Part shown: piece after piece, positions 1 to 41,413 of the stretch | Numbering within the stretch: the first letter of the stretch is position 1 | How the letters are laid out: each line of letters opens with the position of its first letter | Source of the DNA: a virus | Virus record (IMG/VR): IMGVR_UViG_3300021432_000021 | Coordinates: 1 to 41,413 of that record | DNA length: 41,413 nucleotides | Strand: one strand, 5' to 3' | Notes under the pieces: model-generated | The model's input: only the letters and a program-made list of their open reading frames with translations | Database searches by the model: none | What the model was told of the DNA's origin: nothing | Position numbers and translations under genes: made by a program

Positions 1-110
1 AGGGCATGGGGCGCGGCAAGGCCGCCGCTGAGCCGGTCGGGCCCGGCGAGGACAACTTCCAGGAGGGCTTCGGCAAGCTGATGCCGTACGTGCAGCAGAG
101 GAGCCGCTGA
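1..110 (+). CDS. C-terminal end of an upstream gene (partial)
   Basis: The frame is open from the window edge to a TGA at 108-110 and encodes about 35 residues ending in LMPYVQQRSR. The stop overlaps the next ATG (TGATG), as is usual for translationally coupled phage morphogenesis genes. The position just before a tail-terminator-like gene suggests a head-tail connector or neck protein, but too little is present to assign a family. Confidence 0.6.
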   Translation, partial: GMGRGKAAAEPVGPGEDNFQEGFGKLMPYVQQRSR

Positions 111-637
111 TGGACGCCTACACCGTCCAGACCTACGTGGCGAACTTCCTCAACGCGGCGCAGATCACCCACCTGGACCACGTCTACGAGGACCAGCCGG
201 AGGCATTCGGCGTGAACCTGGCCGCCTACGGTTCCGGCACGACCCGCTGTGTTGCCTTCGTAGCCGTCCAGAGTGATACCGACGTGCGCCACTCCGGCCC
301 GGCTGCCGATCCGCAGCATGGCCGGGCGAAGGGCGGCGGCGAGCGCGAGCTGTCCTTCACTGTGGATCTCACCGTGGTTCACGTGACCGCCGAGGACAAC
401 TGGCTGGAGGCCGCCAGACAGCTCAAGCAGGACGTAGTGGAGGGTATCCGGCTACAGATCATCTCGGACCCGTCCCTGGGCACCTGGGGCCTTCCGCGGC
501 CGCTGTTTCCCGGATCGGGCGAGGGCAAGAGGGGCATCACGCGCACATACGCTGAGCCGTACGTCGATGAGGTGGACGACATGCGCAAGCAGTGGGCCCA
601 GATAACCTTCCGCGCCTGCATCTACGAGTTCGGATGA
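110..637 (+). CDS. Tail terminator / head-tail joining-like protein
   Basis: The 175-residue protein starts at an ATG overlapping the preceding stop. It has an N-terminal helix (YTVQTYVANFLNAAQ), a beta-rich centre and a conserved-looking C-terminus ending in ITFRACIYEFG. Size and position, after the connectors and two genes before the major tail protein, match siphovirus tail terminators, which cap the tail tube and join it to the head. The family was inferred from synteny more than from motifs. It could instead be a neck or minor capsid protein. The next gene starts inside its stop codon. Confidence 0.5.
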   Translation: MDAYTVQTYVANFLNAAQITHLDHVYEDQPEAFGVNLAAYGSGTTRCVAFVAVQSDTDVRHSGPAADPQHGRAKGGGERELSFTVDLTVVHVTAEDNWLEAARQLKQDVVEGIRLQIISDPSLGTWGLPRPLFPGSGEGKRGITRTYAEPYVDEVDDMRKQWAQITFRACIYEFG

Positions 638-1344
638 GCGGCTACACGCCGGTCGGCGGCTCCGGACCGCCCGGCGGCGGCAAGTATGTGGTGGTGGGCG
701 GCGCTGGCAGCCGCACCGGCCACAAGCTGTCCGCCGCGACCCGAAAGAAGATCAGCGCCTCGCTCAGGGGCCACAAGGTCTCCGCCGCGACGCGCGCCAA
801 GATCAGCCGGGCGCTCAAGGGCCGCAAGCACCCCCACAAGGGCCATCCCATGTCGGCCGCGACGCGCGCCAAGCTGTCGGCGGCCCGGCGCGGCCGGAAG
901 CACCCGCACCGTGGCCACCCCATGTCGGCCGCCACGCGGGCGAAGCTCAGGGCAGCGCTCAAGGGCAAGCACCACAAGCACAAGGGTCACCCCATGAGCC
1001 CGGCCACGCGCGCCAAGCTGGCTGCGGCGCGCAGAGGCAAGCGGCACCCCCACAAAGGCCACCCCATGTCGGCCATGGCCCGCACGCGGTTGTCGGCGGC
1101 GCTCAAGGGCAAGCACCATCCCCACCGTGGCCACCCCATGTCTGCGGCCTCCCGCGCTCGCCTGTCAGCCGCGCTGAGAGGCCGCCACCATCCGCACCAC
1201 GGTAAAGGGCACTCGCCTTCCGCCAAGACGCGGGCCAAGATCAGCGCCTCGCTCAAGGCGCACCACGCCGCCCACCCGACCAAGCGGAAAGTGACGCGGC
1301 GGAAAGTGACCCGGAACCGCGTCACCCGAAGGAGGAGGCACTGA
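634..1344 (+). CDS. NUMOD3-type repeat DNA-binding protein without a nuclease domain
   Basis: The 236-residue protein starts at the ATG of an ATGA overlap. A glycine-rich N-terminus (residues 1-28) is followed by about eight tandem units of about 24 residues built on SAATRAKLSAALKGR, with HPHKGHP linkers, and a Lys/Arg tail. The unit matches NUMOD3, the modular DNA-binding helix of GIY-YIG and HNH homing endonucleases, but no GIY-YIG, HNH or other catalytic motif is present. The protein is extremely basic and His-rich and probably binds DNA. Its placement inside the tail module is odd. It could be a remnant of a homing endonuclease or a DNA-condensing protein that acts during packaging. Confidence 0.75.
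   Translation: MSGYTPVGGSGPPGGGKYVVVGGAGSRTGHKLSAATRKKISASLRGHKVSAATRAKISRALKGRKHPHKGHPMSAATRAKLSAARRGRKHPHRGHPMSAATRAKLRAALKGKHHKHKGHPMSPATRAKLAAARRGKRHPHKGHPMSAMARTRLSAALKGKHHPHRGHPMSAASRARLSAALRGRHHPHHGKGHSPSAKTRAKISASLKAHHAAHPTKRKVTRRKVTRNRVTRRRRH
724..1266 (+). repeat. Coding tandem repeat of about 72 bp, eight NUMOD3-like units
   Basis: Each full unit encodes 24 residues of the pattern (M/V)SAATRAKLSAALKG followed by a Lys/His-rich linker. The first and last units are shorter or divergent. Units differ at synonymous and conservative positions, so the array is old enough to have diverged but still keeps register, consistent with selection for the repeated protein motif. Confidence 0.8.
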
Positions 1345-1562
1345 TGGGTAAGCACCGGTACACGGGGACAGATCACACGGTCTACCCCTACGCTTCAATG
1401 GACGGCCACCACCGTCCGCTGCACGCAAAGCCGGGCATGGCCCCCGTCGATTTCGACGGTGCGCCGCCCGACGACCGCTGGGAACCCGTAGTAGAAGTAG
1501 TGAAGACCCCCAAGACCGCCCCCAAGCGGGCAGCATCTACGGCCGAGGCCGCGCAGGAGTGA
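1344..1562 (+). CDS. Small hypothetical protein before the major tail gene
   Basis: The 72-residue protein starts at an ATG that overlaps the previous stop (TGATG), with a strong GGAGGAGG ribosome site at 1331-1338. It is hydrophilic, with a Tyr/His-rich N-terminus and a Lys/Ala/Glu C-terminal tail like a disordered linker. I recognise no family. It may be a minor virion or assembly factor since it is cotranscribed with the major tail protein. Confidence 0.6.
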   Translation: MGKHRYTGTDHTVYPYASMDGHHRPLHAKPGMAPVDFDGAPPDDRWEPVVEVVKTPKTAPKRAASTAEAAQE

Positions 1563-1568
1563 CGGACG

Positions 1569-2846
1569 ATGGCGAACACCCCGGTCACCTACCCGAGTGA
1601 TCTTACTTACGTCGGCCTCGCCTCCGAGCGCGGGGCACAGGGCACGCCGCAGCCGCCGACCGCGACGCTGCTCCTGACCAAGGACCCGGCGTGCAAGGAC
1701 AATCAGCTCTACCTGGACGACACCGGCCTGCGGCAGTCCATGTCCGAGACGTACGGCGAGGTCCTTGGCCCCCTGTCCGGGGACTGCCAGCTCGACGGTG
1801 ACTTCCGCTGCGACACGGGCGGCTTCCTGCTCGGCAACATCATGGGCGACTACACGATGACCGGCACGGCCATCCCGGTCACCACCACCCTGTCGTCCAC
1901 GGCCAACGTCGGCGCGACTCAGTTCTCCGCCACGGCGTCCATCCCCGGCGGCTCCACGATCCAGGTCGGCACCGGCCTGACCGCCGAGGTGTTCGTGACG
2001 AACGCCCCGTCCGGCGCGGGCCCGTACACCATCCCGATCAACGTCACCTCCGGTGCGCAGGGCAACGGCACCACGGTCTTCCAGCACCTGTCGGGCGCAG
2101 CCATCACCGTCATCGGCACGCCCTACACCTACAAGTTCTCGGAGCAGTGCGCGGGCGTGACCGGCGCGAACGCCCTGCTGGCGCAGGCGCACTCGCTATC
2201 CATCACCGACTGGTACGGGCCCACTGCCGTGACCGGGGCCCGCGTCTACCCCGGTTCGATGCTGTCCGACCTGACGCTGACCCTGGACCCGTCCAAGCTG
2301 GTGACCTTCTCCGCGAAGGCCATGTCCTGGGGCTCCAGTGCTGCTAGCAGCACCCCCGGTGTCATCGTGTCCTCCCTGCCACCGTTGGCGGGCTGGAACT
2401 TGCTGACTGGCATCGGTGGCCCGGCGTCGGGCGGCACGCTGGTCAACAACATCGAGAACCTGACGCTGACCCTGTCCCGCAAGCTCAAGCTCTACCCAAC
2501 CCTGGGCCAGGCGCAGCCGTTCATCATCCGGCAGGGCAAGTTCGGCATGTCGGGCAAGTTCACCGTGATCACGGCGAACGAGACGGCGCTGACGAACTAC
2601 CTGACCAACGTCCAGCCGCAGCTCCAGTTCGTCCTCAACTCCGGCTCCGGCGCGACCACGCAGAACCTCCAGATCGACATGCAGCAGGTCGCCTACAACG
2701 CCGTCCAGCCGGTGCGAACCGACGAGGCGGTCAAGCTGGAGGTGTCCTTCAAGGCCATCGCCAACACCACGAACGTCGGCAGCTCTGGCGGCTTCTCCCC
2801 CGGCATGATCACGCTGGGGAACGCCATGGCTGTGGGAAGTTATTGA
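1569..2846 (+). CDS. Major tail (tube) protein
   Basis: The 425-residue protein has an AGGAG site at 1554-1558 ahead of ATG 1569. It is Thr/Ser/Gly/Val-rich with alternating beta-strand patterns, low in charge, and has a C-terminal extension rich in small residues after about residue 400. Size, composition and position directly upstream of the frameshifted chaperones and the tape measure gene identify it as the tail tube subunit, polymerised around the tape measure protein. A Gly/Ser/Thr-rich segment at about residues 100-175 could be an inserted surface domain. Its stop overlaps by 7 bp the stop of the antisense HNH gene. Confidence 0.8.
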   Translation: MANTPVTYPSDLTYVGLASERGAQGTPQPPTATLLLTKDPACKDNQLYLDDTGLRQSMSETYGEVLGPLSGDCQLDGDFRCDTGGFLLGNIMGDYTMTGTAIPVTTTLSSTANVGATQFSATASIPGGSTIQVGTGLTAEVFVTNAPSGAGPYTIPINVTSGAQGNGTTVFQHLSGAAITVIGTPYTYKFSEQCAGVTGANALLAQAHSLSITDWYGPTAVTGARVYPGSMLSDLTLTLDPSKLVTFSAKAMSWGSSAASSTPGVIVSSLPPLAGWNLLTGIGGPASGGTLVNNIENLTLTLSRKLKLYPTLGQAQPFIIRQGKFGMSGKFTVITANETALTNYLTNVQPQLQFVLNSGSGATTQNLQIDMQQVAYNAVQPVRTDEAVKLEVSFKAIANTTNVGSSGGFSPGMITLGNAMAVGSY

Positions 2847-3292
2847 TGATCTTCGTACCTGCGGCGAGGACTCCCAATCCCGCGCCGCAGGTACGCGGCA
2901 TCAGCGGCGCATTTTCGGCACTGCCGCTTGCCGCTTCCCTCACGCATGTAGGCATCTTCGTATGAATGGCCAGCGGGACAGTACTCCTTCGGGAGTACTC
3001 TGGCGCGGTTCACACAGCCAGGCACTGGCTCCAAATGCCAGGGGTTGACACAGCAGGCGCGGCGACAAAGATGATCAAGTTCCAGCCCTGGCGGGATCTG
3101 GTCACGAAAATACTCATAGCTCCATCTATGTGCTGGGGTTGTGCGTGGAGTGGCTCTACTCGCGTTTACATTGAAGATGCCGTACCCCTTATGCAATCCT
3201 GCGGTCCAGTCCCAGCAATCTCCGGGTCCGGGCTCAATCTTCGCAAAGAAACGATCTTCCACTGGCTTTGGCTTTGGACCACGCTTACCCAT
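2840..3292 (-). CDS. Free-standing HNH homing endonuclease, antisense in the tail module
   Basis: The 150-residue protein starts at ATG 3290-3292 on the minus strand. An N-terminal CWDWTAG-x3-KGYG motif is followed by the HNH core AHRWSYEYF...LDHLCR..CVNPWHLEPV (residues about 54-90), the typical beta-beta-alpha metal site of HNH_3 enzymes. The C-terminus has a CPAGH...CRKC zinc-binding pair. It fills the only large gap of the tail module and is the only leftward gene in the first 28 kb, so it is probably a mobile intergenic endonuclease. No convincing ribosome site is visible. Its own leftward promoter was not recognised. Confidence 0.85.
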   Translation of the reverse strand: MGKRGPKPKPVEDRFFAKIEPGPGDCWDWTAGLHKGYGIFNVNASRATPRTTPAHRWSYEYFRDQIPPGLELDHLCRRACCVNPWHLEPVPGCVNRARVLPKEYCPAGHSYEDAYMREGSGKRQCRKCAADAAYLRRGIGSPRRRYEDHQ

Positions 3293-3332
3293 AATGCCAT
3301 GGTAGCGGAAGCACCTACTGACAGGACCGAGA

Positions 3333-3845
3333 ATGGCAAAGCCCCGCAACATCTCCGGCGCTCCCGAGCCGGAAGTGGATCTCGAGTTCGCACAGCTCGG
3401 GCCAGTCGTGGACGAGCCCGCGCCCGCACTTCCCCCCGAGGTGCGGGCCGGGTTCGACAAGGCCGAGGAACTGATGGAGGAGGAGGACGACACCCCACCT
3501 CCCGAGCCTATTCCGGCCGAAGCGACCCTGCCTGGTATCGGGGGGGGAGAGGACGTGCTGGTGTGGTTCACGCCGCCGGAGGACCTGGTAGCCGGGGACA
3601 TCAAGCCCGCGATGCGGGCCCTGTCCCTGGGTGGCCTGCCCGACTTCTGCGATGCCCTCGCCGTGGCCGTGATTCCTCGCTGGACCTGCAAGACCAAGGC
3701 GGGAATGCACATCAAGCCGCCGTCCCGGAACCCGAAGGCTATGAACGAGATCACCACTCAGCAGTGGCTGCATCTCTGCCGCTACCTGGCCCTCTACCTG
3801 CCTCACCTGTCTGGGCCTGAGCGCAAAAACCCTACGCCCGCCTGA
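3333..3845 (+). CDS. Tail assembly chaperone, zero-frame product (lambda G-like)
   Basis: The 170-residue protein has an acidic, Pro-rich N-terminal half (many Glu/Asp, PPPEPIP) and a helical C-terminal half. It lies between the major tail and tape measure genes, where all siphoviruses carry G/GT chaperones that coat the tape measure during tail assembly. Near its end is the slippery heptamer CAAAAAC at 3824-3830. A -1 shift there would swap the last four residues for an 84-residue extension. ATG 3333 is preceded by an AGGA-containing stretch. Confidence 0.8.
   Translation: MAKPRNISGAPEPEVDLEFAQLGPVVDEPAPALPPEVRAGFDKAEELMEEEDDTPPPEPIPAEATLPGIGGGEDVLVWFTPPEDLVAGDIKPAMRALSLGGLPDFCDALAVAVIPRWTCKTKAGMHIKPPSRNPKAMNEITTQQWLHLCRYLALYLPHLSGPERKNPTPA
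3824..3830 (+). other. Putative -1 programmed ribosomal frameshift site, CAAAAAC
   Basis: In the zero frame the codons are AAA AAC. Slipping back one base gives CAA AAA. The -1 frame is then open through 4084, whereas the zero frame ends at 3845. The -1 frame also reads well-formed coding sequence immediately after the site (PYARLRALRNF), before any start codon, which supports translation by frameshifting rather than fresh initiation. Confidence 0.75.
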
Positions 3846-4084
3846 GGGCGTTGCGGAACTTCCTCAGGTACGACGGGAAAGATGAGAAGATCCAGCAGGA
3901 GCTGTACGAGAAGGTGGACCCGCTCCTGCTCCGGATCGCGCACTACATGCCGTTCGCGGTGAACCACAACTGGACACCCAAGCAGGTGGACACGGAGATC
4001 CCGGCTCACATGCTGCCGGACTGGAACGGCGTGGAGAACGTCTACCGCGAGCTGAAAGCGGAGAGGGAGGGACCAAGTGGCTGA
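3830..4084 (+). CDS. Tail assembly chaperone, frameshifted C-terminal part (GT fusion)
   Basis: This -1 frame segment adds 84 residues to the first 166 of the upstream chaperone, giving a predicted GT-like fusion of about 250 residues. The segment is helical and charged (KDEKIQQELYEKVDPLLLRIAHYM), as expected of the T portion that recruits major tail subunits. The first ATG in this frame at 3851 lies after obviously coding residues and has no ribosome site, so a separate gene is unlikely. The end overlaps the next gene's GTG start by 8 bp. Confidence 0.75.
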   Translation, partial: PYARLRALRNFLRYDGKDEKIQQELYEKVDPLLLRIAHYMPFAVNHNWTPKQVDTEIPAHMLPDWNGVENVYRELKAEREGPSG

Positions 4085-4553
4085 CCTGGATTTCAAGATC
4101 AGCATCAACGCGACCCGTACCCTCAACGCGCTGGACCGGATGACGGAGTTCGTGCGCTCCATCACCCCGGAGGCCGTGGACATGTGCGCCATGGAGACGC
4201 AGAACGAGGCGCGTCGGAAGGTGTGGGCCAAGTCCCACGCCGCCGGTACGCCCACGCCGTCGGCCCCCGGTACGCCTCCGGCGAAGATCACGGGCGCTCT
4301 CGGTCGGTCGATCAGTAAGACCGACGCGAAAGAGGTCGGCCACGACAAGTGGTCGGCGCAGGTCGGCCCGACCAACCCGCCCGTCTACGGCCGGGTGCAG
4401 GAGCTGGGCCGGGTGGGCACGGGTCACTGGCCGAATACCCGGATGCCCGAGCGTCCCTATCTCAAGCCGACCGTGGAGGAGCTGCGGGGCCTCGGGGTGT
4501 ACACGGACATCTTCAAGCACGCCTGGGGTCAGGCCGTCCACGACGCGCTGTGA
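4077..4553 (+). CDS. HK97 gp10-like / minor tail assembly protein
   Basis: The 158-residue protein begins at GTG 4077 inside the end of the chaperone gene. The pattern of an N-terminal helix, then ARRKVWAKSHAAGTPTPSAPGTPPAK (residues about 45-70), a short strand region with VYGRVQELG, and MPERPYLKPTVEEL is typical of the HK97 gp10-like family, involved in closing or connecting the tail. These proteins usually lie upstream of the major tail gene, so a position between chaperone and tape measure is slightly unusual. I am fairly confident of the family and less so of the role. Confidence 0.65.
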   Translation: MADLDFKISINATRTLNALDRMTEFVRSITPEAVDMCAMETQNEARRKVWAKSHAAGTPTPSAPGTPPAKITGALGRSISKTDAKEVGHDKWSAQVGPTNPPVYGRVQELGRVGTGHWPNTRMPERPYLKPTVEELRGLGVYTDIFKHAWGQAVHDAL

Positions 4554-4562
4554 GGAGGGGAT

Positions 4563-7500
4563 ATGCCGGGTGAGTACCTACCTCCGGTCATCGCGGAGTT
4601 CCAGGCTGACATCGCCGCCTTCCTCGCAAAGCTGGAGGAGGCCAAGCTAGCGCTGCGCTCGTTCAAGGATGAGGCCGGGCGCGGCACCATCATGCGGGTC
4701 ACGATGGACGACAATGCCGCGCGCACCGAGGGCAGGCGGCTTGAGAGCGACATGGCCGCCACGGGTGACCGGATCGGCCGCCGCATGGGCGACGGCATGT
4801 CCAATGGCATCCGGGACGGCCTGAGGCGGACAAGCAGGGACGCACAGCTCGCTGCCGACCTGGCCAGCGACAGCTTCATCCGGCGCTTCCGCGCCAATAT
4901 GGCGGGGGCGACGGGCGGCGGTTTCGGCGGCGGTTTCTTCGGCATGGGCGCAGCCGGGTTCGGCGCGGCGGCCATTGGCGGCGCGCCGCTCATCGCCGGG
5001 GCGGCCTTCCCGGTGGTCGGCGCGGCGGTCACGGGCGCGTCGGCAGTTGGCGGCTCTCTGCCGATGCTCATGCTGCTCAAGGACGCCTACGGCGAGGTCA
5101 CCAAGGCGGCTGGGACGCTGGAGTCGCAGACCAACACCTACAATGCGGCGGCGGCCAGGACCGCGACGTTCCTGGCCACGGATACGCAGGCCGCGTCCAG
5201 CTACCAGCAGCTTCTGGGTCAGCTCACGCCGACGCAGGCCGGGTCGCTCCAGCTTCTGACGCAGCAGGACGTGCAGTGGCAGAACTTGACGCTGACGCAG
5301 CAGGCCGGGCTGATCCAGCTCCGCGACACACAGGCGATTTACAAGGCCCTCTCGTCCTCGCAGCAGATTTCGCTCAACGCGCTCATCGCTGAGCAGAAGG
5401 CGTGGTCTAACCTGGTGCCGCAGCAGCAGCAGGCGGTTGTCAACTACCAGGCCATGCACGATCAGTACGACGCCCTGCGGCAGGCGGCGATGCCCGCGAT
5501 GTTCGGCATGATCGCATCGGCGGAGCAGGCGGCCACGGACGCTCTCAAGCCGCTGCTGCCGCTTGTGAACGCCATGGCGGACGCCTGGAAGCTGATGTTC
5601 GACAAGATCGACCAAGGGCTCAAGGGAAGCGGCTACCAGAAGTTCATCGACACCCTCACCACGGCGGGCCCGCAGGCGTTCACCGGCCTGACGACGGCCC
5701 TGGGCAATATCGGGCTGGGCTTCGTGCACATCTGGGAAGCCCTCCAGCCGATGGCCCCCGTCTTCCTGGACTGGCTCGACCGGGCCACGGCGGGCTTTGC
5801 GAAGTGGGCAACAACTCCGCGCGGTATCACGGACATTCAGCACTTCATGTCTGTGTTGGAGCAGAACGGGCCAGGTACTTGGCAGATCCTGACGAAACTC
5901 GCGGAGACCGTCGGGACATTCTTCGCCATCTTCGCCGGGGACCAGGCCATCCTCCAGATAATGAACGTCTTCGCGACGTGGCTGCTGGACATCATGCGAA
6001 ACCCCGTGGGGCGCTTCGCAGTTGAGATGCTGTCCTTCGGTATTGCCATTGAGAGGGTTGCCTCCGCGCTCAAGCTGCTGGCTATCGCACAGGCGCTCTA
6101 TGCGGCTGCGGGTGGGGCCTCGGCGCTCCGAGGGCTTGGTGGCGCGGCGGCGGGCGGAGTAGCGGCGCGGGCCGCAGGAGGTGCCGCAGGAGGTGCCGCA
6201 GGAGCGGCGGGCGGTGCGGCAGCAGGCGGCGCAGCGTCTGCGGGAGGCGGGGCAGCCAGCGCACTGTTCAACGCTATCCCGATCCAAGCAAAGATCGTGG
6301 CTGCCGGTGTCATTATCGGTGGGGCCATTCTTGCCTATGCTGGGAATATCCAGCAGAAGTCCGACCAGGCCAAGGGCATCATTCAGAATGCCGACGGTAC
6401 GGTGGGCGCGGCCACCACGGTGGCAGGCACGAAGGTCAGCCAGGCTTTTCAGAATCTGGCGAACAGCTTCGGCGGCTCCGGTTCCGGCAGCGCATCCGGG
6501 GCGGGTGCGGCGGCATCCGCGATCCTCAAGGCGGGTGGCTCGATTCAGCAGGCCAACCAGGCGTACGCCGACTTCATTAAGAACGGCAATGCCAAGGTTG
6601 TTGATGTAATGAACTTGGGAAAGACGCAGTTCGGACAGTCGACGGCTCTATTCGTGGCCGCCTTTGGTGGGGATGTTGGTGGCCTAGCCACGACCATCAA
6701 GGCCAGCGGGAAAACGTTGGATCAGGCATGGGCTCAGCAGATCGACACATTCTTCACACAGGCGTCTCTCCACTCCACTGCATCCTGGGCTTCGTACTAC
6801 AAGGCGACCGGCCAGGCGCAGGATATGACGTTCCAGAAGATAGAGGCAAACACCAAGACCGACTACACCAACCTCCAGAGTGCCTGGGATCAGCTCCAGT
6901 CGGATGCGAAGAATCATCGTAAGGATCTGGAAGCCAAGGACATGGCTGCCGTCCAGTCGGCCTGGGATAAGATCCAGCAGGATGCGACGACCGGTCAGAT
7001 CGACACGCAGAACAAGAACATCAAAAGCCTGGAGACCGACTTCACCAAGTTTTTCCAGGACATGAAGAATGGCGACACGGTAGCCATGCAGCAGGACCTG
7101 GCCAAGCTCGGTTCGGATGTGAGCCAGTCCTGGAAGAACGACACGGATCTCATGTCCAAGCTGGCTCAGGCCACGACCACCAAAGACATCCAGGCCATCA
7201 CCAATACCTGGATCACTCAGCAGGCCCATCTTACCCAGTCAGTACTAGCTCAGCTTGATGCTGACATTGCCAGGGCGCAGGCAGAGGTGACAGCCGCAGA
7301 GCAGAAGCTACAGCCGACTGGCGGCGCCTTCCCGCACGGTCACGCCATGGGTGGCTTCATCTCCGGTCCCGGCACCGGCACTTCGGACTCGATTCCGGCG
7401 CACTGGCTGTCGCATGGCGAGTTTGTCGTCAACGCCCGCTCCACGGCACAGCATCGGCAACTCCTGGAGGCGCTCAACAGCCAGGGACATGCAACGGGCG

Positions 7501-8189
7501 GCTTCGTGGATTCCGTTGACGCTGGTGTCACGATGGGCGCTGGCCTTGGCGCTGTCTCGGCGTTGCTGAATATGGACCTCGGGGCGATTGGCCAAATCGC
7601 AGCCGCCCAGGCCGCTGCTGCTGCCGCTGCCAACGTGCCCGGCGGGAGCGCCCCGGCGAACCTGGAGGCGTACGCCCTGTCGCTGTTCGCCTCGCACGGC
7701 TGGACCTCGGCGCAGATGCCAGCGCTCATCGCCCTCTGGAACCGGGAGTCGGGCTGGAACCCGAACGCGCGCAACGCCTCCTCGGGTGCGGCGGGCATCC
7801 CGCAGGACATCACCGGCAACTTCCACGGCGGCGCGGCCGGTCAGATCCAATGGGGCGAGAACTACATCGCCTCGCGCTACGGCAGCCCGCAGGCGGCCTG
7901 GAACCATGAGGTGGCCTACGGCTGGTACGACACGGGCGGCAAGGTCGGGCGCGGTCGCACCGTGCTGGACAACGGCACGGGCCTGCCCGAGGCGTTGCTG
8001 ACCGCCTCGCAGTGGAACAGCATCACGCGCCTTGCGTCCGCCGGGGCCCAGAGCCAGGGGGCCGTGATCGAGAACGTGGTAAACCTTGACGGCAAGACGA
8101 TTCACCGTTCGGTGCGTCAGGTGGAGTGGCGCAGCCAGCGCCGCAACGGCGGTACGACGCTGCTCATTCCGGGACTGGGGGCTTCATGA
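4563..8189 (+). CDS. Tape measure protein with C-terminal transglycosylase-like domain
   Basis: The 1208-residue protein sets tail length and is probably ejected ahead of the DNA. Ala/Gln-rich helices fill residues about 1-115 and 170-480. A Gly/Ala hydrophobic stretch lies at about 117-170 and further Ala/Gly-rich membrane-like stretches at about 500-600. A GGFISGPGTGTSDSIPA signature of tape measure C-termini lies near residues 928-945. Residues about 1035-1125 form a lytic-transglycosylase-like (SLT) domain: LWNRESGWNP with candidate catalytic Glu1062, then SSGAAGIPQ, which would cut peptidoglycan during entry. It starts 10 bp after the preceding stop with GGAGGGG upstream. Confidence 0.92.
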   Translation: MPGEYLPPVIAEFQADIAAFLAKLEEAKLALRSFKDEAGRGTIMRVTMDDNAARTEGRRLESDMAATGDRIGRRMGDGMSNGIRDGLRRTSRDAQLAADLASDSFIRRFRANMAGATGGGFGGGFFGMGAAGFGAAAIGGAPLIAGAAFPVVGAAVTGASAVGGSLPMLMLLKDAYGEVTKAAGTLESQTNTYNAAAARTATFLATDTQAASSYQQLLGQLTPTQAGSLQLLTQQDVQWQNLTLTQQAGLIQLRDTQAIYKALSSSQQISLNALIAEQKAWSNLVPQQQQAVVNYQAMHDQYDALRQAAMPAMFGMIASAEQAATDALKPLLPLVNAMADAWKLMFDKIDQGLKGSGYQKFIDTLTTAGPQAFTGLTTALGNIGLGFVHIWEALQPMAPVFLDWLDRATAGFAKWATTPRGITDIQHFMSVLEQNGPGTWQILTKLAETVGTFFAIFAGDQAILQIMNVFATWLLDIMRNPVGRFAVEMLSFGIAIERVASALKLLAIAQALYAAAGGASALRGLGGAAAGGVAARAAGGAAGGAAGAAGGAAAGGAASAGGGAASALFNAIPIQAKIVAAGVIIGGAILAYAGNIQQKSDQAKGIIQNADGTVGAATTVAGTKVSQAFQNLANSFGGSGSGSASGAGAAASAILKAGGSIQQANQAYADFIKNGNAKVVDVMNLGKTQFGQSTALFVAAFGGDVGGLATTIKASGKTLDQAWAQQIDTFFTQASLHSTASWASYYKATGQAQDMTFQKIEANTKTDYTNLQSAWDQLQSDAKNHRKDLEAKDMAAVQSAWDKIQQDATTGQIDTQNKNIKSLETDFTKFFQDMKNGDTVAMQQDLAKLGSDVSQSWKNDTDLMSKLAQATTTKDIQAITNTWITQQAHLTQSVLAQLDADIARAQAEVTAAEQKLQPTGGAFPHGHAMGGFISGPGTGTSDSIPAHWLSHGEFVVNARSTAQHRQLLEALNSQGHATGGFVDSVDAGVTMGAGLGAVSALLNMDLGAIGQIAAAQAAAAAAANVPGGSAPANLEAYALSLFASHGWTSAQMPALIALWNRESGWNPNARNASSGAAGIPQDITGNFHGGAAGQIQWGENYIASRYGSPQAAWNHEVAYGWYDTGGKVGRGRTVLDNGTGLPEALLTASQWNSITRLASAGAQSQGAVIENVVNLDGKTIHRSVRQVEWRSQRRNGGTTLLIPGLGAS

Positions 8190-10867
8190 CCATCTCGGTA
8201 GTGCACTCCGCCAGCGCCGTCTCGGCGGACTCGGTGGGCATCATCACGAAGGCGTTCTCCAGCACGGCGGGGAACACGCTGTTCGCCATCGTGGCGGCCA
8301 ACGTGCAGAACAGCTCGTGGGTGCCGTCCTCGGTGACGGACAGCGCCCAGAACACGTGGGTGCCGGTCGGCACGCCCGTAGCGTCGGGCACCAACGGCGT
8401 CGTCGGTCAGGTCATGCTCGGGGCCTACATGTGCTCGAACGCGGCGGCGGTCAGCCAGGTGACGGCCAGCTTCGCCGGGTTCTGGGACAGCTCGGCGCAG
8501 GCCATCTACCTGTTCGAGGTGTCGGGGCTGACCAACACTTCCCCGCTGGACGTGACCGCGACGGCCCACAACTCCAGCGGCTCGCTGACGCCGTCGGCCA
8601 CTACTGGCAACGCGAGTGACTTCCTGCTGGCTGCGCACGTGATGGGCGACTTCACGCAGACGACCTCGCACACAGCCGATTCGTGGACCACGGTCTCCGA
8701 GGTCAACAACAACGGCGGCTCGCTGGACCCGGACGACTCGATCCGGCTCAACTGCGCCTACCGCATCGTCAGCTCGACCGGCGCGCAGTCCACCACGTGG
8801 ACGACCACGGGCACCCCGGCGGCGGCCGGGCTCATCCTGGCGGTCAAGGGCGGCTCGACCAACGTGGCCAACGCCAGCCCGTACTGGCCCGCCCTGTCTA
8901 CCAAGGTGGCTTTCGGCCAGCAGCCCAACGCGGCCGGGGTGGGCAGCTACACCTACTCCACGGACATCAGCCAGTACGTGCAGTCGGCCTCCATCCACTA
9001 CGGCATCCCGTTCGAGCTGGGCCAGGCCGAAGCCGGGGAGAATCAGCTCCTGCTCTACAACGCTGACGGCCGGTTCGACCATGGCAAGACCAGCTCCCCC
9101 TACTCCCCCAATGTGAAGGACTTCGTCCCGTTCCAGCAGATGGCCACCTGGAACGGGGTGCAGTACGGCGTCTTCACCGGGTACATGGAGAAGTGGCCGC
9201 AGAACTGGGACGACGTGGTCAACGGCATGTCGGCGGCCCTCGGCGTGGACGCTTACGCCACCCTGGCGCGGGTCAGGCTCAAGTCCTGTATGCAGCATGA
9301 GACCCTGCTGGACAACCCGTGGGGGTACTGGCCGCTCAACGACTCCTCCGGCTCGACCTACGCCGCGAACCTCGCCACCGGCAGCGGCGGCAACGTGCTG
9401 CTGGCCACCCAACCGCCGAAGCGTGCCACGGATGCCACGGCCAACTTCGGCACGGCCACGCGCCTCGCTGGCGACCCGAGCCCGGGCTGGGGCCAGACGG
9501 TGCCGACCCCGACGAACGACGCTGGCTGGAGCCTGTACAGCCGGGTCACCGGGGCCACCTTCCCGTCCCAGTCCAGCGGCAACGGGGTCACGTTCGAGAT
9601 GTGGGCCCAGATCCCCTTCGTACCGCAGCGCAACGATGAGATGACCCTGTTCGCGCTCAAGTCCTCCTCGGTGAGCTGGACCGATCATTTGATCTTCCGG
9701 CTCCAGGTGGACCAGAAGCAGGGCGGCAAGGGCACCCTGGGCAACCTGGTGATCCAGACGGTGGATTCCGGCGGGGCCTGGCACTGGACGGACCTGGCGA
9801 CGCGCACCTACTGCGACAACCGCTGGCACCACTTCGTGGTCAACTTCACTACGGCCAACACCACCATCTGGGCCGACGGCGTGCAGGTGTACAGCGCGGC
9901 ACGGAGCATCAACAGCGCGCAGATCGACACGATCGACGTGGGCGGACTCCAGGACGACTGGGAATTCACGGACATCGGCATCGGCACCTATGCCCACGTG
10001 GCGGCCTACGCCGGGTCCCTGTCGGCCAGCCGTATCCAGTCGCACTGGGAATCCGGTCACGCGGGCTTCCCCGAGGACTCTGGCAGCCGCATCAATCGCA
10101 TCCTCACCTACGCGGGCTGGTCCGGGCCGCGCGTGCTCGACCTGGGCTCGTCCGTGCTGGGCCCGTGCGCCACGATCCAGGGCCAGTGGGCCACGGACGC
10201 GCTCAACGACGTGGCGATCTGGGAATTCGGCTTGGTCTTCGTGGATCAGCTCGGCCGGTTCCGTTTCCAGAACCGCGTCAACCGGTTCAATCAGACCAGC
10301 AAGGGCAGCTTCGGGGACGGCTCCGAGTGGGTGCATCCCGAGGATGACATCTCGTTCACCTACGACCCCACCTACCAGTACAACGACATTCAGGGCCAGC
10401 GCACCACCTCCGACGGCACGACCGGCGGCCTGTTCCTGTCCGGCGACCCGAACAACACCATCGCGCAGCTCTTTACGAGCACGCTCCAGCTCGCCCTGTT
10501 CCTCGCCTCCGACGCGCAGGTGCAGGAGCGCATCTCCTTCCTCTACACCCTGCTCTCCGTACCTATGGTGCGCGTGGAGACCTTCACGCTCATCCCCTCC
10601 AACAACCCGATCATGTGGCCGTTCGTACTCGGCCTCAACATCGGGGACCGCTGGACCATCAACAGGCGGCCCATCGGCCGGTCCGACACCATCTCCGTGG
10701 ACGTGATCGTGTCGGCCATCAGTCATGAGATTTCCATCGGCGTCTGGAAGACCACGGTGTCGTGGCTGCCCGCAGTCACGCAGGCCACCACGCCCGGCGT
10801 GGGCCCCTGGCGACTGGACGACTCCACCCTGTCCGTTCTAGGCACTTCTACGGTCCTGGGGATCTAA
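8186..10867 (+). CDS. Large minor tail protein with N-terminal beta domain and LamG-like domain
   Basis: Start chosen at ATG 8186, in an ATGA overlap with the tape measure stop, giving 893 residues. Residues about 1-225 form a Ser/Thr-rich beta-sandwich-like domain ending in GLILAVKGG. Residues about 226-365 resemble the baseplate/distal-tail domain of siphovirus minor tail proteins. Residues about 370-625 look like a concanavalin/laminin-G fold: WGYWPLND, VTFEMWAQIP, RWHHFVVNF, IWADGVQV. The C-terminal region (about 650-893) looks like a hub domain. It probably forms the tail tip and binds host surface sugars. The N-terminal domain resembles the secreted protein at 25100-25807. Confidence 0.85.
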   Translation: MTISVVHSASAVSADSVGIITKAFSSTAGNTLFAIVAANVQNSSWVPSSVTDSAQNTWVPVGTPVASGTNGVVGQVMLGAYMCSNAAAVSQVTASFAGFWDSSAQAIYLFEVSGLTNTSPLDVTATAHNSSGSLTPSATTGNASDFLLAAHVMGDFTQTTSHTADSWTTVSEVNNNGGSLDPDDSIRLNCAYRIVSSTGAQSTTWTTTGTPAAAGLILAVKGGSTNVANASPYWPALSTKVAFGQQPNAAGVGSYTYSTDISQYVQSASIHYGIPFELGQAEAGENQLLLYNADGRFDHGKTSSPYSPNVKDFVPFQQMATWNGVQYGVFTGYMEKWPQNWDDVVNGMSAALGVDAYATLARVRLKSCMQHETLLDNPWGYWPLNDSSGSTYAANLATGSGGNVLLATQPPKRATDATANFGTATRLAGDPSPGWGQTVPTPTNDAGWSLYSRVTGATFPSQSSGNGVTFEMWAQIPFVPQRNDEMTLFALKSSSVSWTDHLIFRLQVDQKQGGKGTLGNLVIQTVDSGGAWHWTDLATRTYCDNRWHHFVVNFTTANTTIWADGVQVYSAARSINSAQIDTIDVGGLQDDWEFTDIGIGTYAHVAAYAGSLSASRIQSHWESGHAGFPEDSGSRINRILTYAGWSGPRVLDLGSSVLGPCATIQGQWATDALNDVAIWEFGLVFVDQLGRFRFQNRVNRFNQTSKGSFGDGSEWVHPEDDISFTYDPTYQYNDIQGQRTTSDGTTGGLFLSGDPNNTIAQLFTSTLQLALFLASDAQVQERISFLYTLLSVPMVRVETFTLIPSNNPIMWPFVLGLNIGDRWTINRRPIGRSDTISVDVIVSAISHEISIGVWKTTVSWLPAVTQATTPGVGPWRLDDSTLSVLGTSTVLGI

Positions 10868-10876
10868 GGGGGACGT

Positions 10877-11431
10877 ATGGCCACCGTTCCCGTCCCGCGC
10901 ACATGGACGACCGGGGAGATCATCACCGCTGCGGAGATGAACACCGAGATCCGCGACTCGGTGAACTTCCTGCTGGCCACCCCGCGCTGCATCATCTACC
11001 GCAGCACCGACCGGATCTGCGGCTCCAGCTCCACGCCGTCAGCCATCCTGTTCGACACGGAGATCACCGACACCGACTCCATGCACAGCGGCAGCAACAC
11101 CTACATGGTGGCCAACACGGCGGGCCGGTACGAGTTCATCCTCTATATCCACTTCCCGTCCTTCTCGTCCGCCCCCGGCACGGCGCAGTGCGGCATCGCC
11201 CTCAACTCCTCGGGGACCTGGAGCGCCACCAGCCGTCTCAACGAGGACACGCGCATCATGTGCCAGGACACGACGCTGGGGACCTCGCTGTCGATCCGGG
11301 CCGTGCAGTACATGAACGTCAATGACCAGGCGGAGTTCTTCGCCGCCCAGACCTGTGGCTCGACGCTGACCATCGCCGGTAACATCCCTTTCAACCTGAC
11401 AGCCAGCGGTCGCTGGCTGGCATCGAGCTAG
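10877..11431 (+). CDS. Tail-tip / putative receptor-binding protein, paralogue 1
   Basis: The 184-residue protein opens with the signature PVPRTWTTGEIITAAEMNTEIRD..NFLLATPRC, shared with the next two genes. The rest is beta-rich with VANTAGRYEFILYIHF, a jelly-roll/C1q-like pattern common in trimeric phage tail-tip proteins. GGGGGAC lies upstream of ATG 10877. Role is inferred from position after the large minor tail protein and from the fold-like pattern. The three copies probably arose by tandem duplication and now differ in their C-terminal beta domains. Confidence 0.7.
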   Translation: MATVPVPRTWTTGEIITAAEMNTEIRDSVNFLLATPRCIIYRSTDRICGSSSTPSAILFDTEITDTDSMHSGSNTYMVANTAGRYEFILYIHFPSFSSAPGTAQCGIALNSSGTWSATSRLNEDTRIMCQDTTLGTSLSIRAVQYMNVNDQAEFFAAQTCGSTLTIAGNIPFNLTASGRWLASS

Positions 11432-11440
11432 GGGGCCGCC

Positions 11441-12001
11441 GTGGCTGTCATTCCAGTCCAGCGAACCTGGGCCATAGGTGAGATCGTCTCCGCCTCGGAG
11501 TTGAACAGCAACATCCGCGATGCAATCAACTTCCTTCTGGCGACACCGCGTTGTGAGCTGACCAACTCAACTTCCTTTACTGTAGGGGGAAATGCTGTAT
11601 CGGTGCTGGTCAATTTCGACACGACGCTCACGGACACCGACTCCATGCACCCCAGCTCAGGTGCCCGCATCACCGCCAACACTGCTGGCCTGTACGAGTG
11701 CTGGGCGCAGATCCACTTCCCCTTCCTCAACAATGCTGCCAACTCCATTGGTGCAGGTGTATTCCTGACGAAAGATGACGGAGGAACCTTCACCAATCAG
11801 GTCGTTGAGGCCAATGACTTCCGCCGGATCTCACAGAATTCCGGATTGGGCACCTCGTCTTACGTCTCCAAAGACATTTACCTCAACGTTGGGGACTACG
11901 TCTCCCTCTGGGGGATGCAGAACACGGGGAGCAGTATGACCACCAATGGTGGCGGCATCTTCTACATCCATCTAGCGGCTCAGTGGGTGGCGTCGACATG
12001 A
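11441..12001 (+). CDS. Tail-tip / putative receptor-binding protein, paralogue 2
   Basis: The 186-residue protein starts at GTG 11441. The N-terminus IPVQRTWAIGEIVSASELN..IRDAINFLLATPRC closely matches the flanking paralogues, as does TANTAGLYECWAQIHFPF at about residues 79-96. Divergence is concentrated in the C-terminal half, where receptor contact is expected. Codon use is a little less G+C-biased than in its neighbours (for example ttt, gga, aat), which could mark recent exchange. Confidence 0.7.
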   Translation: MAVIPVQRTWAIGEIVSASELNSNIRDAINFLLATPRCELTNSTSFTVGGNAVSVLVNFDTTLTDTDSMHPSSGARITANTAGLYECWAQIHFPFLNNAANSIGAGVFLTKDDGGTFTNQVVEANDFRRISQNSGLGTSSYVSKDIYLNVGDYVSLWGMQNTGSSMTTNGGGIFYIHLAAQWVAST

Positions 12002-12633
12002 GCGTAAAGATCCTTCCCATTAGGCACGTCAACTCCTCGCTGGACCCGCGCCTTTCGCGGTTCCGCCAGTGGCTGCCGGTACAGCGCACGTGGACACCGC
12101 AGGACTCGGTGTCGGCTGACGAGATGAATCAGAACGTCCGGGACTCCGTCAACTTCCTGCTGTCACCGCCGCGCTGCTACCTCCAGTCGCTCAATGGTAT
12201 TCCCGTTCCGAACTTTGCTACGTCAGGCCAGGGTTGCACGAAGTTCACGTTCGATACTCTGGTGACGGACACTGACGACATGTTCTCGACCAACCTGGCC
12301 TCGCAGATCAATATCCGCACTCCGGGTCTCTACAAGTACAAGCTGATGGCGAGCTGGAACGTCAATAACGTCTCCGGAGCCTACATGCTGGGGGTGGCCA
12401 GCAAGTCCTCTGGGGTCTGGCCCATCAACCCGACCGCCGGTTTGAAGATCGCGGAGGACGACCGGGCTGTGATCAACAGCACTGGGGTCGGCACCGCCTC
12501 TTTCATTGAGGGCTACTACGTCTCGCCTGGCGTGGATGACTACCTGGAGGCGTTCGCTACATGCACCAGCAACAGCACCTCTGTCAGTATCAGCTCGGGG
12601 TACTTCCAAGTCCGCTGTGTCGCCCAGTCGTAG
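11998..12633 (+). CDS. Tail-tip / putative receptor-binding protein, paralogue 3
   Basis: The start is placed at ATG 11998 of the ATGA overlap (211 residues); an in-frame ATG at 11983 would add five residues. About 28 extra N-terminal residues precede the shared signature LPVQRTWTPQDSVSADEMNQ, VRDSVNFLL, PPRC. The downstream domain is beta-rich and keeps the NIRTPGLYKYKLMASW motif. It is the most divergent copy. It would act at the tail tip with the two preceding proteins. Confidence 0.7.
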   Translation: MSVKILPIRHVNSSLDPRLSRFRQWLPVQRTWTPQDSVSADEMNQNVRDSVNFLLSPPRCYLQSLNGIPVPNFATSGQGCTKFTFDTLVTDTDDMFSTNLASQINIRTPGLYKYKLMASWNVNNVSGAYMLGVASKSSGVWPINPTAGLKIAEDDRAVINSTGVGTASFIEGYYVSPGVDDYLEAFATCTSNSTSVSISSGYFQVRCVAQS

Positions 12634-12642
12634 GAGGCAGGT

Positions 12643-13146
12643 ATGAGGCGCTGGCCCAGCCCGTTCGGTAAGAAGCAGTCCGACAGCGCGGACGTGGGGT
12701 CGGACTCCGCCGACCCGCGCTGTATGCCGGTCCAGATCGGCCCCGGCGGTCCAGTGGCATGGCCTACCTACAATCCCGCCGACGACGATGTGCGGCGCGG
12801 CGCGAAGGGCGAGCATCCGCGTACCGACGACGAGGTCATGACCGCCGTGCACGGGCGGCCCCCGCACAAGCGCACGGCGATTCCCAACCCGGGCGACCAG
12901 GTCCACTACGTCCGGCATGAGTGGGGCGACCCTGAGCCCGCAACAGTGCTCCAGGTGCAGTCAGTCTATGAACGGTCCGGTCCGGGCGGTCTGCGCCCGC
13001 GCGGGCCCGACGAGCCGGTGGACCCGAATCTGCATATCAACCGGGGGGGCGACCCTATGCCGCTGCTGCTGCTCATGACGGCCGACGGCCTCTACACGTG
13101 GACTCGCGAGGCCCGCGTGCGGGGATCGGCGGGGTGGATGCCGTGA
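12643..13146 (+). CDS. Hypothetical protein after the tail-tip genes
   Basis: The 167-residue protein has AGGAGG upstream of ATG 12643. The N-terminus is basic, the middle is rich in Pro/Gly/Asp, and PGDQVHYVRHEWG-x5-ATVLQVQS looks like a small beta-barrel segment. No family recognised. Position suggests a minor virion component or an accessory to the tail tip. The next gene starts in its stop codon (GTGA). Confidence 0.6.
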   Translation: MRRWPSPFGKKQSDSADVGSDSADPRCMPVQIGPGGPVAWPTYNPADDDVRRGAKGEHPRTDDEVMTAVHGRPPHKRTAIPNPGDQVHYVRHEWGDPEPATVLQVQSVYERSGPGGLRPRGPDEPVDPNLHINRGGDPMPLLLLMTADGLYTWTREARVRGSAGWMP

Positions 13147-13409
13147 CGACACCCGAGATGCTTCAAGTCCTGTCCACCATCGCCAACTTCGGGGCTCTCG
13201 GTATCATCTTCTTTCTGTTCGTCACCGGCAAGCTGCACTCCGATGCCGAGTTCCAGGGCAAGCTTCGGGATCTTGAGATGGAGCGGAAGGCCCATGACCA
13301 CACCCGCGAGTCGAACCGGCTGATGGCCGCGCGCGTGGAGACGGGCGCGCTGGCCGCCGAGATCATCGCGAAGGTCCTCTCTCGAGGGAAGGTGTCCGAT
13401 GAAGCGTAA
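13143..13409 (+). CDS. Small membrane protein with coiled-coil tail (holin-type candidate)
   Basis: The start is placed at GTG 13143 (GTGA overlap), giving 88 residues; an in-frame ATG further upstream would lie inside the previous gene. There is one transmembrane helix at about residues 12-32 (FGALGIIFFLFVTG), followed by a long charged helix to the end. One-helix proteins with a charged C-terminus in the post-tail region of actinophages are often holins or lysis accessories, but membrane anchoring is all the sequence shows. Confidence 0.65.
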   Translation: MTTPEMLQVLSTIANFGALGIIFFLFVTGKLHSDAEFQGKLRDLEMERKAHDHTRESNRLMAARVETGALAAEIIAKVLSRGKVSDEA

Positions 13410-13596
13410 GCTGCGCACGACCCCGAACCCCGAGACAGTCAAGCGCCTGCGCGAGGCGCAGCGCATGGAGCGCGAGCAGCGCGTCAAGCTCGCCCGCGAA
13501 CAGCTCATCCTCTACCGGCTCAAGAAGATCCGGGACCGCAATGGGCTCAGCGAGGTACTGGCACAAGTGCTCAAGGAAGGACACGGCCATGGGTGA
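13399..13596 (+). CDS. Small basic helical protein
   Basis: The 65-residue protein starts at ATG 13399, overlapping the previous gene by 11 bp. It is almost wholly helical and Arg/Lys/Glu-rich (REAQRMEREQRVKLAREQLI), a probable coiled coil. It lies between two membrane protein genes and could interact with their cytoplasmic tails. No family recognised. Confidence 0.6.
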   Translation: MKRKLRTTPNPETVKRLREAQRMEREQRVKLAREQLILYRLKKIRDRNGLSEVLAQVLKEGHGHG

Positions 13597-13909
13597 TACC
13601 TGGGCGGTCGCGGCGGGCCACGTGGAGACGCTTGCGGCCTTTTTCGCCGGACTGCTGTTCATCGCCGTGTACTCGGTGCTGGCCCCGTGGTGGCGCTACT
13701 CGATCGGGCGCTCCATCGTGGCACTGGACACCGCCATCACCCTGGTGCTGCTGCCGGGTGTGCTGCACATCCTGTTCGGCGTCAACAACCTGGCGGGCCA
13801 TTTCTGGACGTGGTTCGCTCTGGTCACTTTCGGCTCCGTGCCGCTTATCATTCTCTGGCGGCTCGTCATCTTCGTCTGCATACAGCGCAAAGGCGGTTCT
13901 CTCCAATGA
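13589..13909 (+). CDS. Three-helix membrane protein (holin-type candidate)
   Basis: Start chosen at ATG 13589 because AAGGAAGG lies 8 bp upstream at 13573-13580; this gives 106 residues. There are three hydrophobic helices: about 12-30 (LAAFFAGLLFIAVYSVLAP), 42-60 and 70-92, then a short basic tail (IQRKGG). Number of helices, size and location are compatible with a class I holin next to the GH25-like protein. Nothing in the sequence proves a lysis role. Confidence 0.7.
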   Translation: MGDTWAVAAGHVETLAAFFAGLLFIAVYSVLAPWWRYSIGRSIVALDTAITLVLLPGVLHILFGVNNLAGHFWTWFALVTFGSVPLIILWRLVIFVCIQRKGGSLQ

Positions 13910-13998
13910 TCGAACCCATCGACCGTTTCAACGGGGTGCATCGCACCATGGTCAATATGATCATCGCAGGCAAGCGCAGGAAGGCAGTAGCAAGATGA
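13906..13998 (+). CDS. Micro-ORF of 30 residues between membrane protein and glycosidase-fold genes
   Basis: ATG 13906 overlaps the preceding stop (ATGA), and its own stop overlaps the next start (ATGA at 13995). It encodes MIEPIDRF...GKRRKAVAR with a basic C-terminus. The double overlap suggests that it is translated, at least as a coupling bridge to the downstream gene. Function unknown. Confidence 0.45.
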   Translation: MIEPIDRFNGVHRTMVNMIIAGKRRKAVAR

Positions 13999-14888
13999 GG
14001 ATCTGCTACGACGCGGTTACCCCGCAGAACGTCCCGGCCGCGAACACGGTCGCGTTCTACATCGGCGGGGACACGCCGCATGTGTGGACGCAAACAGACC
14101 TGGACCGGACCACGCAGCGCTGGAGGCTCCCCATCTGGGTGCGCTCCAACCCGGCCGGGCACGACGGCAAGGCCGAGGCCCAGCAGGCCGTCGCCCAGTG
14201 CCGCACCTACCACGGCTTCCCGCACGGTGGCGTGACCATCGCCCTGGACTACGAGACGGCAGTGGACGCCAGCTATGAGCAGGCGTTCAACGCCGAGATC
14301 ATCGCCTTGGGATACAAGGACATACTGTACGGCTCCCGGTCCGTCGTGGAGCGCAATCCGCGCCCCGACGAGGGCTACTGGGTGGCGTCGTGGGACAACT
14401 CGCAGACCCTGGAAGGCGGGGAGGCGCACCAGTTCGTGTCGCGTTCCGCCTACGACCTGTCCGTCATCGCTGACGACCTGCCTCTGTGGGACATGCAGGC
14501 ACCGCCGCCACCCAAGCCCGCACCCGTGCCCGTCCCGACAGGAAAGCCGATGCCCTACTCCGGCGGCTACGCCACCTACCTGACCATCATGCCGGACCCG
14601 ATCGGCATCGACTTCCCCGTGGAGCCCGCCGGTACGCCGGAGGCACCCAAGGGGAGCCTCCTCAACGCCGCCATCTATTGGGAGTTCGCAGCCCAGCACA
14701 GCGACGGGACCATGGAGATTTTCTTCCACAAGACCGGCGGCGGCTGGAACGCCGTGGAGACCGTGCCGGTCACGGTGAACGGCGACAAGCGTTACTTCCC
14801 GATGCCGACCGACGGCAGCGTGGATAAGATCCGCGTCAAGACGGACGTGGTCCTGGTGGCCCTGGTGGCAGGGCGAATGGTGGGCTGA
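13995..14888 (+). CDS. GH25-like / Rv2525c-like glycoside hydrolase-fold protein
   Basis: Start chosen at ATG 13995 (ATGA overlap), 297 residues. Residues 1-165 look like a TIM-barrel of the Rv2525c/GH25-like class: FYIGGDTPHVWT, GGVTIALDYETAVD with acidic residues in the catalytic position, DILYGSRSVVERN and GYWVASWDNS. A Pro-rich linker (about 172-186) precedes a beta-rich C-terminal domain. It may degrade peptidoglycan or host polysaccharide as an endolysin, or be a virion-associated enzyme. There is no signal peptide. The C-terminal domain could bind the cell wall. Confidence 0.65.
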   Translation: MRICYDAVTPQNVPAANTVAFYIGGDTPHVWTQTDLDRTTQRWRLPIWVRSNPAGHDGKAEAQQAVAQCRTYHGFPHGGVTIALDYETAVDASYEQAFNAEIIALGYKDILYGSRSVVERNPRPDEGYWVASWDNSQTLEGGEAHQFVSRSAYDLSVIADDLPLWDMQAPPPPKPAPVPVPTGKPMPYSGGYATYLTIMPDPIGIDFPVEPAGTPEAPKGSLLNAAIYWEFAAQHSDGTMEIFFHKTGGGWNAVETVPVTVNGDKRYFPMPTDGSVDKIRVKTDVVLVALVAGRMVG

Positions 14889-15158
14889 GTGATGGTCAAC
14901 CTCATGAGTGCGAAGACCCGCGCGGGTGTCGCGCACCTCTGGCGCGGCGTGCGCACCGGGCTGGTGGTGCTGGCTGCCAACCCGGCCGTGCAGTCGCTGC
15001 TGCACGGCAACAAGGCCGCTGTGACCTCGGTCCTGGCGGGGGTGGTGGCCGCTGCCGTGGCTGCCGACTCGGTGTACGAGGGCCGCAAGACGGCGCAGGC
15101 GGCGCAGGCGGCCGCCATACAGTTCACCGACACCGCTGGCGGCGGACTCGTCCGATAG
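14889..15158 (+). CDS. Small membrane protein (holin-type candidate)
   Basis: The 89-residue reading starts at GTG 14889 directly after the previous stop; ATG 14892 and ATG 14904 are alternatives. Two hydrophobic stretches are seen, about residues 22-36 (GLVVLAANPAV) and 44-60 (VTSVLAGVVAAAVAADS), flanked by basic residues. It ends the rightward late block and is followed by two stem-loops. Size and placement next to a putative lysin fit a holin or lysis-associated protein. Confidence 0.6.
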   Translation: MMVNLMSAKTRAGVAHLWRGVRTGLVVLAANPAVQSLLHGNKAAVTSVLAGVVAAAVAADSVYEGRKTAQAAQAAAIQFTDTAGGGLVR

Positions 15159-15183
15159 CCTACAGTCGGAGACGAGCCGAAAA

Positions 15184-15208
15184 CCGGGCCTCCTCGCTCA
15201 AGGCCCGG
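15184..15208 (+). terminator. Stem-loop 1 at the late/early boundary
   Basis: Arms CCGGGCC (15184-15190) and GGCCCGG (15202-15208) pair perfectly around an 11-nt loop. There is no T-run, so it would act as a weak terminator or RNA-processing site. It lies 25 bp after the last late gene. Confidence 0.5.
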
Positions 15209-15221
15209 ACGTGTAGGCAGG

Positions 15222-15264
15222 GCCCCCATCCGGGCAGACCTCGACCACCTCCCCGGATGGGGGC
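15222..15264 (+). terminator. Stem-loop 2, 13-bp perfect stem (probable terminator)
   Basis: Arms GCCCCCATCCGGG (15222-15234) and CCCGGATGGGGGC (15252-15264) are perfectly complementary, with a 17-nt loop. It is followed by TCACAT rather than a T-run, which is common for terminators in high-G+C actinobacteria. It separates the tail/lysis block from the recombination and replication genes. Confidence 0.6.
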
Positions 15265-15400
15265 TCACATATGTGATCTGTCGGTCACTCTGCGTTGCTC
15301 TTGCGCAACGGAAAAAGTAGCGGGAGGGTGGTAGACATCCGGGGCGCGCCATGAGACCGTGTTAGGGCAGCGAATAACCCCCGAAGTCGAGGACGGGATC
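15265..15400 (+). promoter_or_regulatory. Gene-free leader with a 12-bp palindrome ahead of the erf-like gene
   Basis: TCACATATGTGA at 15265-15276 is a perfect palindrome and a candidate operator. GTTGC/GCAAC arms form a short hairpin at about 15294-15309. I could not find a convincing -35/-10 pair. The stretch 15159-15400 holds no supported gene and probably contains the promoter for the early rightward operon. Confidence 0.4.
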
Positions 15401-16105
15401 ATGGTCGAGAAAGCTCCCCCTTCCGTGCACGTCGCCTGGGCCGCCACGATGGCGGACCTGCTGGCCGTCGGCAAGGACAACTACAACAAGCAGCAGGGCT
15501 TCAAGTTCCGTGGAATCGACCAGCTCTACAACGCGCTGGCCGGTCCCATGCGCAAGAACGGGGTCATGCTGGTCCCCGAGGTCGAGTCCCGCGACGTGGA
15601 CATGGTTGAGGTGAACGGCAAGTTCTACATGCACTGCAAGATCACCATGCGCTACACCATCTACGGCCCGGCCGGGGACGGCTTCACCGGCTCCATGGCG
15701 GGCGAGGCGCTGGACCAGTGGGACAAGGCCACCTCCAAGGCCGAGAGCATGGCACTCAAGTACTTCCTGTTCGCCGCCGCGATGATCCCGCTGGACGAGT
15801 CCAGCGTGGACGACGCCGACCGGCACTCCGCGCCCGACGAGGGCACGTTCGAGCGCCGTCCCCCGAGCCAGCCGCGCCAGCGCCGGTCCGAACCTGTCCC
15901 CGGTGCCGACCTGGACCCGCTGGACAAGGTGGTGGCGGACATCGCTTCCGCCACCACCGTGGACCGGCTGATGGACATCATGGGTGGACTCACCGCTGTG
16001 CAGCGGAAGTTCATGATCCCCGGCGAGGACAAGACCGTCAGCCAGTTCGCCACCGAGCGCAAGGCGGCCCTGGAGGGCCCAAAAGCGCCCCCTTCGGAAA
16101 CATGA
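15401..16105 (+). CDS. erf: Erf-family single-strand DNA annealing protein
   Basis: Start chosen at ATG 15401 behind a GAGGAC ribosome site, 234 residues; a GTG at 15359 would add 14 residues. The N-terminal ERF fold is visible: GKDNYNKQQGFKFRGIDQLYNAL, MRKNGVMLVPEV, TGSMAGEALDQWDKATSKAESMALKYFLF (residues about 20-130). A Pro/Arg-rich linker and a small helical C-terminal domain follow. Erf proteins bind ssDNA and anneal complementary strands in phage recombination and genome circularisation. It pairs functionally with the Cas4/RecB-like nuclease four genes downstream. Confidence 0.85.
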   Translation: MVEKAPPSVHVAWAATMADLLAVGKDNYNKQQGFKFRGIDQLYNALAGPMRKNGVMLVPEVESRDVDMVEVNGKFYMHCKITMRYTIYGPAGDGFTGSMAGEALDQWDKATSKAESMALKYFLFAAAMIPLDESSVDDADRHSAPDEGTFERRPPSQPRQRRSEPVPGADLDPLDKVVADIASATTVDRLMDIMGGLTAVQRKFMIPGEDKTVSQFATERKAALEGPKAPPSET

Positions 16106-16179
16106 TCAGCGTGCGTGACCCCGCGACCGGCCGCTACCGGCGTGTCCGGACAGTCAGACCGAGAGGAGAGATCCTGTGA
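16102..16179 (+). CDS. Micro-ORF of 25 residues after the erf-like gene
   Basis: ATG 16102 overlaps the preceding TGA, and its own TGA overlaps the next GTG at 16176. It encodes an Arg-rich peptide (MISVRDPATGRYRRVRTVR). Overlaps on both sides suggest translation by coupling. A GAGAGGAGAG stretch inside it also serves as ribosome site for the next gene, so it could be only a leader. Confidence 0.4.
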   Translation: MISVRDPATGRYRRVRTVRPRGEIL

Positions 16180-16502
16180 GCGACCAGGACGCCGGGCCCA
16201 AGACCGGCACCATCGTGGACGCTATCGAGATCCTGTTGCGGCGCATCCGTGAGGACGCCGAGCCGGGTCTCACCATGGAGCAGCGCGAGGACAATTTCTG
16301 GAAGTTGCAGAAGGAGATCCGCGAGAACGTCGACATCAACGGCCCAGACATGATCGCCAAGCTCATCCACTTCATGGCGTCCCTGTGCTCGGAGGCGTTC
16401 AACGAGTGGGCCCGGTGCCTCGACGTGGAGTTCGACTCCCTGCTGTACGCCACCATGTCGGCGCAGTGCATCAACCTGGAGTCGGCAGATGAACCCACGT
16501 GA
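16176..16502 (+). CDS. Hypothetical early protein, acidic and helical
   Basis: The 108-residue protein starts at GTG 16176 behind GAGAGGAGAG. It is acidic and mostly helical (IVDAIEILLRRIREDAEPG, MIAKLIHFMASLCSEAFNEWARCLDVEFDSLL). No family recognised. It is embedded in the erf-nuclease operon and could be an accessory of the recombination machinery. Confidence 0.65.
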   Translation: MSDQDAGPKTGTIVDAIEILLRRIREDAEPGLTMEQREDNFWKLQKEIRENVDINGPDMIAKLIHFMASLCSEAFNEWARCLDVEFDSLLYATMSAQCINLESADEPT

Positions 16503-16665
16503 GCTGAGCGATGGCCAACTAGGCGTGAAAGCAGTGGCGTTGCGATACGCGAAGGACGAGGCGTACCAGCGGATGATCGACGCGAAGCGCAGGTATGAGC
16601 TGACCGTGGCCGACCTGGCGGAGATCGAACGGGAACAGAAGCGGAGGCAGTACCTCCATGGCTGA
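16489..16665 (+). CDS. Small basic helical protein (58 aa)
   Basis: ATG 16489 overlaps the previous gene by 14 bp, and the stop at 16663-16665 overlaps the next start at 16658. It encodes MNPRELSDGQLGVK, then a charged helix (YQRMIDAKRRYELTVADLAE) and a KRR basic end. Coding bias and coupled spacing support it. Function unknown. Confidence 0.6.
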   Translation: MNPRELSDGQLGVKAVALRYAKDEAYQRMIDAKRRYELTVADLAEIEREQKRRQYLHG

Positions 16666-17041
16666 CATCTACCGGCCGCCTGTGACACCGGCCGAGATCG
16701 AGCTGCGGCTGATCGAGTTCATGAAAGCCAACTCGTCCGCGTACGAGTGGCTGGAGAAGTCCGAGTTGGAGATCGCAAAGCTTGAGGTGGCGTACGAGGT
16801 CGCCAAGGCGAAGGGCTACATCGACTGCGACGGCCTCACCAACCTGGAGGGCAAGCCGTGGACCGTGGACCGCGTGAAGGCGCAGGTCACCAGCGACACG
16901 GCCGAGCAGGCGCTGGCCCTGCGTATCGCAGAGGCCAACTTGAAGGCGGCTAAAAGTCGGTGCAAGCGAATCGAGAATGACCTGGAAGCCCTGCGCTCCC
17001 TGTCCGCGTCCATTCGCAACTCCCTCAGTCTTGGAGGCTGA
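16658..17041 (+). CDS. Hypothetical coiled-coil early protein
   Basis: The 127-residue protein has two long helical segments (residues about 12-52 and 76-122) separated by a short GLTNLEGKPWTVDRVKAQV stretch. Heptad-like spacing suggests a coiled-coil dimer. GGAGGCAG precedes ATG 16658. It lies between the annealase and nuclease genes. No family recognised with confidence. Confidence 0.65.
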   Translation: MADIYRPPVTPAEIELRLIEFMKANSSAYEWLEKSELEIAKLEVAYEVAKAKGYIDCDGLTNLEGKPWTVDRVKAQVTSDTAEQALALRIAEANLKAAKSRCKRIENDLEALRSLSASIRNSLSLGG

Positions 17042-17046
17042 ACCGT

Positions 17047-17133
17047 ATGCGTTTCTACAAGGCTATCCGCATGGACGGCACGGACTTCCGTACCGGCACC
17101 GTGGACTACGCGGCCCTGTCGGTGATGGGGTGA
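17047..17133 (+). CDS. Micro-ORF of 28 residues upstream of the nuclease
   Basis: ATG 17047 to TGA 17131-17133 encodes MRFYKAIRMDGTDFRTGTVD plus eight residues. CTTGGAGGCTG upstream supplies a ribosome site, and the stop overlaps the next ATG (TGATG). The ribosome site and coupling argue that it is translated and may be needed to start the nuclease gene. Confidence 0.5.
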   Translation: MRFYKAIRMDGTDFRTGTVDYAALSVMG

Positions 17134-18005
17134 TGCACCCCGCAGCACGTGAGCTGATGGACGCCTGGATCGCCAAGGACGACGCCAGGCCGCGCAGTTC
17201 GTCCGGCGTCGGGTTCTCCTCGCTGATGGGCTGCCGCCGCCGTGTGTTCTACGACCTGGAACATGCCGAGAAGATCAACCCGAACGTGCTGCGGCTGCCG
17301 TCCCTGATGGGCACGGCCATCCACGGCGACGTGGAGAGCCTGCGCCTGCCCGGGGCTACCGAGGTCGAGGTGGAGGCCGAGGGCCTGATCGGACATGTGG
17401 ACCGCTACAACGACGGCACCGTGACCGACTGGAAGACCACGAAGCTCAAGAGCCTGGCCTGGATTCGCCAGCACGGCCCGTCCATGCAGCAGCAGGCGCA
17501 GGTGCACACGTACGGCCTGGCCATCCTGCAACTGGGCGAGCCCGTGGTGCAGGTGCGCCTGGTCTACATCCCCCGCGACGGCACCGAGGAGGACATCTAC
17601 GTATGGGAAGCGCCGCTGGACGTGGACCTGGCCCGGCAGGCTCTGGCGTGGCTGGAGGAGATCAAGCGCGCGGCCGACAACGACATGATCCCCATGCCGG
17701 AGAAGCACGCCTCGTTCTGCGTAAGCTACTGCCCGTTCTACGGGCCCGGCCAGTGCGAAGGGCTGGAAAATCCCGGCGCGGATGATCCGGAGTCCATGAT
17801 GGACGATCCGTGGCGCGCGGGGGAGATACGCGAAGCCGCTGAGAGCCTGCTGTCGGCTTCGGGAGCAGTGGACGGGGCCATGGAGCGCAGGGATGCCGCC
17901 AGGGCCGCCCTGGAGGGCGTAGCCGGTCGATTCGGCCCCTTCCTGATCTCACAGCGCCGGACATCCTCCGGCAGCTACTACCCGGTCGTGAAAAGGATCA
18001 AGTGA
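17133..18005 (+). CDS. Cas4/RecB-like PD-(D/E)XK exonuclease with Fe-S cysteines
   Basis: The 290-residue protein starts at the ATG of a TGATG overlap. Nuclease motifs: H64 in MGTAIHGDVE, D90 in GHVDR, D99-W100-K101 in TDWKTTK, and the QQQAQVHTYG helix at about 119-128. Four cysteines (C34, and C196/C200/C208 in FCVSYCPFYGPGQC) match the iron-sulfur cluster of Cas4/AddB-type enzymes. It probably makes ssDNA for the Erf-like annealase, the two forming a phage recombination pair. There is no CRISPR array or other Cas gene nearby, so a CRISPR role is unlikely. Confidence 0.8.
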   Translation: MHPAARELMDAWIAKDDARPRSSSGVGFSSLMGCRRRVFYDLEHAEKINPNVLRLPSLMGTAIHGDVESLRLPGATEVEVEAEGLIGHVDRYNDGTVTDWKTTKLKSLAWIRQHGPSMQQQAQVHTYGLAILQLGEPVVQVRLVYIPRDGTEEDIYVWEAPLDVDLARQALAWLEEIKRAADNDMIPMPEKHASFCVSYCPFYGPGQCEGLENPGADDPESMMDDPWRAGEIREAAESLLSASGAVDGAMERRDAARAALEGVAGRFGPFLISQRRTSSGSYYPVVKRIK

Positions 18006-18232
18006 TGGGATACAAACGGAGGTACGAGGCCCGCGTCAGATCCAAGGCCGCCTTGCAGGCCCAGAGGGATTTGAACGGCGGGAGACATCCGCAGTTCGCC
18101 CGGACTATACGCGGCCCGAAGGCGCTGCGGCCCGTGGACGACGGCCACAAGCACCTGCTCTACGAGCCCGGCCGCCTGGGCTACCTGGTGTGCTCGCTGT
18201 GCATGTACTCCTGCCCGCTGGAGGAGTCATGA
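18005..18232 (+). CDS. Small basic protein with CxxC
   Basis: The 75-residue protein starts at ATG 18005, overlapping the nuclease stop; GTG 18002 is an alternative. The N-terminus is Arg/Lys-rich, the middle holds DDGHKHLLYEPGRLGYLVC, and the end has CSLCMYSCPLEE. It could bind nucleic acid through a partial zinc site. No family recognised. Confidence 0.6.
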   Translation: MGYKRRYEARVRSKAALQAQRDLNGGRHPQFARTIRGPKALRPVDDGHKHLLYEPGRLGYLVCSLCMYSCPLEES

Positions 18233-18723
18233 ATCCGGGGCATTTCCAGCACGGCGGCTACAAGCCGGTGCGCATCTGGGGCGGCAACACCATCAGCGAG
18301 CTGGCGGACATGTACGACATGCCCAAGCGCACCGTGGAGAGCTACTACAAGGCGCACAGCACCGAGGACCCGCACAGCCTGCTCCCGTCCAGTCGCATAG
18401 CCATGCGCATCAGGGAGCGGCGGGACGCGCTGGCGCTGCGGTACTGGACGGCGCGGGCGGCGAAGGAGATCCGCGAGATGCGCTGCGGCTGGGAAGGACC
18501 GTGCCAGGGCAAGACCGAGCTGTTCTTCTCGTCGGCCCCCTCGGACGAGGAGGAGGCCCGCAAGATGTGCGCCGACTGCCCGTTCGCCATGGAGTGCCTG
18601 GACCTGGCTCTGCGCCAGCAGGAGGAGCACGGCATCTGGGGCGGCAGCACCCCATACGAGCGGGCGTACATCCTGCGCAAGGACGAGATCCGGCCGCGCT
18701 GGACCAAGGGAGTTCGGATATGA
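18229..18723 (+). CDS. whiB: WhiB-family [4Fe-4S] regulator with an N-terminal HTH-like extension
   Basis: Start at ATG 18229 (ATGA overlap), 164 residues. The C-terminal half has the Wbl cluster ligands C92, C114, C117 and C123 (CADCPFAMEC) followed by the G(I/V)WGG turn (135-139) and basic residues. WhiB proteins bind the primary sigma factor and reprogramme host transcription; phage copies are known from mycobacteriophages. Residues about 20-42 (NTISELADMYDMPKRTVESYY) read like a helix-turn-helix, which ordinary Wbl proteins of 80-110 residues lack. Confidence 0.88.
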   Translation: MNPGHFQHGGYKPVRIWGGNTISELADMYDMPKRTVESYYKAHSTEDPHSLLPSSRIAMRIRERRDALALRYWTARAAKEIREMRCGWEGPCQGKTELFFSSAPSDEEEARKMCADCPFAMECLDLALRQQEEHGIWGGSTPYERAYILRKDEIRPRWTKGVRI

Positions 18724-18971
18724 GCATCGCAGCTACGGCGTGGGCCTGGGATCAGGCTCAAATCTCAACAGTGGACAAGTTCGTCTTGGTCGCCATGGCG
18801 GACGGCGGCGAGGGTGTCGTGGGGCCCTGGCCATCCGAGGAGACAGTTGCCTATGCCACTCAGCTCACCGTGCGAGAGGTACGGGACGCAGTAGAGCGCC
18901 TCTGGAAGACGGGCCGCCTCGCTTGTATGCAGCAGGCGGTGCACGGGGGGGTGGGTTCTCATGTCGGTTGA
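18720..18971 (+). CDS. Winged-helix/HTH domain protein, short paralogue of the initiator
   Basis: The start is placed at ATG 18720 (ATGA overlap with whiB), 83 residues. The layout MSIAATAWAWDQAQISTVDKFVLVAMAD, WPSEETVAYATQLTVREVRDAVERLWKTGRL is the same winged-helix pattern as in the first 75 residues of the next gene. It looks like a free-standing copy of the initiator's DNA-binding domain and could bind the same iterons as a regulator. It overlaps the next start by 11 bp. Confidence 0.65.
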   Translation: MSIAATAWAWDQAQISTVDKFVLVAMADGGEGVVGPWPSEETVAYATQLTVREVRDAVERLWKTGRLACMQQAVHGGVGSHVG

Positions 18972-19614
18972 GGCAAGCCGCTGGGCATGGTCCATCAAAG
19001 GACTCGACCTCAAGCAGAAGATGACGCTCATCGCCCTGGCTGACTGCTGCCGGTCTGCGGATGGCACGCAATCATGCTGGCCCTCCATTGATCACTTGGT
19101 CGGCATGACGGAGCTCTCTAGGGCGTCCGTCTTCCGAGCCATCAAGGCGCTCGAAAAGCTTAATCTGATCAAGGTAGAGCGTCGCCGGAACAGGTCCAGC
19201 GTCTACCATCTGAGGTCTCATAGGGAGACCCTAGGGGTCTCACAGGGAGACCTCCTGAGGTCTCACAGGGAGACTAAGGGGTCTCACGCTGAGACCCAGA
19301 ACCATAAAGGAACCAGAAAGGAACCAGAAAGGACGGGTTCGCTGTCGCGAACGCAGCAGGCCGACAAGATCGCTAAGGCGTACTGCGACCGCTCCGGCCC
19401 GCTGGCCAGCTTTCACCCCGCACGCGATTCGATCACCAGGGCGCTGCGTGCCGGATACTCCGCCGAGGAGATCGAGCTGGCGATCAAGGATGTTGAGCAC
19501 AGCGCCTGGGCGCTCACGGTCAACACGCTCCGGACGGCCCTGGAGCGGCGCAAGAGCACCGATTACGACGCCCTGTTCGACGCGAACGGAATGCTCAAGG
19601 CGGACGAGCCATGA
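18961..19614 (+). CDS. Replication initiator, lambda-O-like / DnaD-like winged-helix protein
   Basis: The 217-residue protein starts at ATG 18961. Residues 1-82 form a winged-helix domain (RWAWSIKGLDLKQKMTLIAL, CWPSIDHLVGMTELSRASVF, LEKLNLIKVERRR). Residues about 84-125 are a low-complexity, repeated linker (RSHRET repeats) encoded by four DNA iterons. Residues about 130-215 form a helical C-terminal domain (DSITRALRAGYSAEEIELAI). As in lambda O, DNA-binding head, in-gene origin and C-terminal interaction domain follow in order. It would recruit the helicase loader or host helicase. Confidence 0.7.
   Translation: MSVEASRWAWSIKGLDLKQKMTLIALADCCRSADGTQSCWPSIDHLVGMTELSRASVFRAIKALEKLNLIKVERRRNRSSVYHLRSHRETLGVSQGDLLRSHRETKGSHAETQNHKGTRKEPERTGSLSRTQQADKIAKAYCDRSGPLASFHPARDSITRALRAGYSAEEIELAIKDVEHSAWALTVNTLRTALERRKSTDYDALFDANGMLKADEP
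19214..19296 (+). repeat. ori: Four 17-bp iterons inside the initiator gene (probable replication origin)
   Basis: Each iteron is an inverted repeat of the form GGTCTCA-n3-TGAGACC: copies at 19214-19230, 19236-19252, 19259-19275 (last base T) and 19280-19296. Start-to-start spacing is 22, 23 and 21 bp, about two helical turns. Number, size, spacing and location in the linker region of the initiator gene all match the arrangement of the lambda origin. Confidence 0.7.
19297..19333 (+). repeat. Purine-rich direct repeats next to the iterons (candidate unwinding element)
   Basis: AAAGGAACCAG occurs at 19306-19316 and 19317-19327, followed by AAAGG. The stretch is noticeably A-rich and almost free of T within a G+C-rich genome. 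In lambda the iterons are followed by an A+T-rich, strand-biased segment where DNA opens; this is the equivalent position. Confidence 0.5.
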
Positions 19615-20195
19615 ACGACCGTGAGTGGGCCGAGGTCATCGGGCTGATCTACGACGGCGACTCCCGCAACGCGCCCGACCAACAGGAGATGGCCCGACTG
19701 ATCGCATCCTGGCGCACCCACTGCGGCGTGGGGGTCAAGGATCTGGCGGAGGCGAAGGCACGGATCACGGAGTACTACGGCAAGGGCGGCAGGTTCATGA
19801 AGCCGTACGACCTGGCCCGCCGCTCCCGTATTCCGGCCGACCAGGGAACGCGGCAGGCAGTGGACCGGGCCTGTCCGTGGCCGGAATGCTCCTGCACCCA
19901 CACGTACCCCTGCCGTAACGGCTGGATGGAGGTCGACTCCGACGGCTTCCGTCCCGGCGAGCTGGCGCGCGGCTCACAATTGCGCCGAGAAGCGGCTCAG
20001 CGGGGCCTCTCGCCGCTTGAGGCGCTGAGGTGGGCCGGGAACATCCTCATCAACGAGTTCGGCCAGCCACCGGCCGCTGGTGCCCTCGCGGCACCCTGCC
20101 CCCGGTGCCGGGGTGAGCAGGCGGGGATTCTCGAGGAGACCGGCGTGTCCCGCGATTGCCGGGCGCACCAGTTGCGCAAGAGGGGGCGGCGATGA
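19611..20195 (+). CDS. Hypothetical early protein, possible helicase loader with zinc motifs
   Basis: The 194-residue protein overlaps the initiator stop (ATGA). Residues 1-75 (REWAEVIGLIYD, MARLIASWRTHCGVGVKDLAEAKARITEYYGKGGRFMKPYDL) resemble in layout small phage helicase loaders of the G39P type. Residues about 88-104 form a Cys cluster (CPWPECSCTHTYPCRNGW), and a second pair, CPRC, lies near residue 164. Position directly after the O-like gene is where phages carry loaders. The loader idea is inference; the zinc clusters are seen. Confidence 0.6.
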   Translation: MNDREWAEVIGLIYDGDSRNAPDQQEMARLIASWRTHCGVGVKDLAEAKARITEYYGKGGRFMKPYDLARRSRIPADQGTRQAVDRACPWPECSCTHTYPCRNGWMEVDSDGFRPGELARGSQLRREAAQRGLSPLEALRWAGNILINEFGQPPAAGALAAPCPRCRGEQAGILEETGVSRDCRAHQLRKRGRR

Positions 20196-20449
20196 CAATG
20201 CTCATTCCGCGACAGCGCGAGCAGGGGGAGATGGTAGGTGTGCCCGTACACCGTTTTCGCGTCCGGCGCAGGGGCGACCCGCCTTGGTCCGACGTGGCCT
20301 GGCGCACCTACTGTGAATCCTGCAAAGAGCACTGGCGGTCCGAGGACGGCAGCCAGCAGGGCTTCGCGGACACCATGGCGGCGATCTCGCTGCACCGTCG
20401 TACGGGAGGCTGGCCGCCCCAGCCGTGGCATCTCAGGGAGACAGGTTGA
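20192..20449 (+). CDS. Small zinc-knuckle-like protein
   Basis: The start is placed at ATG 20192 (ATGA overlap), 85 residues. The pattern WRTYCESCKEHWRSEDGSQ ... AAISLHRR supplies two Cys and a His that could hold one metal ion. Flanking sequence is Arg-rich. Unknown role in the early operon. Confidence 0.6.
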   Translation: MTMLIPRQREQGEMVGVPVHRFRVRRRGDPPWSDVAWRTYCESCKEHWRSEDGSQQGFADTMAAISLHRRTGGWPPQPWHLRETG

Positions 20450-20676
20450 AGACTCAGAAGTTTCACATCAGCAAGTCGCGCCGGTTCGGCTACTGGGAAG
20501 TGCGTGCTCCGGCGTTCGGGTTCGTGGACATGGACTCGCGGATCTTCCCCACCTGGAGCGTGGCCATCGCCTGGGTGCAGGACCGCATGTGGGTGATGGA
20601 CCAGCAGCGCAGCACCGCCTCCACCACGGGTTATGAGACCTGGGCTCCCCGTGCGCTGGGCCGAAGGCGGATGTGA
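20446..20676 (+). CDS. Small hypothetical early protein
   Basis: TTG 20446 overlaps the previous TGA (TTGA) and is preceded by GGGAGACAG; 76 residues. An in-frame ATG at 20425 would overlap more. The sequence is Trp/Arg-rich (SRRFGYWEVRAPAFGFVDMD, WSVAIAWVQDRMWVMD) with beta-strand character. No family recognised. Confidence 0.6.
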   Translation: MKTQKFHISKSRRFGYWEVRAPAFGFVDMDSRIFPTWSVAIAWVQDRMWVMDQQRSTASTTGYETWAPRALGRRRM

Positions 20677-20677
20677 A

Positions 20678-21208
20678 GTGGACCCCGCCGTGGCCGCGAG
20701 TCAGGCGAGCGCCGATCTCACCGCGCTGGCCGGTGTGTACGGGGACCTGTACGAGGCGCTGATCACGACTCGCGGCCACGGGATCTCATCCGGCTCCGGC
20801 TTCAAAGGCCGTCCCCCGCTTGAGGTTCACGTGCTCGACGTGATTTTTAAGGTCGAGTGCCACAGTCGCTGGACTCTGGAGTGGGCAGCGGTTACGGTTG
20901 GACAGAAGTTCATTCCGTTCCGCCCCTGGTGGAACGGAGAGCCCAACCCGATGGTCCCCGAGGCGTTCCTGGAGACGGCGCAGCGCATGAGCGAAGCGGC
21001 AGTGAAAGAACCCAACGGCACCATCTGGGTGGCCGACGAGAGCGCACGCATACTTCACTCTGTTCACGGAGTCATCGGCCGGACCGATCCGGCCAGCGCG
21101 GCAGGCGATTGCCCGGCAGGCTGCGGCACCACCCTGGTCAGGATGGGAGCCCGAATCGCCTGCGCAGTATGCGACTTCACGACATTCGATGTAAGGAATA
21201 GGATATGA
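20678..21208 (+). CDS. Hypothetical early protein with C-terminal zinc ribbon
   Basis: The start is placed at GTG 20678 just after the previous stop, 176 residues. Residues about 1-120 are mixed alpha/beta without a recognised motif. The C-terminus CPAGCGTTLVRMGARIACAVC is a CxxxC/CxxC ribbon likely to bind zinc. The next gene begins within its stop. Confidence 0.65.
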   Translation: MDPAVAASQASADLTALAGVYGDLYEALITTRGHGISSGSGFKGRPPLEVHVLDVIFKVECHSRWTLEWAAVTVGQKFIPFRPWWNGEPNPMVPEAFLETAQRMSEAAVKEPNGTIWVADESARILHSVHGVIGRTDPASAAGDCPAGCGTTLVRMGARIACAVCDFTTFDVRNRI

Positions 21209-21372
21209 GCGTTTATCCGGCAGATCAGATCGAGGTCCGGGGGCAGGTGTTCCCGATCAGTGTTACCGACACTGGCTACTGGCTCGCGGACCTGGGCGAG
21301 CAGTACGGCGCGTGCGTGAGTTCGAGCGCGTACACGGGTTCGATCTCAAGGCCGCAGTTGAGAAGGCGCTGA
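21205..21372 (+). CDS. Small early protein with apparent -1 frameshift near its middle
   Basis: ATG 21205 (ATGA overlap) opens MSVYPADQIEVRGQVFPISV; the frame as written ends at 21372 with an unnatural Ser/Arg-rich tail. From about 21309 the -1 frame reads RVREFERVHGFDLKAAVEK and stops at 21378-21380, exactly overlapping the next GTG. One extra base near 21307-21309 would give a clean protein of about 58 residues. Programmed frameshift, disabled gene and sequencing error all remain possible. Confidence 0.55.
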   Translation: MSVYPADQIEVRGQVFPISVTDTGYWLADLGEQYGACVSSSAYTGSISRPQLRRR

Positions 21373-21379
21373 CCGAGTA

Positions 21380-21679
21380 GTGGCCTTCTTTCCCGACGAG
21401 TCCAAGTACGACGAGGTGATGGAGCGGTGTGGTGGCCAGTGCGAATGCACCGGAGAGTGCGGCCGGAGCCACCGCACAACCCGAGGGCGCTGTCCCAAGC
21501 TCAATGGGACAGCTTCTCGGCTCGCCTGCTGGTCCAGCAGGGCATCGCTAGTAGGCAAATGCGGCTCAACGGCCGGACAGCTCAAGATGCTCTGTCCCGG
21601 CTGCTGCCGAGCGACGGACCGGGCCGCACTACTGGCCTCACAATCCTTGACGACCCAAACCCCGGAAGGTCTGTTCTGA
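21380..21679 (+). CDS. HNH-like zinc protein that seems to lack the catalytic core
   Basis: The 99-residue protein starts at GTG 21380. ERCGGQCECTGECGRSH is the N-terminal zinc motif of a common actinophage HNH endonuclease, and LCPGCC resembles its second Cys pair. The central strand with the His-Asp/His catalytic residues expected between them is absent, replaced by Ser/Ala-rich sequence. It may be a decayed endonuclease or a zinc protein derived from one. Confidence 0.55.
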   Translation: MAFFPDESKYDEVMERCGGQCECTGECGRSHRTTRGRCPKLNGTASRLACWSSRASLVGKCGSTAGQLKMLCPGCCRATDRAALLASQSLTTQTPEGLF

Positions 21680-22116
21680 TGGACCGCAAGACCGAGAGCA
21701 CAAAGCTTTACAAGGTCGAGATGCTTTTTTATAGGGGAAGTTCCTGGAGCGACTGCTCCCAGAGAGAATGGGGGGAGCTGGATCAGGCCCGCGCGTGGCT
21801 GGACCACCATGAGCGGTCGTTGGCGGGGTCAATCCCGTTCGCCCACCGCATCGTCCTGGTCGAACGGCGTGTGATCACAGAGGAGACCCGCACCCCCGTT
21901 CCCGAGCCGGAGCCCAAGTGGGAGGCCGGGTGCGACTACAATTTTCGGGGGGATGGGGGTGCCGTCTGGGTAGGGGCTGTCGTCTACCACTGCGCCGCTG
22001 TGAGCGACCGCGACGAGGGCCTGCTGTGGTGGGTCAGCCCGATCGACACCAGCCTGTTGCACTGCGTCTGGATGCCAGCCACGTCCGCCAAATCCCACGT
22101 GAAGGTGGAGAAATGA
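21679..22116 (+). CDS. Hypothetical early protein
   Basis: The start is placed at ATG 21679 (TGATG overlap), 145 residues. The N-terminal half shows LYKVEMLFYRGSSW and AHRIVLVERRVITEE beta strands. A Pro/Glu linker at about 73-80 precedes a Trp/Val-rich C-terminal half (GGAVWVGAVVYHCAAV). No family recognised. Confidence 0.65.
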   Translation: MDRKTESTKLYKVEMLFYRGSSWSDCSQREWGELDQARAWLDHHERSLAGSIPFAHRIVLVERRVITEETRTPVPEPEPKWEAGCDYNFRGDGGAVWVGAVVYHCAAVSDRDEGLLWWVSPIDTSLLHCVWMPATSAKSHVKVEK

Positions 22117-22553
22117 GCAGAAAGAAGCATCTCCCCGTGGACCTGTTCGACCCGGAGACCCGCATCGTCACCACCTCGGACGGTACGTTCACCATGACGC
22201 AGATATGCCGTCGTGACACGGGCTGCGGCCCGTGGTACGTACTGGGCGAGGGTGTTGCGAAGCGTCGGCGCGGGGACGCGCGAAACTTCGGTCTGGCCGT
22301 CGATCTGACGACCATCAGGGCGCTGGAGGACATGGCGCACCGGTCACGGCTCAAGCTGTTCGAGTACGCGCCCGAGGCGATGGACATCAGCCCGGAGGCG
22401 GCCCAGAGTTTCCGCCGGGAGATCAGTGAGTCGAAGGCCGCATATGGTCGCGAGCAGGACGCCGCCACGGCCCGCTTCATGTCAGCCGTTATGGGCGTCG
22501 AGATGCCGACGCTGGAAGACCTACTGACCGAGACGGAGAAGGATGCGGAATGA
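22113..22553 (+). CDS. Hypothetical early protein
   Basis: ATG 22113 in an ATGA overlap, preceded by AAGGTGGAG; 146 residues. A short beta N-terminal region (VTTSDGTFTMTQICRRDTGCG) is followed by a mostly helical, acidic C-terminus ending in LEDLLTETEKDAE. No family recognised. It is cotranscribed with its neighbours through overlapping codons. Confidence 0.65.
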   Translation: MSRKKHLPVDLFDPETRIVTTSDGTFTMTQICRRDTGCGPWYVLGEGVAKRRRGDARNFGLAVDLTTIRALEDMAHRSRLKLFEYAPEAMDISPEAAQSFRREISESKAAYGREQDAATARFMSAVMGVEMPTLEDLLTETEKDAE

Positions 22554-23095
22554 GGGCTGACCTGAACCGCGAGCGCTGCCCCTTCTGCCTCCGGGACATG
22601 ACTGTCCTCACGTCCGGCAGGTTCTGTCGCCACAATGAGACGAGGCCCGTGCAGGCTAGGGACGGCTCACATGTCTGGAAAGTAAAGCCGGGCAGGCCGT
22701 GCTCAGGCAGCAAGATGACTCCAGCTTCTGCTCGCGAGTGGTACGAGCGCGACCCAGGCCAGGAATGGATGCTCACCTGCCCGGCCTGCGCCAGGCGCGT
22801 GCGCAAGCAGAAGAACGGCCTTGTGCCGATGCACCGCGCTGACGGGGTGATGTGCCCGGCGGTCGGCAGGGCACCTGAGGTCGCCTACCTGGACGCCATC
22901 ACGCGGGCGATACCGGATGGGCCGGTCGACGCGCCAAAAATTTCCCCGGATTTTCGGACCTTCAAGGTCAACATCCTCAACTCCGGGGCACTGGACGCGC
23001 TGACCCTCCGGTACATGCCCAGCCACGCGGCCATCACGGAGGTGACGCTGGACGTTACCAACCACACGCTCTCCGCACTTTGGGAGGAGTTTTGA
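22550..23095 (+). CDS. Hypothetical protein with two zinc-ribbon-like modules
   Basis: The 181-residue protein overlaps the previous stop (ATGA). Module 1: RCPFCLRDM ... CRHNETRP ... GRPCSGSK (residues about 9-54). Module 2: LTCPACARRV ... MHRADGVMCPAVG (about 75-106). This CPxC...H...CPG(S) layout recurs in small actinophage proteins and is likely to bind zinc. The C-terminal 75 residues lack cysteines. Role unknown. Confidence 0.65.
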   Translation: MRADLNRERCPFCLRDMTVLTSGRFCRHNETRPVQARDGSHVWKVKPGRPCSGSKMTPASAREWYERDPGQEWMLTCPACARRVRKQKNGLVPMHRADGVMCPAVGRAPEVAYLDAITRAIPDGPVDAPKISPDFRTFKVNILNSGALDALTLRYMPSHAAITEVTLDVTNHTLSALWEEF

Positions 23096-23436
23096 GCGCC
23101 GCCCCGGACTGGAGCAAGCTCAACCCGCCGCTGGAGGCCCGCGCCATGGGCTTCTGCGAGAAGTGCGGCACTGAGATGGTGTCCGGCGGTGATGTGCGGC
23201 ACCACCGCAAGCTTCGCTCGCAGGGTGGACGGCACACACTGGACAACCTGGTGCTGATCTGCCAGGCGTGCCACACGTGGATTCACGCCAATCCCGGTGA
23301 CGCCTACGCCCTGGGCTGGCTGGTCAACTCATGGAACGAGCCGCACGAAATTCCGATCATCCACTCGACTCACGGCAAGATCACGCTCTGCCCGTGGGGC
23401 GGCGTGCACAAGTTCATGGAGCTGGAAGATGACTAA
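23092..23436 (+). CDS. HNH endonuclease
   Basis: Start at TTG 23092 (TTGA overlap) with GGGAGGAG just upstream, 114 residues. The HNH motif is complete: C22-x2-C25, VRHHRKLRSQGG (His37/38), DNLVLIC with Asn52, and CQACHTWIH with Cys57/60 and His61/65. It would nick or cut DNA. In phages such small HNH proteins are either mobile or assist packaging and recombination. Its coupled position inside the early operon suggests a domesticated role rather than simple invasion. Confidence 0.85.
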   Translation: MSAAPDWSKLNPPLEARAMGFCEKCGTEMVSGGDVRHHRKLRSQGGRHTLDNLVLICQACHTWIHANPGDAYALGWLVNSWNEPHEIPIIHSTHGKITLCPWGGVHKFMELEDD

Positions 23437-23872
23437 GGCTACGTACCCCTGTCCTGGCGTCTCCGCCCCGGGCGAGGACGGCCATCGGCACATCTGCGAC
23501 ATCACCAATTTGACGCATGGGATCTATGCCATGCACTACTGCCCGACATGCCAGCAGAACTGGGCGTGGAGTCCGGACGCGGAGAAATCGGAGACTGCGC
23601 GCGACACTGCACACATCTGGGGACGGTCATATGCCGCAGGCGGAGTGATCGGCGGCAATGAGGTCAACCATCCCGACCACTACACCCAACACCCGTCCGG
23701 CGTCGAGTGCATCACCGTCGTTGAGCACATGAGCTTCAACGTCGGCAACGCCGTCAAGTACCTATGGCGCGCCGGACTCAAGGGATCCAAGCTGGACGAC
23801 CTGCGCAAGGCCGCCTGGTATGTGAACCGGGAGATCGAGAGACTGGAAGGAGCGAGCGAAGATGGAAGCTGA
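23429..23872 (+). CDS. DUF3310-domain protein with N-terminal zinc motif
   Basis: Start ATG 23429, overlapping the HNH gene by 8 bp, 147 residues. The N-terminal half has YPCPGV, HICDI and HYCPTCQQNW, a probable zinc site. Residues about 76-140 are a DUF3310 domain: NEVNHPDHYTQ-x6-ECITVVEHMSF, GNAVKYLWRAGLKG, LRKAAWYVNREIERL. DUF3310 is a common phage early-gene domain, sometimes labelled nucleotide-kinase-like, with no established function. Confidence 0.8.
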   Translation: MTKATYPCPGVSAPGEDGHRHICDITNLTHGIYAMHYCPTCQQNWAWSPDAEKSETARDTAHIWGRSYAAGGVIGGNEVNHPDHYTQHPSGVECITVVEHMSFNVGNAVKYLWRAGLKGSKLDDLRKAAWYVNREIERLEGASEDGS

Positions 23873-24059
23873 TCAGGAGATCCGAGCTGCCGCGCTGACT
23901 GCGTGGTCGAACGTCGAGTACCCCGGCTCGCTGGCGAGCGTTCTCTACTACGCCAAGAACGGGAAGGTCCGGCCGCTCAACGAGACCGGGGCCTACTACG
24001 ATCTTGAGATCATCGTGGACTACATCGCTCACGGCATCCCGGAGGCATCAAGTGGCTGA
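23862..24059 (+). CDS. Small hypothetical early protein
   Basis: The 65-residue protein starts at ATG 23862 with GGAAGGAG close upstream and overlaps its neighbours on both sides. Acidic, with Tyr-rich SVLYYAKNGKVRPL and AYYDLEIIVDYIAHG. No family recognised. Confidence 0.6.
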   Translation: MEADQEIRAAALTAWSNVEYPGSLASVLYYAKNGKVRPLNETGAYYDLEIIVDYIAHGIPEASSG

Positions 24060-24345
24060 GCTGCGACGCTGCACACGCTGCAAGGTGCGCAAGCCGCGCG
24101 AGGGCTTCTACGGCCAAGCGGGGCGCAAGTCGGGGCTGTCTAGCTGGTGCAGGGAATGCTTCGCGGAGGACCGGCTGGAGCGCATGACCGAGGATAAGCG
24201 GGACCACAAGCGCCGCTACCAGCGGGCGCTGGACCGCTCATATCAGGAGCTGCGCGAGGAGTGCCCTGAGGCGTTCGAGCGGCTGTTCGCACAGAACCTC
24301 GCCAAGCAGGGACTGACCCATCTAGCAGAGAGGCACATCGGATGA
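24052..24345 (+). CDS. Small zinc-finger (endonuclease VII N-terminus-like) protein
   Basis: GTG 24052, 97 residues. RRCTRCKVRKPREGFYGQ ... SWCRECFAEDR is the paired CxxC zinc module seen at the start of phage recombination endonuclease VII-type and HNH proteins. The rest is a charged helix (residues about 45-97) without the nuclease core. It may be a DNA-binding accessory or a truncated endonuclease. Confidence 0.6.
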   Translation: MAELRRCTRCKVRKPREGFYGQAGRKSGLSSWCRECFAEDRLERMTEDKRDHKRRYQRALDRSYQELREECPEAFERLFAQNLAKQGLTHLAERHIG

Positions 24346-24536
24346 CCAAGGACAAGGAACCACCCCCCCCGCCCACCCATCTGACGATTTCTGAGATCGC
24401 CAACATGTACAAGCTCTCCAAGATGACCATCTACCGGCTCGTCCACTCGGGGCTGCTCCCATACACCAGAATCGGCCGGAGCATTCGCATCTCCATTGCC
24501 GATTTCAGGCAATGGGAGAAGGACAGCTCGCGATGA
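24342..24536 (+). CDS. Excisionase-type helix-turn-helix protein
   Basis: The 64-residue protein overlaps the previous stop. After a Pro tract, residues 13-60 form a MerR/excisionase-like winged HTH: LTISEIANMYKLSKMTIYRLVHSG, YTRIGRSIRISIADFRQWE. Such proteins bend DNA as excisionases or act as small repressors. No integrase gene is visible in this window, so excision is not shown. Confidence 0.75.
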   Translation: MTKDKEPPPPPTHLTISEIANMYKLSKMTIYRLVHSGLLPYTRIGRSIRISIADFRQWEKDSSR

Positions 24537-24754
24537 CCAGGGAGGAACATGCCGCCCTATGTCTGGCCCGCTACCGGGCCGGGCAGGAGACCTGGCTGGA
24601 CGTGCCCACCGCATCCGCCATCACCGGCACCCCCGAGGTCACTCTGTACCGCTGGGCCCGCGCCGGGGTCGTCAAGTCCGGCCGTCAGTACAAGGGCAAG
24701 CTGGAGCTGGAGATGGGCACGGTACTTGAGCGCAAGGCGAAGGCCCTCAAGTGA
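24533..24754 (+). CDS. Second MerR/excisionase-like HTH protein
   Basis: The start is placed at ATG 24533 (ATGA overlap), 73 residues. ETWLDVPTASAITGTPEVTLYRWARAGVVK is a helix-turn-helix like that of the preceding gene; the wing is GRQYKGKLELEMG. The tandem pair probably arose by duplication or works as partners. Role may be regulatory. Confidence 0.65.
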   Translation: MTREEHAALCLARYRAGQETWLDVPTASAITGTPEVTLYRWARAGVVKSGRQYKGKLELEMGTVLERKAKALK

Positions 24755-25059
24755 AGACGCCCCCAAAAATTTTCGTGCAGGAATTGGCCACAGAGGTCGA
24801 GGCCCGGCTGTTCTCCCTCGCCGCCGAGCAGGATCAGCTTTACGTGCTGGTCTACACCGCAGCGGACCCCGAAGTGGTCAACCACTACGTCATAGTCGCC
24901 CCCGGCTCTGCGGTCAGCGGCTTTGACGTGGGCGGCTGGTGCATAGCCGGTGCTCTCCCGCGTCCGGCCGAGCACTACCCGCTGCGGGTGGAGATCCGCA
25001 CCTACGGCCCCGACCCACGCCCCCGCTGGTGGGGATGCACGGCCCGCGTTATCGAATAG
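24751..25059 (+). CDS. Hypothetical early protein
   Basis: GTG 24751 overlapping the preceding stop (GTGA), 102 residues. Beta-rich pattern LYVLVYTAADPEVVNHYVIVAPG and a Trp/Arg-rich end (DPRPRWWGCTARV). No family recognised. It is followed by a 40-bp gap before a gene with its own strong ribosome site. Confidence 0.6.
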   Translation: MKTPPKIFVQELATEVEARLFSLAAEQDQLYVLVYTAADPEVVNHYVIVAPGSAVSGFDVGGWCIAGALPRPAEHYPLRVEIRTYGPDPRPRWWGCTARVIE

Positions 25060-25099
25060 GATGGCTTCGGCCAATCAGCACACAGGAAGGCATAGAAAG

Positions 25100-25807
25100 A
25101 TGAAGCGTTTCTCTATCGTTGCAGCAGTACTTGCACTGATCTCATCCCTTTTCACCATGGGGCTTGCGGCCACCTCCGCCAGCGCTGCCTCAACCTGGGC
25201 CCGCGTCGGCTCCGCCCACGGAGCCTGGGCGCAGGGGCTGCATTCCCTTAGCATCCCCGCCCCGACGGTGGGCAACTGGGTGGTCTTCACCGCAACCGTT
25301 GACACGACGAGTGGCAATCACATCACTTCTATCTCAGGCGGCGGTGTCACGTCCTGGAATAAGGTCGTTTCCGGCTACTGGTCCGGCAACGGATTCGACA
25401 TGGAGCTGTGGTACGGCAAGGTCCAGCACACGGGAGGAACCACCATCACCCCCGTGCTGTCTGCCAGCAATGCCGGATGGGGCACGGAGTATGACGCTCA
25501 GCAGTTCTCCGGACCAACCGTGGTCCACGTGGATGGGGCCGCGACGCAGGAGATTCCCTCGACTACTGCGATGAGCTTCCCCCCGCTGCATGCTGCGCAC
25601 AGTCATGAGCTGTACGTTGGATACTCGGTCGCATGGGGAACCCCCACGGGTACTACCCCCGGCTTCACCTACAGGCAGCCCATCGGCCTCGGAGGGATGC
25701 TGCTCTGCTTCGACCCCTCCGTCAGTGGGGCGGTGCAGCCAACAGCGACAGACATTCAGGCTCGCTTTCCGCGTGACTCTATCGCTGGGCTGCTCAGTGG
25801 CTCTTGA
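25100..25807 (+). CDS. Secreted protein sharing the beta domain of the large minor tail protein
   Basis: ATG 25100 with AGGAAGG 9 bp upstream, 235 residues. Residues 1-29 are a classic Sec signal peptide: MKRF, a hydrophobic core, then ATSASA before the probable cleavage. The mature part is Gly/Ser/Thr/Trp-rich beta sequence. Its pattern (GNWVVFTATV, TSWNKVV, MELWYGKVQ, YDAQQFSG, SHELYVGYSV) parallels the first 225 residues of the tail protein at 8186 (GNTLFAIVAANV, NTWVPVG, MLGAYMC, IYLFEVSG, DFLLAAHV). It should be exported by the infected cell. Blocking the phage receptor is one hypothesis; function is unknown. Confidence 0.75.
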   Translation: MKRFSIVAAVLALISSLFTMGLAATSASAASTWARVGSAHGAWAQGLHSLSIPAPTVGNWVVFTATVDTTSGNHITSISGGGVTSWNKVVSGYWSGNGFDMELWYGKVQHTGGTTITPVLSASNAGWGTEYDAQQFSGPTVVHVDGAATQEIPSTTAMSFPPLHAAHSHELYVGYSVAWGTPTGTTPGFTYRQPIGLGGMLLCFDPSVSGAVQPTATDIQARFPRDSIAGLLSGS

Positions 25808-25964
25808 CAAATACGGACACGATCCGGAGCTGTGCTTCCCCGGGCGGGGCAAGGGAAAGTGCGTCTGCTCCTGCGAGATGTGCGTGCATTTCCGCAGCTA
25901 CGCACCGCCGTCCCCGCCCGCCCCGGCCAGTGATAATCTCAGATCGGATGGTCAAGAACTGTGA
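25797..25964 (+). CDS. Small cysteine-cluster protein (55 aa)
   Basis: The frame starting at GTG 25797, overlapping the secreted protein by 11 bp, encodes MALDKYGHDPELCFPGRGKG, then CVCSCEMC and a Pro-rich tail. The tight Cys cluster suggests a metal site. A competing frame beginning at TTG 25804 gives a low-complexity Arg/Ala product and is less convincing. Function unknown. Confidence 0.55.
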   Translation: MALDKYGHDPELCFPGRGKGKCVCSCEMCVHFRSYAPPSPPAPASDNLRSDGQEL

Positions 25965-26320
25965 CCAGTCAGTACGCGCGCGGCACGCGGTTCGAGCACG
26001 ACGTTCGGGATGATCTTCGCGCCTGCGGCTACGAGGTCGTCCGGTCGGCGGGCTCCAAAACCGTCGTGGACCTGATCGCCATTAAGCAGGGTCAGCTCCT
26101 GTTCTTGCAGTGCAAACTGTCCCCCGCGTCGTTCGTCACCCGCACCAGTTGGAACACGCTGTTCAAGTGGGCGGCTTGGGTGGACGCACTGCCGATCCTC
26201 GCGTACAAGCACGTCGGTAAGAAACTTCCGTGCTACGAGCGCATCGTTGGCCAGCGCGACCCCAGGATGAAGGGTGCTGCCGTCAGGTGGACGCCGGACG
26301 AGATCGGACGGCCGGTATGA
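25961..26320 (+). CDS. Hjc-like Holliday-junction resolvase / PD-(D/E)XK nuclease
   Basis: GTG 25961 (GTGA overlap), 119 residues. RGTRFEHDVRDDLRACGYEVVRS gives the helix with Glu12; then SKTVVDLIAI with Asp37 and LLFLQCKLS with Lys52, the D-(E/Q)xK core of archaeal-type Hjc and related resolvases (Gln50 replaces the usual Glu). It would resolve recombination or replication branches before packaging, complementing the Erf/Cas4-like pair. Confidence 0.8.
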   Translation: MTSQYARGTRFEHDVRDDLRACGYEVVRSAGSKTVVDLIAIKQGQLLFLQCKLSPASFVTRTSWNTLFKWAAWVDALPILAYKHVGKKLPCYERIVGQRDPRMKGAAVRWTPDEIGRPV

Positions 26321-26532
26321 GTGACTGCGCTGGCCACCGCTGGGTGCGAATGCCCCAACTCAACTTCACTCTCGACTTCACCTGCACCAGGTGCGGCGAC
26401 TACCTGGCCATGAAGATCCCTCGAGGCGACGCAGGAAAGCCGTTCACGGAGCTGTCCCAAGCGATCGGCGTTTCTGTGGCCGAGACCTACGGCGGACGGT
26501 ACATAGGCAGCCTGGAGATGATGAATGACTGA
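26317..26532 (+). CDS. Small protein with a CxxC motif
   Basis: The start is placed at ATG 26317 (ATGA overlap), 71 residues. SDCAGHRWVRMPQ and DFTCTRCGDYLAMKI could form a small zinc ribbon with Cys4 and His7. The C-terminal half is AGKPFTELSQAIGVSVAETY. No family recognised. Confidence 0.6.
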   Translation: MSDCAGHRWVRMPQLNFTLDFTCTRCGDYLAMKIPRGDAGKPFTELSQAIGVSVAETYGGRYIGSLEMMND

Positions 26533-27049
26533 GCTACTGCTCGGAGACTTCGGCCTGGTAGCCATGGGCGGCAACGTCGGCAAGGGTGTCCGCGCCGGGG
26601 AACGCCTGCTGCGCCTGCTGGAGGACCGCAAGGTTCCCGAGGGTGCCACCCGCTACGGCCACGCGTTCATCTACGTGGGCGACGGCATGATCGTGGAGGC
26701 CCGGCCGGGCGGCGCGCGGAAGACCCCCAACCCGTACCTGCACCGGCCCGAGCTTCTGTGGTCCAGCGGCTGGTTCCCCGACCTGACCGACACGATGCGC
26801 AGCAAGATCGTCCTCCATGCGAACATGCTGGCCGAATTGCGTACGCCCTACTCAGATCTGGACTATCTGGCCATCACGGCCCACGCGCTGCACATTCCCG
26901 CGCCCGGCCTGCGGTCGTACATCGAGACCTCCAAGCACATGATCTGCTCACAAGCGGTCGACTGGTGCTACGAGCCCTACCGGCTGTTCAAGGACGACCG
27001 CTGGGACGGCTTCGTGACCCCCATGGACCTGGCAGGACTCAAGCCATGA
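26525..27049 (+). CDS. Permuted papain-fold (NlpC/P60, YiiX-like) hydrolase
   Basis: ATG 26525 behind GGAGATG, 174 residues. GDFGLVAMGG opens the fold; RYGHAFIYVGDGMIVEARPGG carries the candidate His46 and acidic Glu58; SKHMICSQAVDWCYE carries the candidate nucleophile Cys141. His before Cys is the circularly permuted order of YiiX/DUF830-like amidases and peptidases. Being cytoplasmic (no signal) and in the early operon, it is unlikely to be a lysin. Cleavage of a host protein or lipid-linked amide is possible. Confidence 0.7.
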   Translation: MTELLLGDFGLVAMGGNVGKGVRAGERLLRLLEDRKVPEGATRYGHAFIYVGDGMIVEARPGGARKTPNPYLHRPELLWSSGWFPDLTDTMRSKIVLHANMLAELRTPYSDLDYLAITAHALHIPAPGLRSYIETSKHMICSQAVDWCYEPYRLFKDDRWDGFVTPMDLAGLKP

Positions 27050-27246
27050 CAGTCTCCCTACTCAAGTGCGACGGCACCCACCCGACCGTGCTGGGTAGCG
27101 GAACGGTTATCAACCTGTACGATCTGGTGCTGTACATGGGATGCCCGCACCAGCCGTGGGCCGAGCGTTTCATGAACACGCCTCTCGCTGGTCCCGGAGC
27201 ATGGATTCCAGGTGAATGGCCAGCCTACAAACCCCCAGCTACCTAA
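27046..27246 (+). CDS. Small hypothetical protein
   Basis: The start is placed at ATG 27046 (ATGA overlap), 66 residues. VSLLKCDGTHPTVLGSGTV, INLYDLVLYMGCP, then Trp/Pro-rich sequence. It ends one transcription segment: a 97-bp gap with a strong stem-loop follows. No family recognised. Confidence 0.6.
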   Translation: MTVSLLKCDGTHPTVLGSGTVINLYDLVLYMGCPHQPWAERFMNTPLAGPGAWIPGEWPAYKPPAT

Positions 27247-27275
27247 GGCAGTTGGGATAACAGATAACAGAATAG

Positions 27276-27311
27276 GCAGCGCCGGTCGGTCACGCAGGCT
27301 ACCGGCGCTGC
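27276..27311 (+). terminator. Stem-loop with 11-bp perfect stem in the 27.25-27.34 kb gap
   Basis: Arms GCAGCGCCGGT (27276-27286) and ACCGGCGCTGC (27301-27311) with a 14-nt loop, no T-run. Immediately upstream is the direct repeat GATAACAGATAACAGA. It could terminate or process the early transcript; the next gene has its own ribosome site GGAAGGGG. Confidence 0.5.
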
Positions 27312-27343
27312 TCTGTGTCCGAGCACAAACGGAAGGGGCCGGG

Positions 27344-27640
27344 ATGCCTAAGGGGACCAAGCGTCGCGGTGCACGCCTGCGCATAGCGGGCGAGTGCGAG
27401 CACTGCGGCCACAGTGCCGCTTCCTGGCCCATACTGCGCCGCTACGGCAAGTGGGGCGCACGCCTGGTGTGCTGCGACGTATGCCGGGGTCCCCGCACCG
27501 CAGACGCCCCCCTGGCCAATCCCGTAGTCCGTGCCGCAGGAGGCAGAGATGGCAGACGACAAGATCACCCCCGCCCACGCGCAGATCAAGAGCAGCCGGT
27601 ACACCGAGCACTACCCCGCTCACGGGACTCGCGAGGGTGA
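27344..27640 (+). CDS. Small basic zinc-ribbon protein overlapping the next gene
   Basis: ATG 27344 behind GGAAGGGG, 98 residues. The basic start KGTKRRGARLRI is followed by CEHCG ... CCDVCRG, a four-Cys ribbon (residues about 17-46). From about residue 68 it overlaps the next gene by 92 bp in another frame, and that part is low-complexity Arg/Asp sequence. The C-terminus may therefore be non-essential read-on. Confidence 0.55.
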   Translation: MPKGTKRRGARLRIAGECEHCGHSAASWPILRRYGKWGARLVCCDVCRGPRTADAPLANPVVRAAGGRDGRRQDHPRPRADQEQPVHRALPRSRDSRG

Positions 27641-28007
27641 CCCGCACTACGCCGACTTCAACGCCTTCCACCGCAAGATCAAGAAAGACCCGGCGCTTTA
27701 CCTGTGCGCCGTCGGCAAGGCGCGCGGCGACTACAGCGAGTGCACTCTCGATCTGCCGCTGGAAGTCCACCACTCGCACGTCGAGTGGGCGTTGCAGAAC
27801 ATGTTCATCCTCTTCCCGGAGGACGTGCAGATGCTTGAGCTCCAGTACCCCGGGGTCACCGATCCATCGCAGGTCGGCGCGTGGATCGAGAGCGAGGAGA
27901 ACCTGATGGTTCTCTGCCAGTTCCACCACCGTGGCCACGGCGGGGCGCACACCGCCAGCGCATCCGACTGGGAAGCGCAGAAGTTCGTGAAGGGGTTCCT
28001 GAGTTGA
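27549..28007 (+). CDS. HNH-like nuclease-fold protein
   Basis: Start chosen at ATG 27549, with AGGAGG at 27539-27544; 152 residues. The C-terminal half carries LEVHHSHVEWAL (paired His), then EENLMVLCQFHHRGHGGAH, matching the H-N-H order. The usual zinc CxxC pairs are absent. The N-terminal half includes HYADFNAFHRKIKKDPALYLC. It may be an active HNH enzyme or a degenerate one. Confidence 0.65.
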   Translation: MADDKITPAHAQIKSSRYTEHYPAHGTREGDPHYADFNAFHRKIKKDPALYLCAVGKARGDYSECTLDLPLEVHHSHVEWALQNMFILFPEDVQMLELQYPGVTDPSQVGAWIESEENLMVLCQFHHRGHGGAHTASASDWEAQKFVKGFLS

Positions 28008-28345
28008 CGCATGTGTACCCGGACCAGGTGGCGCGGGGCAGGCTCTGCTACAAGATGATGATGGATGACGTGGACTACCGTGCCCGGCACCTGCGGGCGC
28101 TCATCGTCGCCCGCACCGAGCGTTCCCGCGCGCCGCACTGCGGCTCCCATCTCCTTCGCAAGCCGAACGCCTACACGTGCGTGTGCTCCAACATCCGGAT
28201 GCTGCACTGGCAGCACACCCCGTGCCCGCATCCCACCTGCGGGCTGACCCGCGAGGAATCGTTGGTCAAGGCGGCAGGTCAGCAGGCAGAGGCCGCACAG
28301 AAAGCCGAACGGGCGGCCGCAGCACGGAAGCTGTTCGGGGCATGA
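28004..28345 (+). CDS. Hypothetical protein, last gene of the early operon
   Basis: TTG 28004 (TTGA overlap), 113 residues. Cys/His-rich middle (YTCVCSNIRMLHWQHTPCPHP, then TCGLT) and an Ala/Lys/Glu helical tail. Its stop abuts the A-tract of the convergent terminator at 28345. No family recognised. Confidence 0.6.
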   Translation: MTHVYPDQVARGRLCYKMMMDDVDYRARHLRALIVARTERSRAPHCGSHLLRKPNAYTCVCSNIRMLHWQHTPCPHPTCGLTREESLVKAAGQQAEAAQKAERAAAARKLFGA

Positions 28346-28374
28346 AAAAAGGGCCCCCGGCCGAAGCCGGGGGC
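28345..28374 (-). terminator. Intrinsic terminator for the leftward operon
   Basis: Read on the minus strand: GCCCCCGGC, UUCG tetraloop, GCCGGGGGC, CC and then six T (the A-tract at 28345-28350 on the plus strand). It is a textbook Rho-independent terminator for transcripts coming from the right. For rightward transcripts it lacks a T-run but could still act as a roadblock between the convergent operons. 28375-28487 holds no gene I can support. Confidence 0.85.
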
Positions 28375-28487
28375 GTTAGGATGCCAGTCATGCCGCGTGA
28401 GTAGGCTCGACTAGCCGAGGGGCGCGGAGCAAGGCCGGAAGCCGCCGTAGCGGTGCTGGAGGGGGCCTCCACCGGCCGGGCCCGGGG

Positions 28488-28706
28488 TTAACCTGAGGGC
28501 TTAGTCTCCCTCGCGTTCCCGGGCCCGTCGGCCCCACGAGACTTGACCTCTTTCTGGCCATGTGAGTGCCAGGCACCGCAGCCCTCGCAGATGCAGCGGC
28601 CTTGCTCATCCATGCACAGCCCACAGTCGCAGTAGCAGATCAGCATCCCGCGCTCGGGGCCGCACTGCGCGGCGTGCTGGCCCGGGCCCGGTTCGAACCT
28701 GCTCAC
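28488..28706 (-). CDS. Small zinc-binding protein (72 aa)
   Basis: GTG 28706 (minus strand) overlaps the previous gene's stop (GTGA); an internal ATG at 28646 would give 52 residues. CYCDCGLCMDEQGRCICEGC forms a dense Cys cluster followed by GAWHSHG and a basic tail. The segment resembles ECDCERQTFSTQECEGCGSW of the protein at 32588-32713, so the two are probably paralogues. Last gene of the leftward operon. Confidence 0.65.
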   Translation of the reverse strand: MSRFEPGPGQHAAQCGPERGMLICYCDCGLCMDEQGRCICEGCGAWHSHGQKEVKSRGADGPGNARETKPSG

Positions 28707-28804
28707 TTGCGGTACGCGCCGAGCAGCTTGCCGACCAGCGCCAGCAGGAACATGAGCGCGAAGATCACGCCGCCCACGTCGGCTACAAACTCGTCCTCGT
28801 CCAT
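28703..28804 (-). CDS. Micro membrane protein (33 aa)
   Basis: ATG 28804 on the minus strand, preceded by AGGAAGGGAAGTGATCAAG, a variant of the operon's leader motif. It encodes MDEDEFVADVGGVIF, then a hydrophobic helix (ALMFLLALVGKLL) and a basic end. One membrane-spanning helix, acidic outside or basic inside. Its coupling to both neighbours supports translation. Confidence 0.65.
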   Translation of the reverse strand: MDEDEFVADVGGVIFALMFLLALVGKLLGAYRK

Positions 28805-28809
28805 CTTGA

Positions 28810-29982
28810 TCACTTCCCTTCCTGAGCGAGCGAATCGTCCGGAAGTCCGGAAGGCCGCTGGTCAGACGTGGTTTCCTCCGGAAGGGCATCCGGAAGGTAC
28901 GTGCCGAAATCGGCCCGCTTGTAGCCCTGCTGCGACTTGCCGTCCGCCCACACCTTCGTGGGACGTGCGACACCGGAGAGCATGGCGGCCAACTCGCGCG
29001 GCGCTGCGCCAGCGTTAGGCCACAGTGCCCGCCACGGCGCGCCCGGCAGGCCGAACAGCCACTCCAGCAGGCGCACGGTCGGTGCGCTGCCGTTGCCCCA
29101 GTCGAATGCCCCCAGGTCCGCCAGCAGGCGCTGACGCGGGGACGGCTCGGGGTCTGCATCGCTGCCGTCGCCCAGAACGAGCGCCTGGCACGCGCGGCTC
29201 ACACGGTCCGGCCAATCGCCACCCGCTACGGCGGCGACACAGAACAGCGGCTCCCATATCTCCTTCGCGCGGTTGGCCACACCTTCCGGCATGTCCGGCC
29301 ACGCCGTGCCGAGGTCCATGGCGTTCGCCTGGCCCCACGTGGCAAGCGCGTCCCGCAGCGCCCACCCGAGACCTTCGTGCAGCCGCTGCTGGTACTCGTC
29401 CGTGGTTCTGGTCTCTTGCTTGCGCATACGGAGCAAGATCGCCCGCTCGCGGGTCGGTGCCAGATGCCGGTTCGCACAGAAGTTGCTCGCGAGACCGGCG
29501 AGGGCTACCGGCGCGAAGGTGTGGATCACGCCGTTGGCCCGCGCCGTCTTTCCCGACCGCTTGTACCCCGAGTTGAGCAGGGTGCGCGTATCCCGCTGGC
29601 CATTTCCGGGACCGAACAGTAGGTCGATCTCGTCAATGATCAACGTTGCGTGCTCGTCCCTGATCAGGGTGACCAGGGACGGCGCGGTCGGCTGGCTCAC
29701 CAGGATGCCGCGCGCCGTCAGGTTCTCCAGCAGCGTGAGCAACAGGGTCTTGCCGCAACCGGCCACGTCGCCCAGCACGGCCAATCGTGGCGTGGAGTCG
29801 AATACCAGCATCCGGCCGTGGTCGGTCGCGTGCGTGTGCGCCGCCCAGAGCGCTGCGGTGTCGGCCGCAGCGTCGCTCGGGAAGCGGACGAACCGCGCCA
29901 GGTAGGCGCGGGTCTCGTCCAGCAGATCAGCTCCGCTCGGGCCCGTCTCCTCGCTCGCCCGCCTCGCAGTCGTGTCGTTCAT
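28810..29982 (-). CDS. DUF3631-domain P-loop ATPase
   Basis: ATG 29982 on the minus strand with leader GTGAGGTGAACG; 390 residues. Walker A GDVAGCGKT (71-79), Walker B LIIDEID (114-120), GYKRSGKTARANG (about 138-150) and FAPVALAG follow in the DUF3631 order; the C-terminal third is helical with a KRADFGTYLP segment. DUF3631 ATPases occur in plasmids, integrative elements and phages of actinobacteria, often beside replication or primase functions. Here it may remodel DNA or protein complexes; its partner is not obvious. It overlaps the upstream gene by 56 bp. Confidence 0.8.
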   Translation of the reverse strand: MNDTTARRASEETGPSGADLLDETRAYLARFVRFPSDAAADTAALWAAHTHATDHGRMLVFDSTPRLAVLGDVAGCGKTLLLTLLENLTARGILVSQPTAPSLVTLIRDEHATLIIDEIDLLFGPGNGQRDTRTLLNSGYKRSGKTARANGVIHTFAPVALAGLASNFCANRHLAPTRERAILLRMRKQETRTTDEYQQRLHEGLGWALRDALATWGQANAMDLGTAWPDMPEGVANRAKEIWEPLFCVAAVAGGDWPDRVSRACQALVLGDGSDADPEPSPRQRLLADLGAFDWGNGSAPTVRLLEWLFGLPGAPWRALWPNAGAAPRELAAMLSGVARPTKVWADGKSQQGYKRADFGTYLPDALPEETTSDQRPSGLPDDSLAQEGK

Positions 29983-30247
29983 CGTTCACCTCACTTTCGT
30001 CAGCGTCGGGCCAGTAGTCGAGATCGGTCAGGGACGGGTCAAGCGGGTCCTGCGCCGACCGGAACAGGGACTCACGCGACCCGACGTAGCGGATCGTGTA
30101 GGACTCAGGCTTGAGTCCAGCGCCGCGCGCGAAAGCGCGGCAGGCGTAGACGGCCCGCACGCGCGTCGGGCCGTTGCCCGCCTTCGCGTACAGGCCGCCG
30201 TCGTGTCCGATCCAGACCAGGACCACGACATGTTCGTTGGCGCTCAT
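29927..30247 (-). CDS. Small hypothetical protein of the leftward operon
   Basis: Start chosen at ATG 30247 (minus) directly behind the leader GTGAGGTGATC; 106 residues. N-terminus ANEHVVVLVWIGHDGGLYAK is beta-like, then VRAVYACRAFARGAG. The C-terminal third is acidic (DPLDPSLTDLDYWPDADESE). No family recognised. Its last 18 codons overlap the ATPase start. Confidence 0.65.
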   Translation of the reverse strand: MSANEHVVVLVWIGHDGGLYAKAGNGPTRVRAVYACRAFARGAGLKPESYTIRYVGSRESLFRSAQDPLDPSLTDLDYWPDADESEVNDERHDCEAGERGDGPERS

Positions 30248-30254
30248 GATCACC

Positions 30255-30596
30255 TCACAGATGCAGAACCTGACCCGGAAAGATCAGGTTCGGGTTGCTC
30301 CCCACGGTCCAGTGGTTGAGCCGGTACAGAGCGGGCCACCCGCCAGGCACGTGGTGCCGCAGCGCGATGGACCACAGATTGTCGCCCGGCCGCACCGTGT
30401 ACAGCGGCGGCTGCACGAGGTGCAGCGGCCGCCGGGGCGGTTGGACGGGAAGCCCGCTCGGCGCGTGCTGCGTGAGCGCGTGCAGGGCGGCAGGGTGGCC
30501 ACCGGACCGAAGGGTCCAGTAGAGACCGAAAGCGGCTGAGGCGACCAGCAGGGCCGTCCACAGTAGCCGGTAGGAACGGGACCGGTGACGGCCCAT
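30255..30596 (-). CDS. LysM-domain membrane-anchored protein
   Basis: Start chosen at ATG 30596 (minus) after leader AGAGAGGTGATCAAA; 113 residues. A basic start (GRHRSRSYR) and one transmembrane helix (about 11-29) are followed by a Pro-rich stretch and a C-terminal LysM domain (YTVRPGDNLWSIALRHH, ALYRLN, VGSNPNLIFPGQVLHL). The topology places LysM outside the membrane on peptidoglycan. The end of the domain is nearly identical to that of the lysin at 37538. It may modify the envelope during infection, for example in exclusion or lysis timing. Confidence 0.8.
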   Translation of the reverse strand: MGRHRSRSYRLLWTALLVASAAFGLYWTLRSGGHPAALHALTQHAPSGLPVQPPRRPLHLVQPPLYTVRPGDNLWSIALRHHVPGGWPALYRLNHWTVGSNPNLIFPGQVLHL

Positions 30597-30631
30597 TTTG
30601 ATCACCTCTCTGAGTCGCTGACGGACCAAGA

Positions 30632-30656
30632 GGGCCCCCGTACGAGACGGGGACCC
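30632..30656 (-). promoter_or_regulatory. Intergenic stem-loop before the LysM gene
   Basis: Arms 30632-30641 and 30647-30656 (GGGCCCCCGT / ACGGGGACCC) pair with one mismatch around a 5-nt loop. No T-run on the minus strand. Followed, in the direction of transcription, by the leader CTCAGAGAGGTGATCAAA and ATG. Confidence 0.55.
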
Positions 30657-30671
30657 GATGGCTCTCTCAGC

Positions 30672-31676
30672 TCACTTGCCCACCAGCTCCAGCACGCGGG
30701 ACATGGTGTCGCGGTCGGCGTTGACCGTGGTCCCCTCGATCGCGTTGATCATGTTGCGCTCGGTGCGCTCAGCACCCTTGACGCTCTGCACGTGCTGGCG
30801 GTACGTGTTGTCCGCCTGGAGCACGCCGAATGCCGTGCCGGACCACGGGGCGACGCGCAGATCCTGTGTCCACAGTCGCTCCAGCTCGTCCCGCTTGGTC
30901 GTGGCCATGGTCTGACCCCGCCCCGTCTTGCCCCTCTCGGGCATGGGGGCGAGGATCTCGTTCCGGATCTTGATCCACTGCGGCCGGGTGATGGTCACTG
31001 CGGTGAGCGCCGCCACCTCCGCAGCGAACGTCTCACTGTCCTGCTCGATCAGCGCCAGCGCGTCACGCGCCTCTCCGATCTTGGTCAGGCTGTTGGCGGA
31101 GTGGCGCACCTTGAACTGCTGCCCGCTCTCTCGCAGCGCCGCCGCCATGGTGTTGTCGCACACCACGTTGGTCACGACGCGCTTGTACGTGGTGGCCAGT
31201 GACCCGTCAAAGCTCGTCGCGGCCATGAGGTTGGGCCGGAACGCAACGCCCTCCGGGGTGGTGAAGTTCTCCGGGACCTCCACGGACACCCATGCCTGGC
31301 GGCCACCCCGGAGTAGTCCGGCCGACCCGACGGCCAAGCCACCATGCAGGATCATGGCCACGTTCTCCACGAGCCACTGCGAGTACTGGTGACCCTTGTA
31401 GCCGTTGGTGAAGATGCCCAGCACCTCCGCCGTCCGGCTGGACACCCAAGCCTGCCGGTTGGGGACCTCGGCGAACCCGAGCGGCGCGGCCGGGTCCATC
31501 ACGTAGATAGTCTGGGGGTCAACGGTGAAGTCGAACAGTGATTCCACCCGCTCCAGCGGGACCGCGCCGGGGTAGCTGTTGCTGTGACCCTGCCTGTGGT
31601 GCCACGCCTGCCCCCGCTTGTCGGTGAAGCCAATCAGCGTGTTCTGACTGAGCCACTGCAACGTCTCTGCGGACAT
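30672..31676 (-). CDS. DUF932 (phage/plasmid-like, TIGR03299-type) protein
   Basis: Start chosen at ATG 31676 (minus) after leader CTCAGAGAGGAAAGATC; 334 residues. Features of the family: an N-terminal LIGFTDKRGQAWHHRQG, AWVSVEVPENFTTPEGV at mid-protein, RVVTNVVCDNTMAAAL (about 190-205), a long helix and QSVKGAERTERNMINAIEG near the end. DUF932 proteins are widespread in phages and plasmids, and no biochemical role is firmly established to my knowledge. It is the largest gene of the operon after the ATPase. Confidence 0.8.
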   Translation of the reverse strand: MSAETLQWLSQNTLIGFTDKRGQAWHHRQGHSNSYPGAVPLERVESLFDFTVDPQTIYVMDPAAPLGFAEVPNRQAWVSSRTAEVLGIFTNGYKGHQYSQWLVENVAMILHGGLAVGSAGLLRGGRQAWVSVEVPENFTTPEGVAFRPNLMAATSFDGSLATTYKRVVTNVVCDNTMAAALRESGQQFKVRHSANSLTKIGEARDALALIEQDSETFAAEVAALTAVTITRPQWIKIRNEILAPMPERGKTGRGQTMATTKRDELERLWTQDLRVAPWSGTAFGVLQADNTYRQHVQSVKGAERTERNMINAIEGTTVNADRDTMSRVLELVGK

Positions 31677-31722
31677 GATCTTTCCTCTCTGAGTGGTTGG
31701 TCGGATGACCATCCATGACCAG

Positions 31723-31740
31723 GACCGGCCGGGGCCGGTC
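31723..31740 (-). promoter_or_regulatory. Intergenic stem-loop before the DUF932 gene
   Basis: GACCGGCC (31723-31730), GG, GGCCGGTC (31733-31740) form a perfect 8-bp stem with a 2-nt centre. In the direction of transcription it is followed after about 45 nt by the leader AGAGAGGAAAGATC and ATG 31676. Confidence 0.55.
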
Positions 31741-31767
31741 GTGATCAAAGCGGGTCAGCCTCGGTGC

Positions 31768-31896
31768 TCATGCTTCCCGTGGCCCGGCGCAGAGTTCCTG
31801 CTTGCGCTGGTCTGAGCTGATGCCCAGCTCCATGCAGTCGCGGCAGGCGCACCAGGTGTACCCGCTTGTTGCGCCCGGGCTCACAGCCTCACGCAT
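31768..31896 (-). CDS. Small CxxC protein (42 aa)
   Basis: ATG 31896 on the minus strand behind GGAAGGACGATC, a variant of the shared leader. It encodes MREAVSPGATSGYTWCACRD, then CMELG, SSDQRKQELC. The CxCxxC cluster may bind a metal ion. It overlaps the upstream gene by 8 bp. Function unknown. Confidence 0.6.
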   Translation of the reverse strand: MREAVSPGATSGYTWCACRDCMELGISSDQRKQELCAGPREA

Positions 31897-32122
31897 GATC
31901 GTCCTTCCGGTCTTGGATCATGGGGTCATGATCAAAATGCACATTGATCATGTGATGCGGCACGGCCGACTGTCCGACCTCGTCCCGCCATTCGTTGACG
32001 GGGTACAGATCGGGGCGGGGCGTGCGGTACAGCGCGCCCTTCCACCATGACCACACCCGACCGTCAACGTCCGTGATGACGGCGGGAAGTCCGGCCGGTC
32101 GTACGTAGTCGCTCTCTCTCAC
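31889..32122 (-). CDS. Small hypothetical protein of the leftward operon
   Basis: Start placed at GTG 32122 (minus) because GAGAGAAGTGACCATC sits just upstream, as the operon's leader does elsewhere; GTG 32131 would leave almost no spacing. It encodes 77 residues: DYVRPAGLPAVITDVDGRVW, SWWKGALYRTP, acidic/His-rich end. No family recognised. Confidence 0.6.
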   Translation of the reverse strand: MRESDYVRPAGLPAVITDVDGRVWSWWKGALYRTPRPDLYPVNEWRDEVGQSAVPHHMINVHFDHDPMIQDRKDDHA

Positions 32123-32156
32123 GATGGTCACTTCTCTCTCATCGCACGCTCGGCGA

Positions 32157-32177
32157 GTGCCAGGAAAACCCTGGCAC
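32157..32177 (-). promoter_or_regulatory. Intergenic stem-loop before the 32122 gene
   Basis: GTGCCAGG (32157-32164), AAAAC loop, CCTGGCAC (32170-32177): perfect 8-bp stem. On the minus strand it is followed by the GAGAGAAGTGACCATC leader. No T-run. Confidence 0.55.
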
Positions 32178-32213
32178 CCCAACCGAGCATGATGTGCCGA
32201 TGACGCGTACGCA

Positions 32214-32438
32214 TCATCGCTGTGCCTCGGCAAGCGACACGCCCGTGCGCACCTGCAAGCCGTCAAGCAAGTAGGCGTCAAGCAGGAAGAACGGCACCTG
32301 CCCCGCCACCTCCCGCATGGACGGAGCGTCGCGGTGAATGGACGCGACGAACGCAAGCTCCTCGAACTGCTCTCCGTCGGCATCCTCTCCGCGCACCGCT
32401 ACCAGGTGTGCGTAGACCTTGATCAATTCAACGGACAT
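32214..32438 (-). CDS. Small hypothetical protein of the leftward operon
   Basis: ATG 32438 (minus) behind leader GCGAGGTAGTC; 74 residues. SVELIKVYAHLVAVRGED, FEELAFVASIHRDAPS and FFLLDAYLLDGLQV give a compact alpha/beta pattern. No family recognised. Confidence 0.65.
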   Translation of the reverse strand: MSVELIKVYAHLVAVRGEDADGEQFEELAFVASIHRDAPSMREVAGQVPFFLLDAYLLDGLQVRTGVSLAEAQR

Positions 32439-32472
32439 GACTACCTCGCTAGTCAGGGGATGGATGGGACGC

Positions 32473-32518
32473 GCTCCCTGCCGGTCATGAGCCGATGCCG
32501 CCTACGCGGGCAGGGAGC
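32473..32518 (-). promoter_or_regulatory. Intergenic long-loop inverted repeat before the 32438 gene
   Basis: GCTCCCTGCC (32473-32482) and GGCAGGGAGC (32509-32518) are perfectly complementary across a 26-nt loop. The 32439-32587 gap contains no gene I can support. Confidence 0.5.
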
Positions 32519-32587
32519 CTTTCAAGATCACCGTTACGGGACGCAGAGTGCCGATGGCAGTCGGGATGCGGAGTGCCGTGCGTGTGA

Positions 32588-32713
32588 TCAGATCCGAATG
32601 GTCATCGCGTGCCGCTCACCGTGGGGCCATGAGCCGCACCCTTCACACTCCTGAGTGGAGAACGTCTGGCGTTCGCAGTCGCACTCATAGTCGCCGGGCG
32701 CGTCGCCACCCAT
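32588..32713 (-). CDS. Small zinc-binding protein, probably frameshifted at its N-terminus
   Basis: The safe reading starts at ATG 32713 (minus), 41 residues: MGGDAPGDYE, CDCERQ, CEGCGSWPHG. The proper leader AGAGAGGTAAGATC, however, precedes ATG 32760 in the +1 register. One missing G near 32742 would join that start (MSVAGK) to SCDACLLRRMGGDA and give a 57-residue protein with three CxC/CxxC motifs. It resembles the zinc protein at 28488-28706. A sequencing slip, a decayed gene or a frameshift are all possible. Confidence 0.5.
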   Translation of the reverse strand: MGGDAPGDYECDCERQTFSTQECEGCGSWPHGERHAMTIRI

Positions 32714-32786
32714 GCGGCGCAGGAGACACGCGTCACAGCTTCCTTGCCTGCAACGCTCATGATCTTACCTCTCTGTGATCTAACCC

Positions 32787-32825
32787 CTAAGCGGGGTACG
32801 GGAGTTGCACCCGTACGCCGCTTAG
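32787..32825 (-). promoter_or_regulatory. Long two-part stem-loop (minihelix-like) in the leftward operon
   Basis: CTAAGCGG/CCGCTTAG (outer 8 bp) and GTACGGG/CCCGTAC (inner 7 bp) are separated by one mismatch and close a 7-nt loop (TGCAACT on the minus strand). It lies between the membrane protein gene ending at 32841 and the leader of ATG 32760. It looks like a processing or stability element rather than an intrinsic terminator, as no T-run follows. Confidence 0.6.
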
Positions 32826-32840
32826 ATGCGGGATCACCAC

Positions 32841-33059
32841 CTAGTTTGAGTTGAAGTTGGCGCGGCACTGCGCAAACTCCGGGGCCGTGGTTGTGGTCGC
32901 ATCGCAGTGACCGTCCACAAATCCATCGTTGTAGCTGGTGACGGACGGCGCGTACTTCGGTTGGTCGGCGTGCCGCTGACCGGTCGCCCCGGTCAGCATC
33001 CCGATGCCGAACGCTGCCGCGATGACCAGAGTCAGCAGCGCGGCTTTCCAGCGGCTCAC
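32841..33059 (-). CDS. Small secreted or membrane-anchored protein
   Basis: GTG 33059 (minus) overlaps the previous stop (GTGA); 72 residues. SRWKAALLTLVIAAAFGIGM is a signal-anchor or signal peptide; the rest is hydrophilic with two Cys (GHCDATTTTAPEF, CRANF) that could form a disulfide outside the membrane. No family recognised. Confidence 0.65.
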   Translation of the reverse strand: MSRWKAALLTLVIAAAFGIGMLTGATGQRHADQPKYAPSVTSYNDGFVDGHCDATTTTAPEFAQCRANFNSN

Positions 33060-33424
33060 CGGACCACCCTTCCGCCCCAGAGCTTGACGTGCTCTGCGAT
33101 GGCTACGTGGATCTTGTTTTGGTGAGCGGTCGTGGTCGCGCTGTAGTGCTCATCCGGCACGTACCAAACGTCGGCGTCCGAGTAGTGGGATAGCCATGCG
33201 ATAGGCGTCTCGTATGACCAGATCACGTACACGGCGAACATGAGCGGGACGGCGTACTTGCTGTCCAGCCGACCGAAGGTCAGCGGGAAGTCATCGGCAG
33301 TGACGGGGCCACCGCTGAGTGCGCCGCATGTACGGAAAGGCTTGCCCGCTGCGATCACATCGCGGTACTCCCACCACCCGGCCTTGCGGCCTGACCTGGC
33401 ATTGAGGTGGATAACCTTACCCAT
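33056..33424 (-). CDS. Hypothetical actinophage protein, first gene of the leftward operon
   Basis: Start chosen at ATG 33424 (minus) behind GGAGATGATCATC; 122 residues. GKVIHLNARSGRKAGWWEY, SYETPIAWLSHY, DVWYVPDEHYSATTTAHQNK form a pattern I associate with a small phage family of unknown function (the Y.TPIAW and YS.TT..HQ motifs). No enzyme motif is visible. As the first gene after the divergent region it marks the start of the leftward transcript. Confidence 0.7.
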   Translation of the reverse strand: MGKVIHLNARSGRKAGWWEYRDVIAAGKPFRTCGALSGGPVTADDFPLTFGRLDSKYAVPLMFAVYVIWSYETPIAWLSHYSDADVWYVPDEHYSATTTAHQNKIHVAIAEHVKLWGGRVVR

Positions 33425-33446
33425 GATGATCATCTCCATGATCAAA

Positions 33447-33467
33447 CGTGCCGGGAGATCCGGCACG
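33447..33467 (-). promoter_or_regulatory. Stem-loop in the leader of the leftward operon
   Basis: CGTGCCGG (33447-33454), GAGAT loop, CCGGCACG (33460-33467): perfect 8-bp stem about 20 nt upstream of the first gene's GGAGATGATCATC leader. Confidence 0.55.
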
Positions 33468-33912
33468 CATGACCAAGTCCCGTACTACGCGCGCAAGATG
33501 GGTGCTAGATACACGGCCGACTACCGGGCCGCTGTCTAGTGCCGGGACCTTCCGTCAGTCCGTGGCAGGGCATTGATCGTTGGGGGAGTGCCGGAATCAA
33601 GATCATTACAACGTCGCCAGGACGTAGACCGGATCACCCTTTCAGCCGTCGGACGTAGTCCGCTCATGGGGAGGTTCCTCCCATGCGATGCGCCGGACAG
33701 CGTGTGTCGTCTGTCGGTACGCGTCCCTGTTGGTCGGGTCGCCCCGCCATCCTCGGCGGGAGTGCTGCCCTGCCATCGCTGGCGGGTGGGGTGAAGTGAT
33801 CAAGTAGCGGTTACGCTGTCCTGCACTCCCTGGCCTACGCGTGCGTGGGCAGCGTGTCAACCCGTATCGGCGTGGCTTTGCCAAGACTTGACCAAACCAA
33901 TCTGGAGAGATC
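33468..33912. promoter_or_regulatory. Divergent intergenic region between leftward and rightward operons
   Basis: About 445 bp with no supported gene. It contains hairpins at 33665-33685 (CATGGGGAGG/CCTCCCATG with one bulge), 33743-33760 (CCCGCC/GGCGGG) and about 33768-33786. The right end carries GGAGAGATC immediately before ATG 33913. Promoters for both operons should lie here, but I found no -35/-10 pair that I trust. A 35-codon frame at 33469 lacks a ribosome site. Confidence 0.5.
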
Positions 33913-34068
33913 ATGGAAACCGAAGGTCAGACGCCCGACCCCGAACCCGCCGCCCCGGAACAGAAAGACCCCGTCTGGCGCTCCCACACAGCCGTCATCG
34001 CCCTACTGGAAGGCCACTGGTACGGCACTACCGGGGTACGTCCCACAGACCAGCACAAGGCAGCGTGA
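33913..34068 (+). CDS. Small acidic hypothetical protein (51 aa)
   Basis: ATG 33913 directly behind GGAGAGATC, like the leader of the leftward genes. It encodes METEGQTPDPEPAAPEQKDP, then VWRSHTAVIALLEGHWYG. Acidic, Pro-rich N-terminus and a helical middle. It ends 4 bp before the small terminase-like gene and is probably cotranslated with it. Function unknown. Confidence 0.6.
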   Translation: METEGQTPDPEPAAPEQKDPVWRSHTAVIALLEGHWYGTTGVRPTDQHKAA

Positions 34069-34072
34069 GGCG

Positions 34073-34726
34073 ATGTCGCTCTGCCTCACATGCCGCGCCT
34101 ACCGGGCCGGGGCCGGAGAGAAGTGCAAGAGGCTGTGCACCGGACACGGCAAGAGAACAGGCAAGCCCTGCGAGAAGCACGCACTCAAGGGCGGAACAGT
34201 GTGCTGGACACACGGAGGCGCAGCCGGACAGGTCAAGCGCAAAGCCCAGGAACGCGAAGCCCTGCGCAAGGCACGAGAGGCCGCCAATCGCGAGGCGAAT
34301 CGACTCATTGCGCGCGGCGAGCATGTACCTATTGGAGATCCTTTTGACGCGCTGCTGGGCGTGGCTGCGGAGATGGTTTGGATCAAGGATGTGCTGGGCC
34401 GCAAGGTGCAGGCACTGGATGAGCTGCGGTACCGCACTGACAGTGAGCAGACCCGCGCCGAGCTGACTGTGTACACCCACCTGCTAGACCAGTGCGCCAG
34501 GGTCCTGACCAGCATCAACAAGCTGGGCCTAGATGATAGGAGGGTGCGCGTACAGGAAGCGCAGGTGGCCTTGTTGAGTGCCACCGTGGCCGCTGCACTG
34601 CGGGCCGCTGGCTTGGATGGTGCTCCCCTGGCCGCCGCGCAGCGGGAGGTCGCCAGGCGGCTGAGAGCCCACGTCGGGACCTCCCCACTGGGGGAACTGC
34701 CGCCGCCCGGAGGGCCCGCCCGGTAG
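34073..34726 (+). CDS. Small terminase subunit-like protein
   Basis: Start chosen at ATG 34073, 217 residues. The N-terminus is a zinc-binding segment CLTCRAYR ... CKRLCTGHGKRTGKPCEKHAL, GGTVCWTHGGA (residues about 4-52). The (C)..GG..C..HGGA ending is typical of actinophage terminase small subunits and related DNA-binding proteins. Helical regions follow (REALRKAREAANREANRLI; LDELRYRTDSEQTRAELTVY), fitting oligomerisation and contact with the large subunit. The large subunit gene is 4 kb downstream rather than adjacent, so the assignment is probable and not certain. Confidence 0.65.
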   Translation: MSLCLTCRAYRAGAGEKCKRLCTGHGKRTGKPCEKHALKGGTVCWTHGGAAGQVKRKAQEREALRKAREAANREANRLIARGEHVPIGDPFDALLGVAAEMVWIKDVLGRKVQALDELRYRTDSEQTRAELTVYTHLLDQCARVLTSINKLGLDDRRVRVQEAQVALLSATVAAALRAAGLDGAPLAAAQREVARRLRAHVGTSPLGELPPPGGPAR

Positions 34727-34918
34727 CCCTCCCGGCCGTCCCCGACGGGCTTCCCGACGGGACTCCGGCGATGGGCTGGGCTTGGCTTCCGCGCGAATTT
34801 CCCCGCCCAAAAAATTCCGCAGTAGGCACATGTGCATCCCACATGCCATGTGGAACCCATTCGGAATAGGTCAGGCGTACACGTGGACTAGGCGTGTATG
34901 TGTGGTACATTTCGGGGC
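34727..34918 (+). promoter_or_regulatory. Gene-free control region with two CACATG palindromes
   Basis: GCACATGTGC at 34826-34835 is a perfect palindrome, and CCACATG-C-CATGTGG at 34839-34853 is a perfect inverted repeat; both share the CACATG core. A direct repeat CCCGACGGG lies near 34741-34763. The segment is A+T-richer than its surroundings and precedes the ribbon-helix-helix gene, so these are candidate operators for that regulator. Confidence 0.5.
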
Positions 34919-35416
34919 ATGGCTAAGACGACGACGGTGTACCTGTCCACCGAGCAGGTGGAGGCGATGGAGCGGCTGGACGTGCGGCTGGCGGACGTGA
35001 TCCGGGCCGGGTTCCAGGTGCTGGAGCTGATCGGGCCGCAGGGACCTCTGCGGGCCTCGGTGCAGGCGGCGGTCGACTCGGTGCGGACCGTCCCGGATTC
35101 CGATCCGTGGGAGGCGACGGCGGCCACGTCGAACGACGCAAGGGTGCTGTCGTTCGACACCGAGCCGATGCCGGAGGTGGTCCGCTCCGCCAGGTACAAC
35201 GCCGACGGCACGATCACCGTGGATCGGCGCGATAAGGGCTACTCCATCGGGATCAAGAACGGCATCCGCGAGAAGCGGGACGGCCAGAACTTGGTCACCG
35301 GCGGCACCGTCGAGGAGGTCAGCTACGTCGACCGCCCGTGCCCGCATCCTGCGGGCCGGGTACTCAAGGGGTTCTGTGGCGCTTGCGGCAGTCCCGTGAC
35401 GAAAGGCAAGAAGTGA
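34919..35416 (+). CDS. Ribbon-helix-helix DNA-binding protein with C-terminal zinc ribbon
   Basis: ATG 34919, 165 residues. Residues 1-36 (KTTTVYLSTEQVEAMERLDV, RLADVIRAGFQVL) have the strand-helix-helix form of RHH repressors. The middle is variable, with RYNADGTITVDRRDKGYSIG. The end CPHPAGRVLKGFCGACGSP is a zinc-ribbon-like cluster. It probably regulates this transcript by binding the palindromes upstream. No good ribosome site is present, so the message might be leaderless. Confidence 0.7.
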   Translation: MAKTTTVYLSTEQVEAMERLDVRLADVIRAGFQVLELIGPQGPLRASVQAAVDSVRTVPDSDPWEATAATSNDARVLSFDTEPMPEVVRSARYNADGTITVDRRDKGYSIGIKNGIREKRDGQNLVTGGTVEEVSYVDRPCPHPAGRVLKGFCGACGSPVTKGKK

Positions 35417-35640
35417 TCACAGCGAAGGTGTTCCTGTCCGGCAAGGAGGAGACGAGGTACGTGGCGGCGGGGCCGACCAACGTCAAGCTTTCCTTCTCGG
35501 CGAACCACTGTCCCGAGAACCTCGCCTGGTCTCAGGCGACTCCGTGGGTCAACTTCCAGATGGCAGTGACCGAGGCCGTGGCGGAGCACTTCGTGCTCGG
35601 CGGCAAGTACACCCTGACGTTCGAGCAGGAGGAGTCGTGA
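35413..35640 (+). CDS. Small hypothetical protein
   Basis: GTG 35413 (GTGA overlap), 75 residues. Beta pattern ITAKVFLSGKEETRYVAAG, PTNVKLSFSANH, KYTLTFEQEE. No family recognised. It is translationally coupled to both neighbours. Confidence 0.6.
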   Translation: MITAKVFLSGKEETRYVAAGPTNVKLSFSANHCPENLAWSQATPWVNFQMAVTEAVAEHFVLGGKYTLTFEQEES

Positions 35641-35885
35641 AGGCCAAGGCAGTGGAACGCAATGAGACGCCGTACAGCCTGACGGTGGTGCTGCCAGTCG
35701 GCAAGTTCCAGGAACTCGCCGATTCGATCGAAGAAGCGAAGCGGCACACGGGCAAAGCCGCGAAGACCCGCAGGCTCGCTCTGCGGCTGGCGGTAGAGCT
35801 GGCGGGACATACCAGGTCTGGGTCCGACCAGACGATCGTCGTGGCCCAGAAGTTCGAGAAGTACCTGAGAGGCGATGAGGAGTGA
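35637..35885 (+). CDS. Small hypothetical protein
   Basis: GTG 35637 (GTGA overlap), 82 residues. One beta strand (YSLTVVLPVGKFQEL) followed by helices (LADSIEEAKRHTGKAAKTRR, LALRLAVELAG). The single-strand-then-helices order is loosely like an RHH protein, but I would not assign it. Confidence 0.6.
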   Translation: MKAKAVERNETPYSLTVVLPVGKFQELADSIEEAKRHTGKAAKTRRLALRLAVELAGHTRSGSDQTIVVAQKFEKYLRGDEE

Positions 35886-36028
35886 TGGGCGGAGCTGTGT
35901 TCGTGGTGGTGATCCTGGGCGCGATGCTTCTGGCGCTGGTCCTGCGGATCGTGGCCGATCTGTGGACGGCGGCGGCGGCCAGGAAGGTCACGAAGACGAT
36001 CAGGGACGCTGAGCGGAGGAACCGCTGA
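35885..36028 (+). CDS. Micro membrane protein (47 aa)
   Basis: ATG 35885 overlaps the previous stop; GTG 35882 is an alternative. One hydrophobic helix (GAVFVVVILGAMLLALVL) is followed by a basic amphipathic tail (ARKVTKTIRDAERRNR). First of four tiny single-helix proteins in a row. Small phage membrane proteins of this kind can be lysis or exclusion factors; no function is shown. Confidence 0.65.
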   Translation: MGGAVFVVVILGAMLLALVLRIVADLWTAAAARKVTKTIRDAERRNR

Positions 36029-36192
36029 TGTGGGGCCACTACACGCAGCCGACCGATCCCGAGCCCCCGGTGATGAAGGAATGTCCCGAGTGCGGGGGGT
36101 ACGGCGGCTGCGGCCCGGACTGCTCCGCAGCGTGCTGTCCCGCCTGCTGGATGTGCAACGGGACCGGCGAGGTACCCCGTGATCTGGTCTGA
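36028..36192 (+). CDS. Small Cys-rich zinc-finger-like protein (54 aa)
   Basis: ATG 36028 overlaps the previous stop (TGATG). MKECPECGGYGGCGPDCSAA and CCPACWMCNGTGE resemble the CxxCxGxG zinc centres of DnaJ-like proteins. It is embedded among micro membrane proteins and overlaps the next gene by 14 bp. Confidence 0.6.
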   Translation: MWGHYTQPTDPEPPVMKECPECGGYGGCGPDCSAACCPACWMCNGTGEVPRDLV

Positions 36193-36280
36193 CATCGGCG
36201 GCTTCGTAGCCGTGGCCGCGATGATCCTGGTTTTCGCCGCGCTGCTGTGCTTCCTGGTGTTCCGGGGTGGCAAGCGGTGA
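36179..36280 (+). CDS. Micro membrane protein (33 aa)
   Basis: GTG 36179, MIWSDIGGFVAVAAMILVF and a basic end RGGKR: one transmembrane helix. It overlaps its neighbours on both sides (14 bp and GTGA). Confidence 0.55.
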   Translation: MIWSDIGGFVAVAAMILVFAALLCFLVFRGGKR

Positions 36281-36360
36281 CGGCCGATGTGATCCTGGGC
36301 GTCGCCATGGGCGGCGCGGTGTGGCTGTGGGGGTTCTACTGCGGAAGGCACTGGAGATGA
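36277..36360 (+). CDS. Micro membrane protein (27 aa)
   Basis: GTG 36277 (GTGA overlap) encodes MTADVILGVAMGGAVWLWGF and a short basic end YCGRHWR. Its stop overlaps the next ATG. The coding evidence is the unbroken chain of overlapping codons and the amphipathic charge pattern. Confidence 0.5.
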   Translation: MTADVILGVAMGGAVWLWGFYCGRHWR

Positions 36361-36446
36361 GCGATCCCGTCGGACTGATCATTGTCGGCATAGCCGTGAT
36401 CATCGTGGGACTGGTCGTGTGGCTGGGCGACAAGGGGGACAGCTAG
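36357..36446 (+). CDS. Micro membrane protein (29 aa)
   Basis: ATG 36357 (ATGA overlap) encodes MSDPVGLIIVGIAVIIVGLV followed by VWLGDKGDS; a single hydrophobic helix fills most of it. Its TAG overlaps the next GTG. Confidence 0.55.
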   Translation: MSDPVGLIIVGIAVIIVGLVVWLGDKGDS

Positions 36447-36619
36447 TGAAGTGGCGACGCGAGAGGCCGCCCGAAACCGTCATCTGGGCGACAGCAGTGG
36501 TGGTCAGCTACGACGAGTGCGGCTGCGTGACGATCGCAGCGGGCCAGCAGACGATTCGGCTGACGCGTGGAGATAAAGCCACGGTCACCATCAAGGCCCC
36601 GGCAGGAGAGATCAAGTGA
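36446..36619 (+). CDS. Small beta-rich hypothetical protein (57 aa)
   Basis: GTG 36446 overlaps the previous TAG. WRRERPPETVIWATAVVVSY, CGCVTIAAGQQTIRLTRGDK and ATVTIKAPAG suggest a small beta barrel. No family recognised. Confidence 0.6.
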   Translation: MKWRRERPPETVIWATAVVVSYDECGCVTIAAGQQTIRLTRGDKATVTIKAPAGEIK

Positions 36620-36891
36620 GCGCCGAACGGGATCTGCGGGCCTTCGCGGTCGCGCTGGCGTGGATGCACGCACCGAAGCGCCGCCCGGCCACAAGCGAGT
36701 ACAACGAGGGCACGTGGTTCGTCTCCACGTGCCCTACCTGCCGCCCGAACGAGGTCAAGGTGTGGATGGAGGGCGACGAGATCCCGATCTGCGAGATTTT
36801 CTGGACGGCGACCTCCAGCTACAAGATCATCCCCGTGAAGCAGTTGGACAAGTGGATGCGGCCACCGGCCCCCGTCAAGATCATGAAGTGA
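36616..36891 (+). CDS. Small hypothetical protein with CxxC
   Basis: GTG 36616 (GTGA overlap), with GGCAGGAGAG upstream; 91 residues. DLRAFAVALAWMHAPKRR, TWFVSTCPTCRPNEVKVWME and SYKIIPVKQLDKWM. One CPTC motif. Unknown function. Confidence 0.6.
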   Translation: MSAERDLRAFAVALAWMHAPKRRPATSEYNEGTWFVSTCPTCRPNEVKVWMEGDEIPICEIFWTATSSYKIIPVKQLDKWMRPPAPVKIMK

Positions 36892-36897
36892 GGCGAG

Positions 36898-37035
36898 ATG
36901 CGCGAGTGGCTGATCAAGTGGTTCTTTCGCTACATCTGCCTGATGATCTACGGCCGCCCCCGCGAGTGGGAGATGACCCGCGATGACTGGGTCAAGTTCT
37001 GCGCCGCGCCTCAGGGGGACATGGATGGCGGTTGA
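36898..37035 (+). CDS. Small hypothetical protein (45 aa)
   Basis: ATG 36898 behind GTGAGGCGAG. It encodes MREWLIKWFFRYICLMIYGR followed by a charged stretch (EWEMTRDDWVKF). The aromatic/basic amphipathic N-terminus could lie at a membrane surface. It overlaps the next gene by 11 bp. Confidence 0.55.
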   Translation: MREWLIKWFFRYICLMIYGRPREWEMTRDDWVKFCAAPQGDMDGG

Positions 37036-37267
37036 GTGGGAGCGCGAGGGCTTCTGTCCTGAGTGCCAGCGCATCGTGCCCGTGAACATGATCCTGCCGC
37101 TCTTTCCGGCCGAAGGCCCAGCCAAGCCGCGCCTGGCGCTGCACAAGGTGTACCTGAACGCGGGAGGATCCATGAAGGACTGCTTGGGCAGCCGCATGAC
37201 GCCCCGGCCCATTCCGGCGATGGGGACACCGCTGAGCCCGATACCCGAGGAGGAGTCCGATGGGTGA
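37025..37267 (+). CDS. Small hypothetical protein with CxxC
   Basis: Start chosen at ATG 37025 behind GGGGGAC, 80 residues. REGFCPECQRIVPVNMIL could be half of a zinc ribbon; the rest is basic and Pro-rich (SRMTPRPIPAMGTPLSPIP). No family recognised. Confidence 0.6.
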   Translation: MAVEWEREGFCPECQRIVPVNMILPLFPAEGPAKPRLALHKVYLNAGGSMKDCLGSRMTPRPIPAMGTPLSPIPEEESDG

Positions 37268-37541
37268 CCTGCTCTACCGCGTCTTCGGCCTGGGAAACAG
37301 CGGCCCCTGGTACGGCATGTGGTCCGGCTTCGGCAGCTTCCTGCCGACTGTGGCGATGCTTGGGGCTACGCTTCTTGGGTTGCGCAAGTGGAACTGCCAG
37401 ATGCATGGCTGCTGGAGACTCGGTCGCCATGAAGCCAAGCGGCAGGACGGGACCACGGTCCGGGTCTGCCGACACCACCACCCGAAAGGCCCTCTCGCGC
37501 CGGAGCATCTGGCTGAGGCGGGCCGGGAAGACAGCAGATGA
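37260..37541 (+). CDS. Small membrane protein before the lysin
   Basis: ATG 37260 behind GAGGAGT, 93 residues. One transmembrane helix (about 22-42, FGSFLPTVAMLGATLLGL), then CQMHGCWRLGRHEAKRQDGT and CRHHHP, a Cys/His-rich cytoplasmic or exterior tail. It directly precedes the lysin gene (ATGA overlap), so a lysis or regulatory role is possible. Confidence 0.65.
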   Translation: MGDLLYRVFGLGNSGPWYGMWSGFGSFLPTVAMLGATLLGLRKWNCQMHGCWRLGRHEAKRQDGTTVRVCRHHHPKGPLAPEHLAEAGREDSR

Positions 37542-38524
37542 CCGCCGCAGTCGACGTAACTGTCCAGCCTGGGGACTGGCTCTCCAAGATCGCTCCGAAG
37601 TACAGCGAGACGTGGCAGCAGCTCTACCAGGACAACAAGTCGGTAGTGGGCTCCAACCCGAACCTGATCTTCCCCGGTCAGGTTCTCGTCGTTCACCCCG
37701 GCACCGGTTCGCACCGCGCCGCCGACTCGCCCGATGTGACGGTGCACCCCGCCGCAGGCAACGCGGCGGGGGGCACTACTTCGGGGACGAGCGCCGCGCA
37801 GGCTGCGGTTGCGTTCGCGAAGGCCCAGATCGGCAAGCCGTACCTGTACGGCGGTAACGGCCCGGCCGCGTTCGACTGCTCCGGCCTGACCTCGCAGGCG
37901 TACCTGCACGCCGGGATCTCGATCCCGCGTACCGCCGACGAGCAGTGGAAGGGCCTGCCGCACGTCTCGCTGTCGGCGCTACATGTGGGGGACCTGATCG
38001 CCTTCGGCTACAACGCCGGGTACGCCGACCATGTCGCCATCTACGTCGGCGGCGGAATGATCATCGACACTTCCACGCACCGGCCGAACGGCGGCGTGGC
38101 GGAGCAGTCGCTGGCCTCACGCTGGGCCGGTGGCTCTTGGCACCCGCTCGGGGGGATGCGGCCCTCCGGTGGTGTGCACGCCGCCGTCCAGGCCCCGCCG
38201 AAGAACACCTCCGCGCCGGTCATTCCGCCGATCGTGACGCTCGGCGGTATCCAGGGCATCGCTCAGGGGATCTTCGGCTCGCAGTACTCCTGCGCGGCGA
38301 ACATCATCCAGAACGAGTCCGGCTGGGATCCGAGGGCCACCAATCCGTCATCGGGCGCGTACGGCCTGCCGCAGGCGCTGCCGGGCAACAAGATGGCCAG
38401 CGCGGGCGCTGACTGGGCGACTAACCCGACCACGCAGCTCCGTTGGATGAAGTCGTACGTCGACTCGGTGTACGGCGGGGCCTGTGCCGCATGGGCACAC
38501 TGGCAGGGAGCGCAGAGCTACTGA
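37538..38524 (+). CDS. Multidomain cell-wall hydrolase: LysM + NlpC/P60 + transglycosylase-like (endolysin candidate)
   Basis: ATG 37538 (ATGA overlap), 328 residues. LysM at 6-52 (VTVQPGDWLSKIAPKYS, PNLIFPGQVLVV). NlpC/P60 peptidase at about 85-190: FDCSGL with candidate nucleophile Cys114 and YADHVAIYVGG with His165. A C-terminal lytic-transglycosylase-like domain at about 235-325: QNESGWDPRATNPSSGAYG with candidate Glu260. It binds peptidoglycan and would cut both peptide and glycan. There is no signal peptide, so release would need a holin; membrane genes flank it on both sides. Not being in the tail module favours an endolysin. Confidence 0.82.
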   Translation: MTAAVDVTVQPGDWLSKIAPKYSETWQQLYQDNKSVVGSNPNLIFPGQVLVVHPGTGSHRAADSPDVTVHPAAGNAAGGTTSGTSAAQAAVAFAKAQIGKPYLYGGNGPAAFDCSGLTSQAYLHAGISIPRTADEQWKGLPHVSLSALHVGDLIAFGYNAGYADHVAIYVGGGMIIDTSTHRPNGGVAEQSLASRWAGGSWHPLGGMRPSGGVHAAVQAPPKNTSAPVIPPIVTLGGIQGIAQGIFGSQYSCAANIIQNESGWDPRATNPSSGAYGLPQALPGNKMASAGADWATNPTTQLRWMKSYVDSVYGGACAAWAHWQGAQSY

Positions 38525-38946
38525 TGCACTCTGGACTGTGGTGGTTCCTGGCGGAGACCGGGGGCGAGGCCGGACTGGCTCTCGCCCTTGTCTTCCTGGG
38601 CGTGTTTACTGTCCTCAAGATCCTCGCAGCCGTCGTCAGGGGGGTGAGCGCGCGTGTCGGACATCTGGAGTGGCGTCGCAAACCAGCTCGACGCGCCCGA
38701 CGAGTACCCCGCGCCGGGGGACCTCGCCATCGCGCTCAACCCGGCAACGCGCCAGACCCCGGCCCTGGAGCTGATCGACCAGGCTTTGGTGGATGTAGTC
38801 CAGCGTTCGGAGGATGGGGAACAACCGCATCTGATGGTCTTCATGCCGCCGCAGGAGGGCAAGTCGGAGCGGGTGAGCCACTACTTCCCCCTGTGGCTCC
38901 TGCGCAAGAACAAGGACCTCCGTATCGGCATCGTCTCGTACGATAA
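38524..38946 (+). CDS. Membrane protein (holin candidate) whose frame runs into the terminase gene
   Basis: ATG 38524 overlaps the lysin stop. Residues 1-40 (MHSGLWWFLAETGGEAGLAL, ALVFLGVFTVLKILAAVV) contain one or two hydrophobic helices and are convincing. The frame stays open to 38946 (140 residues), overlapping the large terminase gene by 293 bp. Residues beyond about 44 are Arg/Pro/Gly-rich and look like out-of-frame terminase sequence. The true product could be longer than needed, or a stop may have been lost. Pairing with the lysin suggests a holin. Confidence 0.55.
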   Translation: MHSGLWWFLAETGGEAGLALALVFLGVFTVLKILAAVVRGVSARVGHLEWRRKPARRARRVPRAGGPRHRAQPGNAPDPGPGADRPGFGGCSPAFGGWGTTASDGLHAAAGGQVGAGEPLLPPVAPAQEQGPPYRHRLVR

Positions 38947-40231
38947 GTCGACCGCTGAGCGCTGGGGCCGGGACATCCGCAACGACATCAACAACTTCGA
39001 CGGCACGGATGGCCAGATCGACCTGGGTATGCGGCTGCGGACCGGTTCCAAGTCGGCGGGGCGCTGGCAGCTTGACGACCAGCGCGGCGGCGTCTACTGC
39101 GTCGGCATCGACGGCGCTCTCACCGGCCGCCCGGTCGATGTACTGATCGTGGACGACCCGGTCAAGAACCGCTCCGAGGCTGACTCCGAGATCGTGCGCC
39201 AGCAGGCCAAGAACTTCTGGACCTCGTCCGCCGTCACCCGCCTGGGCCCGAACGCCATTGTTATCGTCATTCAGACGCGCTGGCATGAGGACGACCTGTC
39301 GGGCTGGCTGCTGGAGCAGGGCAAGCTGGAGCCCCGCCTGGACTACTGGACCGTGATCAACATCCCGGCGCAGGCGGAGAACATCCTGGACGACTTCGGC
39401 AACCCGCTGCCGAACGCCATCCCGGACTCCCTGGGCCGCGAGCCCGGCGAATGGATGGTCTCGGCGCGCGGGCGCACCGCCGCCGACTGGGAAAAGCGGC
39501 GGCTTGAGGTCGGTTCGCGCGACTGGACCGCGCTCTACCAGCAGCGCCCCTCGCCCGAGCAGGGCAACATCCTGCTGCGCAAGTGGTGGCAGTACTACGA
39601 CCTGCCCCGCGCCCGCAAGCTCCAGGACGGCTCGTACCGCACCTTCCGGGGCGGCCGGGTGATCCAGAGCTGGGACATGTCCTTCAAGGACGACAAGGGC
39701 TCCGACTTCGTCTGCGGCATGGTGCTCCAGCAGAACGACGCAGAGATCACCGTGCTGGACCTGATCTACGAGCAGATGGACGTGGTGGCCACCTGCGATG
39801 CCATGGTGGCTCTGTCGGCCAAGTGGCCGCAGGCCCGGCTCAAGCTGGTGGAGGACAAGGCGAACGGCCCGGCCGTGATCTCGATCCTCAAGCAGAAGCT
39901 GGGCGGGATCGTCGCCTACACCCCGAAGGACTCCAAGCTGGCGCGCACCTTCGCCATCGCTCCGTTCGTGGAGGCGGGCAACATCTGGCTGCCGTCCCCT
40001 ACCATCGCACCATGGATCTCCGCGTTCGTTGACCAGTGCGCCTCATTTCCGAACGCGGCCCACGACGACATGGTGGACGCTCTGACGCAGGGCCTGACCC
40101 GGCTTCTGCTGGAGGTCGGCCACGTGCAGAGCTTTATGCATCAACTACTGCGAGAGCGCGGAATCACCGTGCTGCCTGGAGGACGCGATGGCCATCAGGG
40201 ATCTGCTCCGGCGGAGGCCAACGCCCGATGA
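38654..40231 (+). CDS. terL: Terminase large subunit
   Basis: GTG 38654 behind AGGGGGG, 525 residues. The packaging ATPase has Walker A MPPQEGKS (64-71) and Walker B VDVLIVDDP (161-169); TRWHEDDLSGWL (209-219) is a typical terminase segment. The RNase-H-like nuclease shows Asp341 (IQSWDMSF), Glu400/Asp401 (LKLVEDKANG) and Asp471/472 with Asp475 (HDDMVDALTQ). It forms the motor that fills the prohead and cuts concatemers. It overlaps the portal start by 44 bp. Confidence 0.95.
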   Translation: MSDIWSGVANQLDAPDEYPAPGDLAIALNPATRQTPALELIDQALVDVVQRSEDGEQPHLMVFMPPQEGKSERVSHYFPLWLLRKNKDLRIGIVSYDKSTAERWGRDIRNDINNFDGTDGQIDLGMRLRTGSKSAGRWQLDDQRGGVYCVGIDGALTGRPVDVLIVDDPVKNRSEADSEIVRQQAKNFWTSSAVTRLGPNAIVIVIQTRWHEDDLSGWLLEQGKLEPRLDYWTVINIPAQAENILDDFGNPLPNAIPDSLGREPGEWMVSARGRTAADWEKRRLEVGSRDWTALYQQRPSPEQGNILLRKWWQYYDLPRARKLQDGSYRTFRGGRVIQSWDMSFKDDKGSDFVCGMVLQQNDAEITVLDLIYEQMDVVATCDAMVALSAKWPQARLKLVEDKANGPAVISILKQKLGGIVAYTPKDSKLARTFAIAPFVEAGNIWLPSPTIAPWISAFVDQCASFPNAAHDDMVDALTQGLTRLLLEVGHVQSFMHQLLRERGITVLPGGRDGHQGSAPAEANAR

Positions 40232-41413
40232 GAAGGCGCTCAACGTACATGTGCAGCAGGCTTCCGTGCAGGACGGCGTCCAGGCGGTCAACAACCTGAT
40301 CAACCAGTTCACGGCCCTGGACCGGGCCCGGTACCCGTACACCGCGCTCCCCCGTGATCCCCGGAACATGGCCACCTTCGGTCCGAATCAGCCGTTCATC
40401 CCCTCCCCGCTCGACCCGCCGCGCCCGGACGGCCGGACCGACCCGAGGTACATGGAGTACCCGGTCGCCTGGAACCTGGACCTGCTGCCGTCGCCGCACG
40501 TCCCCTTCGCGACTCTGCGGGACGCCTCGGAGAACATCGACCTGATCCGGCGCTGCATCAGCAAGCGGCAGAAGGAGATCGTGGCCCGCGACTGGGCCTT
40601 CACGATCGACCCGGAGGCCGTGAACATTGAGGCGGCCAAGAACCCCGGCAAGCCGACGCAGGACATCATCGCCAACCTGACGAAGGAGTACTCCTCCGAC
40701 ATTCAGAAGGCCACGGAGTTCTGGCGGTTCCCCGGCAAGAATCAGGACTATTCCTGGAACGAGTGGGTGTATGCCGCGCTGGAGGAGTACCTGACCGTGG
40801 ACGCCTGGGTGATCTTTCCCCAGAAGACGTACGGCGGTGACCTCTACTCGCTGGACCTGATCGACGGCGCGACGATGAAGCCACTGCGCGACGCGCGCGG
40901 CGGCAAACCCGCAGCCCCGTTCCCGGCCTACCAGCAGATCCTGTATGGGCTTCCGCGCGGGGAGCACACGGCCACGTACATGAAGCACGACAACGGCGTG
41001 ATCGAGATCCCGAACGCCTACCGGCTCGACCAGCTCTACTACATCCGGCGCTGCAATCGGGTGAAGTCGATGTATGGCTTCTCGGCCACGGAGCAGGCGC
41101 TGATCTCCGCGCGGCTCTACCTCAAGCGCCAGGGATGGATGCTATCCGAGTACGACGATGGGGTGATCCCGCAGGCGTGGATCGAGTCGGCGGCCGGTGA
41201 GGTCGACATGGACCCGTCCGAGCGCCGCATGTGGGAGGAGGCGTTCAACGACGAGATGAGCGGGGACATCGCGCGCCGTCACCGCCTCAAGCTGCTGGCC
41301 CCCGGCATGAAGGCCGTGGAGACGAACAGCGTGGACGAGCGCTACAAGCCCGACTACGACCTGTTCCTGATCAAGCTCATGGCCACGCATTTCGACGTGC
41401 CGATCAGCGAGCT
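40188..41413 (+). CDS. Portal protein (C-terminus cut by the window end)
   Basis: ATG 40188 behind GGAGGACGCG; 408 codons are visible, open at the edge. A disordered, Pro-rich start (to about residue 95) is followed by portal-type sequence: LRDASENIDLIRRCISKRQKEI, DWVIF-like WVIFPQKTYGG, LDLIDGATMKPL (about 226-237), RVKSMYGFSATEQALISARL (about 288-307), and LIKLMATHFDVPISE at the edge. Position after terL confirms it. It forms the dodecameric DNA gate of the head and docks the terminase. Confidence 0.92.
   Translation, partial: MAIRDLLRRRPTPDEKALNVHVQQASVQDGVQAVNNLINQFTALDRARYPYTALPRDPRNMATFGPNQPFIPSPLDPPRPDGRTDPRYMEYPVAWNLDLLPSPHVPFATLRDASENIDLIRRCISKRQKEIVARDWAFTIDPEAVNIEAAKNPGKPTQDIIANLTKEYSSDIQKATEFWRFPGKNQDYSWNEWVYAALEEYLTVDAWVIFPQKTYGGDLYSLDLIDGATMKPLRDARGGKPAAPFPAYQQILYGLPRGEHTATYMKHDNGVIEIPNAYRLDQLYYIRRCNRVKSMYGFSATEQALISARLYLKRQGWMLSEYDDGVIPQAWIESAAGEVDMDPSERRMWEEAFNDEMSGDIARRHRLKLLAPGMKAVETNSVDERYKPDYDLFLIKLMATHFDVPISE

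Follow-up and report, generated by a model that had tools for sequence, protein, structure and literature searches.

A predicted secreted phage protein is homologous to the N-terminal domain of the phage's large tail protein

The window analysed here, a 41,413-base record of an uncultured virus, encodes a protein in which a single tail-type domain stands behind a Sec-type signal peptide (Table 1). This domain and the N-terminal domain of the large tail protein encoded in the same window are homologous and have a common fold, although the two are not a recent duplicate of one another. Sequence and analogy suggest, tentatively and at somewhat under an even chance, that this surface domain is exported early in infection, stays unanchored, binds a ligand of the cell envelope and lowers phage adsorption.

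Table 1. Position and evidence for the secreted protein, the tail genes and an overlapping reading frame in the window
Feature	Position	Strand	Evidence or remark
Tape measure gene	4563-8189	+	Directly before the large tail protein gene
Large tail protein, 893 aa	8186-10867	+	phrog_5313, E 1e-40 over residues 123-868
Tail protein N-terminal domain, distantly homologous to the secreted domain	8186-8881	+	hhalign; AF2 pLDDT 76
Gene for the 235-aa predicted exported single-domain protein	25100-25807	+	Open reading frame; Shine-Dalgarno sequence; full-length match to the family profile, E 4e-53 (the protein is itself a row of that profile)
Predicted Sec-type signal peptide, residues 1-29, likely cleavage at ASA-A	25100-25186	+	Sequence, hydropathy
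Mature domain, 206 residues, minor-tail-type beta-sandwich	25187-25804	+	AF2 pLDDT 91.4, pTM 0.90; BFVD matches
Possible 55-aa Cys-containing gene	25797-25964	+	Open reading frame only; GTG start; overlaps the end of the secreted protein gene by 11 bases

The gene had been correctly delimited in the earlier note, with an ATG at 25100, a stop at 25807 and a Shine-Dalgarno sequence (AGGAAGG, 25084-25090) 9 nt upstream of the start. An alternative in-frame ATG at 25061 would lengthen the n-region of the protein and change nothing else, so either start leaves the export signal in place. Judged by sequence and hydropathy, the N-terminus (MKRFSIVAAVLALISSLFTMGLAATSASA, followed by A) is a textbook Sec signal peptide, with a KR n-region, a long hydrophobic core and an ASA-A motif, and the clear signal peptide that had been described is thereby borne out. 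The 15-residue hydropathy reaches a peak of 2.49 within the first 40 residues, and this is the only one of the 38 window genes examined for which the value exceeds 1.6. With its n-, h- and c-regions and its cleavage motif the protein has the features of a textbook Sec-exported protein, and we infer that it is exported and cleaved. Neither a lipobox, a sorting motif nor a second transmembrane stretch was found in its sequence, and no Cys lies near the cleavage site; a lipobox or membrane anchor of the kind known from Llp and Ltp is lacking. The short Cys-containing reading frame overlapping the end of the gene had no PHROG match. Were the signal peptide left uncleaved, or the protein retained in the membrane or wall, it could block DNA entry or the incoming tail tip, being Ltp-like in effect instead of masking a ligand. 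The length of the hydrophobic stretch would suit this, and phages of Gram-positive hosts are known to encode exclusion proteins that are exported (PMC3952083). The good ASA-A motif and the lack of a lipobox speak against it, as does the family, which is one of tail surface domains and not of known entry blockers, and we consider this explanation rather improbable.

The mature region had been described as paralleling, strand by strand, residues 1-225 of the large tail protein, at the level of pattern and not of close identity. Both parts of this description stood up. The two domains are about 15% identical. BLASTP aligns no more than 11 residues of them, at E 1.8, and hhalign reaches 3% and 0.4% when the tail domain is represented by its single sequence; neither result is convincing, so the resemblance is visible only with two real profiles. 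A phmmer search with the tail domain returns a bacterial member of the family, matched over nearly the full length (E 1e-6, residues 4-225 of 242), and this same bacterial domain is found by the family profile of the secreted protein at E 1e-16. With a profile built from the tail domain and its two bacterial relatives, rows belonging to the other profile are recovered (E 4e-22, 5e-19 and 3e-8). When two alignments with no common row were compared by hhalign, they were linked at 97.2% (E 3.9e-11) with a score of 76.7, as against 15.0 for a reversed alignment and at most 19.1 for 60 column shuffles; profile-profile comparison thus joins the two domains instead of placing them in unrelated families. 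The AF2 model of the secreted domain has a pLDDT of 91 and that of the tail domain one of 76; they have the same strand order, and for the most part their top 50 matches in a viral structure library are the same proteins, which is not the picture expected of folds that fail to superpose. The alignment used by AF2 for the tail domain was drawn from family members, and for this reason its fold is not wholly independent evidence, while the sequence evidence is independent. Together, the profile links, the controls, the shared strand order and the shared structure matches identify the pattern-level resemblance as homology. A further match obtained with a pattern scan for the tail-type motif, L041, proved to be unrelated.

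According to its AF2 model the mature region is one complete domain, with the last strand forming the C-terminus. In BFVD, the viral structure library, the model has 60 matches at E ≤ 0.001, the named ones including minor tail proteins, and both window domains match minor tail proteins of the mycobacteriophages Tweety, Hawkeye, DroogsArmy, Gaia, Stubby and Tonenili. The predicted folds of the proteins from Tweety (A5YJY9), Hawkeye (X2KSL9) and DroogsArmy (A0A6N0A3S7) resemble that of the secreted protein over the whole domain (TMq 0.71-0.73, other matches reaching 0.81; E 2e-6 to 2e-5). Minor tail proteins of uncultured Caudovirales likewise belong to this closest group. Tweety gp21 is too distant in sequence to be reached by the family profiles; it differs from the secreted protein in that its gene adjoins annotated minor tail genes and in having no comparable signal peptide. 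Foldseek returned no PDB match at E ≤ 0.001, and the highest VIA Z, covering 86 residues, was 6.6; this shows neither kinship nor a new fold. The matches there are weak and partial, and some are enzymes bearing CBMs. Sequence searches with the protein gave chance-level matches in the PDB, no entry in Pfam or PHROGs and no tblastn match among phages and plasmids, while exact-peptide scans recovered near-identical sibling contigs only.

The two domains belong to a beta-sandwich family of the minor-tail type ("SGGGVTxW"), for which there is no matching Pfam or PHROG entry, and which was located in bacteria and viruses by means of a degenerate DNA pattern encoding GGGVTxW and then ExWY. A tblastn search with a six-row profile returned 16 viral loci including the near-identical sibling, the other 15 having E values from 3e-11 to 6e-5, and the iterated profile collected 54 domains from 43 open frames, a count that includes loci occurring more than once. 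Viral copies either stand alone or lie, at times in tandem, within large proteins of the tail or tail-fibre-like kind. One phage, in which a tail-fibre-like protein ends with the domain, encodes in addition a relative of the window's large tail protein (L027:8657-10753); it aligns solely with the part that follows the N-terminal domain (27% over 640 columns). Among 296 genomes sampled from the phylum, 6 had bacterial members, one of the 6 being the genome that supplied a profile row; most of the proteins are large. One weakly matches glycosyl hydrolase 99 and has a Pro/Thr linker, and in others the companions are Fn3, rhamnogalacturonan-lyase beta-sheet, TIG, He_PIG or phosphoesterase domains. 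The family spans tail and tail-fibre proteins of tailed phages as well as secreted hydrolases and surface proteins of bacteria. Several of the bacterial proteins with a visible N-terminus have an export signal there (L034, L036 and L039) or a lipoprotein-like start (L004). The secreted proteins L035, L039 and L036, from Acidimicrobiaceae and other bacteria, have C-terminal domains of this family, but here it is one of several domains in a large protein, in the company of hydrolase, Fn3 or TIG domains.

The free-standing viral relatives have no signal peptide, and their start falls within the first strand or immediately ahead of it (MTIAAVG, MAFNLVG, MTITVV, MAIGTPV). Those on the IMG/VR contigs L013 and L021 have the same single-domain size as the secreted protein and are 36% and 30% identical to it, respectively; the L013 gene adjoins a tail-fibre-like gene, and the mature start of the window protein aligns a few residues after the start of the L021 protein. 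Among the roughly 20 viral members examined, the window protein is the only one with a signal peptide, which makes one species-level instance, and given this number the rarity of the form is known only roughly. As regards the surroundings of these genes, phrog_1128-type genes (window 26525-27049 and L021:7675-8223) each lie within about 1.5 kb downstream of a gene of the family. The HNH endonuclease at 27531-28007 is 54% identical to the one at L013:7234-7698, about 0.6 kb from the free-standing relative on that contig; as HNH genes are mobile, this resemblance may be due to chance.

A tree was built from 36 rows, and since its branches are long and many of its forks open, the details are unsure. 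The tail domain groups with the viral L044 and L045 and the bacterial L035 and L039 (96/94), while the secreted domain pairs with the viral L021 (83/81) within a mostly viral clade. A tree joining the two window domains is rejected (p-AU 0.001), and clearly so under the model used. The idea put forward earlier, that the protein looks like a free copy of this tail domain, is not supported: as the clades differ and the joined tree is rejected, the protein is not a soluble version of the phage's own domain by recent descent. A literal copy, i.e. a duplicate which has gained a signal peptide, would agree with the shared family and fold, but it would belong in the clade of the tail domain, where the secreted domain is not found, and is very improbable indeed. 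The difference in clade also makes it uncertain whether the secreted and tail domains share a ligand. Among the closest kin of the secreted protein are single-domain genes that stand free in other phages. The simplest history would be one in which a gene for a tail-type domain gained a signal peptide, and capture of a secreted host protein would fit the tree less well.

The large tail protein gene is followed on the + strand by more tail-region genes and an endolysin-like gene, and next by genes for an Erf-like annealing protein, an exonuclease, a replication initiator, and then HNH and RusA-like nucleases, with the large terminase gene near the end of the window. Two of the tail-region genes, the neighbouring 10877-11431 and 11441-12001, have similar N-termini (VPVPRTWTTGEIITAAEMN and IPVQRTWAIGEIVSASELN) and are probably tandem paralogues. 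A minus-strand reading frame (30672-31748) amid the + strand region has a strong match to phrog_1221 (E 2.6e-77), of unknown function. Two sibling contigs from one metagenome, IMGVR_UViG_3300021559_000046 and _000020, are each 100% identical to the window; they end and begin at window positions 12955-12958, neither spanning the join, and the linkage between the tail gene and the secreted protein gene depends on the assembly of the window across it. Portal, protease and another gene are carried by a sibling contig, which continues beyond the window. A 125-base stretch (35218-35341) is repeated at 91% identity about 7 kb on, past the window end in a sibling contig (L049:8971-9094). The terminase is closest to those of phages of Microcystis, Arthrobacter, Brevibacterium and Glutamicibacter (43-49% identity), which makes an actinobacterial host plausible.

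The secreted protein gene lies among replication and recombination genes, in a gene-dense + strand region about 14 kb from the tail module, i.e. outside the place where a structural protein of the virion would be sought. This position suggests early expression; a promoter was looked for and not found. It also bears on the proposal that the protein is a virion accessory, with a hydrophobic N-terminus that serves assembly or is a chance feature, and a domain that ends up on particles. The best viral relatives are indeed tail-type proteins, but they have no such N-terminus, and with the gene so far from the tail module this proposal appears quite improbable. Alternatively, the gene could be a moron serving the host, encoding a secreted adhesin or carbohydrate-binding protein that sticks infected or lysogenic cells to each other or to a substrate, with no part in phage competition. 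Bacterial secreted proteins do carry the same family, among them the one with the glycosyl hydrolase 99 match and linker, and often have export signals. The protein itself, however, falls in the mostly viral clade with free-standing phage genes, and its gene is located in the replication region; the window yielded no tyrosine integrase, and neither it nor the sibling contig, both of them fragments, yielded a serine recombinase. Such a role for the host is possible but unlikely.

The reading that we prefer, that of an exported and unanchored ligand-binding domain, would start with an infected cell making the protein, probably before virion assembly. Export and cleavage would yield a soluble domain, which may bind an envelope ligand, most likely a glycan of the cell wall or capsule. 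With these ligands occupied, fewer phages would adsorb to the infected cell and its neighbours, and fewer progeny to debris. Glycan binding is the likeliest activity because baseplate domains of other phages bind glycans and because the bacterial members accompany hydrolases and sugar-lyase-type domains, although homology within the family is insufficient to establish it. In the mycobacteriophage Douge, exposed beta-domains of the baseplate at the tail tip bind glycans of the host wall (PMC13033339), and a 2026 preprint describes glycan-binding baseplate domains for the phages Claus and Corndog (PMC13252515). The Douge domains are possible functional analogues of the secreted domain; they differ from it in being bound to the virion, and the likeness is one of function, kinship in sequence or fold aside. 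Exclusion of superinfection by exported phage proteins has been described for Llp of phage T5 and Ltp of phage TP-J34, which also act outside the cytoplasm (PMC9586334, PMC3952083). They are lipoproteins and, in the passages cited, are not described as relatives of tail domains, whereas the window protein has no lipobox. It is proposed that the secreted domain could coat the cell and its vicinity and exclude by lowering adsorption, as Llp and Ltp lower infection by other means.

The roles suggested in the earlier note, namely blocking of receptors, protection of progeny and action on neighbouring mycelium, are possible. A more specific version, in which a free tail-type adhesion domain is secreted and competes with virions for their ligands, so that infected neighbours or new progeny are shielded by a soluble, unanchored exclusion factor drawn from the adhesion parts of the virion, is conceivable, if somewhat doubtful. 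No precedent for a secreted tail domain was found in the literature searched, largely without subscription papers.

The family described here is one of phage tail domains that has no matching Pfam or PHROG entry and is also present in secreted hydrolases and surface proteins of soil bacteria. If the window protein is exported and binds sugars of the host surface, phages would be putting their tail adhesion domains to another use, with soluble forms set free ahead of lysis. This would constitute a simple and portable form of superinfection exclusion in thick-walled hosts, and the domain would be a small reagent with which the unknown receptors used by environmental phages could be sought.

Follow-up and report, generated by a model that had tools for sequence, protein, structure and literature searches.

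Short motifs at the translation starts of a subset of phage genes have been described in several phage groups. The start-associated sequence (SAS) of cluster K mycobacteriophages is a conserved 13-mer, GGGATAGGAGCCC, that is present in 11 to 19 copies; some of the positions conserved in it are not paired with 16S rRNA (PMC3203893). The accompanying extended SAS (ESAS) elements are inverted repeats that share a consensus of 17 bp, and their formation of RNA hairpins was considered unlikely (PMC3203893). Microbacterium phages of cluster EF carry SAS and ESAS of their own, and cluster EG has 18-bp inverted repeats, GATCAACCNNGGTTGATC, that contain GATC and lie upstream of leftward genes, 14 to 22 bp from the start (PMC7302621).

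The locus considered here is a leftward operon of an uncultured phage, whose IMG/VR record comprises 41,413 bases at 65% GC; the whole record was analysed and is referred to as the window. The plus strand carries the tape measure, terminase, and other phage genes, and a single leftward operon, a row of small genes that includes those for a DUF932 and a DUF3631 protein, runs from 33424 to approximately 28488 (Table 1). Individual proteins have relatives that suggest actinobacterial phages and hosts. Searches of IMG/VR with DUF932, DUF3631, the terminase, and the regions 1569-2846 and 17130-18005 as queries recovered only identical contigs from sample 3300021559 and no close relative that had diverged. 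Two of these contigs match the window at 100% and extend it by 7.7 kb to the right and 261 bases to the left. The DUF3631 query had no match in genome_contigs, and a promoter scan found none.

Table 1. Leaders, ribosome-binding sites, hairpins, and domain-bearing genes of the leftward operon, in order of transcription
Feature	Position	Strand	Details
Hairpin CGTGCCGG-ATCTC-CCGGCACG, operon 5' leader	33447..33467	(-)	8 bp; reached by 3% of shuffles
Start region of first gene, start 33424, TGATCATGGAGATGATCATCATG	33422..33444	(-)	palindromic GATCAT repeats
15-bp hairpin, one mismatch, between gene 33059-32841 and start 32760	32787..32825	(-)	reached by 0 shuffles; gap z -5.95
Leader CAGAGAGGTAAGATCATG, start 32760	32758..32775	(-)	exact motif; 17/18 bases identical to 31674-31691
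10-bp perfect stem, 26-nt loop	32473..32518	(-)	weak by energy; 60-nt z -2.25; gap z 0.27
9-bp hairpin, one mismatch, GGGTGCCAGG-GTTTT-CCTGGCACTC	32155..32179	(-)	
9-bp hairpin, one mismatch, around GACCGGC-CCCG-GCCGGTC	31720..31743	(-)	
Second 8-bp hairpin, near that at 31720..31743	31694-31715	(-)	
Leader CAGAGAGGAAAGATCATG of DUF932 gene, start 31676	31674..31691	(-)	exact motif; gene backed by Pfam DUF932
DUF932 gene	30672..31676	(-)	Pfam E 3e-39; PHROG 1221
9-bp hairpin, one mismatch, GGGTCCCCGT-CTCGT-ACGGGGGCCC	30632..30656	(-)	terminator-like without full T run; 15 nt past DUF932 stop
Ribosome-binding site ACTCAGAGAGGTGATCAAAATG, start 30596	30594..30615	(-)	9-nt run complementary to 16S 3' tail; duplex -15.6 to -17.0 kcal/mol
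Ribosome-binding site GAGGTGATCATG, start 30247	30245..30256	(-)	9-nt run complementary to 16S 3' tail
Ordinary strong Shine-Dalgarno GTGAGGTGAACGATG, start 29982, without GATC	29980..29994	(-)	duplex -17.4 to -17.9 kcal/mol
DUF3631 gene	28810..29982	(-)	Pfam E 1e-28
Ordinary strong Shine-Dalgarno GGAAGGGAAGTGATCAAGATG, start 28804	28802..28822	(-)	duplex -18.5 to -19.9 kcal/mol
Intrinsic terminator, GCCCCCGGCTTCGGCCGGGGGC then CCTTTTTT, leftward operon end	28353..28374	(-)	

The original prediction, made from the sequence, was that ten leftward starts are preceded by close variants of one leader, AGAGAGG-NNN-GATC-ATG, which together with stem-loops in the larger gaps would form a code parallel to SAS and ESAS. 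This leader code is far less pronounced than predicted. Across the whole window, the exact motif is found only at 32758-32774 and 31674-31690, both on the minus strand, which belong to starts 32760 and 31676. Start 30596 has ACTCAGAGAGG in common with 31676 and then continues TGATCAAAATG, while the common part at the remaining seven listed starts is only an AG-rich Shine-Dalgarno (SD) of varying spacing, so that two starts carry the leader as predicted and the others have differing, generic SD sites. The counts, too, are close to those of shuffled sequence, which goes against a repeated code. With up to three mismatches, the motif is found at 7 sites in the window against 3.6 expected, a number reached by 7 of 100 shuffles, and AGAGAGG itself occurs at chance frequency (5 copies, 5.5 expected). 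The heptamer GATCATG is enriched (23 versus 6.1 expected), but this enrichment spans the whole window.

Copies and looser forms of the leader are also found outside this operon. In IMG/VR, CAGAGAGGWRAGATCATG is present in this phage and in four unrelated phages of 39 to 61% GC, where each copy precedes an ATG that opens an ORF. Relaxing the spacer yields 55 stretches, nearly all of them single-copy; of 54 that were examined, 36 begin an ORF of 40 codons or more. Rhodococcus phage REQ1 has an SD followed by GATC at five annotated genes (10904, 17322, 32710, 46988, and 49534). Among 44 DUF932 homologues, all distant at approximately 42 to 56% identity, the AGAGAGG-NNN-GATC leader was found in none; GATC lies within 12 nt of the start in two, and most have some other SD. 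A tblastx comparison with the motif-bearing loci was set aside, as the matches beyond DUF932 were mostly weak and scattered.

In form, the leader fits an ordinary ribosome-binding site better than a code. The 3' end of bacterial 16S rRNA is GGAUCACCUCCUUUCU, a general sequence that may not be that of the host. The leftward sites are purine-rich, complementary to this general tail, and normally spaced from the start codon, which is what defines an SD. At 30596 and 30247, GAGGTGATC pairs with nine consecutive bases of the 16S tail and GATC is simply the continuation of this pairing, as in an ordinary extended SD with its AG-rich core. At 32760 and 31676, pairing leaves GATC unexplained because three bases separate it from GAGG. 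The predicted duplexes at 28804, 29982, and 30596 are among the strongest of the phage. Stronger or more accessible leftward ribosome-binding sites were considered and rejected, as leftward and rightward starts do not differ significantly in mean SD strength (P 0.12) or accessibility (P 0.22). What sets the window apart from ordinary extended SD sites is its higher local density of GATC and its two near-identical copies.

GATC is found within positions -12 to -1 of 7 of 12 leftward starts and 6 of 64 rightward starts (Fisher P = 4e-4), a P value that is optimistic because 11 of the 12 leftward starts came from the earlier reader's list or from reading of the sequence, whereas the rightward starts were mostly machine-chosen. 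The rightward early genes had been described as using plain stop-start overlaps in place of the leader. An SD with GATC is nevertheless found at rightward starts 15401, 16176, 33913, and 36616, as well as in the other phages described above, and leftward genes 33059, 31896, and 29982 overlap their neighbours. The contrast between the two strands is therefore only partial, and the presence of such starts in other operons goes partly against a dedicated code. A general habit of actinophages or their hosts to place GATC before ATG was rejected, as the frequency is approximately 1 to 3% in most groups.

The second part of the prediction, a stem-loop in each larger gap, has fared better. All six hairpins are present where they had been placed, and 5 of 6 upstream gaps contain a stem of 8 bp or more with a short loop, versus 0.28 expected from shuffles, or 6 of 7 versus 0.97 when the terminator at the operon end is included. 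The exception is the weak stem at 32473-32518, whose gap as a whole shows no unusual structure (z 0.27). No common repeat family or sequence was found among the hairpins of the window, and of the leftward hairpins only that at 28353-28374 has the GC-rich stem and T run of an intrinsic terminator. Reading the hairpins as tRNAs was rejected, as no tRNA was found, and so was a known RNA family, the match to Tymo_tRNA-like over 32776-32880 (E 1.1) being far below the cut-off. Arthrobacter phage Sonali likewise has GC-rich stems of 8 to 16 bp in many of its gaps (9 of 18 gaps versus 1.3 expected), although it showed no SD-plus-GATC starts in the scan; in REQ1, hairpins occupy 2 of 15 gaps versus 1.4 expected. 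The hairpins of the window are thus real but, given those of Sonali, not unique.

Set against the described systems, the window is similar in placement. As in cluster K, a motif at the ribosome-binding position, at the translation start, precedes a subset of non-structural genes, some of which have an inverted repeat further upstream, and as in clusters EF and EG, the repeats lie just upstream of starts. As for conservation beyond the bases that pair with 16S rRNA, GATC is enriched and is contiguously paired at two starts only. However, SAS is a conserved sequence of approximately 13 bp in about 10 or more copies, whereas the window has two exact copies, and ESAS repeats share a consensus, whereas the window hairpins have no common sequence. 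The cluster EF and EG repeats are conserved and present in 8 to 10 copies; here, the hairpins are unrelated and the ribosome-binding sites only loosely similar. The SAS parallel thus fails in sequence conservation, and the ESAS parallel because the hairpins share no sequence. As copy number and shared consensus both fail and placement alone is alike, the window is not filed with SAS and ESAS.

The arrangement most likely consists of strong ordinary ribosome-binding sites that follow intergenic hairpins acting as partial terminators, processing sites, or stabilisers. Several genes of the operon are preceded by a true intergenic gap, in which a GC-rich hairpin follows the upstream stop codon and ends approximately 23 to 44 nt ahead of the downstream start. 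The SD, strong and purine-rich, lies outside the hairpin, and GATC often separates it from the start. Partial termination, processing, or stabilisation is suggested because the hairpins lie between stop and start with the SD free, and by acting as partial terminators, processing sites, or protectors of RNA ends, they may tune transcript levels between genes. Each gene would then be translated from its own ordinary site, and no special regulator would be needed. Several observations sit awkwardly with ordinary ribosome-binding sites. The two exact leaders are identical at 17 of 18 bases, a closer match than an SD needs in order to function; GATC is significantly denser leftward than rightward; SD strength and accessibility show no significant difference between the two directions; 16S pairing fully explains GATC at two starts only; and the layout recurs in the leftward operon of another phage, discussed below.

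One version of this explanation, compatible with it, is that RNases process the hairpins and thereby divide the operon into separate mRNAs that each carry a new 5' leader. RNase III processing is known in the early mRNA of T7. The position of the hairpins between stop and start, which leaves the SD uncovered, is consistent with such cutting, but stems of 8 to 15 bp are short for RNase III and the hairpin at 30632-30656 is more terminator-like, so that processing as the specific mechanism is a tentative proposal.

Alternatively, hairpin and SD-GATC-ATG may form a single SAS/ESAS-like start-associated unit, read by a phage or host factor, in leftward operons with DUF932 and DUF3631 genes. In addition to the leftward density of GATC, this idea draws on a different phage, the 122-kb IMGVR 3300048999_000166 (hereafter G001), whose DUF932 (42% identity) and DUF3631-like (33%) proteins are encoded on the same strand. 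In G001 gaps of 50 to 250 nt, the GATC leader and hairpins are more frequent leftward (8 and 12 of 18 gaps) than rightward (2 and 8 of 26). A hairpin of at least 8 bp ends 18 to 49 nt upstream of 8 of 9 selected SD-plus-GATC starts, as compared with approximately 14% of random 80-mers. The layout of a hairpin followed by SD, GATC, and start is real and recurs in the leftward operon of this independent phage. Because G001 was found through the motif, its recurrence is a lead and not a test; its starts were moreover taken from a simple in-house gene model, and its own DUF932 gene has neither the hairpin nor the GATC leader. Given that the window has just two exact copies, that the leader was not found at the distant homologous genes examined, and that other phages have SD-plus-GATC sites outside such operons, a start-associated unit of this kind is unlikely, and a dedicated control regulon is not supported.

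A further small hairpin of G001, in which a 5-bp stem flanks RRYTCA, is present in six exact copies, all on a single strand in the region from 14.4 to 22.2 kb. Its stems are CGGGC/GCCCG, TGAGC/GCTCA, and AGTCC/GGACT, and the element is absent from the window. In a bolder form of the above idea, a gene-specific hairpin and SD-GATC-ATG would set gene-by-gene expression of the DUF932/DUF3631 leftward operon in several high-GC phages, with the covarying stems around a constant loop in G001 suggesting an RNA-recognising factor; we regard this as quite improbable. Very unlikely is the proposal that the enriched GATC and TGATCA are DNA sites (operators or methylation sites) and not RNA signals, as, despite the concentration of TGATCA at 29 to 37 kb (17 of 33 sites) and palindromic clusters at 33427-33444 and 31913-31952, many copies lie exactly at starts in the register of the SD, the second cluster is inside a coding region, and no repressor was identified.

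If the leftward leaders are ordinary, they show that a start-associated motif in a phage should be checked for extended SD pairing, and for its occurrence in other operons, before it is labelled a code. If, on the other hand, the layout shared with G001 holds in a sample of phages chosen independently of the motif, it would amount to another kind of start-associated element, one based on RNA, in addition to SAS and ESAS.

A small hairpin recurs 5' of leftward-operon genes in G001 (IMGVR 3300048999_000166), a separate 122-kb phage picked via the motif. It is made up of a constant RRYTCA loop on a covarying stem of 5 bp, with six exact copies and additional near variants. Within the window, the strongest short-loop hairpin among those found in rightward gaps is a 15-bp hairpin directly after gene 1569-2846. 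Three adjacent hairpins of GGGAGACC/GGTCTCAC-type sequence lie within a predicted gene, and CATGATC/GATCATG palindromes are clustered where gene 32122-31889 ends.

The reading frame from the 32760 start is not the same as the adjacent frame 32713-32588 (-), a mismatch for which a frameshift or a wrong start is possible. The peptide of the adjacent frame looks, by eye, cysteine-rich and zinc-finger-like; a search for phage homologues of a 41-aa piece from this region found none.

A repeat about 125 bases long, at 91% identity, is present within the phage. A 41-base stretch with 88% identity between its copies is hosted by a tail-lysin-like gene and by the leftward gene starting at 30596 (-). 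Judged by eye, both 41-base copies read like LysM repeats.

Coordinates of the features discussed (L142 and L143, stretches of G001; L019, another stretch of the window's phage)
Feature	Location	Strand
RRYTCA hairpins	L142 14400-19700; L143 1-5500	
15-bp hairpin	window 2854-2895	
Hairpin trio	window 19223-19297	
Palindrome cluster	window 31913-31952	
Frame mismatch	window 32588-32760	-
41-base stretch, tail-lysin-like gene	window 37646-37686	+
41-base stretch, leftward gene	window, near 30265-30305	-
Longer repeat	window 35218-35341; L019 13675-13798
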